This document shows positions 1-64,000 of a stretch of 64,000 nt of DNA, one piece after another. Position 1 is the stretch's first letter. Every line of letters starts with the position of its first letter. Both the position numbers and the translations under genes were made by a program. The notes beneath the pieces were generated by a model, which worked only from the letters and a program-made list of their open reading frames with translations, did no database searches and was not told where the DNA came from. The stretch lies in contig JAJQEC010000114.1 in the NCBI GenBank assembly GCA_021201815.1, positions 1 through 64,000 on the forward strand, written 5' to 3'. Origin of the DNA: Candidatus Azobacteroides sp. GTDB lineage: Bacteria; Bacteroidota; Bacteroidia; Bacteroidales; WRGA01.

Positions 1-28
1 AAACAAATTTGATTATTTACATAGTATC

Positions 29-120
29 TTCTTCGAGGGGAGAGTTGTCTGGTATCTCACCAACTATTCCCTTCGGAGAAGGGAAGTACCTTTTGACTTC
101 GTCAAAAGGGGTAGGGTTGG
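29..120. repeat. Dispersed double-hairpin repeat, locus 1
   Basis: Non-coding. Two adjacent perfect hairpins are visible: TTCCCTTC/GAAGGGAA at 67-85 and CCTTTTGAC/GTCAAAAGG at 89-109, followed by GGGGTAGGGTTGG. On the left (29-45) is half of a further hairpin of the same type, separated by a spacer containing GTCTGGTATCTCACC. The same building blocks occur at 37651-37704, 43122-43190 and 58426-58562, in both orientations. It is a genome-dispersed intergenic repeat, not a gene; its left part is shortened here. Confidence 0.8.
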
Positions 121-269
121 ACACAGGTTAATAATCCAATTTTGAAAACCCTCTCCTCAAGCTACAGAATAAGTTTAAAATCTGATTTGTTTGCCTGATT
201 TTAAGCTTATTTATCCAACAAAACGCCAGGAATTTATTACTTTCGCTTTTTGATATAAAATACTTGCCA

Positions 270-968
270 ATGAACTTTCGTTATAAAAATTTATTCTTTG
301 ATCTGGATGATACGTTATGGGATATTCATACCAATGGAAGAGAAGCCATGCTTGAAACTTTTCAGGAATACAAGCTGGCTGATTATTTCCCTTCTTTTGA
401 TTCCTTCTATGATATTTATATGGAATACAATGTCGAATTATGGGGAAAATACCGGAACAACGAGATAAAGAAAAACGAACTTGTCCTGCAACGTTTCTTA
501 TTACCCCTGCAGCAAGGAGGAATAGATGATGAAGCCTTCGCCTTAAGAATGAACGATGACTTTCTGGAAGCTACTACTACCAAAACAGCTTTAATTCCAC
601 ATGCAAAGGAAATACTGGACCATCTGAAACCCTTTTACCGGATGTTTATTATCTCAAATGGATTTTCTGAGGTCCAGTATAAGAAAATCAGAAATTCCGG
701 ACTGGAAGTTTATTTCGAAAAAATCATTCTTTCCGAAGATGTTCGGGCCAATAAGCCCAGTCCTGTTATTTTCGATCATGCGCTGAAGATGACAAATTCC
801 CGGAGAAACGAATCTATCATGATCGGAGACAGTTGGGAAGCAGATATTATCGGTGCTCATGATAGCGGCATAGACCAGATCTTTTTTAATAAAGAAGATA
901 AGCAGGAGATGGAATTCCTGCCTACCTATTGCATTACTTCCCTCAAGGAAATAAAAAATATTCTATGA
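270..968 (+). CDS. yjjG: YjjG family noncanonical pyrimidine nucleotidase (HAD superfamily)
   Basis: Predicted cytoplasmic HAD hydrolase that dephosphorylates nucleoside 5'-monophosphates, with a house-cleaning role towards noncanonical pyrimidine nucleotides in the YjjG family. Motif I is FFDLDDTLWD (Asp11 and Asp13), motif II is the Ser of MFIISNG, motif III the Lys of ANKPSP, and motif IV is IGDSWEADI. The helical cap domain lies between motifs I and II. At about 232 residues the length is normal for the family. An in-frame TTG at 264 lies just upstream, but the ATG at 270 starts directly before the conserved core and is preferred. It converges on miaB. The substrate is inferred from family only. 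Confidence 0.88.
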   Translation: MNFRYKNLFFDLDDTLWDIHTNGREAMLETFQEYKLADYFPSFDSFYDIYMEYNVELWGKYRNNEIKKNELVLQRFLLPLQQGGIDDEAFALRMNDDFLEATTTKTALIPHAKEILDHLKPFYRMFIISNGFSEVQYKKIRNSGLEVYFEKIILSEDVRANKPSPVIFDHALKMTNSRRNESIMIGDSWEADIIGAHDSGIDQIFFNKEDKQEMEFLPTYCITSLKEIKNIL

Positions 969-1019
969 CCCTGAGAAATAAATATTTGTAAAATGAATTT
1001 CTCGCTTAATTATCAACTC

Positions 1020-2420
1020 TTAGTTAAAAAACAGCAGTTTGTCTTTATCAATTGACATTACCCGTTCTCCAAGAAGAGTGGCGGAAGAAGCGTCTTTGAT
1101 TCTCACCTGAATATACTCCCCGATCCGGCTGTTTGCTTTATCGAAAACAACAACTTTATTCTGGGAAGTACGGCCGAACATTCTTTCTTTGGAACGTTTT
1201 GAATACCCTTCCACTAATACCTCAAATGTCTTTCCGATATCTTTCCGGTTACTTTCCGAAGACAATTGGTTCTGTAAATCTATAATCTCCTGAAGCCGCT
1301 TTACTTTTATTTCCTCAGGAATATCATCAGGTAGATTTTTAGAAGCATAGGTTCCGGGACGTTCCGAATATTTAAACATGAACGCACTATCAAAGCCAAC
1401 TTCACGCATCAAAGATAATGTTTCCCGGTGATCTTCTTCGGTTTCGGAATGAAAACCGGCAAAGACATCCGTAGATATACCACAATCAGGAATATATTTC
1501 CGGATGGCTGCAATCCGGTCCAGATACCATTCACGGGTATACCGACGATTCATCAGCTTTAGTATTTTAGAACTCCCTGACTGGACAGGTAAGTGAATAT
1601 GATTACAAATATTGGGATGCATAGCCACTGCCCGAATAATCTCGTCCGACATATCTTTGGGATGGGAAGTGGAAAAGCGTATCCGCATTTCGGGAGCAGC
1701 GTTTGCTACCATTTTCAGTAAGTCAGCAAAACCGATGGCCGTTCCATCTTTTTCAAAACAGTATGAATTTACATTCTGCCCAAGCAGTGTTACTTCTTTA
1801 AACCCTTTTTTCTGAAGATCCTTTAACTCATTCAGGATACTTTCCGGTTCCCGGCTACGTTCTCGTCCCCGTGTGTAAGGGACAATGCAATAAGAACAGA
1901 AATTATTACAACCTCTCATGATAGAGATAAAGCCGGAAATTCTGTTTCCTGCTACCCGGGTGGGAATTACATCTTTATAAGTTTCCGTCACAGACAGATC
2001 TACATTAATTGCTTTCTCCCTCTGCTCAACAGCTCCTACCAGATTAGGTAGATCCAGATAAGCATCCGGTCCTACCACCAAGTCTGCCCGGTAATTATGA
2101 ATAAGATCTTCCTTCACACGTTCGGCCATACAGCCAAGGACACCTACAATAAGTTGTTTTTTCTTTTTCCGTAATGTGTTAAAAAACTGTAACCGGTTTA
2201 GTACCTTCTGTTCTGCATTTTCACGGATAGAACACGTATTGACAAATACGGCATCAGCTTCTTCCAGTGCCTCCGTAAGCTCATAACCGGCCATTTGCAT
2301 GACTGAAGCGACTACTTCACTGTCTGCAACATTCATCTGACATCCATACGTTTCTATAAACAACTTTTTTGTTCCTTCCTCAGTTACGGATTTAAAGTCC
2401 GCTCCCGATTTTTCGTTCAT
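1020..2420 (-). CDS. miaB: tRNA-2-methylthio-N6-dimethylallyladenosine synthase
   Basis: Radical SAM methylthiotransferase that converts i6A37 to ms2i6A37 in tRNAs reading codons starting with U. Order of domains: N-terminal UPF0004 domain with three cluster-binding cysteines (Cys27 in ETYGCQMN, Cys63 in NTCSIRENA, Cys97 in LGCMAER), the radical SAM domain with Cys171, Cys175 and Cys178 in MRGCNNFCSYC, and a C-terminal TRAM domain. 466 residues is full length. The gene is divergent from a small membrane-anchored protein gene; the two starts are about 55 bp apart. Confidence 0.97.
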   Translation of the reverse strand: MNEKSGADFKSVTEEGTKKLFIETYGCQMNVADSEVVASVMQMAGYELTEALEEADAVFVNTCSIRENAEQKVLNRLQFFNTLRKKKKQLIVGVLGCMAERVKEDLIHNYRADLVVGPDAYLDLPNLVGAVEQREKAINVDLSVTETYKDVIPTRVAGNRISGFISIMRGCNNFCSYCIVPYTRGRERSREPESILNELKDLQKKGFKEVTLLGQNVNSYCFEKDGTAIGFADLLKMVANAAPEMRIRFSTSHPKDMSDEIIRAVAMHPNICNHIHLPVQSGSSKILKLMNRRYTREWYLDRIAAIRKYIPDCGISTDVFAGFHSETEEDHRETLSLMREVGFDSAFMFKYSERPGTYASKNLPDDIPEEIKVKRLQEIIDLQNQLSSESNRKDIGKTFEVLVEGYSKRSKERMFGRTSQNKVVVFDKANSRIGEYIQVRIKDASSATLLGERVMSIDKDKLLFFN

Positions 2421-2447
2421 TTTCTTTCTTTTTAAGTGGTAAATAAT

Positions 2448-2455
2448 TAAATTTG
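2448..2455 (+). promoter_or_regulatory. Bacteroidota -7 promoter element (TAAATTTG)
   Basis: Matches the Bacteroidota -7 consensus TAnnTTTG. Transcription would begin near 2462, so the ATG at 2477 is the first usable start of the downstream gene and the TTG at 2453 is excluded. Confidence 0.5.
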
Positions 2456-2476
2456 ATGCAAAATTACAAAAAAGGC

Positions 2477-2965
2477 ATGGAAAATTTAGGAGATTATTTA
2501 TATTTGATACTTATTGGCATAGCAGTTATTGCCTCTTTCATCAAACCCAAAAAGAAGGCATCGCCTTCGGCACCTTCCAACCCGATGCAGACAGAAGAGC
2601 GGGAACAACAGCAAATACCAGCTTATAATACGGGCAAAACACCTCCGCCAATACCAGAGAGAAAACCAAAAACCTGGCAGGAATTACTTCAATCATTAAA
2701 TGAAGCCCAACCGGCCCAACAAAGATCAACGTCTGTTTCGCAAAAGAGAGAGACAAAAGGCTTGACAAGTTCTCATTTTTCTGCGGAAAACAGGAAAGGA
2801 AAAAGAGCGTCAACGATTTCTTCAATCACAGAAAGAATACAAAGATTCTCTGACCATGACCAGTTATTGGGGCAAACCGAATCTTCCATTGATATTGATT
2901 TCAGTAACATCGATGAAATCAAAAAAGGAATTATTTATGCGGAAATTTTCAACCGGAAATATTAA
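2477..2965 (+). CDS. Membrane-anchored protein of unknown function
   Basis: About 162 residues. One N-terminal transmembrane segment (YLYLILIGIAVIASFI) is followed by a lysine-rich stop-transfer region and a long low-complexity, proline/glutamine/serine-rich segment; the last 30 residues are acidic (SSIDIDFSNIDEIKKGIIYAEIF) and end in NRKY. The topology suggests a short periplasmic end and a disordered cytoplasmic tail. The ATG at 2477 was chosen because a -7 promoter element lies at 2448-2455. No family with known function was recognised. The conserved-looking acidic C-terminus could be a binding motif (inference). Confidence 0.7.
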   Translation: MENLGDYLYLILIGIAVIASFIKPKKKASPSAPSNPMQTEEREQQQIPAYNTGKTPPPIPERKPKTWQELLQSLNEAQPAQQRSTSVSQKRETKGLTSSHFSAENRKGKRASTISSITERIQRFSDHDQLLGQTESSIDIDFSNIDEIKKGIIYAEIFNRKY

Positions 2966-2972
2966 TTAATTG

Positions 2973-3022
2973 GAAGAATCAAGAGCGGGTTTGTGACTTC
3001 TTCTCCCTTAGTCCTGATTCTT
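2973..3022. terminator. Possible bidirectional terminator hairpin
   Basis: AAGAATCA (from 2973) pairs with TGATTCTT (to about 3022) between two convergent genes, with a long AT-poor loop. The stem is only 8 bp and there is no strong T-run, so the call is weak. Confidence 0.3.
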
Positions 3023-3036
3023 AATTTTCGGATCTA

Positions 3037-5004
3037 TCATTCTACAATCATCCGGTTATCGATCAACTTTTGATTGTATTGCTGACGGAAGGCTTTAAAT
3101 TTTGACTCCAGTTTTTCTACGATTTCCGGATTCTTGTCTTTTATTTCATTCTTTAGTAAAAGGTCTTCATCATAATTATACAGACCTATCACATGGTCTT
3201 CTTCGGTAACTTGTAACACATAGTTATTCTCATATATCTGATAGAAACCGTTATAGTTAATGGCAAAACGCTCAATAGAATCATTCAGAGCATTTGACCC
3301 GAAAGCAAAAAAAGGCTTATCATAGTTCAGGTAGCTTAATACCGTAGGCATAATATCAATTTGCTGGGTAACCTGTGCCTCCACTACTTCCGGCTGCAAC
3401 ACACCGGTAGGATCAAAATAAATAATCGGAATAAGGAAAGGTCCGATGCTGGTTTTACTTTTTTCATAAGAAACCTGATTAGGATGATCTGCCGTAATGA
3501 CAAACAAGGTATTTTTATACCAGGGCATCTTAGAAACTGCGTCAAAGAAATTCCGGAGCGCCATATCCGTATAACCTACTGTCTGGTGAATCTGCTGGTC
3601 TCCCTTATCGAATTTACCTTCGTATTCCTTGGGAATGGCAAACGGATGGTGAGAAGTTGCCGTAAAAACAGCTCCGAAAAACGGTTCCGGTTTTTCATTT
3701 AGTACCCTTGCCATAAATTGCAGGAAAGGTTCATCCCAGATAGCCCACATTCCGTCAAAGTCCGCATCGTTATTATATTCTGTCTTCCCATAATAATGCG
3801 AGAAGCCTGACATACGGGCAAAAGAATCGAATCCCATGGAACCATTCGGTGCTCCATGAAAAAAAGAAGTATCATATCCTTTTTCCTTCAACAGAGCAGC
3901 TAATCCTTTAATAGAATTATTCGCATACACCGATAATACATACGGATCCGGAAAGGAGGGAATACTGGCCAATACCGATGGCATAGCATCAATCGATTTG
4001 AGCCCGTTTCCAAAAGAATGTTTAAAAGTATAACAATGAGTAAGAAGGGAATCCAGAAAAGGCGTATATCCCTTGTAATTCCCATTATCCAGGTCTTTAT
4101 TGAAAAAGCTGATGTATTCCTTGCTCAGGCTTTCCACAATAAGGATCACGACATTTTTATCTACAAAAGCGGTAGAATCATTTGTTACAGGATAATGTTC
4201 AGGAGTATAAATACGATCTAATTCTTCTTCGGTAAAATAATTCAGTCTTTTGTAATTGGACCGTTTCAACGTCCTATAAATGGAAAAAGGCGTATTCAGT
4301 ACAATTCCTATTTCCGCCGGCTTATTTACATATACGGCAGCATTACTGATGGTGATGGGACGGGTACTATGCGCAAAACCGCCTCTTACTCCTCCGACAA
4401 ATAAAATAATCCCAAGTGCCATAATTACTATGCTAATGATATAAAAGCCTGCATTATGGGCAATAATGGTAGGACGGACTTTGATAAGGTTATAACACCA
4501 TATCATCAAAACAACAAATACAACAAATATTAAAAGCAAATACCAGAATTCAGCCAGAAATTCCCCCATCAAAGAGAAATTTCCTTTGTCATTAGCAAAT
4601 TCCTGAAAAACCGACCAAGTTGTTCTTTTATTGGTAAAACGGAAGTAAGCAACATCGACCAGATTAAACGCCAGAACAATAGAATTGGTAATGCAAAAAA
4701 TCCATTTCAGGACTTTCTGGTAACTGGCCTTATAACGAAAGCGAAAAGGCAACAGGTTTCCAAGAATAAACAGGGAATTGGTATACAGCACTGCAACCAG
4801 ATCAAATTTTACTCCTCCTGCCATCAGATGCAGGAAATGAGAAAAAGTCATTTCAGGATACAAATCCATATTAAAAAGGAAGAATACGATTCGGCATAAT
4901 GTAAATAGCACCATTATAAATATCAACCGGACCAGTAGTGCCATATAGATGTTTCCTAAAAAAACGCTTAACTTTCTTTCCTTCATTTTACTTTTCCAAT
5001 TCAA
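3037..5004 (-). CDS. LTA synthase family phosphatase/sulfatase-fold membrane enzyme
   Basis: 655 residues in the LtaS/OpgB-like branch of the alkaline phosphatase superfamily. Such enzymes transfer phosphoglycerol or phosphoethanolamine from lipids to envelope glycans; the acceptor here is unknown. Five hydrophobic segments occupy residues ~15-215, then a periplasmic sulfatase fold: metal-ligand Glu291 in ILIVESLS, probable nucleophile Ser337 in GNGLKSIDAMPS (Thr in Gram-positive LtaS), His452/His453 in TATSHHPF, and Asp506-His507 in ITADHPNQ. The organism is Gram-negative by its other genes, so true lipoteichoic acid is not expected; modification of a periplasmic glucan or lipid A-type acceptor is more likely (inference). 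Confidence 0.88.
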   Translation of the reverse strand: MNWKSKMKERKLSVFLGNIYMALLVRLIFIMVLFTLCRIVFFLFNMDLYPEMTFSHFLHLMAGGVKFDLVAVLYTNSLFILGNLLPFRFRYKASYQKVLKWIFCITNSIVLAFNLVDVAYFRFTNKRTTWSVFQEFANDKGNFSLMGEFLAEFWYLLLIFVVFVVLMIWCYNLIKVRPTIIAHNAGFYIISIVIMALGIILFVGGVRGGFAHSTRPITISNAAVYVNKPAEIGIVLNTPFSIYRTLKRSNYKRLNYFTEEELDRIYTPEHYPVTNDSTAFVDKNVVILIVESLSKEYISFFNKDLDNGNYKGYTPFLDSLLTHCYTFKHSFGNGLKSIDAMPSVLASIPSFPDPYVLSVYANNSIKGLAALLKEKGYDTSFFHGAPNGSMGFDSFARMSGFSHYYGKTEYNNDADFDGMWAIWDEPFLQFMARVLNEKPEPFFGAVFTATSHHPFAIPKEYEGKFDKGDQQIHQTVGYTDMALRNFFDAVSKMPWYKNTLFVITADHPNQVSYEKSKTSIGPFLIPIIYFDPTGVLQPEVVEAQVTQQIDIMPTVLSYLNYDKPFFAFGSNALNDSIERFAINYNGFYQIYENNYVLQVTEEDHVIGLYNYDEDLLLKNEIKDKNPEIVEKLESKFKAFRQQYNQKLIDNRMIVE

Positions 5005-5109
5005 AATTCATTCTACCCGCAAAGGTCGACATTTTTAAATAAAAAGGAAAGAAGGAAAAGTTAAAAGTAGAAAGTAAAAAATAAAAGGCTCATTTCCCTT
5101 TTACTTTTA

Positions 5110-5538
5110 TCAGTATACCGGAACAATTCCGGTTGAAGCAGGCTCCTTTACCGATACGATGCTATCTACTACGTATTTGGAGTATCCCCGCCAGGGTAAA
5201 GAACGGTTGTATTCCTTGTAATGCAACTGAAGTTCCTTTCCGGTAAGGGATTCCATCTTTTCGGCCACTTCTTTACTGGCTACGGAAAACATAAAATCAT
5301 TGGATTGTACTCCTTGTCCGGTTGCACTCGGACGGATGCCTACCTGAATAAGACGACCTTCATATGTCTTGAAAACATAGCCTTTATGAGTAAGGTAATT
5401 TAACTGTCCGTTCTTTAAACCGGTAGCTACAACGAAATAATACTGAAAATAAAAAATTCCCGCACCTATCAGAAGAAGAACGGCAAGAGAAATAAAAAGG
5501 TATTTTTTCCATGCCGGTCGCTTGCTAATTGTATCCAT
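5110..5538 (-). CDS. Small single-span membrane protein, unknown function
   Basis: 142 residues: short basic N-terminus, one transmembrane helix (YLFISLAVLLLIGAGIFYF, about residues 13-31) and a ~105-residue soluble domain expected in the periplasm. The domain contains GYVFKTYEGRLIQVGIR and ends in a Pro/Gly tail. Proteins of this look occur in Bacteroidales as conserved hypotheticals. No enzyme motif is visible. It lies downstream of nothing on its strand and upstream of the sulfatase-fold gene by ~105 bp of purine-rich DNA, so co-transcription is possible but not shown. Confidence 0.75.
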   Translation of the reverse strand: MDTISKRPAWKKYLFISLAVLLLIGAGIFYFQYYFVVATGLKNGQLNYLTHKGYVFKTYEGRLIQVGIRPSATGQGVQSNDFMFSVASKEVAEKMESLTGKELQLHYKEYNRSLPWRGYSKYVVDSIVSVKEPASTGIVPVY

Positions 5539-5653
5539 GTGTTAATAATGTATTTCTTACTTTAATGTGATATCATTTACAAAACACTCATTCATTGTGA
5601 TTTGTTTTTAAAAAAATTAGAATTTGTTTGTAGTCGTTCCTCTAAAATCATTC

Positions 5654-5661
5654 TATATTTG
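5654..5661 (+). promoter_or_regulatory. -7 promoter element (TATATTTG) for dsbD
   Basis: Consensus TAnnTTTG 51 bp before the dsbD start, with TTTG at 5627-5630 as a possible -33 element (spacing slightly long). Confidence 0.5.
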
Positions 5662-5711
5662 TATGCTAAACTAAAAAAACGAATTTATTCACTTCTGATC
5701 CGATAAAGAGA

Positions 5712-7763
5712 ATGAAAAGAAATCTGTTCCTGTTTTTCCTGACTTTTATTTTTACCCAACTATACGGGCAGATCAATGAACCTGTAAAATGGACGCAAAG
5801 CATTAAAAGTACGGATACCGATGAAGTTGAAATTACTTTCACGGCAAAAATTGATAAAGGATGGCATTTGTATGGTATCCGCCTTCCGGAAAACGGACCG
5901 GTTCCTACTACTTTTTCTTTTGATGAAACAAAGGGAGCGGAACTCATCGGTGGAATTATTTCCCGCAGCCGTTCGGTAAAGGAATTCGATCCTGTGTTCG
6001 AAATGGAGCTGGAATGGTATGCAAACAGTGCTGTTTTTGTTCAGAAAGCACGGGTCAAAGACAGGAAATCCTTTCAGGTAAACGGGAATATCCGTTTTAT
6101 GGCCTGCAATGATATGCAATGCCTTTCCCCGACTGTCCATGACTTTAATTTTATGACAGGTAATCTTCCGGAAACAAAACCGACTTCATCCGTTCCGAAA
6201 GAAGAACCTGCAAAAGAAACGATCCCACCTCCGGCAGAAGAAAACATCTCTATTACTCCTTTTCCAATTGATACCATACCTATACAAGAAGAAACCGGAA
6301 TAGCAGGTATTCCGGTTGCATATACCTCTGACTCTTTATTATGGCGACCTGTTATCAAAGAATTACAAAGTTACGGGGAACAGGAACTAGGCGCCGGAAC
6401 TTCCTGGCTGATAATCTTTCTCATCGGATTCGGGGGCGGATTACTGGCTCTGCTTACACCCTGTGTCTGGCCTATCATTCCTATGACGGTCAGTTTTTTC
6501 CTGAAAAGAAATGAGCAAAAACACACATCCGTAAAAGAAAGTCTTATATACGGATTATCCATTATTGTTATTTACCTAACGTTGGGACTGGCAATCACAG
6601 CGGCTTTCGGAGCAAGTGCGTTAAATGACCTCTCTACCAATGCAATTTTTAATCTGTTATTTTTTCTATTGCTCGTTATATTCGCTGTTTCTTTCTTCGG
6701 AGCTTTTGAACTTACCCTGCCTGCCAGTTGGACAAATAAAATGAATAAAAAAGCAGACGAGACAATCGGGCTGGTAAGTATTTTCTTTATGGCGTTTACC
6801 CTTGTACTGGTTTCTTTCTCCTGCACAGGTCCGATCATCGGAACCCTGCTTGTACAGGCAGCTACAATGAGCTCTATCAAAGGACCTGCTGTGGGAATGT
6901 TCGGATTCTCCCTGGCTCTGGCTATTCCGTTCACCCTTTTTGCCCTCTTTCCTTCCTGGCTGAAAAAACTTCCGAAGTCCGGTGGATGGCTTAACTCGGT
7001 AAAAGTAGTCCTCGGATTCCTGGAACTGGCGCTGGCACTGAAATTTTTGTCCGTAGCAGATCTGGCTTACCATTGGCATATTCTGGACCGGGAAACATTT
7101 CTGGCACTCTGGATTGTTATTTTCTCTTTGCTTGGATTTTATTTATTAGGAAAAATCCGCTTTCCCCATGATAGTGAAACAAAGCATGTCTCTATTCCCG
7201 GTTTCTTCCTGGCACTTATATCGCTTGCTTTTGCCGTTTATCTGATCCCCGGATTATGGGGAGCCCCGCTAAAATCGACAAGTGCTTTTCTGCCTCCTCT
7301 CACTACACAGGATTTTAATTTGTACGATAATGCGGTCCATGCTCAGTTTGATGATTATGAATCCGGCATGGAATATGCAAGAAGAATCGGGAAACCGGTT
7401 GTGATTGACTTTTCCGGATATGGTTGTGTGAATTGCCGGAAAATGGAAACAGCCGTCTGGATAGATCCGAGGGTAAAAAACCTGCTTGAAAAAGAATATG
7501 TATTGATTACATTATTTGTTGATGATAAAGCGGCTTTACCTGAACCTATCACTGTAAATGACGGTGGAAAACAACGCACCATCAAAACAGTAGGTGATAA
7601 ATGGTCTTATCTCCAGCGACATAAGTTCGGAGCAAATGCTCAGCCGTTTTACGTCCTGCTGGACTACGAAGGAAATCCGTTAAGTAAATCCTACGGATTC
7701 AGTGAAAACATTTCTGATTTTATAAATTTTCTGCAGGGAGGATTGGAGAACGCCAGGAAGTAA
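5712..7763 (+). CDS. dsbD: Thiol:disulfide interchange protein DsbD
   Basis: 683-residue inner-membrane electron carrier that passes reducing power from cytoplasmic thioredoxin to periplasmic thiol proteins and cytochrome c maturation. A signal peptide (to about Gln20) is followed by the immunoglobulin-like alpha domain with Cys132 and Cys137, a proline-rich linker (155-195), the eight-helix beta domain (230-525) with Cys251 in LTPCVWPIIPM and Cys371 in FSCTGP, and a C-terminal thioredoxin-like gamma domain with Cys572-Val-Asn-Cys575. All three redox-active cysteine pairs are present, so it should be functional. Monocistronic: the next gene is on the other strand. Confidence 0.95.
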   Translation: MKRNLFLFFLTFIFTQLYGQINEPVKWTQSIKSTDTDEVEITFTAKIDKGWHLYGIRLPENGPVPTTFSFDETKGAELIGGIISRSRSVKEFDPVFEMELEWYANSAVFVQKARVKDRKSFQVNGNIRFMACNDMQCLSPTVHDFNFMTGNLPETKPTSSVPKEEPAKETIPPPAEENISITPFPIDTIPIQEETGIAGIPVAYTSDSLLWRPVIKELQSYGEQELGAGTSWLIIFLIGFGGGLLALLTPCVWPIIPMTVSFFLKRNEQKHTSVKESLIYGLSIIVIYLTLGLAITAAFGASALNDLSTNAIFNLLFFLLLVIFAVSFFGAFELTLPASWTNKMNKKADETIGLVSIFFMAFTLVLVSFSCTGPIIGTLLVQAATMSSIKGPAVGMFGFSLALAIPFTLFALFPSWLKKLPKSGGWLNSVKVVLGFLELALALKFLSVADLAYHWHILDRETFLALWIVIFSLLGFYLLGKIRFPHDSETKHVSIPGFFLALISLAFAVYLIPGLWGAPLKSTSAFLPPLTTQDFNLYDNAVHAQFDDYESGMEYARRIGKPVVIDFSGYGCVNCRKMETAVWIDPRVKNLLEKEYVLITLFVDDKAALPEPITVNDGGKQRTIKTVGDKWSYLQRHKFGANAQPFYVLLDYEGNPLSKSYGFSENISDFINFLQGGLENARK

Positions 7764-7847
7764 AAGTCAAGAATCAGAACTTGAAAACCGGTTTTTAACA
7801 AAATAAACTAAATAGTCTTGGTTCTTGACTCTTGATTCTCACTTACA

Positions 7848-8915
7848 TCAGCTTTTCTTCCTGCCATACGATTTATTTAGCATATCGTATTTGCGTTGCC
7901 TTGCTTTCCATCTTTCGGTAGCAAATTGCTGCATGTCTGTTACAATATCTTTTTCATCGATAATCTCGAAGCCGAGCAAAGTTTCAATCACATCTTCCAT
8001 GGTCGCAATTCCTGCCATTCCGCCATATTCATCCAGAATCAAAGCAATGTGTTCCCTTTTCTCCAGCAATATCTCCCAGGCATTATACAGACTTGTGGTA
8101 GCAGCAAGCATTACAATATCCCTCTTAATATCTTTCAATCTCAGGTTGAATTGATCTTCTGCCAGTTTTTCAAATACCATCTGACGAAATACATACCCGG
8201 TAATATTATCTTTTCGTTCTTCATAAATAGGAATACGGGAAAAGTGCAGAAAATCTTTGTTCTTCAGAAATTCTTCCAATGTCATTTCTTCCTCTGCGGC
8301 TACCACCACTACCCGAGGTGTCATAATCTCCGAAACCTTTACACTTTTAAGTTTAATCAAATTCTGAATAATCTTATTTTCGTTTTCACCGAATATGCCT
8401 TCCTGGGTACCGATATCCGCAAGCAGAGAAATCTCCTCCCGACTGGTGGTATATTCAGCTCCTTTCTTAGACAAAAGTCTGGTCAGATAAGCAGAAACAA
8501 TAACCAACGGATAGGTAATAAAAATCATACCTTTAATTATCCGGGAGACAAAACCGACCAGTTGTTTAAAATAATTCGCTCCGATTGTTTTAGGAATAAT
8601 CTCTGTTAATATAAGTATCAGAATGGTCAGGATTGCGGAAACAATTCCGAAATAGGCTTCTCCCCACAATTGTATTGCCTGAGCCCCCACCCCGGCAGCT
8701 CCTACGGTATGGGCGACTGTGTTTAAAGAAAGAATGGCAGAAAGAGGTTTATCCACATTCTCTTTTAGCTTATACAATCTCTCCGCCCCTTTATCTCCTG
8801 CGGCTACCTTCACTTTCAGGTAAGCAATAGGAGTCGAAAGCAGGACCGCTTCCGCTATCGAACACAAAAACGAAGTAAATAAAGCAATAAATAAATATAA
8901 AAGGAGTAGCTTCAT
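7848..8915 (-). CDS. CNNM transmembrane domain/CBS-pair protein (hemolysin C/CorC-like)
   Basis: 355 residues. An N-terminal CNNM (DUF21) domain of three to four helices (residues 1-145; EAVLLST, ILTEIIPKTIG) is followed by two CBS motifs (about 195-315; SEIMTPRVVVVA, HIALILDEYGGMAGIATMEDVIETLLG). CNNM/CorC proteins are implicated in Mg2+ or other divalent ion export and regulation by nucleotide binding at the CBS pair. The usual C-terminal CorC_HlyC domain appears absent: only ~35 basic residues follow the CBS pair. It stands alone on its strand between dsbD and the aminotransferase. Confidence 0.88.
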   Translation of the reverse strand: MKLLLLYLFIALFTSFLCSIAEAVLLSTPIAYLKVKVAAGDKGAERLYKLKENVDKPLSAILSLNTVAHTVGAAGVGAQAIQLWGEAYFGIVSAILTILILILTEIIPKTIGANYFKQLVGFVSRIIKGMIFITYPLVIVSAYLTRLLSKKGAEYTTSREEISLLADIGTQEGIFGENENKIIQNLIKLKSVKVSEIMTPRVVVVAAEEEMTLEEFLKNKDFLHFSRIPIYEERKDNITGYVFRQMVFEKLAEDQFNLRLKDIKRDIVMLAATTSLYNAWEILLEKREHIALILDEYGGMAGIATMEDVIETLLGFEIIDEKDIVTDMQQFATERWKARQRKYDMLNKSYGRKKS

Positions 8916-9071
8916 TGTTTTTATTCTAACAGTTACCTTTTATCCCCTACAAACAATCTCACAAAAGAGGAACAGATTCTTCGCTCAGCAATTCCTTTCC
9001 CTGTAAATGAAACAAATCCATTCCCCGGGGAATTAATCAAACAGAAAACAAGCACTAAAAGTTTATTCCTT

Positions 9072-10394
9072 TTACGGCAATGGGTTATTTTCCGCAAATA
9101 GTTTCAATCGTTCTTCCATCAACGCATACTGGTTTTCTTTAATGAAAGAAGTACAGGCCCGAAGACCTTCCTGTTGACTTCCTGTTGTAGAAAGGGAGAT
9201 CGCACTGATCCCATAAAAAATAAGCTCTTTCATCAATTCACTTCCTGTCATGCCCGGATACCGGATGGTGAAATAAAATCCATCGCCGACTACCTCCTCC
9301 AGGTCTTTATCATATACAATTTCAAAGCCGTTGTTCAGGAAAATTTCTTTCAGGCGTTTTGCCCGGCGTGCATATTCCTCCACATCTGCCAGAAAATTAA
9401 ACTCTCCGTCACAGGCCGCTTTCATCATGGCTGCTAACGCATACTGAGCCGAATGACTGGTACCGGAAGAAATCGCATATAACGCCCGGTGAATAAATAC
9501 ACTTCCGAAAGTTCCTATTCCATATCGTTCTTTCAAAAGCGGATAAGTACGATTGTATAACTTATCCGGAATAACTACCACACCAATCCGCTGTCCGGCA
9601 TAACTGAACGCCTTTGAACCGGAAATAAGCAAGATATAATTATCCGTATAATTTGCTACGGAATGCTGAAAAGGAGCCCGGAAAGGTTTGCTCAGATCTT
9701 TCCTGAAATCCATGGCAAAATAAGCCAGGTCTTCCAGCACAATCGTATCGTAACGGGTAGCCAGTTCTCCTATAATCTGTAGTTCACTTTCATTCAGGCA
9801 GATCCATGCCGGATTATTAGGATTCGAGTAAATAACAGCGGCAATATTTCCCTGCTCCAGATGTCTTTGCAGCTCCGATTTTAGTTTATCTCCCCGGTAG
9901 TTATACACATCAAAAGCTACCGATTTGTATCCCAATACTCCGATCTGCATTTTCTGCACAGGAAACCCCGGATCTATAAACAGGATCGTATCTTTTCCCT
10001 TTTCACACTGGCCGCAAACCAGAAAAGAAGCAAACGTACCCTGCATAGAACCTACCACAGGCACACAACCCTGCGGAGAAACATCCACATTCATAAAAGC
10101 CTTTACGAAACGTGCAGACTGTTCTTTTAATTCAGGTAATCCATCGATCACAGGATAAATAGAAGCAACCCCTTTTTTCAGAGATTCTATCTCAGCCTCT
10201 ACTCCTATAGCAGGTGCCGGTAATCCCGGAACTCCCATTTCCATATGCACAAATTCCGTACCGGTTAGCTGCTCTATTTCTCCGGAAATAGCAACAATTT
10301 CCCGAATGGTAGCTTTTCCGAAATCCGGAATATTATACTTCTCAATAACAGACCGGGCAATCTCCCGGCTAACAGGGGTATGATTCTTTTCCAT
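9072..10394 (-). CDS. Class I/II fold PLP-dependent aminotransferase
   Basis: 440 residues, fold-type I. Visible PLP-site features: SNPNNPAW (190-197), Asp222 and Tyr225 in LEDLAYF, and the Schiff-base Lys261 in SGSKAFSYAGQRIG with Arg269 shortly after. The substrate cannot be told from sequence; aromatic or aspartate-type amino acids are the usual ones for this branch. It is the last gene of a minus-strand cluster, but a hairpin at 10431-10455 separates it from the DUF4738 lipoprotein gene, so it may have its own transcript. Confidence 0.88.
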   Translation of the reverse strand: MEKNHTPVSREIARSVIEKYNIPDFGKATIREIVAISGEIEQLTGTEFVHMEMGVPGLPAPAIGVEAEIESLKKGVASIYPVIDGLPELKEQSARFVKAFMNVDVSPQGCVPVVGSMQGTFASFLVCGQCEKGKDTILFIDPGFPVQKMQIGVLGYKSVAFDVYNYRGDKLKSELQRHLEQGNIAAVIYSNPNNPAWICLNESELQIIGELATRYDTIVLEDLAYFAMDFRKDLSKPFRAPFQHSVANYTDNYILLISGSKAFSYAGQRIGVVVIPDKLYNRTYPLLKERYGIGTFGSVFIHRALYAISSGTSHSAQYALAAMMKAACDGEFNFLADVEEYARRAKRLKEIFLNNGFEIVYDKDLEEVVGDGFYFTIRYPGMTGSELMKELIFYGISAISLSTTGSQQEGLRACTSFIKENQYALMEERLKLFAENNPLP

Positions 10395-10430
10395 TTTATT
10401 ATGTAAAGAGTAAAAGAGAAAAAGTAAAAG

Positions 10431-10455
10431 AAAAGATCAGTTCACCGGATCTTTT
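10431..10455 (-). terminator. Intrinsic terminator
   Basis: AAAAGATC (10431-10438) pairs with GATCTTTT (10448-10455); reading the minus strand it is followed by a T-rich run (CTTTTACTTTTTCTC). It lies after the DUF4738 gene. Confidence 0.5.
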
Positions 10456-10472
10456 TATTTTTACCTTTTACC

Positions 10473-11084
10473 TTATTTTTCATATATATTTTTCATCCGG
10501 TCATATAGTACCAACGCATTAAATATACATTCAGGAGAGGCTTTTTCCAGTGGTAGCGTTGCTTCTTTACCAAAATCCATACGTGTTCTGGCAGTAAAAT
10601 GTCCGGGGATAAAATGTTCATCTCTGACAGCGGATTTTATAAAATAAGACATTCCCGGTTCATCGATTACATCATTCATATATTCGATGTATATCAATTC
10701 CCCTTCCTGAAAATAAGCGACAAGAATAGTTTTCAGGGAACCATCGTTCAATTCATCGGTTTCGGACAATTTTACAATTTTTTTATCCGCATCCCGCATA
10801 ATGAAGTATTGCCGGGTTCTGTATTCTTCGGTTTCTTTCCTGGTATCAGTATATACGATTTGCCTGTCCAGGTCCGGTAATCTTTGAAAGACTGTAACAG
10901 AATCTCTTTCCCAGTCTTCATAAAAGGTAAGATTTTCTTTTCCTTCCGATTGAAAGACAAATTCTTCATCCGGATAATTTTCTACAAAAGAAGGATGTTT
11001 ACTTTCTTTATCCTGTTTTTTACAGGAAATAAAAGGGAAGAGGAAAGCAAGACAAAAAATAAAAAATCCATTCCGGGTTTTCAT
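10473..11084 (-). CDS. DUF4738-type lipoprotein
   Basis: 203 residues with a lipoprotein signal (hydrophobic FFIFCLAFLFPFISC, lipid-attached Cys21 followed by KKQ). The mature part is a mixed, charged domain resembling the Bacteroidota DUF4738 family (assignment by recollection of the family, moderate). Function unknown; the protein should sit in the envelope facing the periplasm or surface. The start lies 3 bp after the tatD stop, so it is translated from the same transcript. Confidence 0.75.
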   Translation of the reverse strand: MKTRNGFFIFCLAFLFPFISCKKQDKESKHPSFVENYPDEEFVFQSEGKENLTFYEDWERDSVTVFQRLPDLDRQIVYTDTRKETEEYRTRQYFIMRDADKKIVKLSETDELNDGSLKTILVAYFQEGELIYIEYMNDVIDEPGMSYFIKSAVRDEHFIPGHFTARTRMDFGKEATLPLEKASPECIFNALVLYDRMKNIYEK

Positions 11085-11087
11085 ACC

Positions 11088-11852
11088 TTAACTATTCAGG
11101 TTGAACAATTCTATTGCATTACGGGTGGTTATACGGTCAATTTCCTTTTCCGGCATCTCATAAACGTCAGCCAATGTCTTTACAATATAGGGCACATAAG
11201 CAGATTCATTTCTTTTCCCACGGTAAGGAACAGGGGTCAGGAAAGGAGAATCCGTTTCCGTTACCAAAAAGTCAACAGGAATATTTTTAAGTGTTTCCGG
11301 TAGGGTAGAATTTTTAAAAGTCACGACGCCTCCGATTCCCATTTTAAATGTTTTCAACTTCATGATCTCAACAGGTCCACTTCCACTAAACGCATGAAAA
11401 ACACCTTTTAAGCCATCCGTACCGATGCGGTGTAAACTATCCATCACATGTTCAAAAGCTTTCCGGACATGAATTACCACAGGTAAACCCAGGTCTTTTG
11501 CCCACATAAGCTGTTCTTCAAAGGCAACCGTTTGTTCTTTCAGGAAAGTTTTATCCCAATAAAGATCCATTCCGATTTCACCCACAGCATAATAACGCCT
11601 TTCTTTCAGCAATTGTTCCATTTTTTTCAATTGCTGCACATAATCTTCTTTGACACTGGTTGGATGTAAACCCATCATAGAAAGGCAGTAGTCCGGATAT
11701 TTTTCTTCCGTCCGATGCATTCTTTCAATGGAAGAGATGTCTATATTAGGCATCAATATTCTTTCAATTCCTGCTTTTTTCGCCCGTTTAATCACCAAGG
11801 GCAAATCCTCATCATAATCTTCCAGATAAAGATGCGAATGAGTATCAATCAT
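11088..11852 (-). CDS. tatD: TatD family metal-dependent hydrolase
   Basis: 254 residues. Metal-binding and catalytic features of the TatD amidohydrolase fold are complete: His5 and His7 in DTHSHLYLEDY, Glu in GEIGMDLYW, His in VVIHVRKA, His in FHAFSG and Asp in TETDSPFLTP. The family has 3'-5' DNase/RNase activity linked to DNA repair and quality control. It sits 2 bp from its upstream neighbour and 3 bp from the downstream lipoprotein gene, indicating one operon. Confidence 0.93.
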   Translation of the reverse strand: MIDTHSHLYLEDYDEDLPLVIKRAKKAGIERILMPNIDISSIERMHRTEEKYPDYCLSMMGLHPTSVKEDYVQQLKKMEQLLKERRYYAVGEIGMDLYWDKTFLKEQTVAFEEQLMWAKDLGLPVVIHVRKAFEHVMDSLHRIGTDGLKGVFHAFSGSGPVEIMKLKTFKMGIGGVVTFKNSTLPETLKNIPVDFLVTETDSPFLTPVPYRGKRNESAYVPYIVKTLADVYEMPEKEIDRITTRNAIELFNLNS

Positions 11853-11854
11853 AT

Positions 11855-12712
11855 TTAAAAGGATATTTTATTTGCTTCCATATGGACAGCATGCTCCAGC
11901 ATTTCTTCTCCTTCTTCTACGATTATTTTTTCCATGGATTCTTCTAAATGAAGCAAGTCTGCCTGCTCTTGGGCTTCTGCTAATGAAGCTGCCTGTTCCT
12001 CCTGTTTTTCCTTCTGAGCAGCAAGCCTCTCATTGCGGCGCAGATAATAAATCATTCCAAAGCTTTTGCATTTTTCCAGCCGCTGTTCCAAAGGAAGATG
12101 TGCATATTTAGCCTCAATCTGATTCCAGATATCCAGAATAATCCGGTCTCCGTCTTTCCTTAATTCGGCTACCCTTCTGAGGCTTTCCGCAGTGATTTCT
12201 TTCAATCTTTTCTGGATATTATGCGCTTCCTGAAAAACATCATAATGCACTTTCACTTTAGCAATAGTAGGAGTATAAATCGGACTTCCACCGTTACGAA
12301 CCCGTTCCTGTTCTCCCTGAATAATCTTTGCACCCCATTCTTCCACTGCCATCCCGGAAGTCATTTCGGGGACAGAAAAATTATCAGGATTAAGACCATA
12401 GAACGTTTTGTATTCTTTTTTTATTTCTCCTCTTATCACACATAAGTTAAGAACCTGGATAAAATGAGAAATATATAGCTGAGCCGTTTTGAGAAGTACC
12501 TGAAAGCCCTGATTTTCTCTCGCCTGCCTGTTCAGGTTCTGTTTATAAATGTACTGCGCCTGACTGAAAGTTTCCAGAAAACTCCGGGCAGCTTCCAGGG
12601 AAGGATAACAAATAGTCAGATCATAAGGACTTTCGGCAAATCCTTTATTCACCGCTGCTTTCAACGAGCGGATCCTTGCTTCATCCGTATTGGGTAATCT
12701 TCTATAAGGCAT
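11855..12712 (-). CDS. Conserved protein of unknown function with C-terminal coiled coil
   Basis: 285 residues, no signal peptide or membrane helix, so cytoplasmic. The N-terminal two thirds are helical (SLEAARSFLETFSQAQYIYKQ). The C-terminal third is a Glu/Gln/Leu-rich probable coiled coil (RLAAQKEKQEEQAASLAEAQEQ) followed by an acidic segment. No enzyme motif was recognised. It lies between a polyprenyl synthase (31 bp) and tatD (2 bp) on the same strand, hence operonic. A structural or scaffolding role is only a guess. Confidence 0.75.
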   Translation of the reverse strand: MPYRRLPNTDEARIRSLKAAVNKGFAESPYDLTICYPSLEAARSFLETFSQAQYIYKQNLNRQARENQGFQVLLKTAQLYISHFIQVLNLCVIRGEIKKEYKTFYGLNPDNFSVPEMTSGMAVEEWGAKIIQGEQERVRNGGSPIYTPTIAKVKVHYDVFQEAHNIQKRLKEITAESLRRVAELRKDGDRIILDIWNQIEAKYAHLPLEQRLEKCKSFGMIYYLRRNERLAAQKEKQEEQAASLAEAQEQADLLHLEESMEKIIVEEGEEMLEHAVHMEANKISF

Positions 12713-12743
12713 AGTTATATACGTTTATAATATAAACAAATTA

Positions 12744-13730
12744 TTACGATCTTCTCTCCATTAAGCTATCTGCCAGTAATTTCAATTCTTTTTTTCTTTC
12801 GGGCTCAATACTGAGCATGTCCAGGCAATGAATGGCAGCCTGATAGTACTCTTCCATTTTAAATTCACAATCTGCTTTTGCCTTTGTTTCATTATAAAGG
12901 AAAGTTACTTCTTTTATCTTTTCTTCTTTGTCACAGGCTTCCTGTGAAAGCCAGTATTCCAGTTTTTCTTTCTGTTGCCGGTTCGCATTTTCCAGTGCGG
13001 TGATCAACAAAAAAGTCTTTTTATTGCAAAGGATATCGCCACCTATATTCTTACCGAACACAGCAGGATCTCCATACACATCAAGCAAATCATCTTTTAA
13101 CTGAAAAGCCAGTCCGATATTGATCCCAAAATCATATAAATAAGCGGTATCTTCCGGTGTCGCATCCCCAAGGATAGCTCCCATTTTCAGGGCACAACCC
13201 AGCAAGACTGCTGTTTTTAGCCGTATCATCTCCAGATACTCCGGTTTGGTAACATCCCTACGCGTTTCAAACTCCATATCATACTGCTGTCCCTTACATA
13301 CTTCCATTGCCGTAACAGAAAACAGATTGAGAATATCAGGAAGAAGGTGCGAAGGGCATCTTGCGACAAGCTGATAAGCCATAATCAACATAGCATCCCC
13401 GGAAAGAATGGCCGTATTTTCATTCCAGACTTTGTATACTACCGGTTTTCCTCTTCTTACTTCCGCCCGATCCATGAGATCATCGTGCATTAACGTAAAA
13501 TTATGAAATACCTCGATAGCCAAAGCCTGACAAACGGCTTTCTCCATGTTATCAGAAAACATATTGAAAGCCAGCAAAGTAAGTGCCGGACGAATCTTTT
13601 TCCCTCCTAAAGAAAGAATATATTCAATAGGCTCATACAACTTTTGCGGAGATTGATCAAATAAGATAATCTCTTTCTCTTTTTTTACTATGTAAGAAAC
13701 TATATCAGGAAGATTCCAGTTATTATGCAC
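12744..13730 (-). CDS. Trans-isoprenyl diphosphate synthase (probable GGPP or longer-chain synthase)
   Basis: 328 residues. First aspartate-rich motif MHDDLMD (Asp83, Asp84, Asp87), second motif LKDDLLD (Asp213, Asp214, Asp217), plus the KKIRPAL allyl-binding region. The residue five before the first motif is Phe78 and four before is Thr79, with no insertion in the motif; an aromatic only at -5 resembles archaeal-type GGPP synthases, so C20 product is plausible (inference). Could serve quinone side chains, and might feed the carotenoid operon at 49.4-56.8 kb, which has no GGPP synthase of its own. First gene of a five-gene minus-strand cluster. Confidence 0.9.
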   Translation of the reverse strand: MHNNWNLPDIVSYIVKKEKEIILFDQSPQKLYEPIEYILSLGGKKIRPALTLLAFNMFSDNMEKAVCQALAIEVFHNFTLMHDDLMDRAEVRRGKPVVYKVWNENTAILSGDAMLIMAYQLVARCPSHLLPDILNLFSVTAMEVCKGQQYDMEFETRRDVTKPEYLEMIRLKTAVLLGCALKMGAILGDATPEDTAYLYDFGINIGLAFQLKDDLLDVYGDPAVFGKNIGGDILCNKKTFLLITALENANRQQKEKLEYWLSQEACDKEEKIKEVTFLYNETKAKADCEFKMEEYYQAAIHCLDMLSIEPERKKELKLLADSLMERRS

Positions 13731-13760
13731 AACTATTTGCTAATTTTAAGGATTATTTTT

Positions 13761-13768
13761 CAAAGATA
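13761..13768 (-). promoter_or_regulatory. -7 promoter element (TATCTTTG, minus strand)
   Basis: Perfect TAnnTTTG on the minus strand about 30 bp before the polyprenyl synthase start; expected to drive the five-gene cluster. Confidence 0.5.
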
Positions 13769-13860
13769 GAGCGTTTTTTTAAAAGAAAAAAATATACAAA
13801 ACAAAAGTAATACACTTTTCCCGATTTTGAACAAAAAATACTCTTTTTTATTAAAATGAG

Positions 13861-13894
13861 AATACCCGTCTCCGACAAACCGGATACGGGTATT
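13861..13894 (-). terminator. Hairpin terminator after amt
   Basis: AATACCCGT (13861-13869) pairs with ACGGGTATT (13886-13894), with an inner TCCG/CGGA pairing. It lies 35 bp beyond the amt stop; the following minus-strand sequence is moderately T-rich. Confidence 0.6.
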
Positions 13895-13929
13895 CAGCAA
13901 AGAATAATAGAAGAATGAAAAATTATTAA

Positions 13930-15363
13930 TTAGTTATAGGCTGCTTCTCCATGTTCATAAATGTCGAGACCCTCTTCTTCTACTCTTCTTTCTACACGGA
14001 GGCCCACTGTTTTATCAAGGATTTTGAATATAATAAATCCCATTCCGAATGCCCATATTCCTACTACAACCGCTCCGAAAAGCTGAGCAAGAAAGAATCC
14101 TGATCCGGCACCGTAAAATAAACCGTCCTCTGTGGCCAGTAATCCGGTCAGAATAGTACCCATAAATCCGCAAACACCATGTACGGACGAGGCTCCTACC
14201 GGATCATCAATTTTAAGGACTCTATCGATAAATTCAACTGCAAATATCATTAATACACCACAGATTAGTCCGATAAAGATTGCTCCTATAGGTGAAACCA
14301 GATCACAACCGGCTGTAATTCCGACCAAACCTGCTAAAACACCATTTAAAGTAAGAGACAACAATGGTTTCTTATATTTCATCCAGGCAGTGAATAAAGC
14401 CGCAAGCCCTCCGGCACATGCTGCCAGGTTGGTAGTCAGGAAAACATGGGAAATAGCTACCCTGTTCTCTTCACCTGATGCCGCCAGTTGAGAGCCCGGG
14501 TTGAAACCGAACCATCCGAACCACAGGATAAATACCCCTAATGCTGCCAAAGTAAGGTTATGTCCCGGAATGGCTTTGGATCTACCGTTTTTATCGTATT
14601 TACCAATACGGGGACCGAGTATCATAGCACCTGCCAGCGCAATCCATCCTCCCACGGAGTGTACAATGGTTGAACCTGCGAAATCATGGAAACCGATACC
14701 AAAAGTGTTCATCATAAAACTTCCCTCTTCTTCGTTCATTAAGAATCCACCACCCCAGGTCCAGTGTCCAGAAACCGGATATATAAATAAACTAATTAGA
14801 ATAGTATAAATAATATATATCGGAAATTTTGTTCTTTCCGCCATCGCTCCCGATACAATAGTGGCGGCAGTAGCACAAAATACGGTTTGGAAAACCAGAA
14901 AACCCTCCACCGGAAGTTCGGACTCAAAGAAACTCACACTAAATAAGCTGGGAGCACCGATAAAGGAACCTTCCCCGAACATAAATCCAAATCCGAATCC
15001 GAAGAAAAGGAGAGAACCCAGTGTAAAATCCACGACATTCTTCATTAAAATATTTGCCGTATTCTTTGTACGGGTAAATCCGGCTTCCACCATGGCAAAA
15101 CCGGGCTGCATAAAAAATACAAGCATGGCTGCCAGCAACATCCAGACCGTATCCAGAGAAAGTGCCAGATCCATAATATTATTAAAATCCGAAGCAGGTT
15201 CCAATGAACTTTCAATAATTGTAACACTTTCCTCCAAAACGGGCATCACCGGTTCGGGAAGACTATCCTGAGCCTGTATCCTTGATACAGAAAAAATTCC
15301 GACTATGGCAATCAAAGAAAAAAGAACTAACCTTGAATGCGTTGTTTTAAAATAGCTTTTCAT
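13930..15363 (-). CDS. amt: Ammonium transporter Amt
   Basis: 477 residues. A cleavable signal-like N-terminus (to about Ala31) and a ~30-residue acidic stretch precede the ~11 transmembrane helices of the Amt/MEP/Rh fold. Key residues: Asp227 in FHDFAGSTIVH, pore His235, and pore His395 in SSVHGVCGF. It conducts ammonium across the inner membrane. It lies 178 bp downstream of the PII gene on the same strand, the standard glnK-amt arrangement in which PII blocks the channel when nitrogen is plentiful. Confidence 0.95.
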   Translation of the reverse strand: MKSYFKTTHSRLVLFSLIAIVGIFSVSRIQAQDSLPEPVMPVLEESVTIIESSLEPASDFNNIMDLALSLDTVWMLLAAMLVFFMQPGFAMVEAGFTRTKNTANILMKNVVDFTLGSLLFFGFGFGFMFGEGSFIGAPSLFSVSFFESELPVEGFLVFQTVFCATAATIVSGAMAERTKFPIYIIYTILISLFIYPVSGHWTWGGGFLMNEEEGSFMMNTFGIGFHDFAGSTIVHSVGGWIALAGAMILGPRIGKYDKNGRSKAIPGHNLTLAALGVFILWFGWFGFNPGSQLAASGEENRVAISHVFLTTNLAACAGGLAALFTAWMKYKKPLLSLTLNGVLAGLVGITAGCDLVSPIGAIFIGLICGVLMIFAVEFIDRVLKIDDPVGASSVHGVCGFMGTILTGLLATEDGLFYGAGSGFFLAQLFGAVVVGIWAFGMGFIIFKILDKTVGLRVERRVEEEGLDIYEHGEAAYN

Positions 15364-15541
15364 CTGTCTAAAATTTTTATATTTCTTGAAATCAGATGGA
15401 ATATAAGTCTGTTCACATTTTAAAAATGAGAGTTTCAGAGGTATATTTCATGTATCTATTGAATGTAAAAGGTAGAAAGTAAAAGATAAAAGAGATAAAA
15501 AGATTACCTATTACTTTTACCGGATTAATAAATGACTTATT

Positions 15542-15895
15542 TTATTCCGAATCATTAATAAATAAGGTAGCATCCCCTCTTTTACCGGTCCGTATACTGA
15601 TAGCATCTTCTACCGGAGAAATAAAAATGCGCCCGTCTCCGATTTCCCCTGTTCTGGCGGAATCAGAAATAGCCTTTACAGCTTTTTCCACATTTTTATC
15701 CCGTACAATAATACTGAGGGAGATGCGCTCGATAGAACTCGTATCATAAATGACTCCCCTGTAAATCCTTTCCTGCCGGTCCTTACCAATCCCTCTTACT
15801 TCCGAGTAAGAGAACCATTCGATATCCGCAGCAATCAGTGCGTCTTTCACATCATCGAATTTGGTTTTGCGAATGATTGCTTCAATCTTTTTCAT
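15542..15895 (-). CDS. glnK: Nitrogen regulatory protein P-II (GlnK type)
   Basis: 117 residues. PII fold with N-terminal MKKIEAIIRKTKFDDV, a T-loop (about 37-53) and the TGEIGDGRIF ATP-binding signature. T-loop Tyr45 and Tyr50 are present; Tyr50 aligns with Tyr51 of the E. coli protein, although the loop appears one residue shorter. It senses ATP/ADP and 2-oxoglutarate and is expected to bind the Amt channel encoded downstream. Confidence 0.93.
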   Translation of the reverse strand: MKKIEAIIRKTKFDDVKDALIAADIEWFSYSEVRGIGKDRQERIYRGVIYDTSSIERISLSIIVRDKNVEKAVKAISDSARTGEIGDGRIFISPVEDAISIRTGKRGDATLFINDSE

Positions 15896-15954
15896 ACACT
15901 AAAACTTTTTAATGAATTTTCCAATCCTGTTTACCTTGAATTAAAATACTGGTA

Positions 15955-15962
15955 CAAAGTTA
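15955..15962 (-). promoter_or_regulatory. -7 promoter element (TAACTTTG, minus strand) for glnK-amt
   Basis: Perfect TAnnTTTG on the minus strand, 60 bp upstream of the glnK start codon. Confidence 0.5.
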
Positions 15963-16174
15963 AAGTGTATTTTTTAAATATGCAAGTAAAATAGAATATT
16001 TTTAATCTTTTTGTTTATAATATTTTATTTTTAATTTCATAATGACGTTATTTATTTTTAATAACCATCATTTTGACAAATATATTCTTCCATTAAAAAG
16101 CTAAAAAAGGAAATTACAAAAGGAAAAAATTTTATAAGGGAGAAGAGAGGAGAGAGTAAGCAAAAACAGAAAGG

Positions 16175-16290
16175 TTTCGGTGACAACCGGATGAAGTTGT
16201 CACCGAAAGAGCACAAAAAGCCCGGGCTTTTTACTTATAAAGCATAGGCTTTTTCATTAAAAAGGGCAGGCTTTTTTACGCCTGACTAAA
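16175..16290. terminator. Cluster of consecutive hairpins between HU-like gene and glnK
   Basis: Within a ~500-bp gap (15896-16398). A 13-bp perfect stem TTTCGGTGACAAC/GTTGTCACCGAAA (16175-16187 and 16196-16208, 8-nt loop) is followed at once by an 18-bp perfect palindrome centred on CCCGGG (16215-16232), then AAAGC/GCTTT and CAGGC/GCCTG small stems with T-runs to about 16287. They lie downstream of the minus-strand HU-like gene and can form in either strand. The remaining gap is AT-rich with no gene seen. Confidence 0.55.
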
Positions 16291-16398
16291 AACTAAAGAA
16301 AAAAGAAATATAAAAAACCTATACAGGAGAGGAAGAAAGGGACAACTGACCAGATGCTCATTTTTGTGAGTTTCTTTTACGGAATTTAAGGTTAACCA

Positions 16399-16749
16399 TC
16401 ATGTCTTTAAGACTTTTCCGGGACGGAAAACAATTCTCCGGCGCCGGATAAGGCCAGGATGAAAAGCCTGCTCCGATTTTACTCCTTCGCTACCAATGGT
16501 CAACTGAAAAGAGCCAAAGTCATCCATCCGTACGATTTTGCCTTCTGACAAGTGTTTTTCTATTTCCTGCTTCAAAGCTTCGAGAACAGCCACCACATCA
16601 ACCATATTAACTGTACTGGATTGGGAAATGTTTCTTCCCATCTCCTTCAGAGTGATTCCACTTTTACTTTTTGCCAGTGCAAACCATTTCATAGGTTCTT
16701 CCGGCTTTGCCGGATTCTTCTGCCTAAATAAAGTGTACTGTACAGACAT
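16399..16749 (-). CDS. HU-like DNA-binding protein (Bacteroidota long form)
   Basis: 116 residues. The IHF/HU fold is recognisable: N-terminal helices with a Bacteroidota-type extension (MSVQYTLFRQKNPAKPEEPMKWFALAK), KMG-like helix (TLKEMGRNISQSSTVN), DFGSFQLTI and C-terminal RIVFRPGKVLK. It should bend or coat DNA. Length exceeds typical HU (90 aa) because of the N-terminal strand. Lone gene. Confidence 0.85.
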   Translation of the reverse strand: MSVQYTLFRQKNPAKPEEPMKWFALAKSKSGITLKEMGRNISQSSTVNMVDVVAVLEALKQEIEKHLSEGKIVRMDDFGSFQLTIGSEGVKSEQAFHPGLIRRRRIVFRPGKVLKT

Positions 16750-16988
16750 ATTTGTTTGGTTTATATGTGTTACTTTTATTTTTTCGTTTTAAACAAAAAT
16801 TTTCCTGTTTCCAAATAAAGTGTACAAATGGAACACTTTTTATAAAAGAAAAGAAAACTTATTTTCTACAAACTACAAAGTAAATACGACATACCTTTAT
16901 ATAATTTATACCTTTTCAGTTTCCATAAAAACATCTTTTAAGCTTTATGCAACAAATGACAATTTTCAATAAAAAAAAGTTTTTTTAT

Positions 16989-17000
16989 GCAAACGTTTGC
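16989..17000. promoter_or_regulatory. LacI-family operator-like palindrome
   Basis: GCAAACGTTTGC is a perfect 12-bp palindrome with the central CG typical of LacI/CcpA-family operators. It lies about 56 bp upstream of the -7 box and 104 bp upstream of the GH31 start. No lacI-type gene is in the window, so the regulator must be elsewhere. Confidence 0.6.
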
Positions 17001-17055
17001 GTAAACAGATTAGATGATTCCGGTTGTTATTTTCAAGGTGGATATGAATTAATTT

Positions 17056-17063
17056 TACATTTG
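17056..17063 (+). promoter_or_regulatory. -7 promoter element (TACATTTG) for GH31-GH13
   Basis: Perfect TAnnTTTG, 41 bp before the ATG at 17104. Confidence 0.5.
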
Positions 17064-17103
17064 CTTGACAATTAACGAGTATGCTAATTATTATTTATCT
17101 TCC

Positions 17104-19446
17104 ATGAAAAGGACTTATTTGCTGTATCCGTTTATTTTTTTCTGTCAGTTACTACAAGCTGAACATCTCATTTCTCTTGAAAGAGTATTTTCCGCCTGGG
17201 AGATCAGAACCGAAAATCACATTATTCAAATTACTCCTTATACGGAAGATATTGTTGAAATTACTTATTTACCGGAGAGAAGTTTGCAGAAAGAGGCTTC
17301 TCATGCGGTTGTTATTACTCCCCGGCATGTGAAAATGGCTGAAGAAGATACCGCAAATGAATATATCCTGACAGCAGGAAATATTACTGTCCGGATCGGA
17401 AAAGATCCTTTCTCCCTTTCTTTTTATCAGGATGACCGGCTGCTAATTCAGGAAGGTGCAGGATATTTCAGGGATGAAGAAGGCCATGGAGTGAAGTTTG
17501 CCATTCAGAAAGATGAAAAAATCTACGGTTTTGGGGAAAGGGCTGTTCCACTGGACAGGAAGGGATACCGGGTGCCTTTTTATAACCGCGCTTCTTATGG
17601 ATATGGAATGGGAGAAGTAACGCTTAATTACGGAGTTCCGATGTTTTCCTCCAACCGTCAGTATGCTGTTTTATATGACAATCCACAAAAAGGATATGCA
17701 GATATAGGAAAAGAGGACCCGGAAGTACTGAAAATCTCTACCATAGGAGGCACGGTAACCTATTATGTGATTACAGGAAACGACTGGGCGGGAATAATGG
17801 AAAATTACACGGAACTAACCGGCAGACAGGAACTTCCCGCCCGTTGGGTACTGGGAAACCTAATGAGCCGGATGGCTTACCGTACCCAACAGGAAACAGA
17901 TAGTATCCTTACTCTAATGTTAGAGAAAGATTTTCCGGTGGATGCCGTAATTATTGATTTTTACTGGTTCGGAGACAGTATTCAGGGATATCTTGGGAAA
18001 CTGGACTGGTACAAACCCGCATGGCCGGAACCGGAAAAGATGATCGAAGATTTCAGAAAAAAAGGAGTAAAAACAATCCTAATCACGGAACCTTATATTA
18101 TTGACAGCCTTGCAAATTATCAGGATGCCTTGCAAAAAGATATTCTCGTAAAAGATCCGGAAGGGAATGTATACGTAGATACAATGTTCTATTTCGGAAC
18201 CGCTTCATTGATCGATATCTTTAAGCCAGAGGCACAAAACTGGTTCTGGGAAAAATATGATAAACAAATTAAAAAAGGAATTGCTTCGTGGTGGGGAGAC
18301 CTGGGAGAGTCGGAAAGTCATCCTTCGGAAATCCGTCATGTCATAGGTACGGCTGACCAGGTGCATAATATTTACGGCCATTACTGGGCGAAAATGGTGC
18401 ATGATAAATACCGGCAATACTATCCTGAGCAACGGTTATTCAGCCTGATGCGTGCCGGATATGCAGGAACACAACGATATAGCATCTATCCATGGACAGG
18501 AGATGTAGGACGTTCCTGGAGTTCCTTTGAGGCACAATTGCCACTACTTCTTACTATGGGAATGAACGGGCTGGGTTATATCCATAGTGATGCCGGTGGG
18601 TTCGCCGCAACAGATGAAAAAGACGAAGAACTTTATATCCGCTGGCTGCAGTTTGCCTGCTTTACACCTGTCTTAAGGGCACATGGTTCTTATATGGAAA
18701 GCGAACCGGTATATTTTTCGAAACTGACACAGGATATTGTAAGAAAATATATGAAGTTAAGGTATAGATTGCTTCCTTATAATTACACCCTTGCGTATGA
18801 AAACTCCCGGACCGGTGCTCCGTTAATGCGTCCGCTTTATTATTATCATCCGCAAGATACTATTGCACAACGTGTATACGACACATATTACTGGGGAGAA
18901 AATATACTAGTAACCCCGATATATGAGAAAGGTGCATCTATCCGGGAACTGTATCTCCCGGAAGGAACCTGGTACGGACCGGAAGGAAAACAGCAAGGAG
19001 GAAAATGGATTACACTCCGGGTAACATTGAATGACATGCCATTCTTCTTCAAAGAAGGGGCTTTTATCCCTACTCTGCCCGAAAGCATAGGTACAACAGC
19101 CAACTATTCTCCGGAAAGTTATCATGTATATTATTATCCGGGAGAAAAACAAACTTCTTTTGTACAATATGAAGATGACGGAATGACCAATTATCCATTG
19201 GAAGCCCGTGAGGACGAACTTTTCGTTTACAGGGGAAAAAAGGAAAATGATCATATTGCCATTACTCTGGAAGCAAAGAAATGGAATTTTTCCGGACCGA
19301 GGCAAATGATATTTACCATCAGGGAAGATTTAAAAAGTGTAGAAGTAAACGGAAAAAGCATTCCGGATGTCAGTTGGGAGAACGGTTCCACTACTTTTAC
19401 TTTTCCATGGAGAGAGGGAGAAGAAACAACTATTATTCTTAAATAA
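17104..19446 (+). CDS. Glycoside hydrolase family 31 (alpha-glucosidase-like), secreted
   Basis: About 780 residues. Signal peptide MKRTYLLYPFIFFCQLLQA, N-terminal beta-sandwich (~20-230), (beta/alpha)8 catalytic barrel (~240-590) and C-terminal beta domains. Nucleophile Asp399 in WWGDLGES and acid/base Asp467 in PWTGDVGRSW match GH31. It removes alpha-linked glucose (or a related sugar such as xylose or galactose) from oligosaccharides in the periplasm. The ATG at 17104 starts at the signal peptide; an in-frame TTG at 17065 would bury it. Probably co-transcribed with the GH13 lipoprotein 18 bp downstream. Specificity is not provable from sequence. Confidence 0.92.
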   Translation: MKRTYLLYPFIFFCQLLQAEHLISLERVFSAWEIRTENHIIQITPYTEDIVEITYLPERSLQKEASHAVVITPRHVKMAEEDTANEYILTAGNITVRIGKDPFSLSFYQDDRLLIQEGAGYFRDEEGHGVKFAIQKDEKIYGFGERAVPLDRKGYRVPFYNRASYGYGMGEVTLNYGVPMFSSNRQYAVLYDNPQKGYADIGKEDPEVLKISTIGGTVTYYVITGNDWAGIMENYTELTGRQELPARWVLGNLMSRMAYRTQQETDSILTLMLEKDFPVDAVIIDFYWFGDSIQGYLGKLDWYKPAWPEPEKMIEDFRKKGVKTILITEPYIIDSLANYQDALQKDILVKDPEGNVYVDTMFYFGTASLIDIFKPEAQNWFWEKYDKQIKKGIASWWGDLGESESHPSEIRHVIGTADQVHNIYGHYWAKMVHDKYRQYYPEQRLFSLMRAGYAGTQRYSIYPWTGDVGRSWSSFEAQLPLLLTMGMNGLGYIHSDAGGFAATDEKDEELYIRWLQFACFTPVLRAHGSYMESEPVYFSKLTQDIVRKYMKLRYRLLPYNYTLAYENSRTGAPLMRPLYYYHPQDTIAQRVYDTYYWGENILVTPIYEKGASIRELYLPEGTWYGPEGKQQGGKWITLRVTLNDMPFFFKEGAFIPTLPESIGTTANYSPESYHVYYYPGEKQTSFVQYEDDGMTNYPLEAREDELFVYRGKKENDHIAITLEAKKWNFSGPRQMIFTIREDLKSVEVNGKSIPDVSWENGSTTFTFPWREGEETTIILK

Positions 19447-19464
19447 ATTAAAAAATATGTGGTT

Positions 19465-20862
19465 ATGAAAAAAATTCAGTATCTGTTACTTTCCATGATT
19501 TCGTGTTTACTCCTTTTTTCAGGATGTAAAGATAAACCTCAACAAGATAGTGCAGGCAATGATTCGGAACAATCTTCCCTTCCTTATCCCGAATGGGTAA
19601 AAAATGCGGTGATATATGAGGTAAATGTTCGCCAGTATTCACCAGAAGGAACCTTCAAGGCTTTTGACCAGCATCTTGACAGATTAAAAGACCTGGGAGT
19701 AGATATTTTATGGTTTATGCCTATCCATCCGATCGGAGAAAAAAATCGTAAAGGCACCCTAGGAAGCTATTATGCCGTAAAAAACTATAAAGAAGTGAAT
19801 CCGGAGTTCGGAACAGCAGAAGATTTCCGTGAAACAGTAAAAAAAGCGCATGATATGGGATTTAAAGTGCTTATTGACTGGGTAGCCAACCATACTTCGC
19901 CGGATAATCCCTGGGTAACCTCTCATTCGGAATGGTATCAGAAAGACAGCCTGGGAAATATCATTGTTCCTTACGACTGGACAGATACGGCGCAACTTGA
20001 CTATACAAATGACAGCCTGCGTGAAGCAATGATTGATGCAATGAAATACTGGATACAGGAGTTCGATATCGATGGATTCCGTTGTGATATGGCAGGTCTG
20101 GTTCCGGTAGATTTCTGGGAAAAGGCACGGGAAGAATTGGATGCGATCAAACCGGTATTCATGCTGGCGGAAGATGAAGAAAAAAATGAACTGGCAGACA
20201 AAGCGTTTGATGGAAATTACGGCTGGGAAATGCACCATATATTCGCTGATATCTATAAAGGAGAAAAAAATGCGACTGATATTGTTTCAGTGATACAGAA
20301 ATATGATTCTATTTTTCCGGCAAATTCCATGAAACTAAACTTTATCACCAACCATGATGAAAATAGCTGGAACGGAACCATCGAAGAAAAATTCGGAGCA
20401 GGAGAAAAAGCATTTGCCTTACTTTCTTACACCATACCGGGTATGCCTTTAATCTATAGCGGACAGGAAGCAAATGTGAAAAAAAGAATTGAATTTTTTG
20501 AAAAAGATCCTATTTCCTGGGAAGATACCAGTCTATATTCGTTCTATAAGGAATTAAATCGGTTGAAGCATACCAATGAGGCATTGTTCAATCCTCCTTA
20601 CGGGGGTGCTTTTATACCTGTTGAAAACTCATTACCACAACAGGTAATATCCTTTGAACGGAAAGGAAATTCCGAAAGTATTTACAGCATTATCAATTTA
20701 AGTAATAAGGAAGTCTCACCCACATTGAAAGAAATGACTGAGGGTGAATATACCATGCTTATTTCGTCTCAATCGACTGATAATGTAGTTGCAGAACAGA
20801 ATAAAGAAGTACAGGTTACTCTGGAGCCATGGGGTTACAGAGTCATGAAAAGTAAAAAGTAA
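19465..20862 (+). CDS. Glycoside hydrolase family 13 (alpha-amylase family) lipoprotein
   Basis: About 465 residues. Lipoprotein signal MKKIQYLLLSMISCLLLFSGC (Cys21), then a GH13 barrel with all conserved regions: I VLIDWVANHTS, II GFRCDMAG with nucleophile Asp208, III MLAEDEE with acid/base Glu236, IV ITNHDENSW with Asp298. A short C-terminal beta domain follows. It cleaves internal or terminal alpha-glucan bonds and is probably surface- or periplasm-facing. ATG at 19465 chosen over GTG at 19459 because it directly begins the signal sequence. Partner of the adjacent GH31. Confidence 0.93.
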   Translation: MKKIQYLLLSMISCLLLFSGCKDKPQQDSAGNDSEQSSLPYPEWVKNAVIYEVNVRQYSPEGTFKAFDQHLDRLKDLGVDILWFMPIHPIGEKNRKGTLGSYYAVKNYKEVNPEFGTAEDFRETVKKAHDMGFKVLIDWVANHTSPDNPWVTSHSEWYQKDSLGNIIVPYDWTDTAQLDYTNDSLREAMIDAMKYWIQEFDIDGFRCDMAGLVPVDFWEKAREELDAIKPVFMLAEDEEKNELADKAFDGNYGWEMHHIFADIYKGEKNATDIVSVIQKYDSIFPANSMKLNFITNHDENSWNGTIEEKFGAGEKAFALLSYTIPGMPLIYSGQEANVKKRIEFFEKDPISWEDTSLYSFYKELNRLKHTNEALFNPPYGGAFIPVENSLPQQVISFERKGNSESIYSIINLSNKEVSPTLKEMTEGEYTMLISSQSTDNVVAEQNKEVQVTLEPWGYRVMKSKK

Positions 20863-20912
20863 AACCGGAAGGATAAAAAAGGAATATCCGGAAAGTAAAA
20901 AATGCAGGAAAA

Positions 20913-20946
20913 GAGCCGGAAGAAAGAAAAATACATCTTCCGGCTC
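20913..20946 (+). terminator. Hairpin after GH13
   Basis: GAGCCGGAAGA (20913-20923) pairs perfectly with TCTTCCGGCTC (20936-20946). It separates the GH31-GH13 pair from the sigma factor gene; the T-run is weak, so partial read-through is possible. Confidence 0.55.
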
Positions 20947-20971
20947 TCCCTTCCTGATTGTGATAAAATCC

Positions 20972-21583
20972 ATGAAAACAGCACTCTTATCTCATAAAGC
21001 CCTTACGAGGGAAGCTGAGTTGTGGTACTCCTTTGCAGAAGGCCACGAAGAATCCTTTTCCCTTTTGTACAGAAAGTGCTACAGAAGTTTGCTTGGATAT
21101 GGGCAAAGTCTGGGAATGAGTGATAATCAGGCGAAAGATGCTATTCAAGATATTTTTCTTAAAATCTATATGCGAAAAGCATTGATAAAAGATGCTTCTA
21201 CTATACGGGCCTTTTTATTCCGGTCCATTAAAAATTACTATCTCAATATTCTCAAAACAGAACAACGACTAACGGATATTCAGGAAATCTCTTCCTCATT
21301 TCATTTCAGCTATTCTATTGAAGAACGTTTTATTAAAAAAGAAGAACAGGAAATATTGAAAAAGAAGTTAGAAGGTTTTCTGTCTTCCTTATCTCCCAGG
21401 CAAAAAGAAATCATTTATTTAAAATTCTTACATGAAATGGATTATAAGGAAATTGCTTCCATTATGAACATTTCGGAACAAGCATCCAGGAACCTTATGT
21501 ACAAAGCACTGGAAAGAATCCGGAAAGAGAATGCAGAGCCGGTATTCTTTATTCTGTTCCTTATTCAAATGTATATAAATTAA
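20972..21583 (+). CDS. ECF-type RNA polymerase sigma-70 factor
   Basis: About 203 residues. Region 2 (YRKCYRSLLGYGQSLGMSDNQAKDAIQDIFLKIY) and region 4 helix-turn-helix (LSPRQKEIIYLKFLHEMDYKEIASIMNISEQASRNLMYKALERI) are present without regions 1 and 3. It is followed by a FecR-type anti-sigma and a SusC with STN domain, the standard trans-envelope switch: substrate at SusC frees the sigma factor. Start at ATG 20972; GTG 20960 is in frame. A short hydrophobic C-terminus (FFILFLIQMYIN) is slightly unusual. Confidence 0.92.
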   Translation: MKTALLSHKALTREAELWYSFAEGHEESFSLLYRKCYRSLLGYGQSLGMSDNQAKDAIQDIFLKIYMRKALIKDASTIRAFLFRSIKNYYLNILKTEQRLTDIQEISSSFHFSYSIEERFIKKEEQEILKKKLEGFLSSLSPRQKEIIYLKFLHEMDYKEIASIMNISEQASRNLMYKALERIRKENAEPVFFILFLIQMYIN

Positions 21584-21710
21584 GAGAGGTAGGTATTCTC
21601 AACTAAAAGCAGTATCCCGAAGAGCGAGGGAATTAATCAATGTATTAAAAGAAGTGTAGTGTGATGGATAAACAAGAATATCTTATTTGTCCAACCGGTA
21701 TTGCTATCTG

Positions 21711-21746
21711 TTTTATTATCCGGAGTACCGGCTCCGGATAATAAAA
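21711..21746. terminator. 15-bp hairpin between sigma factor and anti-sigma genes
   Basis: TTTTATTATCCGGAG (21711-21725) pairs perfectly with CTCCGGATAATAAAA (21732-21746), loop TACCGG. A strong structure in the 225-bp gap before fecR; terminator or mRNA-processing element. Confidence 0.55.
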
Positions 21747-21808
21747 ATTTCTCCGGAAGTTGATTACAAAATCCACCTCCGGTTGTATTATAATAAAACC
21801 TTATTTAG

Positions 21809-22966
21809 ATGAAAGATCGATTTGCATCCTACCATTCCATAGAAGAGTTTATTACAGACGATGAATTCTTCCGCATGGCGAAAACGACTTTTCGGGAAGA
21901 ACCGGGTAAAAGGGAAGCATTTTTTTCAACTTTTGAGAATAAAATGGCAATAATGGAGGATGCATTCTCTCTTATTAACAGCATCCAAATTACTCAGCCT
22001 GAGGTTTCTGATACAGAAATTATGAAAAATCTGGATGCACTTAAACAAGAAGCCTCCGCATTAAAAAGAAGAAGAATCTTTTTTCAGATAACCGCAGCCT
22101 GTATATTTATATCTTTCCTTTTGGGAGGTATAGGTTATTATCAATACACAGGACGGGAACCGGAAAGGAATTTGCTTACTCAATTGACAGAAACAGAATT
22201 CTCAAAAAATGAAATCGAATTAAAAATTGGGAAGGAAAGTATTCTTCTACTGCCTTCCTCTACTATATTGCAACAGAAAGACGGTTCACTGAAAGTCGGG
22301 AAAGAAGGGACCAGGATAATTCCATTCACAGAAAATGAAGATATCCTGTTAAGTACTCCTAAAGGGAAAAGAATCAGCCTGCAACTGAATGACGGAAGTG
22401 TCATCCGATTGAATGGTGGTAGTAAATTAATTTATCCTTCCACCTTCGACAAAAAGAAAAGAGAAGTGTACGCCGAAGGTGAATTATTTCTTGAGGTAAC
22501 TAAAAATGAAGAACGACCGTTCTTTGTAAATACACATTCCCTGCAGGTGAAAGTAACAGGAACCGGGTTCAACGTAAAATCCAATAAAGAAGACGAATAT
22601 ACAGAAGTCGTTCTGGTAACGGGTTCTGTTGAAGTAACAACGGATAAACAGGTAATATCGATTCTGAAACCGAATGATTGCCTGCATTATGAAAACGGAG
22701 AAATTGCTATTTACGAAGTAGATGTGAATGACTACATCTGGTGGAAAGAAGGATTCCTGAAAGTAAAAAGAGCCACTTTGAAAGAAATAGCCGAAAAACT
22801 TTCTGATTATTATCAGGTAGAAATTGAATTCAGAAGCCCCCCGACACCTACCTATTACAGTGGTAAATTTGAGTTGGGGAAAACCATAGAAGAGGCTCTG
22901 GAAAGTCTTTCTCTGATAGAACCGTTCCGGTACAGCAAAAAAGGAAATAAAATTATCATCTACTAA
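21809..22966 (+). CDS. FecR family anti-sigma factor
   Basis: 385 residues. Cytoplasmic N-terminal part (1-88) that should hold the ECF factor, one transmembrane helix (about 89-110, IFFQITAACIFISFLLGGIGYY), a periplasmic FecR domain (LSTPKGKRISLQLNDGSVIRLNGG ... VTGTGFNVK) and a C-terminal DUF4974-type domain (ATLKEIAEKLSDYYQVEIEF) that contacts the STN domain. It transmits the import signal from the downstream SusC. Stop lies 12 bp before the susC start, so they are co-transcribed. Confidence 0.93.
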   Translation: MKDRFASYHSIEEFITDDEFFRMAKTTFREEPGKREAFFSTFENKMAIMEDAFSLINSIQITQPEVSDTEIMKNLDALKQEASALKRRRIFFQITAACIFISFLLGGIGYYQYTGREPERNLLTQLTETEFSKNEIELKIGKESILLLPSSTILQQKDGSLKVGKEGTRIIPFTENEDILLSTPKGKRISLQLNDGSVIRLNGGSKLIYPSTFDKKKREVYAEGELFLEVTKNEERPFFVNTHSLQVKVTGTGFNVKSNKEDEYTEVVLVTGSVEVTTDKQVISILKPNDCLHYENGEIAIYEVDVNDYIWWKEGFLKVKRATLKEIAEKLSDYYQVEIEFRSPPTPTYYSGKFELGKTIEEALESLSLIEPFRYSKKGNKIIIY

Positions 22967-22978
22967 GCACATTGCTGC

Positions 22979-25900
22979 ATGTATAAACGAGGAATAATAA
23001 TCTTGCTGGTTGTCTATTTACCTGTTACCTGCCATATATACGGACAAAAAAAATCCATTACGCTGGATGTGGATGTCATTCCGTTGGAGAGGCTTTTTAC
23101 TTTTATTGAAGAAGAAACAGACTATATATTTCTTTATCCGGAAAGTTTTCCCTTATCTTCTCCGGTATCTGTAAAGGTTAAGAATGAAAAACTGGAAACT
23201 GTCCTGAAACATGTCCTGCCAAAAGATTATACATATAAAATTTCAAAACGGCAGGTATTGATCATTCCTGTTAAAACGAAGCCCCTGCCTGCAGTATCGG
23301 GAAAAATCCTGTCGGTAAGAGGAGTGGTAACAGACGAAAAAGGGGTACCACTTATCGGAGCGAGTGTATTTGTCAAAGGAACAACAGAGGGAACGCTGTG
23401 TGATTATACCGGTAATTTTCTGCTGAACGTATCTCCGGGCGCCATCCTGCATGTTTCTTACTTGGGATATATTTCACGTGAAGTAGAAGTCAAAGGAAAA
23501 GGAAGAATACATATTATCCTGCAGGAAAGCATGCATACACTGGAAGATGTGGTAATTATCGGATATGGCTCTGTTAAAAAGCATGACCTGACCGGTACCG
23601 TTTCTACTCTTACAGAAAAGGATTTTAACCGGGGCTTTTTCACCTCCCCACAAGATCTTATTTCAGGAAAAATAGCCGGTGTAATGGTACAAACAGACGG
23701 AGGAGCTCCCGGAGGATATTCTTCCATCCGCATCCGGGGCAGCTCTTCTTTACGTGCCAGTAATGATCCACTGATAATTATTGATGGAATACCGGTAGAC
23801 AATAATGGTATTTCCGGACTGGCAAATGCATTATCCACGGTTAACCCGAATGATGTAGAAAGTTTTACGGTACTAAAGGATGCTTCTGCGACAGCCATAT
23901 ATGGCTCCCGGGCCTCCAACGGAGTAATTATCATTAACACGATGAGAGGCAAAACAACGAAGAGAATAAATTATAATGGCACTTTTTCGGTCTCAACACT
24001 TATAAAGCAATATGATGTTATGGGAACAGAAGAATACCGAAATTTTGTAGCGGAAAGAGATCCGGATTTATTAAAAAAGCTTGGAAATGCTGACACAAAC
24101 TGGCAGGATGAAATTTTCAGGACTGCATTCGGACAGGACCATAACCTAAATATTTCCGGCCCGTCTTCCTTTTCCCCTTATATGGTTTCTTTAGGATATA
24201 CGAATCTGGATGGAATCCTTTCTACTTCCAATATGGAAAGAAGTACCCTGCGGCTAAATCTGAACCCTTCTTTTTTTCAGGAACATCTAAGATTGAATCT
24301 GAATATAAAAGGAGCTTATAATAAAAGCCGCTTTGCCGATAAAGACGCTGTAAATCATTCCACACGTATGGATCCGACACAACCGGTCAGAAATAATGGA
24401 CCTCATCAGCAAGGGTATTTTGCCTGGCTGAACGAACAGGGAAACTTTAATGATCAGGCACCGGTGAATCCGGTAGCTATGCTGGAACTAACACGGGATA
24501 TCGGAAAAATATACAGGGTACTGGGAAACGTTCAGGCAGATTACTCTTTTCACTTTTTACCGGAATTAAATGCCCATCTTAACTTAGCGTATGATTATTC
24601 GGATACGGACGGAAAAAAAGAAATCGAGGAAAATACATCCTGGACGCCGGAATTCGGAGGCATCAGTGAAATTTATACACAGAAGAAAAGGATGGATATG
24701 TTTGAATCCTATCTGAACTATGCAAACACATTCCCGAAAATAAAAGGAGAACTTGATATGGTTGCCGGATATTCTTATCAGCATTTCAAACTGGATAATT
24801 ATTATAAAACCATGAATGCCGGTAAAAGCAATACCCGTTCAGAATCTCCGTCAAAAACACAAAATTACCTGCTTTCTTTTTTCGGACGGATTAATTATAT
24901 TCACGCAGATAAATACCTGTATACATTTACACTACGGAATGACGGTTCTTCCCGTTTTGCAAAAGGAAACCGCTGGGGGCTTTTTCCATCAGGCGCTTTT
25001 TCCTGGAGAATAAAGGAAGAAAGTTTCCTGAAAGATTTTTATCCGTTATCCGATCTCAAAATAAGGTTGAGTTACGGGGTAACCGGACAGCAGGATATCG
25101 GACTGGATGATTATCCTTATTTATCTACCTATAGCTTAAACCCTGATAGTACTGCCATGTATCAGATCGGAGACAAATTCTATCAGACACTTCGTCCTTC
25201 CGGGTATGATGCAAATATAAAATGGGAAGAAACCAGAACCTGGAATGCCGGAGTGGATTTTAGTTTCTTCCATAACAGATTAAGCGGAAGCCTGGATGCT
25301 TATATCAGTAAAACTTCGGATCTGTTAAATTACATTCCGGTTCCCGCCGGTACCAATCTTTCCGACTACATTACCACAAATGTAGGAGATATGGAAAACA
25401 AAGGAGTAGAACTTTCTATTCATGGGATCCCTGTTTCCGGAAAAGATTTTACCTGGGATGTTCTTTATAATTTTACATGGAATAAAAACAAAATCACCCG
25501 GCTCACACAAACAAATGACCCGTCATACGCAGGAAGTAAGTCGGGTTCCATTAATGGAAGTGCTGCAGGAACGATTCTGATAAATAGTGTCGGATATCCG
25601 GCCAATTCCTTTTATGTCTATAGCCAGGTATATGATAAAGCCAATCATCCTCTTGAAGGAATATATGTAGACAGAAACGGAGACGGGACGATTAACTCCG
25701 GCGACCTTTACCAATATAAAAAAGTTTCCCCGGATATATATATGGGCATTTCTTCCCGGGTAAAATATAAAAGATGGGATTTCTCTTTTACAGGACGTCT
25801 CAGCCTGGGAAATTACGTATATAACAATATCCATTCCACACGGTCAGTTTACCAGTTCCTTTATTCTTCGAATGCTACCCGGAATCTTTTCCGTGCAATA

Positions 25901-26167
25901 AAGGACACAGAATTTGAAGAACGCCAGGTTTATTCGGATTATTATGTAGAAAACGCCTCTTTTTTCAGGCTGGATAACATTCAGGCAGGCTATGAATTGC
26001 CCGCATTATTAAATGGGAACATGCGCCTGTATATATATGGTTCCGTACAGAATGTTTTTGTGATCACTCCGTATTCCGGATTAGATCCTGAAGTACCACA
26101 GGGAATCGATAACCATATATACCCCCGGCCCAGAACTTTTCTTTTAAATATAAATCTCACTATTTGA
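22979..26167 (+). CDS. SusC/RagA family TonB-dependent transporter with STN signalling domain
   Basis: 1062 residues, outer membrane. Signal peptide (to about Gly22), STN domain (~25-100; VDVIPLERLFTFIEEETDYIF), carboxypeptidase-regulatory-like domain (~110-185; VRGVVTDEKGVPLIGASV), TonB-plug (~190-330; SuLEDVVIIGYG-type start LEDVVIIGYGSVKK, then LIIIDGIPVDNN and LKDASATAIYGSRASNGVI) and a 22-strand barrel ending in a terminal aromatic-containing strand (TFLLNINLTI). With the SusD lid it imports an oligosaccharide; the STN domain relays substrate binding to FecR. Likely cargo is an alpha-glucan oligosaccharide, inferred from the GH13/GH31 neighbours. Confidence 0.95.
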   Translation: MYKRGIIILLVVYLPVTCHIYGQKKSITLDVDVIPLERLFTFIEEETDYIFLYPESFPLSSPVSVKVKNEKLETVLKHVLPKDYTYKISKRQVLIIPVKTKPLPAVSGKILSVRGVVTDEKGVPLIGASVFVKGTTEGTLCDYTGNFLLNVSPGAILHVSYLGYISREVEVKGKGRIHIILQESMHTLEDVVIIGYGSVKKHDLTGTVSTLTEKDFNRGFFTSPQDLISGKIAGVMVQTDGGAPGGYSSIRIRGSSSLRASNDPLIIIDGIPVDNNGISGLANALSTVNPNDVESFTVLKDASATAIYGSRASNGVIIINTMRGKTTKRINYNGTFSVSTLIKQYDVMGTEEYRNFVAERDPDLLKKLGNADTNWQDEIFRTAFGQDHNLNISGPSSFSPYMVSLGYTNLDGILSTSNMERSTLRLNLNPSFFQEHLRLNLNIKGAYNKSRFADKDAVNHSTRMDPTQPVRNNGPHQQGYFAWLNEQGNFNDQAPVNPVAMLELTRDIGKIYRVLGNVQADYSFHFLPELNAHLNLAYDYSDTDGKKEIEENTSWTPEFGGISEIYTQKKRMDMFESYLNYANTFPKIKGELDMVAGYSYQHFKLDNYYKTMNAGKSNTRSESPSKTQNYLLSFFGRINYIHADKYLYTFTLRNDGSSRFAKGNRWGLFPSGAFSWRIKEESFLKDFYPLSDLKIRLSYGVTGQQDIGLDDYPYLSTYSLNPDSTAMYQIGDKFYQTLRPSGYDANIKWEETRTWNAGVDFSFFHNRLSGSLDAYISKTSDLLNYIPVPAGTNLSDYITTNVGDMENKGVELSIHGIPVSGKDFTWDVLYNFTWNKNKITRLTQTNDPSYAGSKSGSINGSAAGTILINSVGYPANSFYVYSQVYDKANHPLEGIYVDRNGDGTINSGDLYQYKKVSPDIYMGISSRVKYKRWDFSFTGRLSLGNYVYNNIHSTRSVYQFLYSSNATRNLFRAIKDTEFEERQVYSDYYVENASFFRLDNIQAGYELPALLNGNMRLYIYGSVQNVFVITPYSGLDPEVPQGIDNHIYPRPRTFLLNINLTI

Positions 26168-26186
26168 ATTTTTTAAATTGATTGTT

Positions 26187-27770
26187 ATGTTAATCAGAAG
26201 TACCCTGCTATTATTTACACTTATGAATGTCGTTTTTCTTTCCGGCTGCCTGTATGTGCTGGATGAAGGACCTATTGACTCGAATGTGACCACGACTGCG
26301 GATGTATTTAATAATCCGGAATCATATAAATTATCATTAGTAAAATTATATGCCGGACTGGCTGTTACCGGGCAGATGGGTGCCGTTGGCCAGCCAGATA
26401 TAAGCGGAATTGATGAGGGTTTTTCCGCTTATCTCCGGCAATACTGGTGTGCGCAGGAATTAACAACCGATGAAGCGATTATTGGTTCCGTATCAGGAAA
26501 TATCCGGGAATACCATGCGCACAACTGGAGCGCTTCCAATGAAATGGTCACTGCTCTGTACAGCCGCATTTTTTACCAGATTTCCATCTGCAATGAATAC
26601 ATCCGGCAGGTTGCCCCCAGAATCTCTTCCCTTGATTCCGAATTACAACCGGAAGTAATTCATTATCTGGCAGAAGCCCGTTTCCTGCGGGCTCTTTCTT
26701 ATTGGCATGCACTGGATTTTTTCGGAGATGTACCTCTGGTGACAGAAAAAGACCCGGTAGGAAAATATTTCCCGAAACAACCGGGAAAGAAAGTAGTGTT
26801 CGAATATATCGAATCTGAATTAAAAGCGATTGAGGACGATCTGGTTGATGCACGAAATAATGAATATGCCCGGGCTGATAAAGGTTGTGCATGGGCTTTA
26901 CTGGTAAAACTCTATCTGAATGCCGAAATTTATATAGATGAAAAAAAATACTCCGAATGTATTGATTACTGTAAAAAAATAATAAACTCCGGTTATAAAT
27001 TGCATCCGAACTATCCCTATCTCTTTTTAGCTGACAACCATTTCAACAATCCCGAAATTATTTTCCCGGTAGCTTTCGACGGAAAATATACCAAAACATA
27101 CGGAGGAACGAACTTTATTATTTTTTCTGCGACCGGCGGCCGAATGGATCCTGAAAAAATGGGAATTGTCAGTGGATGGGGAATTACCCGCACTACAAAA
27201 GCTCTGGTAAATAAATTTCCGGATTCTTCCGGAGAAACTGATATACGCGCCATGTTTTTCAAAGACGGACAAAATATTGAAATTGAAAATCTTACAAAAT
27301 TCCAGGATGGATATGCAATTCATAAATTCAAAAATGTTGATTCGGGTGGAATTGCAAGTCCGAATAAAGATTTTGTAGATACGGATTACCCGGTATTCCG
27401 GCTGGCAGATATTTACCTGTCCTACGCGGAAGCAGTTCTTAGGGAAGGAAGAAACGGAGAGTTGGAGGAGGCGCGCAAGCATGTGAATCAAATAAGAGAA
27501 AGAGCATATGGGAATACTCATGGATGTATTAGTCTTCCGGACTTAACTCTTTTTTTTATTCTCGACGAACGGGCAAGGGAGCTATACTGGGAAGGACATC
27601 GGCGAACCGACCTGATCCGTTATGGTATGTTTACCGGTTCTGCCTATATATGGCCATGGAAAGGAAATCAACCGGCAGGAACAAGTACAGAAGTAAAATA
27701 TAATCTTTTTCCTATCCCTTCTTCGGAAATCGGGGCAAATCCCGAATTAGTGCAGCATATAGGATATTAA
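26187..27770 (+). CDS. SusD/RagB family nutrient-binding outer membrane lipoprotein
   Basis: About 527 residues. Lipoprotein signal MLIRSTLLLFTLMNVVFLSGC (Cys21), followed by the alpha-helical TPR-rich SusD fold (YLAEARFLRALSYWHALDFFGDVPLV and the C-terminal LDERARELYWEGHRRTDLIRYGMF) typical of the family. It forms the surface lid of the SusC transporter and binds the glycan. ATG at 26187 is used; TTG at 26178 is in frame but precedes the signal. It is the last gene of the locus; no SusE/F-type surface binding protein follows. Confidence 0.94.
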   Translation: MLIRSTLLLFTLMNVVFLSGCLYVLDEGPIDSNVTTTADVFNNPESYKLSLVKLYAGLAVTGQMGAVGQPDISGIDEGFSAYLRQYWCAQELTTDEAIIGSVSGNIREYHAHNWSASNEMVTALYSRIFYQISICNEYIRQVAPRISSLDSELQPEVIHYLAEARFLRALSYWHALDFFGDVPLVTEKDPVGKYFPKQPGKKVVFEYIESELKAIEDDLVDARNNEYARADKGCAWALLVKLYLNAEIYIDEKKYSECIDYCKKIINSGYKLHPNYPYLFLADNHFNNPEIIFPVAFDGKYTKTYGGTNFIIFSATGGRMDPEKMGIVSGWGITRTTKALVNKFPDSSGETDIRAMFFKDGQNIEIENLTKFQDGYAIHKFKNVDSGGIASPNKDFVDTDYPVFRLADIYLSYAEAVLREGRNGELEEARKHVNQIRERAYGNTHGCISLPDLTLFFILDERARELYWEGHRRTDLIRYGMFTGSAYIWPWKGNQPAGTSTEVKYNLFPIPSSEIGANPELVQHIGY

Positions 27771-27981
27771 GAGTACTCTCATACTTACAGAAGTTAATTA
27801 ATTTATTATAAAAGTCCGATAAAAAGCTGTATCAAAGGTTATTTATCAGAACCTCAACTTTTCCAGCGGATTTGACATTTTCTTTTTGTTTTGTTAATAA
27901 AGAGTTAGCGTTTGTATTTTCGCAAGATTGGAAAAGTCAAGATGATTTAATACCATTACTTTTGTATCGAAATACTTCAAA

Positions 27982-28842
27982 ATGAAAGAAGCGATGAACG
28001 TACAGGAAACATATGCTTACCGGATAAATATTGTCCTGGAACATATCAATAAGCATCTGGGTGATGAAATAGACCTGGCCAGGCTAGCGGAAATATCACA
28101 TTTTTCACCGTATCATTTTCACCGCATATTTAAAGGTATAGTAGGAGAGCCTGTCGGCGCATTTATTGTCAGAATGCGGGTTGAGTCTGCAGCTCGACTG
28201 ATAAGGTATTCTTCCCTGTCTATTGAAGAGATTGCTTACAAGGTAGGTTATCAGGCTCCATCGTCTCTTACTAAAGTTTTTAAACAGTTTTATGATATTT
28301 CACCGAATCAATTCAGAAACAATCAAAATTTTGTAATTATGAAACCCATTCAAATAAATGAGCTACTCCATATTGAAGGTCCAAAACAAGTTGAACTACC
28401 GGCAAAGCAAGTAATATATATCCGCCTATCCGGTAATTATATTTCGTTGGATTTTTCCGGAACATGGAGAAAACTATGGAAATACGTACAGGAAAATAAT
28501 TTATTTTCCCCTGAAATAGAACATATTGCAATCTATATGGATGACCCAAAAGTAACGGAAGCAGATAAGCTGAGGACAGATTTATGCCTTGTTACGCCAA
28601 TACCTGCACAACCCAAAGGAGATATAGGAGTAAAAGAAATACCGGGTGGCAAGTATGCTATTTTTACCTATACCGGAAGTTATGAGGACTTAGGTTCGGT
28701 ATACGATACTATATATGGGAAATGGCTTCCTGCCAGTGGCTATGAAGTGGCAGATATGCCTTGTTTTGAGAAATACGTCAATAACCCGGCAAACACCAAA
28801 CCGGAAGACTTAATAACGGAAATATACATTCCGATTAATTAA
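27982..28842 (+). CDS. AraC family regulator with GyrI-like ligand-binding domain
   Basis: 286 residues. The AraC-type double helix-turn-helix is N-terminal (about 15-112; DLARLAEISHFSPYHFHRIFKG and SIEEIAYKVGYQAPSSLTKVFKQFYDISPNQFR) and a GyrI-like/BmrR effector-binding domain follows (about 125-285). This order is typical of regulators responding to small, often cationic or hydrophobic compounds, as in Rob/SbmC relatives. It is 211 bp after susD and not obviously part of that locus. Target genes may include the downstream DJ-1 and methyltransferase-like genes (inference). Confidence 0.92.
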   Translation: MKEAMNVQETYAYRINIVLEHINKHLGDEIDLARLAEISHFSPYHFHRIFKGIVGEPVGAFIVRMRVESAARLIRYSSLSIEEIAYKVGYQAPSSLTKVFKQFYDISPNQFRNNQNFVIMKPIQINELLHIEGPKQVELPAKQVIYIRLSGNYISLDFSGTWRKLWKYVQENNLFSPEIEHIAIYMDDPKVTEADKLRTDLCLVTPIPAQPKGDIGVKEIPGGKYAIFTYTGSYEDLGSVYDTIYGKWLPASGYEVADMPCFEKYVNNPANTKPEDLITEIYIPIN

Positions 28843-29277
28843 ACTATGCTTTATATTCTACCAGACCCCAAAGCGGTCACCCCTCATTAACCGTAGGTTT
28901 TACCCTATTGTCTCCGGTGACCACAGAAGTATGAATATAGAGGAACACACAAGAAGGTGGGTTAAAAGGGATAAAATAAAATATAAGACGGATATATATA
29001 AATACAGATCATTTTAATACGCTCATAGATAGTCATTAAAATATTCATCTGCATAAATCTGTATATTTTGCGTGCACTTATCTTCTTTTGACACACCCTC
29101 TTTTTAATAGATAAACGAGTGAAATCTTCTGCTTCATAGGTAAAAAGACAGTCCGATAAGTGAAATACAGGATGTTCTAAATAAGAAATTTATATATAGA
29201 AAGGAAATAATCAAATAAAAAGACCAAAGACAATTATGGAAAGGTTAACTTTGTAAGTGTAATTAAATAAAGTAAAT
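28843..29277. other. AT-rich intergenic region upstream of the DJ-1/PfpI gene
   Basis: No gene seen. GGTCACC near 28874 and GGTGACC near 28916 can pair around a ~35-nt loop (possible terminator of the AraC gene). The rest is A/T-rich; a -7 element lies at 29246-29253. Confidence 0.5.
29246..29253 (+). promoter_or_regulatory. -7 promoter element (TAACTTTG)
   Basis: Perfect TAnnTTTG, 25 bp before the DJ-1/PfpI start codon. Confidence 0.5.
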
Positions 29278-29880
29278 ATGAAAAAAGAAATCATTTTTGT
29301 ATTGTTAAATGGTTTTGCCGATTGGGAAGCCGCACATACCGCCGTTTGTCTGAATGCAGGTGTAAAACCCGGAAGAGAGGTTAAATATATCGCAAAAACC
29401 CTTTCTCTGACCAAAGACCCTGTAATATCTATCGGTGGATTCAGGGTTTTACCGGATTACGATATTTATTCTTTGCCCGAAGATTATGCCGGATTGGTGC
29501 TGGTTGGCGGAGATAACTGGTTCTCGCCCGAAGCGGAATCAGTAATTCCTTTAGTAGAAAAAATGATTCGGGAAAATAAGTTGGTTGCCGGAATATGCAA
29601 TGCGTCGGTTTTTCTCGGTGTACACGGATTTCTCAATCACGTAAAGCACACAAGCAATGCGCTCGAATATTTGAAACATATAGCAGGTGAAAAATATACC
29701 GGTGATGCACTTTATATCGAAAAACAAGCCGTCCGCGACGATAATATCGTTACTGCCAGCGGAACTGCTCAATTGGAATTTTGTCGCGAAATATTATATG
29801 CACTGAACGCAGATGAACCGGAAATAATTGAAGAAAGTTATTCATTTTACAAAAACGGTTTCTTATTGAAAGGAAAATAA
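29278..29880 (+). CDS. DJ-1/PfpI family protein (class I glutamine amidotransferase-like)
   Basis: 200 residues, cytoplasmic. Flavodoxin-like fold with a nucleophile-elbow cysteine in VAGICNASVFLG and start KKEIIFVLLNGFADWEAA, as in YdeA/DJ-1 proteins. Members act as chaperones, glyoxalases or amidase-like enzymes; the exact activity cannot be told. The stop is followed immediately, in the same frame, by a decayed isoprenylcysteine methyltransferase-like sequence. Confidence 0.85.
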   Translation: MKKEIIFVLLNGFADWEAAHTAVCLNAGVKPGREVKYIAKTLSLTKDPVISIGGFRVLPDYDIYSLPEDYAGLVLVGGDNWFSPEAESVIPLVEKMIRENKLVAGICNASVFLGVHGFLNHVKHTSNALEYLKHIAGEKYTGDALYIEKQAVRDDNIVTASGTAQLEFCREILYALNADEPEIIEESYSFYKNGFLLKGK

Positions 29881-29889
29881 GCTCTCCGA

Positions 29890-30324
29890 GTGGTATTCAC
29901 ATATATTATAATGAATATTTTAATCGGGTTGGATATACGATACAGGTGGAAGGATCTGGGTTCCGGTTATGGTTATGTAGGGATAGCACTTTATATGTTA
30001 TCGGTTCTCATCAGCACAAAATCTTTATTAAATAATAAATATTTTGAATCCTCTTCATGGATTCAGACCGAAAGAAATCAAACAGTTGTATCGACTGGAG
30101 CATATACTGTTGTTCGCCACCCGGAGTATTCTTCTATTCTTATGTAGGCTTTATCGATACCCTTGCTAACAGAAGCAATAACCACTTTTATTCCATCGGT
30201 TCTTATAATTGCTATTATTTTAATCCGAACCTATCCGGAAGACAAAATGTTAAAACAGGAAATAAAAGGTTACTCAGACTATTCCACTAAAGTGAAATAC
30301 CGGCTTAGTCCGCATGTGTGGTAA
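29890..30324 (+). pseudogene. Decayed isoprenylcysteine carboxylmethyltransferase (ICMT)-like gene
   Basis: The reading frame encodes a fragment of an ICMT/phospholipid methyltransferase-type membrane protein: GLDIRYRW, then a membrane helix, the IQTERNQTVVSTGAYTVVRHPEY SAM-binding region, a TAG stop at 30145-30147 inside what should be helix, and then in the same frame ALSIPLLTEAI and the family's C-terminal end (EDKMLKQEIKGYSDYSTKVKYRLSPHVW) up to TAA at 30324. The N-terminal helices are also missing. Both a 5' truncation and a nonsense codon mark it as a pseudogene unless the stop is a sequencing error. Confidence 0.7.
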
Positions 30325-30600
30325 TATAAGATTAGAGGTAAGTATAATTTTGTGAGCTACAAAACTTTGCATATCTTTGTGTCATAAAAACAATTTTATG
30401 TTTCCTATTTTATTCAATTCGGATTTGGTGTTATAAACAATCTGTGCTTCTTAACAGATTGTCCTTTCGTTATATTCTCGGGTAAAATTCTACCTAAGAC
30501 TTATTCCATTTACATTAATTAATGTCTGAAATCTGCGTGTAGTGCTGATAGCATTGTTGTGCTTTCACGGCTATGCTATATTATAACATACTAACAAACA

Positions 30601-31656
30601 ATGAGTAATTTAAATATTTATGGTTGGAATGACAAATTAAACCAACTAAAACAAGAATCTATATATAAAACTTTGTCTCACGGACGAGTAGTGGTTGTAT
30701 ACCGTACCTGTTATGCCATTATTTCCGAAAAAGGGTTGTTTCAATGTGAGTTAACCGGAAATATGATGTTCAGCAGATCGGACTTTGAGTTGCCCTGCAC
30801 AGGCGATTGGGTAATTTTTCAACCGCTCGATGAAAGGATAGGGATTATTGTCGATATGTTACCCCGTGAACGGACATTGTATCGTAAAAAAACCGGAACA
30901 GTTGCCGACAGGCAAACCCTTGCTTCGCATGTCAATAAGGCATTTATCGTACAAAGTCTTGACGATAATTTCAATGTTCGCAGAATCGAGCGTTTCATGG
31001 TTCAGATATTGGAAGAAAACATCAAACCTGCATTGGTGCTCAATAAGGCCGATTTGAATTTTGACAGGCAAAAAACGGAAGAAGCGATTAAACATGTTAT
31101 CAGTCAGATGCCTGTGTTTTTTACAAGTATCTATCATTCTGAAACGATTCTTCGATTAAAGGAATCCATAGCGGAAGGAGAAACTGTTGTCTTTGTCGGT
31201 TCTTCGGGTGTTGGGAAAAGCTCCCTGATCAATGCGCTTTGCGGCAAGGTAGTATTGCGTACATCCGATATAAGCGGTTCAACAGGTAAAGGACGACATA
31301 CCTCAACCCGCCGGGAAATGGTATGGATGGAGGGTTCGGGAGTTCTGATCGACACTCCGGGCGTCCGGGAATTCGGATTGGCTGTTGACAATCCTGATTC
31401 ACTTGCGGAAATGATGGAAATTTCAGACTATACCGACTCGTGTCATTTCAAGGATTGCACGCATATCAATGAGCCCGGATGCGCAGTTCGGGAAGCAGTA
31501 GATAACGGTAACCTAGACCATAAAGTTTACCAAAGCTATTTGAAACTTCGACGGGAAACCAGGCATTTCGCCACTTCCGAACATGAGAAACGTAAAAAAG
31601 AAAAATCATTTTCGAAAATGGTCGACGAAGGAAAGAAGCATAAATCAAATTTCTAA
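30601..31656 (+). CDS. rsgA: Ribosome small subunit-dependent GTPase A
   Basis: 351 residues. N-terminal OB fold (~25-100), circularly permuted GTPase with G4 NKAD first, then G1 GSSGVGKSSLIN, the GRHTST switch and G3 DTPG, and a C-terminal zinc site (CHFKDCTHINEPGCAV). RsgA checks late 30S maturation. A basic Lys-rich tail is present. The flanking DJ-1 and decayed ICMT genes suggest an accessory setting, so this could be an extra copy rather than the main one; the window cannot decide. Confidence 0.92.
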   Translation: MSNLNIYGWNDKLNQLKQESIYKTLSHGRVVVVYRTCYAIISEKGLFQCELTGNMMFSRSDFELPCTGDWVIFQPLDERIGIIVDMLPRERTLYRKKTGTVADRQTLASHVNKAFIVQSLDDNFNVRRIERFMVQILEENIKPALVLNKADLNFDRQKTEEAIKHVISQMPVFFTSIYHSETILRLKESIAEGETVVFVGSSGVGKSSLINALCGKVVLRTSDISGSTGKGRHTSTRREMVWMEGSGVLIDTPGVREFGLAVDNPDSLAEMMEISDYTDSCHFKDCTHINEPGCAVREAVDNGNLDHKVYQSYLKLRRETRHFATSEHEKRKKEKSFSKMVDEGKKHKSNF

Positions 31657-31990
31657 CTTCTGACTTAAACAATGCAGGTATTCCGGGACAGCAAACGAAA
31701 AGAAAATCGGAGCTTATGGAATAGAGCATTCATCCAGAGAGATTTTTCAACCTGATGGACGAGAATATCTAAAAATGATAAATTAAAAACAGATAAGTTT
31801 ATTTATTATAAAAATCTATTCCAGGTGGTTTTTGTAAGTCTTTACAGGGATATAGTGTCCGGAATAAGACCTTTCACAGAACTGGCTCCGAGGTAATGGA
31901 AAAATTTTTATTTTCCCGAAAAATACCAAATAGGCATTTCTTACGTTTCTATGTAGCGAGCATAATTTTCAGTTCATATATCTTATAACT

Positions 31991-32080
31991 CAAATGCCTG
32001 AAGAAGCAGAAAAATAAAAAGGTTCATATAAATTTATTCACTTTTCTTTATGACTCCGATTAAAGCTTCCCGGGCATTTG
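31991..32080. repeat. 90-bp element with inverted ends, copy 1
   Basis: Starts CAAATGCCTG and ends GGGCATTTG, so the outer 8 bp are perfect inverted repeats; a TAAATTTA-type dyad sits in the middle. Copy 2 at 36543-36633 is roughly 85% identical by eye in the same orientation. Non-coding, MITE- or hairpin-RNA-like. Confidence 0.75.
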
Positions 32081-32108
32081 TTTATATAAATTCATCTTTC
32101 CAGTTATA

Positions 32109-32136
32109 AAAAAGGTATTCTCCGGAATACCTTTTT
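32109..32136. terminator. Rho-independent bidirectional terminator
   Basis: AAAAAGGTATTC (32109-32120) pairs with GAATACCTTTTT (32125-32136), loop TCCG; T-run on both strands. Confidence 0.7.
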
Positions 32137-32561
32137 ATTTTCTTTTCCTTTCTGCCTTCTGTTTTTATAAGCAAGAATCAAAAAACAGACACATCTATAC
32201 AATTTTTTCCGGTCCTGTAAAAAAATTCCGAATCATAGATTACAAAAATTAAGTTGGGTTGTATTACTAATAAAGCCATATTAAAATAAAACCCTGATTA
32301 CACTTTTATTTTAAATGAGCTTATTTACCGGAGTGTAATTTTATACAACAAAAATAACTTTAAAAAAGCGGATGAAGAAAAAGATACACCTTGAAAAACA
32401 GGCAGAAATATGAACTGTGGTTTATCCATACGATGAAGTTAAAAGATAGTCAATCCGGTGACTATAAAACAAAACGGGAAGAAAAAACACAGCATCCTCA
32501 TAGGGGATAAACAACCCATGTATAATCCGACTGATTTTCTAACTAAATAAATTAATTCATT

Positions 32562-35500
32562 ATGAAAAAAAATCTCTTATGGTTGTTTTTTTTGTGGCTT
32601 TTCGCTGTTACATCCGTATATGGTGTAACATTTAATGTCACAGTTCCGGAAGGAACAAAGGTATGTTACGTGGTAGGAAATTTCAATGAGTGGAGTGTGA
32701 GCACTGCCCGGGAAATGGAAAAAATAAGTAAAACCCATTTCAGACTGGATGCTCCTGATATTTCCGGTTCTGAAATCGCTTATAAATATATCTGTAAGCA
32801 GGACTGGGATTATGTAGAAGAGACTGAAAGCGGTGGATATGTAGATAACAGAGAAACAGTAACTGCAATGGATGTGGTAGGTAGCTGGAAAAATTCCTAC
32901 AATCCTTACCTGACAACGATAGAGCCAACCACTTCTACATTGCCTCATAATATTCAGAAAAAAAAGATAAAGATTCTTGTTCCGGATGACTATGAGGATA
33001 ATCCTGATAAATATTATCCGGTTATATACATTCATGGAGTAAACCAGAGCCAATATCACAGAAGTTCCAGCGATTACTTCAGAGAAGATTTTTTTGATAC
33101 TAATTCCTGGAATCTTTCCGGATTCATGGAAGATATGGAAGAAGCCGGTAAAGAAAGCAGCATTCTTGTCGGAATATATGGCTATGTCGGTGAATTTACG
33201 CCATGGGAAAATCCGGAATTCCTGGGGTCAGGAGCTACCGACCAATACCTTAATTTTTTCATCAATGAATTAATGCCTCTTATAGAAAAGGACTACAGGG
33301 TATCGAAAGACCGGGAAAATACGATTCTAATGGGTGCTGATCTGGGAGGGCTATTTTCATATTACGCCGCCCTTGCGCATCCTGAAAAATTCGGAAAAGC
33401 CGGCATTTTCTCGCCTTCGTTCTGGATCAATAAATCAGAATTGGAAACATATATCAACCAATGGAATAAAACATATGACCAGCAATTGTTCTTCGGTGTA
33501 GGAGGACTGGAAGGTATCGAATATACAGAAAACACGGAATTATTTTATAACCTGACAAAAGCACGGGGATTCAGCGACGAAAACATCCGGTTTAAAGTCT
33601 ACCCGGCTGGTAAACACAAGGAAGTATTCTGGAAAAATCACTTCCGGGATGCCTATTTATACTTTATTCATCAGGAACTACCGGCACAATACCAGTATAT
33701 GACTCATTCCGACGAAAATGGGATAACTTGTGAAGGAAACCGTCTTTTCGAACCTGTCGGTTATTATCCTTCCGGTACAGGAACACCGGAAGAGGCGGTG
33801 GTATATATAAATGAGATTCCGCTGGATTTCCTTCCGGCAGGAGAAACTTCTAAAAATTACAACTGGGGGATCAACATGTCTGCGGACTGTACAGGGAACG
33901 AACTGGTACATGAGCAAATCCAGCCCATCGCATTGAGTAACACCAGAACTTCCGAATCCTGGTCTCGCATTGTTATCGGGGAAGGAAATACGATAAGTTG
34001 CACCCAGGTATCTCCTTATCATTTTAAAGTGAGAACAGGAAATCTTTCCTCAACGGACCAGCTTATGGAGCTTGCCGAAGGAAATCCGTCTTATGTACTT
34101 GTGAAAGAAGTCAACTTCGATTCCGATAAAACGTTCCACATTCGTTACGGTAATATAAACTCAGGATCGGACATGGGATCACTTACCGATGAAATAACTG
34201 TGCCTGCTAATTGTGCAAAAGCAAAAATTACGTATTGTTTCAAAACGAACGAGATCAGTATTGAGGTATTGGAAGAAAGTTATCCGGAAAAAACATATAT
34301 CCTGACTGCCGGTACTTCGGCAAGTGATATGAAATGTAATGAAGAGGATATGCTGGAAAAAATAACCTATTATCCGACAGGAGCGGAGGAATCTGCCGTA
34401 GAAGCCCAAGTGCTTATAAAAAATGTTTCCAAAGATATTAAAAGCAATTATTACTGGAACCTGATCATAGGAGATGATTGTTCGGCTACTGATACTTATT
34501 ACAGCTCCACACAATCAGTCGGATTTAAAAGCTCAAAAACGACAGATTCCTGGATACGATTTGTCATGCGCGGAAACGAATTAGAGAAGATCGATACTTC
34601 TTCCGAAGGTTTTAAAATTCATCACGGAAGTAATACGATCAACATGACGAAAAGTAACAGTTCGACAGGGGAAGATGCTTTCACTGTTTCGGCAGATGTA
34701 GAATTCCCGAGTAGCAACAAAATGTTTAATATCCATTACGGCAGTATCAATTCTCAAAGTCCGATGGGTGCACTTACAGGATACCATCAGGTAAGTGATA
34801 ATTGCCTGAAGGCAAGGATATCCTTCTCTCTGAAAACAAATAAAGTAAGCATTACAGAACTGGAGTGGGGCGAACCGGCAGGCAATATTCTTTCTTATTT
34901 CCAGGCAACACCGGCATTCTGTAAAGTAGGAACTCCCGTAACCATAAAAGCAAAATTAGCAAATCCGGAAAATTACAGCGTAACTTTTGATGTTTCCTTT
35001 ACATACGGAACAGCCACAAGTTATCCTGCTACAAGAAATGAAGCCGGAGAATTCGTACTGGAACTGACAGATGTTAAATTAGGAATCTATCATGTCTCTA
35101 TGAAAGCAACACAAGGAAACAATACCATTTTCGATTTCCCGGTTATCGCCATTAAAGTTCCTTATGAAAATACTTATGAAGATACCGACATGGCTGTAAC
35201 GGTAAATGCATACAAAGATATAAACTGGGAAATTATCGGAAAATATAAAGGCAATTTCCACACCCATACTTCCCAGTCATTCGATGCACGAAGCATGTCT
35301 CCGGATTATGTAGTGGACCGGTATCACTCAAAAGGGTATCAGATTCTTGCCATAACCGATCATGACGATAATACATATCCATGGACAATGTTCAATTCAT
35401 TTGACCCGGATATAGAAATCCGGAATCCGGAAGAATTGGGCATGCTTGCTTTCCCTGCTATCGAATTAAGCAAAGATATCCGAAATAACTGGAGTGAAAC

Positions 35501-36494
35501 AGGAGGTGGAGAATACAATCACCACAACGACTTTTTTACCGGAAGACGAGGCCAGGAATTCCTTACCCTGGAAGAGTCCTATGCCTATACGCAGGAATTA
35601 GGAGGGTTACAATTAATTAACCATCCGGGACAATACTGGAAGTTACAAAATGACTATAGCAAAGGAGGAAAAGATTCCCCGGACTGGCATGCCAATAATT
35701 TCAGGAAATACAGGAGTTTAATCGGTCTGGAAGTATATAATCAGGGAGACAAATGGGTAAATGACCGGATTCTCTGGGACCAGATTCTTGACAGGACAAT
35801 GCCTGAAACACCGGTATGGGGATATTCCAATGATGATTCACATAATGACGGCCACCATTTCCGTAACTACCAGTTTATGTTGATGGAAGAATTGTCTATT
35901 CCGGCATTAAAAAAGGCAATGAAAAACGGCAGTACTTATTTTTCCTACGAACCGGGGGGAAGCGGAGAAGCATTAGCGCCAAGAATAAACAATGTGATTG
36001 TGGATGAAAATAGGAAAACAATTACGATTGATACGCCTGCTGATGAAATATACTGGATATGCAGTACGGATATATCCGGTGGAGCTACTACCCGGAAGAG
36101 TACGGTGATAGGATACGGAAAAACATTTTCCTACGAAGGTTTCCAGGGTCCGTATGTACGTGCATTTATCAAAAATGAATACGGAGAAACCTGTACCCAA
36201 CCTTTCGGATTCGGAGAGGACAATGGACAATCAACAAACAATACACCTTCATCGGATAAAGGTATGATAACTGTTTACCCGAACCCGACAAAAGGAATCG
36301 TAAAAATCCAGGCAAACCGGGGAATCGGAAATATCCTGATTGTTAACTTTCTGGGACAGGTTGTAAAAACACTGGACGGTAAAGAGGAAAGCATCACAGA
36401 AATCGACCTGCAGGAACTTCCGAATGGGGCTTACATTGCTAAAATCAATGTAGAAGGATTTGTATATAATCACACGGTTATCATCAGTAAATAA
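32562..36494 (+). CDS. Large secreted multidomain protein: CBM-like, esterase-fold, PHP phosphoesterase, T9SS sorting domain
   Basis: 1310 residues. Signal peptide (to Gly21); CBM48/CBM20-like beta domain (~22-110; YVVGNFNEWS); alpha/beta-hydrolase of the EstD/Fes type (~130-375) whose elbow reads MGADLGG, i.e. Asp259 where the nucleophile Ser should be, so probably non-catalytic; two homologous ~195-residue repeats (~376-570 and ~571-768, each with HIRYG(S/N)IN-type and KTNxxSI motifs); a beta domain (~775-870); a PHP domain (~895-1110) with His900, His902, Asp933-His934-Asp935, His1021, Asp1092 and His1094 placed as metal ligands; and a type A T9SS tail (~1237-1310; VYPNPTKGIVKI, NGAYIAKI). 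Predicted cell-surface or secreted phosphoesterase that binds glycan. No direct precedent is recalled. Confidence 0.8.
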   Translation: MKKNLLWLFFLWLFAVTSVYGVTFNVTVPEGTKVCYVVGNFNEWSVSTAREMEKISKTHFRLDAPDISGSEIAYKYICKQDWDYVEETESGGYVDNRETVTAMDVVGSWKNSYNPYLTTIEPTTSTLPHNIQKKKIKILVPDDYEDNPDKYYPVIYIHGVNQSQYHRSSSDYFREDFFDTNSWNLSGFMEDMEEAGKESSILVGIYGYVGEFTPWENPEFLGSGATDQYLNFFINELMPLIEKDYRVSKDRENTILMGADLGGLFSYYAALAHPEKFGKAGIFSPSFWINKSELETYINQWNKTYDQQLFFGVGGLEGIEYTENTELFYNLTKARGFSDENIRFKVYPAGKHKEVFWKNHFRDAYLYFIHQELPAQYQYMTHSDENGITCEGNRLFEPVGYYPSGTGTPEEAVVYINEIPLDFLPAGETSKNYNWGINMSADCTGNELVHEQIQPIALSNTRTSESWSRIVIGEGNTISCTQVSPYHFKVRTGNLSSTDQLMELAEGNPSYVLVKEVNFDSDKTFHIRYGNINSGSDMGSLTDEITVPANCAKAKITYCFKTNEISIEVLEESYPEKTYILTAGTSASDMKCNEEDMLEKITYYPTGAEESAVEAQVLIKNVSKDIKSNYYWNLIIGDDCSATDTYYSSTQSVGFKSSKTTDSWIRFVMRGNELEKIDTSSEGFKIHHGSNTINMTKSNSSTGEDAFTVSADVEFPSSNKMFNIHYGSINSQSPMGALTGYHQVSDNCLKARISFSLKTNKVSITELEWGEPAGNILSYFQATPAFCKVGTPVTIKAKLANPENYSVTFDVSFTYGTATSYPATRNEAGEFVLELTDVKLGIYHVSMKATQGNNTIFDFPVIAIKVPYENTYEDTDMAVTVNAYKDINWEIIGKYKGNFHTHTSQSFDARSMSPDYVVDRYHSKGYQILAITDHDDNTYPWTMFNSFDPDIEIRNPEELGMLAFPAIELSKDIRNNWSETGGGEYNHHNDFFTGRRGQEFLTLEESYAYTQELGGLQLINHPGQYWKLQNDYSKGGKDSPDWHANNFRKYRSLIGLEVYNQGDKWVNDRILWDQILDRTMPETPVWGYSNDDSHNDGHHFRNYQFMLMEELSIPALKKAMKNGSTYFSYEPGGSGEALAPRINNVIVDENRKTITIDTPADEIYWICSTDISGGATTRKSTVIGYGKTFSYEGFQGPYVRAFIKNEYGETCTQPFGFGEDNGQSTNNTPSSDKGMITVYPNPTKGIVKIQANRGIGNILIVNFLGQVVKTLDGKEESITEIDLQELPNGAYIAKINVEGFVYNHTVIISK

Positions 36495-36500
36495 CAAATG

Positions 36501-36528
36501 CCGGGAATCTTTATTGTAAGATTCCCGG
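36501..36528 (+). terminator. Hairpin terminator
   Basis: CCGGGAATCTT (36501-36511) pairs perfectly with AAGATTCCCGG (36518-36528), six nt after the stop codon region of the 1310-residue gene. Confidence 0.6.
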
Positions 36529-36542
36529 ATAGTTCTCTATTC

Positions 36543-36633
36543 CAAATGCCTGAAGAAGCAGGAAAATAAAAAGGTTCCACTAAATTTATTCAAGTTTCTT
36601 TATGATTCCGGCTGAAAGCTTTCCAGGCATTTG
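36543..36633. repeat. 90-bp element with inverted ends, copy 2
   Basis: Outer 10 bp CAAATGCCTG and CAGGCATTTG are perfect inverted repeats. Same orientation and sequence family as copy 1 (31991-32080); together they flank the 1310-residue gene and its terminator. Confidence 0.75.
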
Positions 36634-36722
36634 TTTCTATTATTTCCAAAGGAAGCAATACTTTTTGTTTTTAATAATTTACAGAAACAACTTTTAGATA
36701 TTAATTACTAAAAAAAGAAATT

Positions 36723-37523
36723 ATGAAAAATTTTATTCTTCTTTTGTTGCTTTGTTCACTATTTACAGCAAATGTTTTTTCCCAAAGTTCTTCCGGATAC
36801 GGACCATTTGCAATTTCTATCGCTGCCGATGGAACAGAATATCTCTACCGGTTAGATGACACAAGTGCTACTTCAGCACTCTACAGTGATTTTGTAGGTA
36901 ATGACCCAATAGATGGCGTGGATTTTGGCAAAGTGAATTCCCTGGTTTTAACCCACGGAATAGCAGTTAGCTGGGTAAATACTCCTAATTTTTTTAATGA
37001 AGAATCTCTGGCCATTCTTTTCAGGTATTTTCCTGCAGAAGAAAATGAACCGGAGGAAGAAGAAGGCTGGGAGACAATTAGCTTACCAAACCGGACAAAC
37101 CGGGGAGGAAGCAGTAATAATAACTACCGGTATGAAAATGAAGATATAAACATCAATATTATTCCTCTTTTAAATAACAAGCACGGTAATTATAAGCTGC
37201 AATTCAAAAGAAGCCTGACCCATTTTTATGATAACGGGAATTCTTCTTATTCAAGACCTGACCCCAACAGCGTTACGACAGCAACTTTTATGTTTGATTA
37301 TTCTACTTCATTAGTTACTAACAAGGAAAACAATATTCGGATTACAAGCAGAAAAGAAACTATTCGAGTACAATCAGCAGAAAATACGGATATTTCTTTG
37401 TATACGGTTACCGGAAAATTACTGGAAGAAAAACAAGGAGAAGATGTGTCATTCACCAATCTTTCAGTAGGAATTTACCTGGTAAAAACAGATAAAAAAG
37501 TTTATAAAGCAATAGTGAAATAG
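36723..37523 (+). CDS. Secreted protein with T9SS-like C-terminal domain, unknown function
   Basis: 266 residues. Signal peptide MKNFILLLLLCSLFTANVFSQ, a ~175-residue beta-rich domain of unknown family with an acidic, then Asn/Arg-rich loop (EENEPEEEEGW, NRGGSSNNNYRYENED), and a C-terminal ~60 residues resembling a T9SS type A sorting domain (IRVQSAENTDISLYTVTGKLLEE ... NLSVGIYLVKTDKKVYKAIVK). The YPNP motif typical of such tails is not present, so sorting is inferred from the ISLYTVTGK/GIYLVK pattern. Gene and upstream neighbour may form a surface system. Confidence 0.65.
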   Translation: MKNFILLLLLCSLFTANVFSQSSSGYGPFAISIAADGTEYLYRLDDTSATSALYSDFVGNDPIDGVDFGKVNSLVLTHGIAVSWVNTPNFFNEESLAILFRYFPAEENEPEEEEGWETISLPNRTNRGGSSNNNYRYENEDININIIPLLNNKHGNYKLQFKRSLTHFYDNGNSSYSRPDPNSVTTATFMFDYSTSLVTNKENNIRITSRKETIRVQSAENTDISLYTVTGKLLEEKQGEDVSFTNLSVGIYLVKTDKKVYKAIVK

Positions 37524-37650
37524 GGATGTATCTTTCCTGTATTGTGCATTTTATTTTTTATCCAGCGGCTCTTTTTGTGTTGAAGTTGCTTTATCAGCCT
37601 GTGTAGAACCCTATCCTTTTGGTAAAATAAACCGGATTGTTATCAAGAAA

Positions 37651-37704
37651 CCCCACCCCTTTGACTTCGTCAAAGGTCCTCCCCTTCTTTGAGGAGTGGA
37701 GTTA
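37651..37704. repeat. Dispersed double-hairpin repeat, locus 2 (variant)
   Basis: CCTTTGAC/GTCAAAGG around TTC (37658-37676) preceded by CCCCACC and followed by an imperfect CTCCCC...GAGGAG hairpin. Same family as loci 1, 3 and 4. Confidence 0.7.
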
Positions 37705-37833
37705 GAAATAAAGGCCGATTTTATTTGGAAAAAGGGGAAAAATATGGTATATTTGTGTTTGAGCTAATTTATCGGTTCAAGGATAATTAATCTGTTCTCC
37801 TCTACAGACTTATTTGCCATCCTAACCTATGTT

Positions 37834-37921
37834 ACCATTCCACTCTAGTGGTATGGTCATACCACTAGAGTGGTACGATCGTATCACTGGAGTGGTATGG
37901 TCGTACCACTCCAGTGGAACG
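37834..37921. repeat. Tandem array, 4 x 22 bp, of phased palindromes
   Basis: Four consecutive 22-bp units (starts 37834, 37856, 37878, 37900). Each holds a CCACTNNAGTGG-type core, and units are joined by TATGGTCATA, TACGATCGTA and TATGGTCGTA, themselves (near-)palindromic. Thus dyad centres fall every 11 bp. No open frame uses it. Confidence 0.85.
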
Positions 37922-38204
37922 GTTATATCAGCCTTGTAAATGGATAACTTTACCCTGATTAATAGAGAACTTCACAAGGGTAGAAAGATTACTTTGATAG
38001 CATGCTGGTTATTACCTGCATGCTTTTCCCTCTAAAAGAAGAAACAGAAGCCAACACTCCTTTTTATCTCCGGGATGTTTTATTAATCCCTCTCCGGTTG
38101 AGGGAATAACCCACTCCTCCTGATTCTTTCACCAAAAGGAAAGGAATTCGGTCAAAAGAAGTAAAACTACCATGTAAGGAGTAAGACCTCACTTCTCTCC
38201 TCTC

Positions 38205-39422
38205 CTATTCTTTCCATAACAACGAACTGTCTCCATAACTAAGAAAACGAAAATCATGAGCTAGTGCATATTCATATACCTTTTTCCAGTTTCCTTTTAA
38301 GAAAGCAGATACCAGTAATAACAATGTACTTTTGGGCTGGTGAAAATTTGTGATCATGCCATCTACGATTTTAAAATCATATCCGGGAACAATCATTATG
38401 CGGGTAGAGGCGGTTAACCGGGATTTATTGTTCTTGTTTAAGTAGGAAAGAATATTTTCCAAAGCTTTTTTCCGGGAAAATAAGGTTTCTCCCGAAAGAT
38501 AAGGAATCCATTGTTCCACACTAAAAACCGTTGTATCCGGATTAGTCTCCAGTAACATTCCTATATAATATAAACTTTCCAGCGTACGGACACTGGTAGT
38601 TCCTACGGCAATCACATTCCCGGAATGGGAAAGCAGCTTTTCCACACTCTCTTTTTTCACGGTAAAAAGCTCGGTATGCATGGCATGCTCCCCTATGGTT
38701 TTTGTTTTTACAGGACGGAAGGTTCCTGCTCCTACATGTAAAGTCAGTTCTTCCCGGAGCACATTCTTTTTATCCAGTTCCCGGAATACATGTTCCGTAA
38801 AATGCAATCCGGCAGTTGGGGCTGCCACAGACCCTTTTATTTTGGAATATACTGTTTGATATGTGTTGAGATCAGTCTTTTCCGTTTTCCTGTTAAGGTA
38901 AGGAGGTATGGGAAGTTCTCCGGCATTTTCCAGGATGTCGGCAAAAGTCACAGAAGGATTATTCCAGGAAAATTCAATGAGAAAGCTGTCCTCATGCTTT
39001 TCCTTTAATTCTGCTACCAGTGCAATTTCCTTTCCATTGACAGAAAGAGCCTGGGATAACTTTCCTTCTTTCCATTTTTTGAGGTTACCGACCAGACATA
39101 CCCAGGTACATTTTTCCGTTTGTTGAAAAACCGATTCATATTCCGATGGAGAAAAGGGTTCGAGGCAGAATATCTCAATTTTAGCGCCGGTATCCTTAAA
39201 GAAATGTAAGCGGGCATGGATGACTTTTGTATTATTAAAAAACAATAATGTTCCGGAAGGGATATAGTCCGGTAACCGATTAAAAACCGATTCACTGATC
39301 AGTCCGTTTTCATATACCAGCAATCGTGAGGTATCTCTCTCGTTTAAAGGATATTTAGGGATTCGTTCCTCCGGGAGAGAATAGTCATAATCATCAATAC
39401 AAATATCAAAAGGCGTGTCCAT
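38205..39422 (-). CDS. queA: S-adenosylmethionine:tRNA ribosyltransferase-isomerase
   Basis: 405 residues. Moves the ribosyl part of SAM onto preQ1 in tRNA, making epoxyqueuosine. Family motifs visible: IPKYPLNERDTSRLLVY, FFNNTKVIHARL, AAPTAGLHFT, HVGAGTFRPV, HAMHTE, and C-terminal MITNFHQPKSTLL. It is ~50 residues longer than the E. coli enzyme, like other Bacteroidota QueA. Divergent from the DUF2027 gene with overlapping promoter region. Confidence 0.96.
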   Translation of the reverse strand: MDTPFDICIDDYDYSLPEERIPKYPLNERDTSRLLVYENGLISESVFNRLPDYIPSGTLLFFNNTKVIHARLHFFKDTGAKIEIFCLEPFSPSEYESVFQQTEKCTWVCLVGNLKKWKEGKLSQALSVNGKEIALVAELKEKHEDSFLIEFSWNNPSVTFADILENAGELPIPPYLNRKTEKTDLNTYQTVYSKIKGSVAAPTAGLHFTEHVFRELDKKNVLREELTLHVGAGTFRPVKTKTIGEHAMHTELFTVKKESVEKLLSHSGNVIAVGTTSVRTLESLYYIGMLLETNPDTTVFSVEQWIPYLSGETLFSRKKALENILSYLNKNNKSRLTASTRIMIVPGYDFKIVDGMITNFHQPKSTLLLLVSAFLKGNWKKVYEYALAHDFRFLSYGDSSLLWKE

Positions 39423-39483
39423 TTCGGGTAATTGTTAAGTTGCCAGAGGAAAAACAAAAATTCCTTTTTCATTCCTAAGGTTG

Positions 39484-39491
39484 TAATTTTG
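39484..39491 (+). promoter_or_regulatory. -7 promoter element (TAATTTTG) for DUF2027-Smr gene
   Basis: TAnnTTTG, 47 bp before the start codon; lies only 2 bp from the opposing element for queA. Confidence 0.45.
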
Positions 39492-39493
39492 CA

Positions 39494-39501
39494 CAAAAAT
39501 A
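39494..39501 (-). promoter_or_regulatory. -7 promoter element (TATTTTTG, minus strand) for queA
   Basis: CAAAAATA on the plus strand reads TATTTTTG on the minus strand, 72 bp from the queA start; back-to-back with 39484-39491. Confidence 0.4.
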
Positions 39502-39537
39502 GTCAACTTTGTCAGAATAAATAAAACCCAATGCATT

Positions 39538-40608
39538 ATGAGTGTAAAGATAGGAGATAAAGTACGTTTTCTCAACGCTGTAGGAGGTGGAATTGTAAAA
39601 CGTTTTATTGATAAAAACCTGGTCAGTGTGGAAGAAGACGATGGATTCGAAACCCCTGTCCTGATAAGAGAATGTGTGGTCATAGAGCCGGCAGAAGGGA
39701 CTATTAAGCCAGCTCCTAAAGTGACATCCGCTCCGGTAGAACCCCGGCTTTCCAAAGATGTTACTCCGCAACCGGAAATAAAAAAAGAAAAAAAACCGGA
39801 AATCGTAGAAACACCGGAAGGTGAGCAATTGTCAGTCATGCTGGCTTTTCTTCCGAATCAGCCTAAAAGCCTGCAGAATACGACTTTTGACTGTTATCTG
39901 GTTAATGACAGCAATTATTATCTGTTTGTCAATTATATGAATAAATCCGGTAATTTATGGAATAGCCGTTATTCGGGAGTGATAGAACCCAACATTAAAA
40001 TCTTCATGGAGGAATTTTCAAAAGAAGACCTGAATGATCTGGAACGGGTTTGTATCCAATTCATTGCTTATAAAGAAAACAAACCGTTCCGGGTAAAAAA
40101 CCCGGCTTCCGTAGAATTGAAAATAGATACCGTTAAGTTTTATAAACTCCATAGTTTCCGTGAGAATGATTATTTCGATGAAGAAGCATTGATTTTCCCG
40201 ATAGTGAAAAATGATATTCCGGAAAAAACCTTCCATATAGATCCGAAAGCGCTTGAAAGAGCCATGAAGGAAAAACAGGCAGCCGAAAATCCCCGGCAGC
40301 ATCCGGACAGGAAAAAAGAACCGTCTCAGGTGATTGAGGTAGACCTCCATGCCACCGAATTACTGGATACGCTGACGGGGATGAGCAATGCGGATATTTT
40401 ACATTACCAACTGGAAAAATTCAATGAAACCTTAGCGGCTTTCCAGGGGAAAAAGGGACAAAAGATCGTATTTATTCATGGGAAGGGAGACGGCGTACTG
40501 CGTAAGGCCATCCTGGATGAATTAAAAACAAAATACAAAGGCTATTATTTTCAGGATGCTTCTTTCCGGGAATACGGATATGGAGCAACTATGGTACAGA
40601 TACGTTAA
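39538..40608 (+). CDS. DUF2027 domain protein with C-terminal Smr domain
   Basis: 356 residues, cytoplasmic. N-terminal beta domain (IGDKVRFLNAVGGGIVKRF), a charged Pro-rich linker (~55-95), the DUF2027 beta domain (~100-250) and a C-terminal Smr domain (~270-356) with EVDLHATEL, FIHGKGDGVLR and GYGATMVQI. Smr domains act as endonucleases on DNA or RNA, for example in ribosome-collision rescue by MutS2 relatives; here there is no MutS part. The DLH and HGKG residues needed for activity are present. Substrate unknown. Confidence 0.9.
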   Translation: MSVKIGDKVRFLNAVGGGIVKRFIDKNLVSVEEDDGFETPVLIRECVVIEPAEGTIKPAPKVTSAPVEPRLSKDVTPQPEIKKEKKPEIVETPEGEQLSVMLAFLPNQPKSLQNTTFDCYLVNDSNYYLFVNYMNKSGNLWNSRYSGVIEPNIKIFMEEFSKEDLNDLERVCIQFIAYKENKPFRVKNPASVELKIDTVKFYKLHSFRENDYFDEEALIFPIVKNDIPEKTFHIDPKALERAMKEKQAAENPRQHPDRKKEPSQVIEVDLHATELLDTLTGMSNADILHYQLEKFNETLAAFQGKKGQKIVFIHGKGDGVLRKAILDELKTKYKGYYFQDASFREYGYGATMVQIR

Positions 40609-40651
40609 GCATCCATCGTTTTGTAGAGACACAATGTCTTGAATTTAAGTA

Positions 40652-40775
40652 CCGTGTGCTGAGGCCTCACGGCTAGTAATATATTATCTCTACGGAGCTG
40701 TGACTGCTCTGTAGTCGGAAAAGAAAAAGCCGCGGAGCGGCAATATATTATTAGCCGTGAGGCCTCAGCACACGG
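40652..40775. repeat. Large inverted repeat with nested hairpins
   Basis: Arms at 40652-40685 and 40742-40775 are 34 bp with one mismatch (outer part CCGTGTGCTGAGGCCTCACG). The 56-bp interior holds CTACGGAGC/GCTCTGTAG near 40690-40714 (one G:U) and GCCGC/GCGGC at 40729-40741, giving a three-way-junction fold. G+C content of arms exceeds the surroundings. It begins 44 bp after the DUF2027-Smr stop, so it may double as its terminator. Confidence 0.85.
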
Positions 40776-41102
40776 CTTTCTTTTGTATGTATGCTTTATA
40801 AATTCCACATAGACAGCTTTTATTGTCTTGCTTTTTATTCTCTTATTTTCCTACCTAAGAATCAAATTATTATCTTTTTGATTAAAAACAGCAAAGACGT
40901 TGCTTTAATCACAATTTATAACTATTTTCGCCACAGTTTTTTAATTTATTCCGACAAGTTTCCTGAACAATACAGGGTGAAAGATTGTCTTGATAAAATA
41001 ACTCCGTGGTTTATATCTCCTTAAAGAAACACGGTGACTTTGTAAAAGTCAAAACAGGAGAAAGCATTCTTTAGTTTTTATCTTTTAGTTTTTGTATTAG
41101 AA
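40776..41102. other. Non-coding leader region before speA
   Basis: AT-rich, no convincing gene (a 77-codon frame in it lacks any recognisable protein features). No riboswitch class recognised. Confidence 0.5.
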
Positions 41103-42992
41103 ATGAGAAAATGGCGCATGGAAGATTCAGCGGAACTGTACAATATTAACGGTTGGGGGCTGAATTATTTTTCTATCAATGAAAAAGGGAATGTTATCGT
41201 AACCCCTAAAAAAGGCGGAGTAGCTGTTGATTTGAAAGAATTGATGGATGAACTTCAGTTGCGGGATGTTCCGGCTCCGGTACTGGTACGTTTTCCCGAT
41301 ATCCTGGACAACCGGATCGAGAAAATCTCCAATTGTTTTAAACAGGCTTCCGAAGAATATGGTTATACAGCCAAGAACTATATCATATATCCCATTAAGG
41401 TAAACCAGATGCGCCCTGTGGTAGAAGAAATCGTAAGCCACGGAAAAAGATTCAATATTGGTCTTGAAGCTGGCTCTAAGCCTGAACTTCACGCTGTTCT
41501 GGCAATTAATACGGATCCGGAATCTTTAATTATCTGTAACGGATATAAGGATAAAGATTATGTGGAACTGGCGTTGTTAGCTCAGAAAATGGGCAAATGT
41601 ATTTTCCTTGTGGTGGAAAAACTCAACGAGCTTAAACTGATTGCTACTATCTCCAAACGACTTGGAATGAAAGCAAACATCGGTATACGGATTAAACTTG
41701 CCAGCGCCGGAAGCGGGAAGTGGGAAGAGTCCGGGGGGGATGTGAGTAAGTTCGGTCTGAATTCCAGTGAATTGTTAGAAGCATTGGACTTTATTGATAA
41801 GAATGAGATGCACGACTGGCTGAAGCTGATCCATTTCCATATCGGTAGCCAGATTACTAAAATCCGACTTATTAAGAATGCGCTGCGGGAAGCATCGCAG
41901 TTTTTTGTCCAGCTTCAAAGCCTCAATTACAACATAGAATTTGTAGATATCGGCGGTGGTTTGGGCGTAGATTATGATGGTACCCGTTCTTTGCGGGAGA
42001 GTAGTATGAATTATTCGATTCAGGAATATGTAAACGACTCGATTTCCGCGTTGGTAGATGCCTGTACAAAGAACGATATTCCGCAACCGAATATCATTAC
42101 CGAATCAGGGCGTTCTCTTACTGCCCATCATTCGGTATTGATTTTTGAAGTGATGGAAACTACTTCTCTTCCTTCCTGGAATGAAGAAGACACGGTGAAT
42201 GAAGAAGATCATGAACTGGTACGTGAATTGTATGATTTATGGGATAACCTGAATCATCCGCGTGTGCTGGAAACCTGGCATGATTCGCTGCAGATCCGGG
42301 AAGAAGCACTGGATCTTTTTAGCCTCGGGTTACTTGATTTACGGACACGTGCCCAGGTAGAACGTTTATTCTGGTCTATTGCAAGGGAAGTACATGAGGC
42401 TGCTTCTCAAACCAAGCATGCACCGGAGGAACTGAAGAAAATATCAAAAATGCTGGCGGACAAATATTTTTGTAATTTCTCTCTTTTCCAGTCTTTGCCG
42501 GATTCATGGGCTATCGACCAGATATTTCCGATTATGCCGATTTCCCGGCTGAATGAAAAACCGGACCGGACAGCAACGTTGCAGGATGTTACCTGCGATT
42601 CTGACGGAAAAATAGATAATTTTATTTCTACCCGGAATTTTTCTTATCATTTACCTGTCCACCAGTTAAATAAAAAGGATCCCTATTACATCGGTGTATT
42701 TCTTGTAGGAGCTTATCAGGAGATATTAGGGGACCTGCATAATCTCTTCGGGGATACGAACGCAGTCCATATCAGTGTTTATAAAGACAGGTATGAGATA
42801 GATAAGATGATTGACGGGGAAACCATTGCGGAAGTACTGGATTATGTGCAATACAATCACAAACGATTGGTAAGAAATGTGGAAACCTGGGTGACTAGTT
42901 CTGTGAAAAACGGAGCGATTACCGTAGAAGAAGGACGGGAATTCCTTTCTAATTACCGTTCAGGTTTGTATGGATATACTTATCTGGAATAG
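41103..42992 (+). CDS. speA: Biosynthetic arginine decarboxylase
   Basis: 629 residues. PLP-dependent fold III enzyme converting arginine to agmatine, first step of the agmatine route to putrescine. PLP lysine Lys99 in IIYPIKVNQ, the HFHIGSQ motif, GGGLGVDYDG and the C-terminal HISVYKD/GETIAEVL region are present. Full-length for the family. Followed by a strong terminator (43061-43095) and so probably monocistronic. Confidence 0.96.
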   Translation: MRKWRMEDSAELYNINGWGLNYFSINEKGNVIVTPKKGGVAVDLKELMDELQLRDVPAPVLVRFPDILDNRIEKISNCFKQASEEYGYTAKNYIIYPIKVNQMRPVVEEIVSHGKRFNIGLEAGSKPELHAVLAINTDPESLIICNGYKDKDYVELALLAQKMGKCIFLVVEKLNELKLIATISKRLGMKANIGIRIKLASAGSGKWEESGGDVSKFGLNSSELLEALDFIDKNEMHDWLKLIHFHIGSQITKIRLIKNALREASQFFVQLQSLNYNIEFVDIGGGLGVDYDGTRSLRESSMNYSIQEYVNDSISALVDACTKNDIPQPNIITESGRSLTAHHSVLIFEVMETTSLPSWNEEDTVNEEDHELVRELYDLWDNLNHPRVLETWHDSLQIREEALDLFSLGLLDLRTRAQVERLFWSIAREVHEAASQTKHAPEELKKISKMLADKYFCNFSLFQSLPDSWAIDQIFPIMPISRLNEKPDRTATLQDVTCDSDGKIDNFISTRNFSYHLPVHQLNKKDPYYIGVFLVGAYQEILGDLHNLFGDTNAVHISVYKDRYEIDKMIDGETIAEVLDYVQYNHKRLVRNVETWVTSSVKNGAITVEEGREFLSNYRSGLYGYTYLE

Positions 42993-43060
42993 TTTTGAGG
43001 AAGTGATGTCTTCTTTTTATATGTATTTTATAAGAATAGATTTAAGATAAATAAACAGGG

Positions 43061-43095
43061 AAAGGAGTGGGTTGAATTTCGACCCACTCCTTTTT
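43061..43095 (+). terminator. Intrinsic terminator of speA
   Basis: AAAGGAGTGGGT (43061-43072) pairs perfectly with ACCCACTCCTTT (43082-43093), followed by TT. Confidence 0.8.
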
Positions 43096-43121
43096 GCCAG
43101 ATGAGTTTATTATCCTGTGTA

Positions 43122-43190
43122 TAACCCTTCCCCTTTTGACTTCGTCAAAAGGTACTTCCCTTCGGAGAAGGGAAGAGGGGTCTGGTATCT
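43122..43190. repeat. Dispersed double-hairpin repeat, locus 3
   Basis: CCTTTTGAC/GTCAAAAGG (43132-43152) and CTTCCCTTC/GAAGGGAAG around GGA (43155-43175), preceded by AACCCTTCCC and followed by GGGGTCTGGTATCT. It shares the spacer with locus 1 and lacks the right half. Confidence 0.8.
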
Positions 43191-43240
43191 TATCTTTTAT
43201 ATGCATCCGATGATAAGCTGCGTATGCATAACAAGCTAGT

Positions 43241-44398
43241 TTAAAACTTGTCTATCAGGATAAATTTCCCGGTATGATCTTTCTTATACATTTTCCCGGA
43301 CCGGGGCTTTGTGCGAGTGTCTTCTACTTCTGCGCGTATTTCTTCTGACCAGTCTCCGTTTTTCCATTCATATTCACTTACTTTCATAGAAACAGGATAA
43401 TCGTATTTGTCATATTTATATTTTACTTCCATTTTATTCTCCGGAAGCCAGTCTTCTGTTTTCTTATTCCATCTGTACTCTATTTTCAGAACAGGGTTTT
43501 CCTGCAAATCGTATTTCGTTTCGGTTTTGTTGATTTGTCTCCATGTTTCTACATTTGAATCCCATTTGTATTCGATCCTTATGTCGAGCAGGTTTATACT
43601 GTCCCATTGAGCTACCGTCTTTGAAAAATTTTCCCCGCTTGCTTTCCTGGCCATAATGATGTTCTTGCCGTCTTCTTCATACGATTCTATTTCCAGCGGT
43701 TCATCAGAAACCAGCGATTCTTCTTCCGGTACTACCCGGAAACCTTCCGGAATAACTTCTCCGCGTAACTCGTAGATAAAGAAAAGCCATTCCGTTACCT
43801 TTTTATAAACCTGGGGATTAATATCCTGCCGGTAACTTTCCCATGATTCTTTGTAAGGCTCCAGGTATTCTTCTTCATATTTTTCTACTCTGTTCCATCT
43901 TCTGTTATACAAGACATCATACCCGTAGGCAATTACTTTTACCGATTGTGCGGCAAGGCTATTTCCGATTTCATCTGCCAACCGGTCGTATGAGCCGGTA
44001 TCAGGGTCCAATGTTTTATAATCATTCATCAGCGTTATGAGCAATTGAATTTCCGCAGGAGGGTAATTATTATATTTTTCCTGTACTCTTTTTTTAAAGG
44101 CCTCCGTATGAGTTTCGAAATAATTTTCATCATCATTATCGGGATTGTCGTCATAAGCAATCCATTCAAAATAGGAAGCCAAGGCTGAAATAAGAGCTAT
44201 CTTTTCACCTAACGGTTTTTCATCGGACAATAAAAAGCTGATATATTCTTCTTCCGGAACGCCTGTTTTCTGTGTTCCGAAAATAAAAGGATCCTCCTGA
44301 TACAAGTAGTGAAATTCCAGTCCGGGAAGAAAAGTGGAATCGGCGAAAGTGAATTTCCCGATCAGCAGTATGATAAACAGCAGATAAAATTTTCTCAT
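43241..44398 (-). CDS. Secreted protein of unknown function with C-terminal W/Y repeats
   Basis: 385 residues. Signal peptide MRKFYLLFIILLIGKFTFA; a ~210-residue helical part (many Glu, Tyr, Trp) and a C-terminal third made of about three ~30-residue repeats built on EYxWNxxxxxW...Y (IEYKWDSNVETW, IEYRWNKKTEDW, SEYEWKNGDW). No enzyme motif. Probably exported to the periplasm or surface. Lone gene on its strand after lemA's terminator. Function unknown. Confidence 0.65.
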   Translation of the reverse strand: MRKFYLLFIILLIGKFTFADSTFLPGLEFHYLYQEDPFIFGTQKTGVPEEEYISFLLSDEKPLGEKIALISALASYFEWIAYDDNPDNDDENYFETHTEAFKKRVQEKYNNYPPAEIQLLITLMNDYKTLDPDTGSYDRLADEIGNSLAAQSVKVIAYGYDVLYNRRWNRVEKYEEEYLEPYKESWESYRQDINPQVYKKVTEWLFFIYELRGEVIPEGFRVVPEEESLVSDEPLEIESYEEDGKNIIMARKASGENFSKTVAQWDSINLLDIRIEYKWDSNVETWRQINKTETKYDLQENPVLKIEYRWNKKTEDWLPENKMEVKYKYDKYDYPVSMKVSEYEWKNGDWSEEIRAEVEDTRTKPRSGKMYKKDHTGKFILIDKF

Positions 44399-44550
44399 AA
44401 GTTATTATTAATAGGATGTTAAGTAATCGCTTGTGTGAATGAATTAAAAAGGCAAAGAAACTAATAATATTTAGTAATTTACCGGTATGAAGGCTATTTG
44501 TAAGATATATTTTTCTTATTCATGGAACATTCATATAAGAAATAATAGAA

Positions 44551-44579
44551 AAAGGAAATAGACTGAACCTATTTCCTTT
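44551..44579 (-). terminator. Intrinsic terminator of lemA-DUF3137 unit
   Basis: AAAGGAAATAG (44551-44561) pairs with CTATTTCCTTT (44569-44579); on the minus strand it is followed by a T-run (TTTTTCTATTATTTC). Lies 64 bp past the lemA stop. Confidence 0.75.
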
Positions 44580-44642
44580 CCTATTTAAAGCGCTAATTTT
44601 CTATGTCAATCTTAACTTCTTATATTTTTTAATAAGTTTAGC

Positions 44643-45194
44643 TTATTTAGCAAACATATCCTTTACATCTACTTTTTCTCTCTGCGCTTCAGTCGCCCTT
44701 TCCCATTCATGCACCTGCATACCGGTCATTCCGGCTACAATATTGCCGGGGAAAGTCGTAACCGCATTGTTGTAATAAGTGATGGAAGCACTCAGATACC
44801 TTCTTCCGGCAGCAATCTGCTCTTCACATTCATTCAGGGAGAACTGAAGTGTTGTAAACTGCTGGCTGGCTTTTAACTGAGGATAATTCTCAACCTGTAC
44901 CATCAATTGTTTTAGTAACTTATCCGTTTCACCTTCTGCCTGGTAATCTTTCGGATTTCCGGCTACGGATTGACGTAATGCCGTAATTTTTTCGAATACT
45001 TCCTTTTCAAAGTCCGTGTATTTTTCCAATACGGCTACCAGGTTCGGAATTAACTCGTTTCTCTTTATAAACAAAGCATCCAGTGAAGATTTGGCATTCT
45101 CAACCTGGTTTCTTGTTCTTTTTAATTTATTAAACTGGGAAATATAAGTTCCCAATACAAAAATTACGATACCCAGGATAATGTAAGCAATCAT
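44643..45194 (-). CDS. lemA: LemA family protein
   Basis: 183 residues. One N-terminal membrane helix (IAYIILGIVIFVLGTYI) followed by the four-helix LemA bundle (NQVENAKSSLDALFIKRNELIPNLVAVLEKYTDFE). Inner-membrane-anchored protein of unclear molecular role, often near DUF3137 or TPM-domain proteins. It is 12 bp from the upstream DUF3137 gene. Confidence 0.92.
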   Translation of the reverse strand: MIAYIILGIVIFVLGTYISQFNKLKRTRNQVENAKSSLDALFIKRNELIPNLVAVLEKYTDFEKEVFEKITALRQSVAGNPKDYQAEGETDKLLKQLMVQVENYPQLKASQQFTTLQFSLNECEEQIAAGRRYLSASITYYNNAVTTFPGNIVAGMTGMQVHEWERATEAQREKVDVKDMFAK

Positions 45195-45206
45195 ATTCGT
45201 TATTTT

Positions 45207-46784
45207 TTATTTCCAGATTTTTATATTTAATTTCAGATCATCCACAATAGCAAATTGGTTGCAAAGGTCCTGATAGAAATCAATCATCATTTTATTATCA
45301 TCTTTCGTCAGGGATTTGGACAGATTTACTTCAAAATTATTTTTTCCGCTGTTATTGGCTACGGTGATTCTGTTGTTATAGAAAGCAATGTAATATTGTC
45401 CTTTTGTTCTGAGTGTAAGCTGTTTTATGCGTTCCATCATAGCTGGTGTTATAATGTACCGGGCTTCAATCTGGTCACTGCCATATACATTGAACATTTT
45501 CATAAATTCCGGATCCTCCAGCATAATTTTCTCTCCTTCTACATTTGTATAGAGAGAGATGTCGTTATCCGTAAAGAAGCCTTTCACTCCTGTTTTGGGA
45601 ATCACATATACCGGGGAATTAAATGATTTATTGAACCTTGCCATGAAAAACTGACCGTAAAAAGCATAATCCGGATCTTCATTTTCCTTCATTGTCTTTT
45701 TAATTACGGAAACTGTCAGGTCACAAAACTGGAAGGGTACGCCATTATGCCGTCCGATGATCAGGTCATTTCCGGTAATGGCATAATTTCTTTCCCTGAA
45801 TAACCCACTCTCCATCAAGTCTGCCAGGTTCACATGGCCATGAAGTACATACTGTGCATTCGGACTTACAAATTTTACAATCCTTTCAAATACTTTTGTT
45901 TTAAATGTATAATCAGCAGCTTGTTCAATAGTTCCTCCTCCTTCTTTAAAAGCTTTCATCTGTTTCGGACGTATGACTATAAAATAAAAGGCATAGAAAA
46001 GTACGAACAGGATTCCCATAGGAATATATATTTGGGAAGTATCAAAAGTTCTTCCTTTGGTAAATGCGTTGAAGTATATATATCCCATAAAACCAATCAT
46101 TACCACGAAAGAGGCAGTGGTCATCAGAAGTTTTGTTTTCCGGGATTTTTTTCTGGTTTCTTCTACTGCCTGTACCGAATCACCCAGTTCTGAATTCAAA
46201 AACTCCCGGAACTCTTCTACTGTTTTTAAAGGTGTTGTTTCATTCTCATATTCTACCGGGGCATCTTCATCCTCTTCCCGGTATATATCCGTAAGGGTGT
46301 CCATAATCTGATTCACATCCGCACCGCTTAACAGGTTTTTGAAATCAGTTACAAAGGAAGAATGGACAGGTAAAGAATATAATTTCCCGGGTTCTTTATC
46401 CAAAGAGATCATTAGAAAATCAATAGGATACATTTTATATGTAATTTTTCCCAGTGGAATAATAAATTTGTATTCTTTTGATTCCATAATATTAGTAGCT
46501 TTTGCGCCCCCTGTTATCCGGTCAAATAATGCATCGATTTCCTGTGTCCGTTTATTTATCTTTACTATTTTAGAGATCGCATATCCCAAATACATGATAA
46601 TTGCAAATGCGAGAGCAAGTTTCGGGTATAAAGCATCTATCTGGATAAACCCAAACAAGTATTTCCCCAGAAAAGCAGCGATTACGATAATTACTAAAAT
46701 AATGAGAGAATAATTAATGAATGTGAGTTTTTTATCTCTAGCATGCATCTTAAGCAATGCAGCCTTCAATTCTTCATTGTACAT
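45207..46784 (-). CDS. DUF3137 domain membrane protein
   Basis: 525 residues. Two N-terminal transmembrane segments (~22-70), a charged loop, two more (~215-265) and a large C-terminal soluble domain (~280-525) typical of DUF3137 (GHVNLADLMESGLF, GHNGVPFQFCDL-like RHNGVPFQFCDLTV, KGFFTDNDIS). The family commonly pairs with lemA, as here. Role unknown. Confidence 0.85.
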   Translation of the reverse strand: MYNEELKAALLKMHARDKKLTFINYSLIILVIIVIAAFLGKYLFGFIQIDALYPKLALAFAIIMYLGYAISKIVKINKRTQEIDALFDRITGGAKATNIMESKEYKFIIPLGKITYKMYPIDFLMISLDKEPGKLYSLPVHSSFVTDFKNLLSGADVNQIMDTLTDIYREEDEDAPVEYENETTPLKTVEEFREFLNSELGDSVQAVEETRKKSRKTKLLMTTASFVVMIGFMGYIYFNAFTKGRTFDTSQIYIPMGILFVLFYAFYFIVIRPKQMKAFKEGGGTIEQAADYTFKTKVFERIVKFVSPNAQYVLHGHVNLADLMESGLFRERNYAITGNDLIIGRHNGVPFQFCDLTVSVIKKTMKENEDPDYAFYGQFFMARFNKSFNSPVYVIPKTGVKGFFTDNDISLYTNVEGEKIMLEDPEFMKMFNVYGSDQIEARYIITPAMMERIKQLTLRTKGQYYIAFYNNRITVANNSGKNNFEVNLSKSLTKDDNKMMIDFYQDLCNQFAIVDDLKLNIKIWK

Positions 46785-47089
46785 GATGGATTAATTTTGA
46801 TAAAATATATAACCTTGGATTAACATACACTTTACAAAAGTAACATTTATTTACTTTTTTCAAAATGTTACAATGTAATAATTCTCCTATATTTTTCTGG
46901 TATTTCCGGAAATAAATACAGAAACAGTCGGGTATTAATAAGGTATTAAAAAAAGTAGTATTTATTATTTTTAATATTTTTTAATTTTTACTACATCAAA
47001 GAAAATCATTCTTAAGCTGATTCACTGCTGTGTTTCTTACTGGATGGAATTAAAAAGATTAATATTACCTTTGCACCTTCATTTCCATT
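46785..47089. other. AT-rich divergent intergenic region
   Basis: Contains only A/T-rich tracts and the -7 element for the ybaN-like gene (47066-47073). No gene. Confidence 0.5.
47066..47073 (+). promoter_or_regulatory. -7 promoter element (TACCTTTG)
   Basis: Perfect TAnnTTTG, 17 bp before the YbaN-type start. Confidence 0.55.
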
Positions 47090-47494
47090 ATGGTACAAAG
47101 AATAAGAAAAACTTTTTTCAGTATAAAGCGCTATTTAATTGCCGGAGCAGGAACGCTAAGTCTTGTTCTTGGGATTATCGGTATTTTTCTTCCTTTGCTT
47201 CCGACGACTCCTTTTCTTTTACTTACGGCTTATTGTTATCTGAAAAGTTCCCCCAGATTATATCACTGGCTGATTAACCAGCCCCGACTGGGAGCCTATA
47301 TTCTCAATTATCAGAAATACAAGGTTATTCCTGTAAAAGCAAAGATATCTGCCATTTCATTATTATGGACCTCTATTCTCTTTTGCATTATTTTCGTAGT
47401 AGATATGCTTTGGTTGCGGATATTATTATTTGCAATTGCTACAGGAGTTACGATTCATATTTTATCCTACAAAAGCTACCGGGAAGAAAAGTAA
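47090..47494 (+). CDS. ybaN: YbaN family (DUF454) inner membrane protein
   Basis: 134 residues with three to four transmembrane helices. Family signature LIAGAGTLSLVLGIIGIFLPLLPTTPFLLLTAYCYLKSSPRLYHW is present. Function unknown in all bacteria. Monocistronic; hairpin-rich DNA (AAAAGGC...GCTTTTTT, ~47514-47541) follows. Confidence 0.9.
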   Translation: MVQRIRKTFFSIKRYLIAGAGTLSLVLGIIGIFLPLLPTTPFLLLTAYCYLKSSPRLYHWLINQPRLGAYILNYQKYKVIPVKAKISAISLLWTSILFCIIFVVDMLWLRILLFAIATGVTIHILSYKSYREEK

Positions 47495-47593
47495 AGAATG
47501 CTTCCGGAATCAGAAAAGGCAGCTCCCGATCGGCTTTTTTCTTATCCCATCGCTTTTCCATGATTTGAATGTCAGAATATTAGACTAATTCAT

Positions 47594-47601
47594 TACTTTT
47601 G
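47594..47601 (+). promoter_or_regulatory. -7 promoter element (TACTTTTG) for proS
   Basis: Perfect TAnnTTTG, 35 bp before the proS start. Confidence 0.5.
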
Positions 47602-47636
47602 CAGGCAGGAATAATTTTAAGATATCTTATATATAC

Positions 47637-49118
47637 ATGGCAAAAGAAATAAAAGAACTGACTTCCAGAAAAGAGAGTTTTTCACAGTGGTATCAGGATC
47701 TGGTGCTGAAAGCAGATCTTGCGGAAAATTCAGCAGTACGGGGCTGTATGGTGATCAAACCTTACGGATATGCTATCTGGGAGAAAATGCAGCAGCAACT
47801 GGACAAAATGTTTAAAGACACAGGACATGTGAATGCTTATTTTCCACTATTCATTCCCAAATCTTTTTTAAGCAAAGAAGCTGCCCATGTAGAAGGGTTT
47901 GTAAAAGAATGTGCTGTCGTAACTCATTACCGGCTTAAGAATAGTCCGGATGGAAAAGGGGTTGTGGTTGACCCGGAAGCCCGGTTGGAAGAAGAGTTAA
48001 TTGTGCGGCCTACTTCGGAGACTATTATATGGAATACGTATAAAAACTGGATTCAGTCTTATAGAGATCTTCCTGTCCTTTGTAATCAATGGGCGAATGT
48101 AGTAAGATGGGAAATGCGTACCCGTCTGTTTCTCAGAACAGCAGAATTTCTGTGGCAGGAAGGGCACACGGCACATGCTACCCGTGAAGAGGCTGAAGAA
48201 GAAGCAAGGAAAATGCTGGATGTATACGCCACATTTGCTGAAAAGTTTATGGCAGTTCCTGTGATAAAAGGAGTAAAATCTGCCAATGAGCGTTTTGCCG
48301 GAGCTGTGGAAACGTTTGCTATTGAAGCGCTTATGCAGGATGGAAAAGCATTGCAGGCCGGTACTTCTCATTTCCTGGGACAAAACTTTGCAAAAGCTTT
48401 TGATGTAACTTTTGCAACAAAAGAAGGGACACAGGAATATGTATGGGCTACCTCCTGGGGAGTTTCTACCCGTTTGATGGGAGCATTGATTATGACTCAT
48501 TCGGATGACAACGGACTGGTATTGCCTCCTGCACTGGCTCCTTACCAGGTGGTAATTGTACCTATCTACCGGAATGATGAACAGTTGGCAAAGATTGATG
48601 AAAAGGTACATGGCATTATAGAAAAGCTGAAAGCATTAGGTATTTCGGTTAAATACGATAATGCGGATAATAAAAAACCCGGATGGAAATTCGCGGAATA
48701 TGAGTTGAAAGGAGTACCTGTAAGGTTAGCAATGGGCGGACGTGATCTTGAAAATAATACTATCGAAGTTGCCCGCCGGGATACGCTTACCAAAGAAACA
48801 ATTTCCTGTGATGGCATTGAAATGTATATTCAGAAATTATTGGTGGATATTCAGGAAAACATTTTTAATAAAGCAATTGATTTCCGGGCAAAACATACAA
48901 TTTCTGTCGATACCTACGAAGAGTTTAAGGAGAAAATCGAAGATGGAGGATTTATTCTTGCACATTGGGACGGAACGCCGGAAACAGAAGAGAAAATCAA
49001 GAATGAAACTAAGGCGACCATCCGCTGTATTCCTCTGGAAGGAGACGAAACACCAGGAAAATGTATGGTAACCGGAAAACCGTCTGTGAAAAGAGTAGTA
49101 TTTGCAAGAGCTTATTAA
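47637..49118 (+). CDS. proS: Prolyl-tRNA synthetase
   Basis: 493 residues, the shorter, archaeal/eukaryote-like class of ProRS without the YbaK-type editing insertion. Class II motifs: motif 2 around [25 protein letters not shown], motif 3 region in [15 protein letters not shown], anticodon-binding domain at ~290-400 and a C-terminal zinc-binding-like domain. Essential charging of tRNA-Pro. Typical for Bacteroidota. Confidence 0.97.
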
Positions 49119-49248
49119 TAATAGCTTTCCCCCTCATCAATAAGTGGAAAAAATGACTCTGAATCTATTTTTATTTATGAAAATAAATTATCCACCTTTT
49201 ACAACAATTAATCCACCCCGGATTGATATTTAGCTTTTATATTTGCAT

Positions 49249-49367
49249 CAGGATTTTTGAATTTTCATAGTGTGTTGAGTTTTATTTTTTCATGTTTTAA
49301 GGATTAGGGTTTGTATTTGAGCATTAAGGGGGATTTCCCTCTTAATGTCCAAATTTTAAAAATCCTG
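49249..49367. repeat. Imperfect inverted repeat with inner hairpin after proS
   Basis: CAGGATTTTT (49249-49258) pairs with AAAAATCCTG (49358-49367). The inner CATTAAG/CTTAATG hairpin (49322-49347) is followed by a T-rich tract and could terminate proS. Confidence 0.55.
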
Positions 49368-49392
49368 GTCTTTTTCTTTTTTCTCTCCTTGT

Positions 49393-50136
49393 TTATTGCA
49401 TTTTCTTCTTAAGAGCCGGATAAAGGTCATTTTTTACCCATTTAAATTCAGGCTCTGTCTGTAAGGCTTTCTGATACATTTGCAATGCTTCTTTATCTTG
49501 TTTCATTTCTTCATAATACATTCCAAGTAATGCGAGCACATTCAGATAGTACCAGTTATCTTTGACCTGGTTATTTGTTTCCATTAAACGAATGCTTTTT
49601 CTGAACAGGCGAAGAGCCTCCTTTTTGTTCCCACCAAAAGCTTTAGGAGCATAGTAGCATAAGTTGGCTTTGTCAATCACTACCTGTATGTTATCCGGAT
49701 CTATTTTATAAGCTTTATTAATGTATTTAGAACTCTGATATCCGAGTTTTATTGCTTTCATTTTGCTCATGGCAATTTTGAAGTTCAGAAGGGCTCCTTT
49801 ATAGGATAAGGCTGTGGGGTTATCCGGAGAAGCTACCAGAATCTGTTCGATCAGCTTTTCTCCCTTTTTAATATATTCATTGGCGGAATCGTTTTTATTA
49901 TTACCCATCAGATATCCAATGTATCCGTAATAATAATTCAGAAGTTCCAGTTTTTTATCTACCGAAGTATATTGCCGGTTTTCCATTTTTGTGATAATGG
50001 TTTTCCATTTATCCATCCGACCTTCTATATAGGCATGATAAATTTCCTTTTTTTCTGTCTGGGCTGGCAGAAAAGAAGATAAGGAATCAATCAGAAAGAT
50101 TCCTAAAAAGAAGATAAGATATTTCGACCTTTTCAT
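49393..50136 (-). CDS. Exported TPR protein of the carotenoid operon
   Basis: 247 residues. Signal peptide MKRSKYLIFFLGIFLIDSLSSFLPAQ; several TPR-type helices (NLCYYAPKAFGGNKKEALRLFRKSIRL, NVLALLGMYYEEMKQDKEALQMYQKALQTEPEF). Periplasmic protein-protein interaction scaffold is the usual role. Its start overlaps the end of the glycosyltransferase gene by 4 bp, so it is co-translated with the carotenoid genes, but no link with pigment chemistry is known to me. Confidence 0.8.
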   Translation of the reverse strand: MKRSKYLIFFLGIFLIDSLSSFLPAQTEKKEIYHAYIEGRMDKWKTIITKMENRQYTSVDKKLELLNYYYGYIGYLMGNNKNDSANEYIKKGEKLIEQILVASPDNPTALSYKGALLNFKIAMSKMKAIKLGYQSSKYINKAYKIDPDNIQVVIDKANLCYYAPKAFGGNKKEALRLFRKSIRLMETNNQVKDNWYYLNVLALLGMYYEEMKQDKEALQMYQKALQTEPEFKWVKNDLYPALKKKMQ

Positions 50137-51209
50137 ATTATATTTCGTTGTTTGTGTTTTACAAGAGCCTGAATAATAATCCCTAGAAAGACAAGTTGCT
50201 GGGGAATCATCAGGAGAATATTTTTAATTACGGACTGATGGCTGGCTAAAGAAACAAAAAGCCGGATCAACAGAATAATTATGATATACATTATAAAAAA
50301 AACAGGAGGACAAAAGATCCATAAATAAAAAGGTGCCATGGTAGTCAGCATACCATAAAGTACGGTTAGGCATGTACTGTCTCCGAAAAACCGGAATACA
50401 TTTTTCGAAAAGCCGTTTATAGCTTCTTGCAAAGAAGAATACATCGTACAGGAAATATCTTCCCCACCCAGTAAAGTAGCGACATTCAGTTTTCTTTGTT
50501 TGTATTCCATAATGATAGCAATATCTTCCACCTGATTACCTTTTACCATTCTATGAGGCTGTAGGAGGAAATAGGTTTCCGCATCAAAACACATAAACTG
50601 GCCATTGGCTGCTGCCAGTGCTTTTTGGCCGGGAACCATCCTTATTAAAGGCAACGGAAGAAGAGACAATAAAATCCAGTTCATTAAAGGAACAGCAAGG
50701 TAAGTTCCTAACGAAGGCATATGCTGAGTCGGAAAAACAGAAAGAAGCTTAAGATGATAAGACCGCATATAAGATACTGTTTTTTCTACGATCCCTTTCC
50801 CGATTCTTACATCTGCATCCAGAAACAACAGGGTCTTTCCTTTTGCTGCCTGCGCAAGCTGATGACAGGCGAAATTCTTTCCTAACCAACCTTTAGGTAG
50901 CGTAGTACCGTTTATTATTTTTATAAAAGGGCATCTTTCAATATACCTTTCAACGATTTCCTTTGTCCGGTCAGAAGATGAATCGTTATATACAATTACT
51001 TCAAGTGACCGGTAAGTAAGAGTTGAAATATCTTCCAGCAATTTCCCGATGTTATTTTCTTCATTACGGGCAGGAATCAATATGGAAACCAGCGAACAAT
51101 CATGAATTTCTACGTCTTCCGGTAAGTATAAACGGGAAACCCAATTCACAAAACTCACTGTCAGCCTTATTAAGCCAACTACAATCAATATCCATCCTAT
51201 TGTATACAT
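50133..51209 (-). CDS. Family 2 glycosyltransferase, membrane-bound (carotenoid glycosylation candidate)
   Basis: 358 residues. N-terminal membrane helix, GT-A fold with SILIPARNEENNIGKLLEDI and the DADVRIGKG (DxD) metal/nucleotide site, ED in QVEDIAII, and three C-terminal helices (FYLWIFCPPVFFIMYIIIILLIRL). Resembles the CrtQ-type glycosyltransferase of staphyloxanthin synthesis in architecture and context. Expected to add a sugar to a carotenoid hydroxyl or carboxyl group at the membrane (inference). Start overlaps the acyltransferase stop by 13 bp. Confidence 0.8.
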   Translation of the reverse strand: MYTIGWILIVVGLIRLTVSFVNWVSRLYLPEDVEIHDCSLVSILIPARNEENNIGKLLEDISTLTYRSLEVIVYNDSSSDRTKEIVERYIERCPFIKIINGTTLPKGWLGKNFACHQLAQAAKGKTLLFLDADVRIGKGIVEKTVSYMRSYHLKLLSVFPTQHMPSLGTYLAVPLMNWILLSLLPLPLIRMVPGQKALAAANGQFMCFDAETYFLLQPHRMVKGNQVEDIAIIMEYKQRKLNVATLLGGEDISCTMYSSLQEAINGFSKNVFRFFGDSTCLTVLYGMLTTMAPFYLWIFCPPVFFIMYIIIILLIRLFVSLASHQSVIKNILLMIPQQLVFLGIIIQALVKHKQRNII

Positions 51210-51823
51210 TTTTCCTGTTGCCGGAGTTTACAAAAATCAAAATACTCATTATAAGCCTGTTCTATCTCCTGTATATTGCAGGGATAAAAGGGTTGATATT
51301 CTTTAAAATAAATATGCAGGGAAGGTTTTCGTTCTGACATATATTCGATCATGTTTATATTAAAAAATAAATGGATATCATTTTTTACATGTCGTAGCAA
51401 ATAGATAATTCCTTTTTGAAAACGGAAATCAGCCGTATACAGGCTTTCGATTTTTCCCTGGGGAAACAAAAGCACAAGGTTATTCCTGTCTTTTAGTAAA
51501 TGCAGGCAATAATCGAGACTTTTCACTATTTCCCGGGAATTCTTCTTTACAGAAAATGCACCTCCCCCACTCAGGAAGCGATTCTTTTCCAATTGTTCTT
51601 CAAGCATCATGGCATGAAATTTCCGTTGGAAGACAGTACGGTTAAGACGATAGGGAATAAAAGAATCCCACCAGGAAAAATGATTGGCAATTAAGAGCAC
51701 AGGCAATCCCTTATCAGGACTATCTGCTGAGAAAAAAATGTTTTTAAAGTTCCTTTCCAGTTTATAACCGGAATAAAAATTACAAATCATTTTTCCGAAC
51801 CATGTATGTTGTGCTTCAATCAT
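51197..51823 (-). CDS. PlsC-like 1-acyl-glycerol-phosphate acyltransferase family (carotenoid acylation candidate)
   Basis: 208 residues. Acyltransferase motif I HX4D is seen in ANHFSWWDSF, and motif III-like FPQGKIES follows. No predicted signal; likely peripheral membrane enzyme. In this operon it is a good candidate to esterify the sugar of a glycosyl carotenoid, as CrtO does in staphyloxanthin; lysophospholipid acylation remains an alternative. Overlaps the CruF-like gene by 4 bp. Confidence 0.78.
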   Translation of the reverse strand: MIEAQHTWFGKMICNFYSGYKLERNFKNIFFSADSPDKGLPVLLIANHFSWWDSFIPYRLNRTVFQRKFHAMMLEEQLEKNRFLSGGGAFSVKKNSREIVKSLDYCLHLLKDRNNLVLLFPQGKIESLYTADFRFQKGIIYLLRHVKNDIHLFFNINMIEYMSERKPSLHIYFKEYQPFYPCNIQEIEQAYNEYFDFCKLRQQEKCIQ

Positions 51824-52482
51824 CTGAGAAAAAAATAGCTGTATGTCCCTATAAGTATGAAAAAAACAAGTTGGATTCCGAATGCTCCTCTCGCCAGAAT
51901 ATTATTACTTTGTATGTGTAAAATTTCAAATCCGGAATGAAAAACAACAGAAGCCAGAAACCAGGCAACAAAATTTTCCGGAGGCGGATATCCGGTTGTG
52001 AAATGCCACATTTCCATGTAAGGGGCTACCCATTCAAGAAACAAATCATAAAATACCATTAATAATGCCCCGGTAAGGATGCGTGACACAGGCTTTGAAA
52101 ATTTCCGGGAAACAATATCATGCGTGGCATATATCAGATAAAGCCAGTTAAGGCCGATAATCAATGGAGTACCATTAATTTTGATCCCCAGGGCACGATC
52201 ATACATATAATCTCCGAATATCTTGCCTGTGCGGATTCCTGCCATTTCAAAAAAGAAAGAAGAAATAATAATAAAAAGGAAAAACAATACGGTTTGTTTA
52301 TTCCAGTTCCGGTGGTAATAAAGGATGACCCCGATTACCAGTAAAAGGGAAAGTGCAGTAATGGAAATAAAAAGCGGACGGGTAAAAGGCAATATAAATA
52401 ATCCCAATCCTACCAGATAGAAACTGGCAAAGGGGGTACTTTTCCATTTTTCCGGTAACGTTTTTATACTATTTTCCTCCAT
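51820..52482 (-). CDS. cruF: CruF-like carotenoid 1',2'-hydratase (carotenoid biosynthesis protein family)
   Basis: 220 residues, about seven transmembrane helices. Conserved GIRTGKIFGDYMYDRALGIKINGTPLIIGLNW, DLFLEWVAPYMEMWHF and VVFHSGFEIL match the DUF422/CruF family, which hydrates the terminal double bond of acyclic carotenoid ends to give a tertiary 1-hydroxyl. Overlaps the upstream CrtD-like gene by 14 bp. Symbol by family likeness only. Confidence 0.85.
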   Translation of the reverse strand: MEENSIKTLPEKWKSTPFASFYLVGLGLFILPFTRPLFISITALSLLLVIGVILYYHRNWNKQTVLFFLFIIISSFFFEMAGIRTGKIFGDYMYDRALGIKINGTPLIIGLNWLYLIYATHDIVSRKFSKPVSRILTGALLMVFYDLFLEWVAPYMEMWHFTTGYPPPENFVAWFLASVVFHSGFEILHIQSNNILARGAFGIQLVFFILIGTYSYFFLR

Positions 52483-53944
52483 ATTTCAATGTAATTTCTT
52501 TCTCTACAATTTCCGCACTTGCCAGACAAAGAGGAATCCCTCCGCCCGGATGAGCACTTCCCCCTACAAAATACAGGTCATTTATTTGTTTTAAATAATT
52601 AGGATGGCGCAGAAAAGCCGACATGGGAGAATTGGAAGCCGGGCCATACAATGCACCGTCTACGCTTAATGTTTGTTCTTCAATGGTCTGTGGATTGGCA
52701 ATCTGTTCGGCTTCAATATAATTTTCAATAGCCGTATTCAGTGTTTTGTTTATTTTAGCAATAATATTTTTCCGTGCCCGGGAAATAAGTTCTTCCCAGT
52801 CCTGCCCGTCATCTGCAGGTGCATTGACCATTACAAACCAGTTTTCACATCCCGGAGGGGCATCTTCTTTCACAAGTTTAGAACTGATAAATATATAGAT
52901 GGTCGGATCATCCGGTAATGTTTTTTCATCGAATATCTTTTTGAATTCTTTTTTATAATTGTCTGAAAAAAGCACATTATGGAGTTCTAGCCTGGAGTAG
53001 GTATGCCTTATTCCCCAATAAAAAACAAGCGCGGAAGAAGAAGGAGCAAGTTTATTCAATCGTTTACGCAAAGGATGCTCGGGTATCATATAATTTGCTA
53101 CGTACCGGACATCCGAATCGGAAATGACAATATCAAAATCTTCTGCTTTCCCTTCGTATACTAATCCGGTAGCTTTTCCATTTCTTGTGATTATTTCTTC
53201 TACCTTTTTCCCGAAACAAAATTTGACTTCGTTTTTAAGAGCAAGCAGATAAATACTATGAATAATAGCATACATCCCTTTTTCAGGGAAAAAAGAACCG
53301 ATATTATTTTCAAGATGAGCAATCATATTCAATGTAGCAGGAGCACGGTAAGGACTGGATCCGTTATAGGTAGCATAGCGGTCAAACAGTTGTACGATAC
53401 GTGAATCCCGGAAATCTCGGCGATTGGCACCGTGCATTGTCCGGAAAAAATCCAGCTTGAATAGTTTTCTTCCCAGCTTCCTATAGGGAGCCGTATTGAA
53501 GTCGGATAACTTTTGAAAAGAACTGAAAATAAATACAGGTGCGCTCAGTTCATACATTTCTTTTGCCTGTTGCATTCTCTGTATGAAATGATCAGGATCT
53601 TCCCATGTTTTATCTTTTATTTCTTCTACCAGTTGTTCTTTGTCATGATAAAAATTAAAAAGGGTACCATCCGGAAAGAAATATTTACAATTGACATCCA
53701 GTCTCCGGTAAGGCAAATAATCGGCCATGTCTTCCCCACATAAACGGAAAAGCTCCTCCGCAAGCTCCGGCAATGTGAAAAGCGATGGCCCGGTATCGAA
53801 ACGATAATCCTTAAGGTATAACTCGGATATTTTTCCTCCCGGATAATTGTTTTTTTCGTATACCGTTACTTCATGCCCCTTCACTGCCATACGCACTGCC
53901 GCTGCCAGTCCGGCAATTCCTGAACCTATGATTCCTATTTTCAT
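52469..53944 (-). CDS. crtD: CrtD-like hydroxycarotenoid 3,4-desaturase (phytoene desaturase superfamily)
   Basis: 491 residues. FAD-binding GIIGSGIAGLAAAVRMA with KNNYPGGKISE, FDTGPSLFTLPE, and the C-terminal FVGGSAHPGGGIPLCLASAEI, a sequence typical of CrtD more than of CrtI. Predicted to add the 3,4-double bond after hydration of the chain end. Overlaps idi by 4 bp. The reaction assignment is by motif and context; a second CrtI function is the alternative. Confidence 0.82.
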   Translation of the reverse strand: MKIGIIGSGIAGLAAAVRMAVKGHEVTVYEKNNYPGGKISELYLKDYRFDTGPSLFTLPELAEELFRLCGEDMADYLPYRRLDVNCKYFFPDGTLFNFYHDKEQLVEEIKDKTWEDPDHFIQRMQQAKEMYELSAPVFIFSSFQKLSDFNTAPYRKLGRKLFKLDFFRTMHGANRRDFRDSRIVQLFDRYATYNGSSPYRAPATLNMIAHLENNIGSFFPEKGMYAIIHSIYLLALKNEVKFCFGKKVEEIITRNGKATGLVYEGKAEDFDIVISDSDVRYVANYMIPEHPLRKRLNKLAPSSSALVFYWGIRHTYSRLELHNVLFSDNYKKEFKKIFDEKTLPDDPTIYIFISSKLVKEDAPPGCENWFVMVNAPADDGQDWEELISRARKNIIAKINKTLNTAIENYIEAEQIANPQTIEEQTLSVDGALYGPASNSPMSAFLRHPNYLKQINDLYFVGGSAHPGGGIPLCLASAEIVEKEITLKYGGK

Positions 53945-54468
53945 GCGTAATTACTCATCTGATGGATTAAAAGCCTGCTCAGGAAACGTTCGAAAATAAT
54001 GCGAAACCATATTGTGTAGGTCTGTGGAAACCTTTCCATATCTTTTTCGATCTCTTTAAGATTCATATATCTGTAGGCGGAAACTTCTTCCGGATTTATT
54101 TCCGGAAGTATATCACTTTTGCCGACAAATACGTAATCCATTTCATGCTCGATCAGAGAATTCTCCAATGGTTCCTTATAATGAAATTTTAATACATAAT
54201 CCAGTTCTGCTGTCAATCCCATTTCTTCTTTTAACCGGCGATTGGCTGCCTCAAAGATATCCTGTCCGGGAAAAGGGTGGCTGCAACAGGTGTTTGTCCA
54301 TAATCCGCCCGAGTGATATTTGTGTTCTGCCCTCCGATGAATCAGTAATTCTTTTCTGGAATTAAAAATAAAGACAGAAAATGCCCGGTGCAACAATCCT
54401 TTCTCATGTGCTTCCAGCTTTTCCATTATTCCTATCGGAATATCGTTGTTATCTACAAGAATAACCAT
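53941..54468 (-). CDS. idi: Isopentenyl-diphosphate delta-isomerase, type 1
   Basis: 175 residues. Nudix-fold IDI-1 with FSVFIFNSRKELLIHRRA, catalytic Cys in WTNTCCSHPFPG and REEMGL-like LKEEMGL. Converts IPP to DMAPP. Its placement in the pigment operon should adjust the IPP/DMAPP ratio for carotenoid supply. Start is 1 bp after the crtB stop. Confidence 0.94.
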   Translation of the reverse strand: MVILVDNNDIPIGIMEKLEAHEKGLLHRAFSVFIFNSRKELLIHRRAEHKYHSGGLWTNTCCSHPFPGQDIFEAANRRLKEEMGLTAELDYVLKFHYKEPLENSLIEHEMDYVFVGKSDILPEINPEEVSAYRYMNLKEIEKDMERFPQTYTIWFRIIFERFLSRLLIHQMSNYA

Positions 54469-54469
54469 A

Positions 54470-55300
54470 TCAATTAAATTTGGTCGTGAAATATGCTTTT
54501 CCCAACAGAAGCATTTTCTTCCTGTTGAATATTCGTATACGTGTGCCCATTAACTCCTCGGCCGGAGTGAGCTCGATTCTTTTTGTAAGGGACTGGTAAT
54601 ATAAATAGGCTGTATATACTCCCAGGCGGGCACATTCCGGGAGTTGCTTTATCCCTTCCAAAGCTACCTGATAATCTTCATAAATATCCTGTAAAATCTG
54701 TTTCTTATTAAATTCATTCAGAGGTTCCTCTTTAAGCATCGGGAAATAAACACGGTGAAGATGATGGGTATCATGTTTCAGGTCCCGCAGGAAATTTATT
54801 TTTTGGAAAGCTGCTCCAAGCCTCATCGCATACGGTTTCAATAAATTGTATTTCCTGTTGTCTCCCCGGACAAACACTTTCAGGCACATAAGTCCTACTG
54901 CCTCCGATGAGCCATAGATATATTCCTTTATTTCTTCTTCCCCGAACGTATTTTTATAAAGGTCACTTTTCATACTATCCAGAAAAGCCTGAATTAATTC
55001 GTCCGGAATGTCATATTTTTTCACCGTGTGTTGAAAAGCATTCAATACAGGATTTGTACTGATTCCTCTTTTAAGAGCCCGGTAATATTCATGCTCAAAC
55101 TCTTTTAATAACATTTCCTGGTCATACTCATGAAAAGTATCCACAATTTCGTCAGCAACTCTTACAAAACCATAAATACTATATATTGCATCCCGTATAC
55201 AGGGATGCAAGAATCTGCAACCTACAGAAAAAGATGTGCTGTAAGTGGAGGTTATCATTCTGCTTGTCTCACAAGAAACATGATGAAAGAGCGTATCCAT
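54470..55300 (-). CDS. crtB: Phytoene/squalene synthase family, phytoene synthase
   Basis: 276 residues. First Asp-rich motif DEIVDTFHEYD and second motif FLRDLKHDTHHLHRVYFP are both present; SVGCRFLHPCIRDAIYSIYGFVR is the substrate-binding start. Condenses two GGPP to phytoene (or FPP to dehydrosqualene in a CrtM variant); the subtype is decided by the presence of CrtI/CrtD rather than CrtN-type partners. 18 bp downstream of crtI. Confidence 0.93.
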   Translation of the reverse strand: MDTLFHHVSCETSRMITSTYSTSFSVGCRFLHPCIRDAIYSIYGFVRVADEIVDTFHEYDQEMLLKEFEHEYYRALKRGISTNPVLNAFQHTVKKYDIPDELIQAFLDSMKSDLYKNTFGEEEIKEYIYGSSEAVGLMCLKVFVRGDNRKYNLLKPYAMRLGAAFQKINFLRDLKHDTHHLHRVYFPMLKEEPLNEFNKKQILQDIYEDYQVALEGIKQLPECARLGVYTAYLYYQSLTKRIELTPAEELMGTRIRIFNRKKMLLLGKAYFTTKFN

Positions 55301-55318
55301 ATTATTCTGGTTCTGTTT

Positions 55319-56791
55319 TTAATTCCTTTTATTTCCTAAATAAGCCATTAGCTGTTCTGCTGCTATTTTTCCGGAAATGATGGCTGTAGGCACTCCCGGT
55401 CCGGGTACGGTAAGCTGTCCCGTATAAAATAAATTCCGTATCTTTTTATTCCGTATCTTCGGTTTTAAGAAAGCAGTCTGGAATAACGTATTGGCTAATC
55501 CGTATGCATTTCCTTTATATGCATGATAATCGGAGATAAAATCCGAACCGGCATAAGATTCGTAAAAAAGCACATTTTCTTTTATTGATTGCCCGGTCAT
55601 TTTTTCCATCCGATCGATAATTTCTTCAAAGTACCGTTCCCTTATTTCTTTGGTATCTTTTAATCCTACGGCTAGCGGAATCAGTATAATTGCTGCTTCC
55701 TTCCCCTCCGGTGCCAGACGGGAGTCCGTTTTTGAAGGAAAACTTGCATAAAACAAGGGTTTCGCCGGCCAACCGGGATGCTTATATACTTTTTCTACAT
55801 GCGCTTCAAAATCCGTATCAAAAAACAAGGTATGATGAGAAACATTTTCCAGTTTCTTATTAAACCCAATGTAAAAAAGAAGCGCCGATGGAGCCATTAC
55901 CCGTTTTTGCCAGTAAGCTTCTTTATAATTTCTTTCGTTCTTCTCCAATAATAATTCCGTATAATGATAATCGGCACCTGAAATAACAGCATCTGCTGCC
56001 TGCTTTTTTCCTTTTACAACTATTTCTCTGACCAGTCTGTTTCCGGTAATAATCTTTTCCACAGGAGACGAAGTTTCTATTTTCACACCAAGACTTTCTG
56101 CCAGTTTTTTAATCCCGGCTACCAGTTCAAACATTCCCCCTTCGATATGCCAGGTGCCCAGTTTCATATCCGCATAATTCATAAAACAATAAAATGCAGG
56201 CATGTCCATTGCTTTGGCACCGAGGAAGAGAACCGGAAATTCCAGGGCCTGACGCAACTGCTTATTCTTAAATCGCCTTCTTACCTTACTCCCCAGAGTA
56301 GTAAAAAACTGAGGAAAACGGCCTGCTACTTCCGGCATAACAAGCTCCAGAGGAGACTTTCCCGGTTTATAAACCACTTTCTCCATGGCTACTTTATAAT
56401 TGTAACCGGCTTCTTCTATAAATTTCTTCAGCCGCTTTCCACTTCCGGGCTCGATTTTATCAAACACCTCTACTGTCTGCTTAAAATCAGCAGGAATACA
56501 GACCGTCTGCTTTTTTCCGAAACATATTTCATATCCGGGATCAAGACGAATAAGGCGGTAAAAGTCCGTGGTTTTTTTGCCAAAGTCGGCAAAAAATTTC
56601 TCAAAGACATCCGGCATCCAGTAAAAAGTGGGCCCCATATCGAATGTGAAGCCGTCTTTACAGAATTTCCTGGCCCTTCCTCCTATCAATTCGTTCTTTT
56701 CATATATGGTTACATCGTATCCGCTGCTTGCCAGGTAGCAAGCAGCAGAAAGCCCGGATAATCCGGCACCTATGACCTTAATCTTTTTCAA
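55319..56791 (-). CDS. crtI: Phytoene desaturase CrtI
   Basis: About 490 residues from a TTG start. FAD-binding KKIKVIGAGLSGLSAACYLA, FDMGPTFYWMPD, EGGMFELVAGI and C-terminal YTGQLTVPGPGVPTAIISGKIAAEQL fit CrtI. Carries out successive desaturations of phytoene towards lycopene. No ATG lies just upstream of the FAD motif in frame; a more distant ATG at 57013 would lie inside the divergent thiM and upstream of the -7 element (56827-56834), so TTG at 56791 is chosen. First gene of the operon. Confidence 0.9.
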   Translation of the reverse strand: MKKIKVIGAGLSGLSAACYLASSGYDVTIYEKNELIGGRARKFCKDGFTFDMGPTFYWMPDVFEKFFADFGKKTTDFYRLIRLDPGYEICFGKKQTVCIPADFKQTVEVFDKIEPGSGKRLKKFIEEAGYNYKVAMEKVVYKPGKSPLELVMPEVAGRFPQFFTTLGSKVRRRFKNKQLRQALEFPVLFLGAKAMDMPAFYCFMNYADMKLGTWHIEGGMFELVAGIKKLAESLGVKIETSSPVEKIITGNRLVREIVVKGKKQAADAVISGADYHYTELLLEKNERNYKEAYWQKRVMAPSALLFYIGFNKKLENVSHHTLFFDTDFEAHVEKVYKHPGWPAKPLFYASFPSKTDSRLAPEGKEAAIILIPLAVGLKDTKEIRERYFEEIIDRMEKMTGQSIKENVLFYESYAGSDFISDYHAYKGNAYGLANTLFQTAFLKPKIRNKKIRNLFYTGQLTVPGPGVPTAIISGKIAAEQLMAYLGNKRN

Positions 56792-56826
56792 TTGATCTGT
56801 ATATAACTTAGCGAAATCGTGTTTTC

Positions 56827-56834
56827 CAAACTTA
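56827..56834 (-). promoter_or_regulatory. -7 promoter element (TAAGTTTG, minus strand) for the carotenoid operon
   Basis: TAnnTTTG on the minus strand, 36 bp before the proposed crtI TTG start. Confidence 0.5.
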
Positions 56835-56910
56835 TAAACACATCGCTTAATCGAATTGTTTAATAGTATCCGGGATTCAAAATAAAAAATCGTATCATAA
56901 AGTTTTGATT

Positions 56911-56918
56911 TATCTTTG
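56911..56918 (+). promoter_or_regulatory. -7 promoter element (TATCTTTG) for thiM
   Basis: TAnnTTTG, 22 bp before the thiM ATG at 56940; leaves no room for a TPP riboswitch. Confidence 0.5.
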
Positions 56919-56939
56919 CATCTTTTAAAAACAAACGAT

Positions 56940-57743
56940 ATGGATAGCAGTTCTTCAATAGAAAAAGATCTTGAGTTGATAAAATCGACCTCTCCTTTAA
57001 TACATAATATCACAAATTATGTAGTAATGAATAATACAGCCAACGGGCTATTAGCCATCGGGGCTTCTCCGGTAATGGCACATGCTCCGGAAGAAGTGGC
57101 AGAAATGACTTCCATATCTTCCGCACTGGTTCTCAACATCGGCACCCTGGAAGAGAGCTGGGTAAAAGCTATGCTAATTGCAGGAAGGACAGCTCTTTCT
57201 AACGGTATACCGGTCATTTTTGATCCGGTAGGTGCCGGCGCCACTTCTTACCGGAATGAGATTTCCCGGAAAATTATCGAAGAATGTCATCCTTCTATCA
57301 TAAGGGGAAACGCTTCGGAAATAATGGCATTATACAATACCAATACGAAAACCAAAGGGGTAGACAGTACCAGTTCGTCTGGTTCAGCACTGGAAACAGC
57401 AAAATTACTGGCGAAAGAAACAAAGAGTATTGTTGTAATCAGCGGAGAAACAGATTATATTACAGATGGAAGAAAAGTGGGAAAGATAAAAAACGGAAGC
57501 CCTTTAATGGCCAGGGTGACCGGAATGGGATGTACTGCAACTGCTATTGTAGCGGCTTTTGCTGCAGTAAATAAAGATTTTTTCCATGCGGCAATGCATG
57601 GAATGGCAGTCATGGGAATTGCAGGAGAAAGAGCAGCAGGAAAAGCTCGGGGAAACGGAAGTATGCAGGTGTATTTTCTGGATGAACTTTATAACCTGAC
57701 CGGCGAAATGATTAAAAAACAAATTCAACTAACAGAAGAATAA
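56940..57743 (+). CDS. thiM: Hydroxyethylthiazole kinase
   Basis: 267 residues. Salvage enzyme phosphorylating 4-methyl-5-hydroxyethylthiazole. ITNYVVMNNTANGLLAIGASPVMAH, IFDPVGAGATSYR and catalytic Cys in TGMGCTATAIVAAF are visible. ATG at 56940 chosen; TTG at 56916 is in frame but lies within the promoter. Partner of thiE 4 bp downstream. Confidence 0.95.
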   Translation: MDSSSSIEKDLELIKSTSPLIHNITNYVVMNNTANGLLAIGASPVMAHAPEEVAEMTSISSALVLNIGTLEESWVKAMLIAGRTALSNGIPVIFDPVGAGATSYRNEISRKIIEECHPSIIRGNASEIMALYNTNTKTKGVDSTSSSGSALETAKLLAKETKSIVVISGETDYITDGRKVGKIKNGSPLMARVTGMGCTATAIVAAFAAVNKDFFHAAMHGMAVMGIAGERAAGKARGNGSMQVYFLDELYNLTGEMIKKQIQLTEE

Positions 57744-57747
57744 CAAG

Positions 57748-58383
57748 ATGGATATTTCCGCATTAGAACTTTACCTGGTTACCGACAGAGGTCTTTCCTG
57801 CGGAAGGCCTCTGGTAGAGGTCGTGCAAGAAGCTGTTAAAGGAGGAGTTACTATGGTACAGTTAAGAGAAAAAGAAGCTTCCTCCCGGGAATTTTATGAA
57901 CTGGCAGTGGAATTAAAAAAACTTCTTCTTCCCTGGCAGATACCCCTTATCATTAATGACAGATTGGATATTGCTCTGGCATGTGATGCCGAAGGGCTTC
58001 ATATCGGGCAAAGTGACCTTCCTTATCCGGTAGCCCGTCATCTTCTGGGAAAAAACAAAATCATAGGTCTATCTGTAGAAAACCTCCGGGATGTCCGACA
58101 GGCAAATGACTGGGAGGTTGATTACATTGGTATCTCTCCGGTTTTCGGTACTTCTACCAAAACAGATACTGCTCCTCCTGTAGGTTTGGAAGGTGTCCGT
58201 CGCCTAACAAAAGAATCCGTGCATCCTGCGGTCGGAATAGGAGGTATAAATCTCTCCAATGCCAGACAACTGATAGAAGCCGGAGCAAAAGGAGTATCCG
58301 TGGTAAGCGCCATTATGTCCGCACCCTCACCCCGGGAAGCCGCAGAACAAATTCGGAATGAACTGAGAAAGGCAAGACAGTAA
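57748..58383 (+). CDS. thiE: Thiamine phosphate synthase
   Basis: 211 residues. Joins HMP-diphosphate and thiazole phosphate to thiamine monophosphate. TIM-barrel motifs: VTMVQLREKEA (pyrophosphate contact), LIINDRLDIALACDAEGLHIGQSDL, and C-terminal VGIGGI. Fits the neighbouring thiM kinase as a thiamine salvage pair. Confidence 0.94.
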   Translation: MDISALELYLVTDRGLSCGRPLVEVVQEAVKGGVTMVQLREKEASSREFYELAVELKKLLLPWQIPLIINDRLDIALACDAEGLHIGQSDLPYPVARHLLGKNKIIGLSVENLRDVRQANDWEVDYIGISPVFGTSTKTDTAPPVGLEGVRRLTKESVHPAVGIGGINLSNARQLIEAGAKGVSVVSAIMSAPSPREAAEQIRNELRKARQ

Positions 58384-58425
58384 GGGAGAAGTAGGATGTG
58401 TTAATTTTTGGTTATTATTCTGGGT

Positions 58426-58562
58426 TAACCCTACCCCTTTTGACTTCGTCAAAAGGTACTTCCCTTCACAGAAGGGAAGAGCTGTTTGGCCTCTCACCTA
58501 CTCTCCCCTCGAAGAAGGGGAGCACCTTTGACTTCGTCAAAGGGGTGGGGTTGGGTGGTAAC
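58426..58562. repeat. Dispersed double-hairpin repeat, locus 4 (near-complete)
   Basis: Order: CCTTTTGAC/GTCAAAAGG (58436-58456), CTTCCCTTC/GAAGGGAAG (58459-58479), a spacer, CTCCCCT/AGGGGAG (58503-58522), CCTTTGAC/GTCAAAGG (58525-58543), ends GGGGTTGG. The most complete copy: the halves are roughly mirror images around the spacer. Confidence 0.82.
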
Positions 58563-58766
58563 AATATCTTTCCTGACTTCGTCAAGGGCTGAAGTTTCCC
58601 TATCACTCTATTCCAATTACGTGCTTCCGGGCAAATCTTATCTATTTTTATAAATCGTTTTCTCAACCCTGGACCAACCTCTTCCTCTTGTTTTACCTTC
58701 TACTTTTTACTTTAATTCTAATATTTTTCTAATCATTTTCTAACGACGCTTCTCATGGAAAGGTTC

Positions 58767-58774
58767 TATTTTTG
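58767..58774 (+). promoter_or_regulatory. -7 promoter element (TATTTTTG) for mgtC
   Basis: TAnnTTTG, giving a predicted start near 58781 and a ~117-nt leader before the mgtC ATG. Confidence 0.45.
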
Positions 58775-58797
58775 CACCTGTATTTAAGAAAAGAACA

Positions 58798-58897
58798 ATG
58801 AAAGAAAACCCTTATTCACGAACCGGTAAATAGCAATAACGTCTGATCTCAGTTTATCAGGCAGCCGGTATTGCTGTTTGCATAAAAACTGAGAAAA
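58798..58897 (+). promoter_or_regulatory. Candidate structured leader of mgtC with 11-codon mini-ORF
   Basis: An 11-codon frame (MKENPYSRTGK, 58798-58833) is followed by CTGAT/ATCAG (58843-58847, 58856-58860) whose loop CTCAGTTT (58848-58855) is complementary to AAACTGAG (58886-58893), 4 nt before the ATG. The two pairings could alternate or form a pseudoknot. No translation is proven. Confidence 0.4.
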
Positions 58898-59605
58898 ATG
58901 ACTATCTGGGAATACACTTTACGCCTATCTTTTGCGTTCCTTATGGGAGCTTTAATTGGATTGGAACGCCAATATAAACAAAAGAGCGCAGGCCTGTGCA
59001 CCAATATCCTGGTCTCTGCAGGTTCTGCTGCTTTCCTCCTCTTATCCGCATCACTTACAACATCCAATGGCGACCCAAGCAGGGTCGCTTCCCAAATTGT
59101 TACCGGTGTCGGGTTTCTTGGTGGAGGACTTATCCTTAAAGACGGAATGAGTGTCCGGGGGCTTAATACTGCAGCAACGATCTGGTGTTCGGCTGCTGTA
59201 GGGGCATTGGCCGGACTTGGTCTCTATATGCAGTCTTTGTTACTGGTGGCAATGGTGATTATCGCTCACTGCTTTTTCCGTCCGCTAGGAAACATTATTT
59301 CAAAAAACACCTATTTAAAGAAAGGAAGCGAGAATTATTTCTATATTTTTGAAATCCGTTGTAAAGAACAGATTGAAAATCACCTCCGGGTAATGATACT
59401 GAATGCTATTGGTACAGACCCCCATATACAATTACGTTCCCTGAAGAGTACGGATGATGATGTTCCTACTTTCTGCCTTATTTCTGCCATGATCTATTCC
59501 TATGGAAAACATGACAGCTTAATAGAAAAACTGGCTGCCAGGCTAACCATCGAATATGGAGTAACACAGGTCAAGTGGGAGATCAATGAAGAAATGGAAG
59601 AATGA
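58898..59605 (+). CDS. MgtC/SapB family membrane protein
   Basis: 235 residues. Four to five transmembrane helices with family signatures RLSFAFLMGALIGLERQ, GVGFLGGGLILKDGMSVRGLNTAATIW and a soluble C-terminal ~90-residue domain. MgtC homologues act in growth under low Mg2+ or acid and inhibit F1Fo ATP synthase in Salmonella; here the role is unproven. Lone gene after the structured leader. Confidence 0.9.
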   Translation: MTIWEYTLRLSFAFLMGALIGLERQYKQKSAGLCTNILVSAGSAAFLLLSASLTTSNGDPSRVASQIVTGVGFLGGGLILKDGMSVRGLNTAATIWCSAAVGALAGLGLYMQSLLLVAMVIIAHCFFRPLGNIISKNTYLKKGSENYFYIFEIRCKEQIENHLRVMILNAIGTDPHIQLRSLKSTDDDVPTFCLISAMIYSYGKHDSLIEKLAARLTIEYGVTQVKWEINEEMEE

Positions 59606-59689
59606 AGAGAGAAATTTCTCTGGTTTTCTTACCTTTATATCTGAGTAAAAGAATTATTAAAAACTTTAAATTACCTCCTGATTAAATTT

Positions 59690-59697
59690 TACCTTTG
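59690..59697 (+). promoter_or_regulatory. -7 promoter element (TACCTTTG) for the beta-lactamase
   Basis: Perfect TAnnTTTG, 20 bp before the ATG. Confidence 0.5.
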
Positions 59698-59716
59698 CTT
59701 CCTAAATTCCAACAAG

Positions 59717-60625
59717 ATGAAATTAATAAAATACACTTCTGAATTTCCTGTTGTTTTCCGGATCTTCATTCTTTTTTCTTTCTTTCCTTTTTATTGTCTT
59801 AGCCAGTCCCAGAAAGGTCCGGAAGAAGAAATTCGTTCTATTATAAGGAATAAGAAAGCAACCGTTGGTGTAGCTGTTATTTATGACGGAAAAGACACTG
59901 TAGCGATCAATGATTTCCATTATCCGATGCTGAGCGTATATAAATTTCATCAGGCACTTTCTGTCCTTCATTACCTGGAACAAAATGGGAAAAGCCCCGA
60001 AGAAGAGATATTTATTTCGTTATCAGCTTTAAAACCGGACACTTATAGTCCCCTGAGGGACAAGTATCCGGAAGGGAATTTCTATATGTCTATCAGAGAA
60101 TTAATGAAATACAGCGTTTCGTTGAGTGATAATAATGCATGTGATATCCTGTTTGATTACATCGGAGGACCGGAAGTGACCGAAAAATATATTCGTTCCC
60201 TCGGAATAGATTCCGTTGGGATTGCTACAACAGAAGAAGAAATGCATCAGCATCATGAAAATGTTTATCTTAATTACACCTCTCCTCTTTCAGCAGCAAA
60301 ACTAATGGAGATGCTAATAACAGAAAAATTGTTATCGGAAATTAACCGGAATTTTATCATTTCTTTGCTGATTGAGACTTCTACAGGAGCAGATAAAATA
60401 AAAGGGCTCCTGCCGGAAGGAACCATTGTGGGTCATAAAACCGGAAGCTCTTTCCGTACGGCAGAGGGTGTGAAAATAGCAGACAACGATCTTGGTTTTA
60501 TTATTCTTCCTTCCGGGAAAAAATGTACCCTGGCTGTGTTTATTACACAATCTATGGAAAATGATAAGGAAAATGCCGCAATCATTGCTGCAATTGCTAA
60601 AACCGTATATGATTATTATAAATAA
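59717..60625 (+). CDS. Class A beta-lactamase (subclass A2 type)
   Basis: 302 residues. Signal peptide to about Ser29, then catalytic Ser73 in SVYK (SxxK, Lys76), SDN at 137-139 in SLSDNN, omega-loop Glu in TTEEEMHQ (one of Glu173-175), and KTG at 241-243 (GHKTGSSF). Resembles Bacteroidales CepA/CblA/CfxA-type cephalosporinases. Hydrolyses beta-lactams in the periplasm; the substrate range cannot be read from sequence. Looks intact and has its own promoter; no mobile element adjoins it, so it may be core. Confidence 0.92.
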   Translation: MKLIKYTSEFPVVFRIFILFSFFPFYCLSQSQKGPEEEIRSIIRNKKATVGVAVIYDGKDTVAINDFHYPMLSVYKFHQALSVLHYLEQNGKSPEEEIFISLSALKPDTYSPLRDKYPEGNFYMSIRELMKYSVSLSDNNACDILFDYIGGPEVTEKYIRSLGIDSVGIATTEEEMHQHHENVYLNYTSPLSAAKLMEMLITEKLLSEINRNFIISLLIETSTGADKIKGLLPEGTIVGHKTGSSFRTAEGVKIADNDLGFIILPSGKKCTLAVFITQSMENDKENAAIIAAIAKTVYDYYK

Positions 60626-60655
60626 AAAAGAACTAAGACTACGGTTGTGAATGTA

Positions 60656-61744
60656 TCATTCTTTTAATCTTCGTTCTTCCCTGTTTATTCCCAGGTAATA
60701 CTTCCGGTATTTTTCTTTCGCTATTTCAATTAATTGCTTTTCAACAGGCAAAATATCTTCAAAGAAAACAGGCTCTGCATGCAGTTCTCCTTTTCGGGTC
60801 ACTTTCTTCCAGTTGCCTGTAATCTGGCCATTATACATGACCACAGGATAAAAGATCCCATATTTTGTAAACGCTTTCGGGTAAAGGGAAGGGTCCAGCA
60901 TCAGCGAGCGGTCTTTGTAACTAATGAGATATTCGTCATAAGGAGGAAGAAAATGCAATACATCTGGCATCGTCCGTCCGGAGCCTGAGGAGACATGCAA
61001 ATAGAAAGTCTCTTCTCCGTATTTTTCTATAATTAATTCGGATTCGATTGAATGGACCGCCTTTTTCGCATCCCCGACAGTTAAACCGGACCATCAGATA
61101 AAATCTTTCATTGTAGCAGGTCCATGGCTTTTAAAATACTTTAGTGCCAGCCAACCCAAGGCTTCTTCTTTTGTAAAATCGGTTCTGCACGGGATTCTTT
61201 CTTCTAATAATGCATACGTGTGTTTTTTCTCTTTCTCCTTCCCGCTGCATAGTGTCCCTTCGGCTTCTGCCACCTGAAGAAAATAATTTATCCGGTTGCC
61301 TTCGAGCGGAATACCTTCGGGCCTTAACCTTTCTTCAATCTCTGTTTTAGTAAGATGATTGTGATTTTTCAGCATATTACAAATCAATGTATGGGCTTTC
61401 TTATATAGCTCTGACGTAATACCCAAATGCTTCGTATAGGACCGGTGGGCTGCTTTAATACGTTCACTACACAAACTGAGCATCCATGGTAAATCTTCTG
61501 CTGTTATAAAATGCCAGGTCGGACGAAGGATGTGGGTTCGTATGATATCTCCCTTTTGCAACGCTTCTTCCACATCCTGCAATGTCCCCTGACAGAGACG
61601 GATACCAATCGCCCATTTGGCCATCTGATAATCCTGTGCCTGAATGGCTCCCATATGGGAAACAAGTTTAACAGGAGAGGAAAATACCGGGTCTGCTAAC
61701 TGTTGATTGTATATACGGGTAGAAATAATTGCATTTTCATTCAT
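60656..61744 (-). pseudogene. Winged-helix DNA-binding protein (YcaQ/HTH_42 type) with in-frame stop
   Basis: N-terminal part (61744-61094, 216 residues) has IQAQDYQMAKWAIGIR, a wHTH region and EALGWLALKYFKSHGPATMKDFI; then TGA at 61094-61096, followed in the same frame by WSGLTVGDAKKAV and the C-terminal domain (LHFLPPYDEYLISYKDR, GIFYPVVMYNGQITG) to 60656. Relatives read DFAWWSGL, so a Trp codon TGG appears to have become TGA. YcaQ-like proteins unhook DNA crosslinks. TGA serves as stop elsewhere here, so recoding is unlikely. Confidence 0.82.
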
Positions 61745-62967
61745 TGCCTTAAAAATTAAAAAAGTTGCAGGTTATCCTTCCTGCCTTAGTCCTGATTTTT
61801 ATTTGTCATAAGTACAAAAATAAACCTGTTTCCGGAAAGTTTATTCATTGAGGGAGTGAAAATATATATTCTTTTTTAAAACAGCCTTTATCTTGTTAGT
61901 TTCTTTGCAGAAAAGTTTGTTCATACGGTTTGTTCGATGTTTGTTAACCTCTGATGTTTTCTCATAACTTTTATTCTTTTTTTGAAATATATTTCATAGA
62001 GTACATTTTCCATAGAGCATAAGATTTTAAATGCATCCATTAAGTAGAATGTTTTTTATGTAATGAAGGCTTTTTAATTATCTATTAAAATAGAAAGAAG
62101 AATTTCTGAAAAAATGCTACCTTAATACTTCTTGCCAGAATTATCTACATACAACTCCAATTAAATTTTTATTTAATCATCAAAGACAAAAAACATCAAA
62201 ACCAACACCTTTTTCCGTCAAAAAACGCCTTTTTTGTCTTGGAGAATTGGATATTTCAAATCAATTTCAAATAGATACCCAAATAAATCAGAGTTAAAAT
62301 TACTTTTTGGTCAGCCTCAGTGGGTTTGATAAAAAGCAGCAGAACCCAGTAAAAAAACTCCGGAAAAAACTTGACTTCCGGGTAAAAAAGCAGTATCTTT
62401 ATATCCCGTGAACAGGCTAAAAATACATACAGTTCCGTATGATAAAAAAGTCCCGGTGGACTTTACCACAGCCTTTACACGATAGCGCTCCTTACTTCTT
62501 CAGGAAAATCTTCCAACCTTCATTCGGGATTTCATCGTCCCACCAAGGTCAGGCGAACGTTCCACATATGTGAGACGATCGTTCCACTATGGTCAAACGA
62601 TCGCCCCACATATGTGGAACGATAACATTATGCTTTCATTTGTACGACATTGGCCTTTCATTTGTATGACATTACGCTTTCATTTACATGACTTCGAACT
62701 TCCTGTTTTCTTTTTTTAAACAGAGTTTTAATTTATTACAAAAAAGGGAATTATCCGGATAAAAGTTGTAAGCAGGAGAAGAAATCCGTAATCCCCCAGA
62801 AGTATGTATGGATTTTACATATTATTTTCGTTCTTTTCAACTACTTTTAAAAATACATTCCGATCATAAAAATTTTTATTAATAAAACAAAAGGTTGGAA
62901 ATAGGTGTTTTTTAACAGGAAGATTCTGTTTGTGCGGATTCTTTTTATTTAATCTCAATCATACATT
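61745..62967. other. 1.2-kb non-coding region before gnd
   Basis: Highly A/T-rich, no credible gene. Contains an inverted repeat AGACAAAAAA (62184-62193)/TTTTTTGTCT (62230-62239) and the 22-bp array (62531-62684). No RNA gene recognised. Confidence 0.6.
62531..62684. repeat. Tandem array, 7 x 22 bp, of phased palindromes
   Basis: Seven units (starts 62531, 62553, 62575, 62597, 62619, 62641, 62663). Units 2-4 contain CACATATGTG or CCACTATGG cores joined by ACGATCG; units 5-7 share GACAT and CTTTCATT. Period is exactly 22 bp although sequence drifts. Related to 37834-37921 through ACGATCGT followed by a CCAC-type core. Confidence 0.82.
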
Positions 62968-64000
62968 ATGGAAGAAAAAAAGAAACTGGCGGATATCGGA
63001 ATGATAGGCCTTGCTGTTATGGGAGAAAATCTTTCGTTAAATATAGAAAGGAACGGTTTTACCGTAGCCGTCTGGAATTATGAAGCCGGTATCGTAGATC
63101 GGTTTGTGGAAGGCAGGGGAAAAGGAAAAAAGTTTATTGCCACCCATTCCATACAGGAACTGGTTGCTTCTATTTCCAGGCCCAGAAAGATAATGATGAT
63201 GATCCGTGCAGGGGCTCCGGTAGATGAGGTAATTGAAGAACTTCTTCCTTTTCTTGATAAAGGAGATATTCTTATCGATGGGGGTAACTCGAATTATCTG
63301 GATACTACCCGGCGGTACGAATACCTCAAAGAAAAAGGAATATACTTTGTCGGCAGTGGTGTCTCAGGGGGAGAGGAAGGAGCATTGAAAGGTCCTTCGC
63401 TGATGCCGGGAGGAGCCGAAGAAGCGTGGCCGGAAATAAAACCTATCTTCCTGGCTATTGCTGCCAAACTGGATGACGGCAGTCCTTGTTGCGACTGGGT
63501 AGGGGATGCCGGAGCGGGACATTTTGTAAAAATGGTGCATAATGGAATAGAGTACGGTGATATTCAACTAATCGCAGAAAGCTATCAGGTATTGAAGGAC
63601 CTGACCGGAATGGATACGGATGAATTGCATGATACATTCAAAAAATGGAATCAGGGACCTTTAGACAGTTACCTGATTGAAATTACGGCTGCTATCTTCA
63701 CAAAGAAAGATACGGACGGAACGCCGCTGATCAATAAAATACTGGACAAAGCCGGACAAAAAGGTACCGGAAAATGGGCAGTGGAAACAGCTCTTGAATT
63801 GGGTAATCCATTGACAATGATTGCGGAATCCGTATTTGCCCGCACTCTTTCTTCTCTCAAAAGAGAACGGGTACAGGCATCTGAAATCCTGAAAGGTCCT
63901 GCCATAGACTTTAAAGAAAACAAAGAAGAATTTGTCGATGCTGTCGGAAAAGCCCTCTATGCTGCTAAAATAATTTCTTACACCCAAGGATTTTCTCTGT
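62968..64000 (+). CDS. gnd: 6-phosphogluconate dehydrogenase, decarboxylating (5' part, runs off the window)
   Basis: 344 residues are visible from ATG 62968. NADP-binding IGMIGLAVMGENLSLNI, catalytic GSGVSGGEEGALKGPSLMPGG, and WVGDAGAGHFVKMVHNGIEYGD with active Lys in VKMVHNG; the end is cut at 64000. Third enzyme of the oxidative pentose phosphate pathway, making ribulose 5-phosphate and NADPH. Family length is about 480-490 residues, so ~70% is present. Confidence 0.95.
   Translation, partial: MEEKKKLADIGMIGLAVMGENLSLNIERNGFTVAVWNYEAGIVDRFVEGRGKGKKFIATHSIQELVASISRPRKIMMMIRAGAPVDEVIEELLPFLDKGDILIDGGNSNYLDTTRRYEYLKEKGIYFVGSGVSGGEEGALKGPSLMPGGAEEAWPEIKPIFLAIAAKLDDGSPCCDWVGDAGAGHFVKMVHNGIEYGDIQLIAESYQVLKDLTGMDTDELHDTFKKWNQGPLDSYLIEITAAIFTKKDTDGTPLINKILDKAGQKGTGKWAVETALELGNPLTMIAESVFARTLSSLKRERVQASEILKGPAIDFKENKEEFVDAVGKALYAAKIISYTQGFSL

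Follow-up and report, generated by a model that had tools for sequence, protein, structure and literature searches.

Esterases that join a CBM-like domain to a PF00756 fold occur in the same bacterial order as the genome examined here. These proteins (about 470 aa; L012, L017) share with the protein described below both the CBM-like domain and the esterase fold that comes after it, and they keep the Glu and His; many of them also end in a T9SS-type tail. They also possess the Ser and the motifs HDGQN, GEW..DE and N-R, all of which are lost in our protein, and they are devoid of its repeats and its PHP domain. Solved relatives of the esterase domain are 6mot/6mou and the ferulic acid esterases 5cxu and 7b5v. 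An Asp nucleophile at the elbow is found in haloalkane dehalogenases (D124 and D108) and in an epoxide hydrolase (D192) (PMC7034887). These enzymes combine Asp at the elbow with a His base and an acid partner, which matches the residue pattern of our protein, but they belong to different alpha/beta-hydrolase families and have cap domains.

On the PHP side, the structure 3e38 shares the PHP fold, the pattern HxH...D, TEH, E, NHPG and DxH, and a further C-terminal domain after PHP, but it is remote in sequence and lacks the other modules of our protein. CehA acts as a carbamate esterase (PMC8292978). Sb-PDE from Sphingobium sp. TCM1 is a member of the PHP superfamily that has a signal peptide, contains 2.1 Zn per protein and acts both as a phosphodiesterase and as a phosphomonoesterase; its mature form is a single domain of 413 aa, and its Sec-dependent export has been inferred (PMC5460133). 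Sb-PDE provides a precedent for an exported PHP hydrolase, likened here by description and not by sequence, and is single-domain, unlike our protein. A search of the literature returned no report on secreted PHP proteins with T9SS in Bacteroidota, nor on pseudo-esterases in PF00756.

In this work we focused on an open reading frame of 1310 aa (32562-36494, + strand), which runs uninterrupted from ATG to stop in the window, i.e. the whole stretch of 64,000 nucleotides that was analyzed. Starting at the N-terminus, a signal peptide is followed by a CBM20/AMPK-CBM-like domain and a PF00756 esterase domain; two repeats and an Ig-like domain lead on to a PHP domain, which carries a C-terminal extension, and the protein closes with a T9SS type A tail (Table 1). 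Its best explanation, to which we assign a probability of roughly 0.6, is that the PHP domain is an enzyme and the remaining modules serve targeting and spacing. The protein would be a multidomain hydrolase exported by the T9SS and either attached to the surface or released. Its working module would be the C-terminal PHP domain, which would use two or three metal ions to hydrolyse an extracellular substrate at a phosphoester or other activated ester bond, while the CBM-like, Ser-less esterase-derived, repeat and Ig-like modules would have non-catalytic roles. Metal-dependent catalysis by PHP, the binding role of the esterase-like domain and the surface location are inferred.

Table 1. Features of the 1310-aa open reading frame (coordinates are positions in the window)
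Feature	Position	Residues	Strand	Evidence
Sec-type signal peptide MKKNLLWLFFLWLFAVTSVYG	32562..32624	1-21	+	Read by eye; equivalent N-terminus in four orthologues
CBM20/AMPK-CBM-like (starch/glycogen-binding-like) domain	32625..32921	~22-120	+	Pfam, below cut-off
Esterase-like alpha/beta-hydrolase domain (PF00756)	32958..33653	133-364	+	Pfam E 7e-16; phmmer 6mot/6mou E 3e-11
Asp260 codon, nucleophile elbow GADLGG	33339..33341	260	+	Alignment with orthologues and Ser-type relatives
Glu317 codon, catalytic-acid position	33510..33512	317	+	Invariant in Ser-type and Asp-type proteins
His352 codon, catalytic-base position	33615..33617	352	+	Invariant in Ser-type and Asp-type proteins
Repeat 1, family unknown, predicted all-beta	33687..34274	376-571	+	Self-comparison; AlphaFold2 secondary structure, pLDDT 49
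Repeat 2, 31% identical to repeat 1	34290..34877	577-772	+	BLASTP E 1e-29
Ig/PKD-like domain	34884..35165	~775-868	+	PKD E 0.0015, Big_3_5 E 0.002, below cut-offs
Putative PHP metallohydrolase domain	35244..35999	895-1146	+	NCBIfam and profile matches, ligand alignment
Beta-rich C-terminal extension of PHP module	35982..36215	~1141-1218	+	Also in free-standing PHP relatives; strands in low-confidence model
T9SS type A sorting tail	36273..36485	1238-1308	+	Por_Secre_tail at 1238-1307, E 1e-11 (Pfam); TIGR04183

When the whole protein was used as the query against 295 genomes, the full fusion was not found in any other genome. A profile of the two repeats retrieved four full-length orthologues of 1293 to 1308 residues with the same domain order, from four genomes of another family (f22) of the same order. 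The architecture is therefore not an assembly artefact, and the search for the same domain order elsewhere, suggested by the sequence-only reading, was successful. The sample of orthologues comprises five proteins including that of the window, and four of them come from one genus. Identity between the window protein and the f22 proteins is 61-64% in PHP, 43-51% in the CBM, 31-35% in the esterase domain, 30-34% in the repeats and 20-31% in the tail; apart from the CBM, all modules ahead of PHP are 30-41% identical. The difference between PHP (61-64%) and the esterase domain (31-35%) makes PHP the most constrained module. Among the f22 orthologues dS is near saturation, which renders dN/dS unreliable, so that mainly dN was compared. 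It was lowest in PHP in most of the six pairs (about five), ranging from 0.037 to 0.136 as against 0.127 to 0.251 in the esterase domain; the exceptions are L057-L059, where the CBM falls below PHP, and L058-L059, where it is close or also lower.

Export by the T9SS is credible, since SprA is present in the genome (2777 bits), as are at least 150 sorting tails of type A that exceed the family cut-off (150 of 222 candidates scored). On the basis of T9SS and SprA, the order is judged to be Bacteroidota-type. The tail of the protein itself reaches 33.4 bits with TIGR04183 against a cut-off of 23, and the proposal that a T9SS tail exports the whole protein is borne out to this extent, export being predicted from these matches. 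At least 150 type A tails in a genome of 4.2 Mb looks like an unusually large set of T9SS cargo. A T9SS-tailed frame of 24,366 residues (G000:C66:7044-80141) was discarded, as it arises from a run of 72,000 masked bases (N).

The N-terminal domain resembles AMPK1_CBM (E 0.015) and CBM_20 (E 0.047) in Pfam, both below cut-off, and its pairing with the esterase domain is also present in the Ser-type relatives. Multi-copy arrays of the same CBM-like domain were observed in L055 of G232 (positions 1406-4000 of the locus; an exported protein of 864 aa) and in L044 of G144, same genus (positions 1839-3047 of the locus), which suggests that this module was amplified as a binding array in these lineages.

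The esterase domain is recognized by PF00756 with 59.2 bits against a cut-off of 22 (60.3 bits in the orthologue L053). At its elbow the window protein reads MGADLGG, and all five orthologues have G[AG]D[LKM]GG with Asp in the place of Ser. The sequence-only reading had noticed this exchange correctly and was off by one in its numbering, the Asp being residue 260 and not 259. Ser occupies the elbow (GSS[LM]G[GA]) in 24 of 24 Ser-type relatives sampled from the order, and in 22 of 22 after trimming; this set consists of the best matches in 295 genomes, and the counts apply to it rather than to PF00756 elsewhere. Glu317 and His352 are shared without exception by the five orthologues and the 22 Ser-type relatives of the trimmed set, so that of the residues needed by a PF00756 Ser esterase the acid and the His base are present and the Ser nucleophile is missing. 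In alignments to 6mot and to active relatives the elbow lies in its usual place, and a Ser nucleophile elsewhere in the esterase fold finds no support there. Since every one of the five known copies has Asp, the exchange is fixed and no accident.

We further compared the evolution of this domain in the two groups. Sixty-six alignment columns are conserved in at least 90% of the Ser-type relatives, and the Asp group retains a mean of 36 of them, often with an invariant residue of its own where the column has changed. The lost motifs cluster, comprising the oxyanion loop HDGQN, GEW..DE and N-R; the oxyanion loop, which follows strand 3, has become [HT]GV..Q, with Asp159 replaced by Gly. In 93% of 231 pairs of Ser-type proteins, which are non-independent, conservation is higher in the esterase domain than in the CBM (median difference +12.6 points). 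When the window protein is paired with its orthologues the order is reversed, and the esterase domain falls 5 to 14 points below the CBM. In a tree with the sampled Ser-type rows the Asp group is monophyletic (support 100/97), and the Asp-type branches are long (2.2 and 3.4, where the median for end branches is 0.31). This evolution fits a loss or a change of the original chemistry. A dead esterase that only binds is the likeliest reading of the domain, as the sequence-only reading had presumed; its fast evolution and the lost oxyanion and substrate motifs speak for that view, and the invariance of Asp260, Glu317 and His352 in all five orthologues, which exceeds what a mere scaffold would call for, speaks against it.

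Because Asp, Glu and His all survive, a binding module and an enzyme with an Asp nucleophile are not distinguished by these data. The domain could still be a hydrolase, with Asp260 as nucleophile, Glu317 as acid and His352 as base, in a bifunctional protein whose PHP domain acts on the same substrate. G-[AG]-D-x-G-G, Glu and His have been kept in five orthologues in spite of a cross-family identity of 33-35% in this domain, and the replaced pocket residues G159, V160, Y165, D171, S182, G207 and M238 are conserved inside the Asp group, which suggests a new pocket rather than decay. Epoxide hydrolase 2 was among the phmmer matches over residues 253-340, with non-significant E values of 0.07-0.26, and an Asp nucleophile at the elbow is standard in two alpha/beta-hydrolase families (PMC7034887). 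However, the Asp-type domain evolves faster than its Ser-type relatives, and neither a cap domain nor halide- or epoxide-binding residues were identified in it. We consider this alternative unlikely. To our knowledge, there is no precedent for an Asp nucleophile within PF00756. The corresponding history, in which a PF00756 lineage would have exchanged its Ser nucleophile for Asp, rebuilt its oxyanion pocket and become joined, by way of the unique repeats, to an exported PHP metallohydrolase to give a bifunctional surface enzyme, appears distinctly unlikely.

The long branches and low identity of the Asp domain, together with the existence of PHP relatives without such a domain, are also what would be expected if it were a purely structural remnant of the fusion that binds no ligand, with PHP working alone. 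Yet the domain has been kept in five of five orthologues with its triad positions invariant, and its dN is well under dS (dN/dS of 0.08-0.17 where dS is unsaturated), and we regard such a remnant as quite improbable.

The two repeats, described from the sequence alone as some 195 residues long and of unknown family, are indeed related to each other (31% identical across 190 residues; E 1e-29 in BLASTP), and comparison with Pfam and PDB gave nothing convincing. Searches of 395 genomes from across the phylum yielded no relative, and within the order the repeats are confined, in the genomes searched, to the five orthologues. A further match in G133 (E 0.007) was rejected as unconvincing. The AlphaFold2 model of the repeats, from two rows, had a pLDDT of 49, and they are probably all-beta according to this prediction.

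The Pfam match of the PHP module remains at 17.7 bits, under the cut-off of 26.4. The module is matched best by the NCBIfam CehA/McbA metallohydrolase model NF038032, over 250 residues (E 1e-11); with 44.6 bits, where the NCBI rule demands 80, it stays outside CehA/McbA; for the orthologue L053 this model was not listed at E 0.001. A profile built from the domain and its relatives matched the solved PHP proteins 3e38 (E 1e-13), 2anu (3e-12), 7ug9, 9etk and 2yb1. The motif set of the superfamily (HxH..D, [TD/TE]H, E, HPG, DxH) is complete in the window protein, and the candidate metal ligands H900, H902, D908, H934, E968, H1021, D1092 and H1094 are the same in every one of the eight aligned members, which come from Bacteroidota-type genomes, clostridial MAGs and one Atribacteria MAG. 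The claim that PHP keeps its visible metal ligands is supported. A further candidate, H987, is His in most relatives and Asp or Asn in two. An AlphaFold2 model of the module from six sequences had a mean pLDDT of 52.6, and a fold search with it gave no match at E <= 0.001.

In other genomes the PHP module occurs without the esterase part, in lipoprotein-like proteins (L009, L013) and in proteins with T9SS-type tails (L008, L010). Its presence without that part in other exported proteins indicates a self-sufficient module. In proteins from clostridial MAGs (L038, L039, L040, L041) it was seen by eye together with S-layer-homology and LamG-like parts. The module appears to form an independent exported family and is most likely the catalytic part of the protein. 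The many binding-type modules could instead belong to an adhesin or binding protein with a non-catalytic PHP domain, but none of the eight core ligand positions varies among eight relatives from Bacteroidota-type, clostridial and Atribacteria contigs and PHP is under the strongest constraint in the protein, which makes this reading highly improbable. Only one further strong PF02811 match was found in the window genome, a 1231-aa open frame that is, judged by its length, probably the DnaE polymerase alpha subunit.

As to the substrate of a catalytic PHP domain, the sequence-only reading had envisaged a novel activity at the surface, with phosphorylated glycan as a possible target. Nothing supports phosphate or glycan beyond the sub-cut-off resemblance to CBM_20 and AMPK1_CBM, and secreted PHP enzymes are already known (Sb-PDE, PMC5460133). 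Since Sb-PDE cleaves phosphodiesters and monoesters and CehA carbamates, there is no ground for presuming either phosphate or glycan. The genes around the window protein (named by eye: an rsgA-like gene precedes it, and a gene for a small T9SS-tailed protein and one resembling queA follow) and around L053 and L054 are unrelated housekeeping genes that give no hint of a substrate or pathway. The 266-aa protein encoded directly downstream (36723-37523) has a weak T9SS tail, is of unknown family and is a possible partner; a terminator-like palindrome (36501-36528) separates it from the main open reading frame.

The Asp fixed across two families, with the rest of the triad kept, offers a clean natural test between an Asp-nucleophile hydrolase and a binding module. 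The repeats define a new domain family, which in the genomes searched occurs in this architecture only, and the PHP branch would represent an uncharacterised exported group that extends across several phyla.
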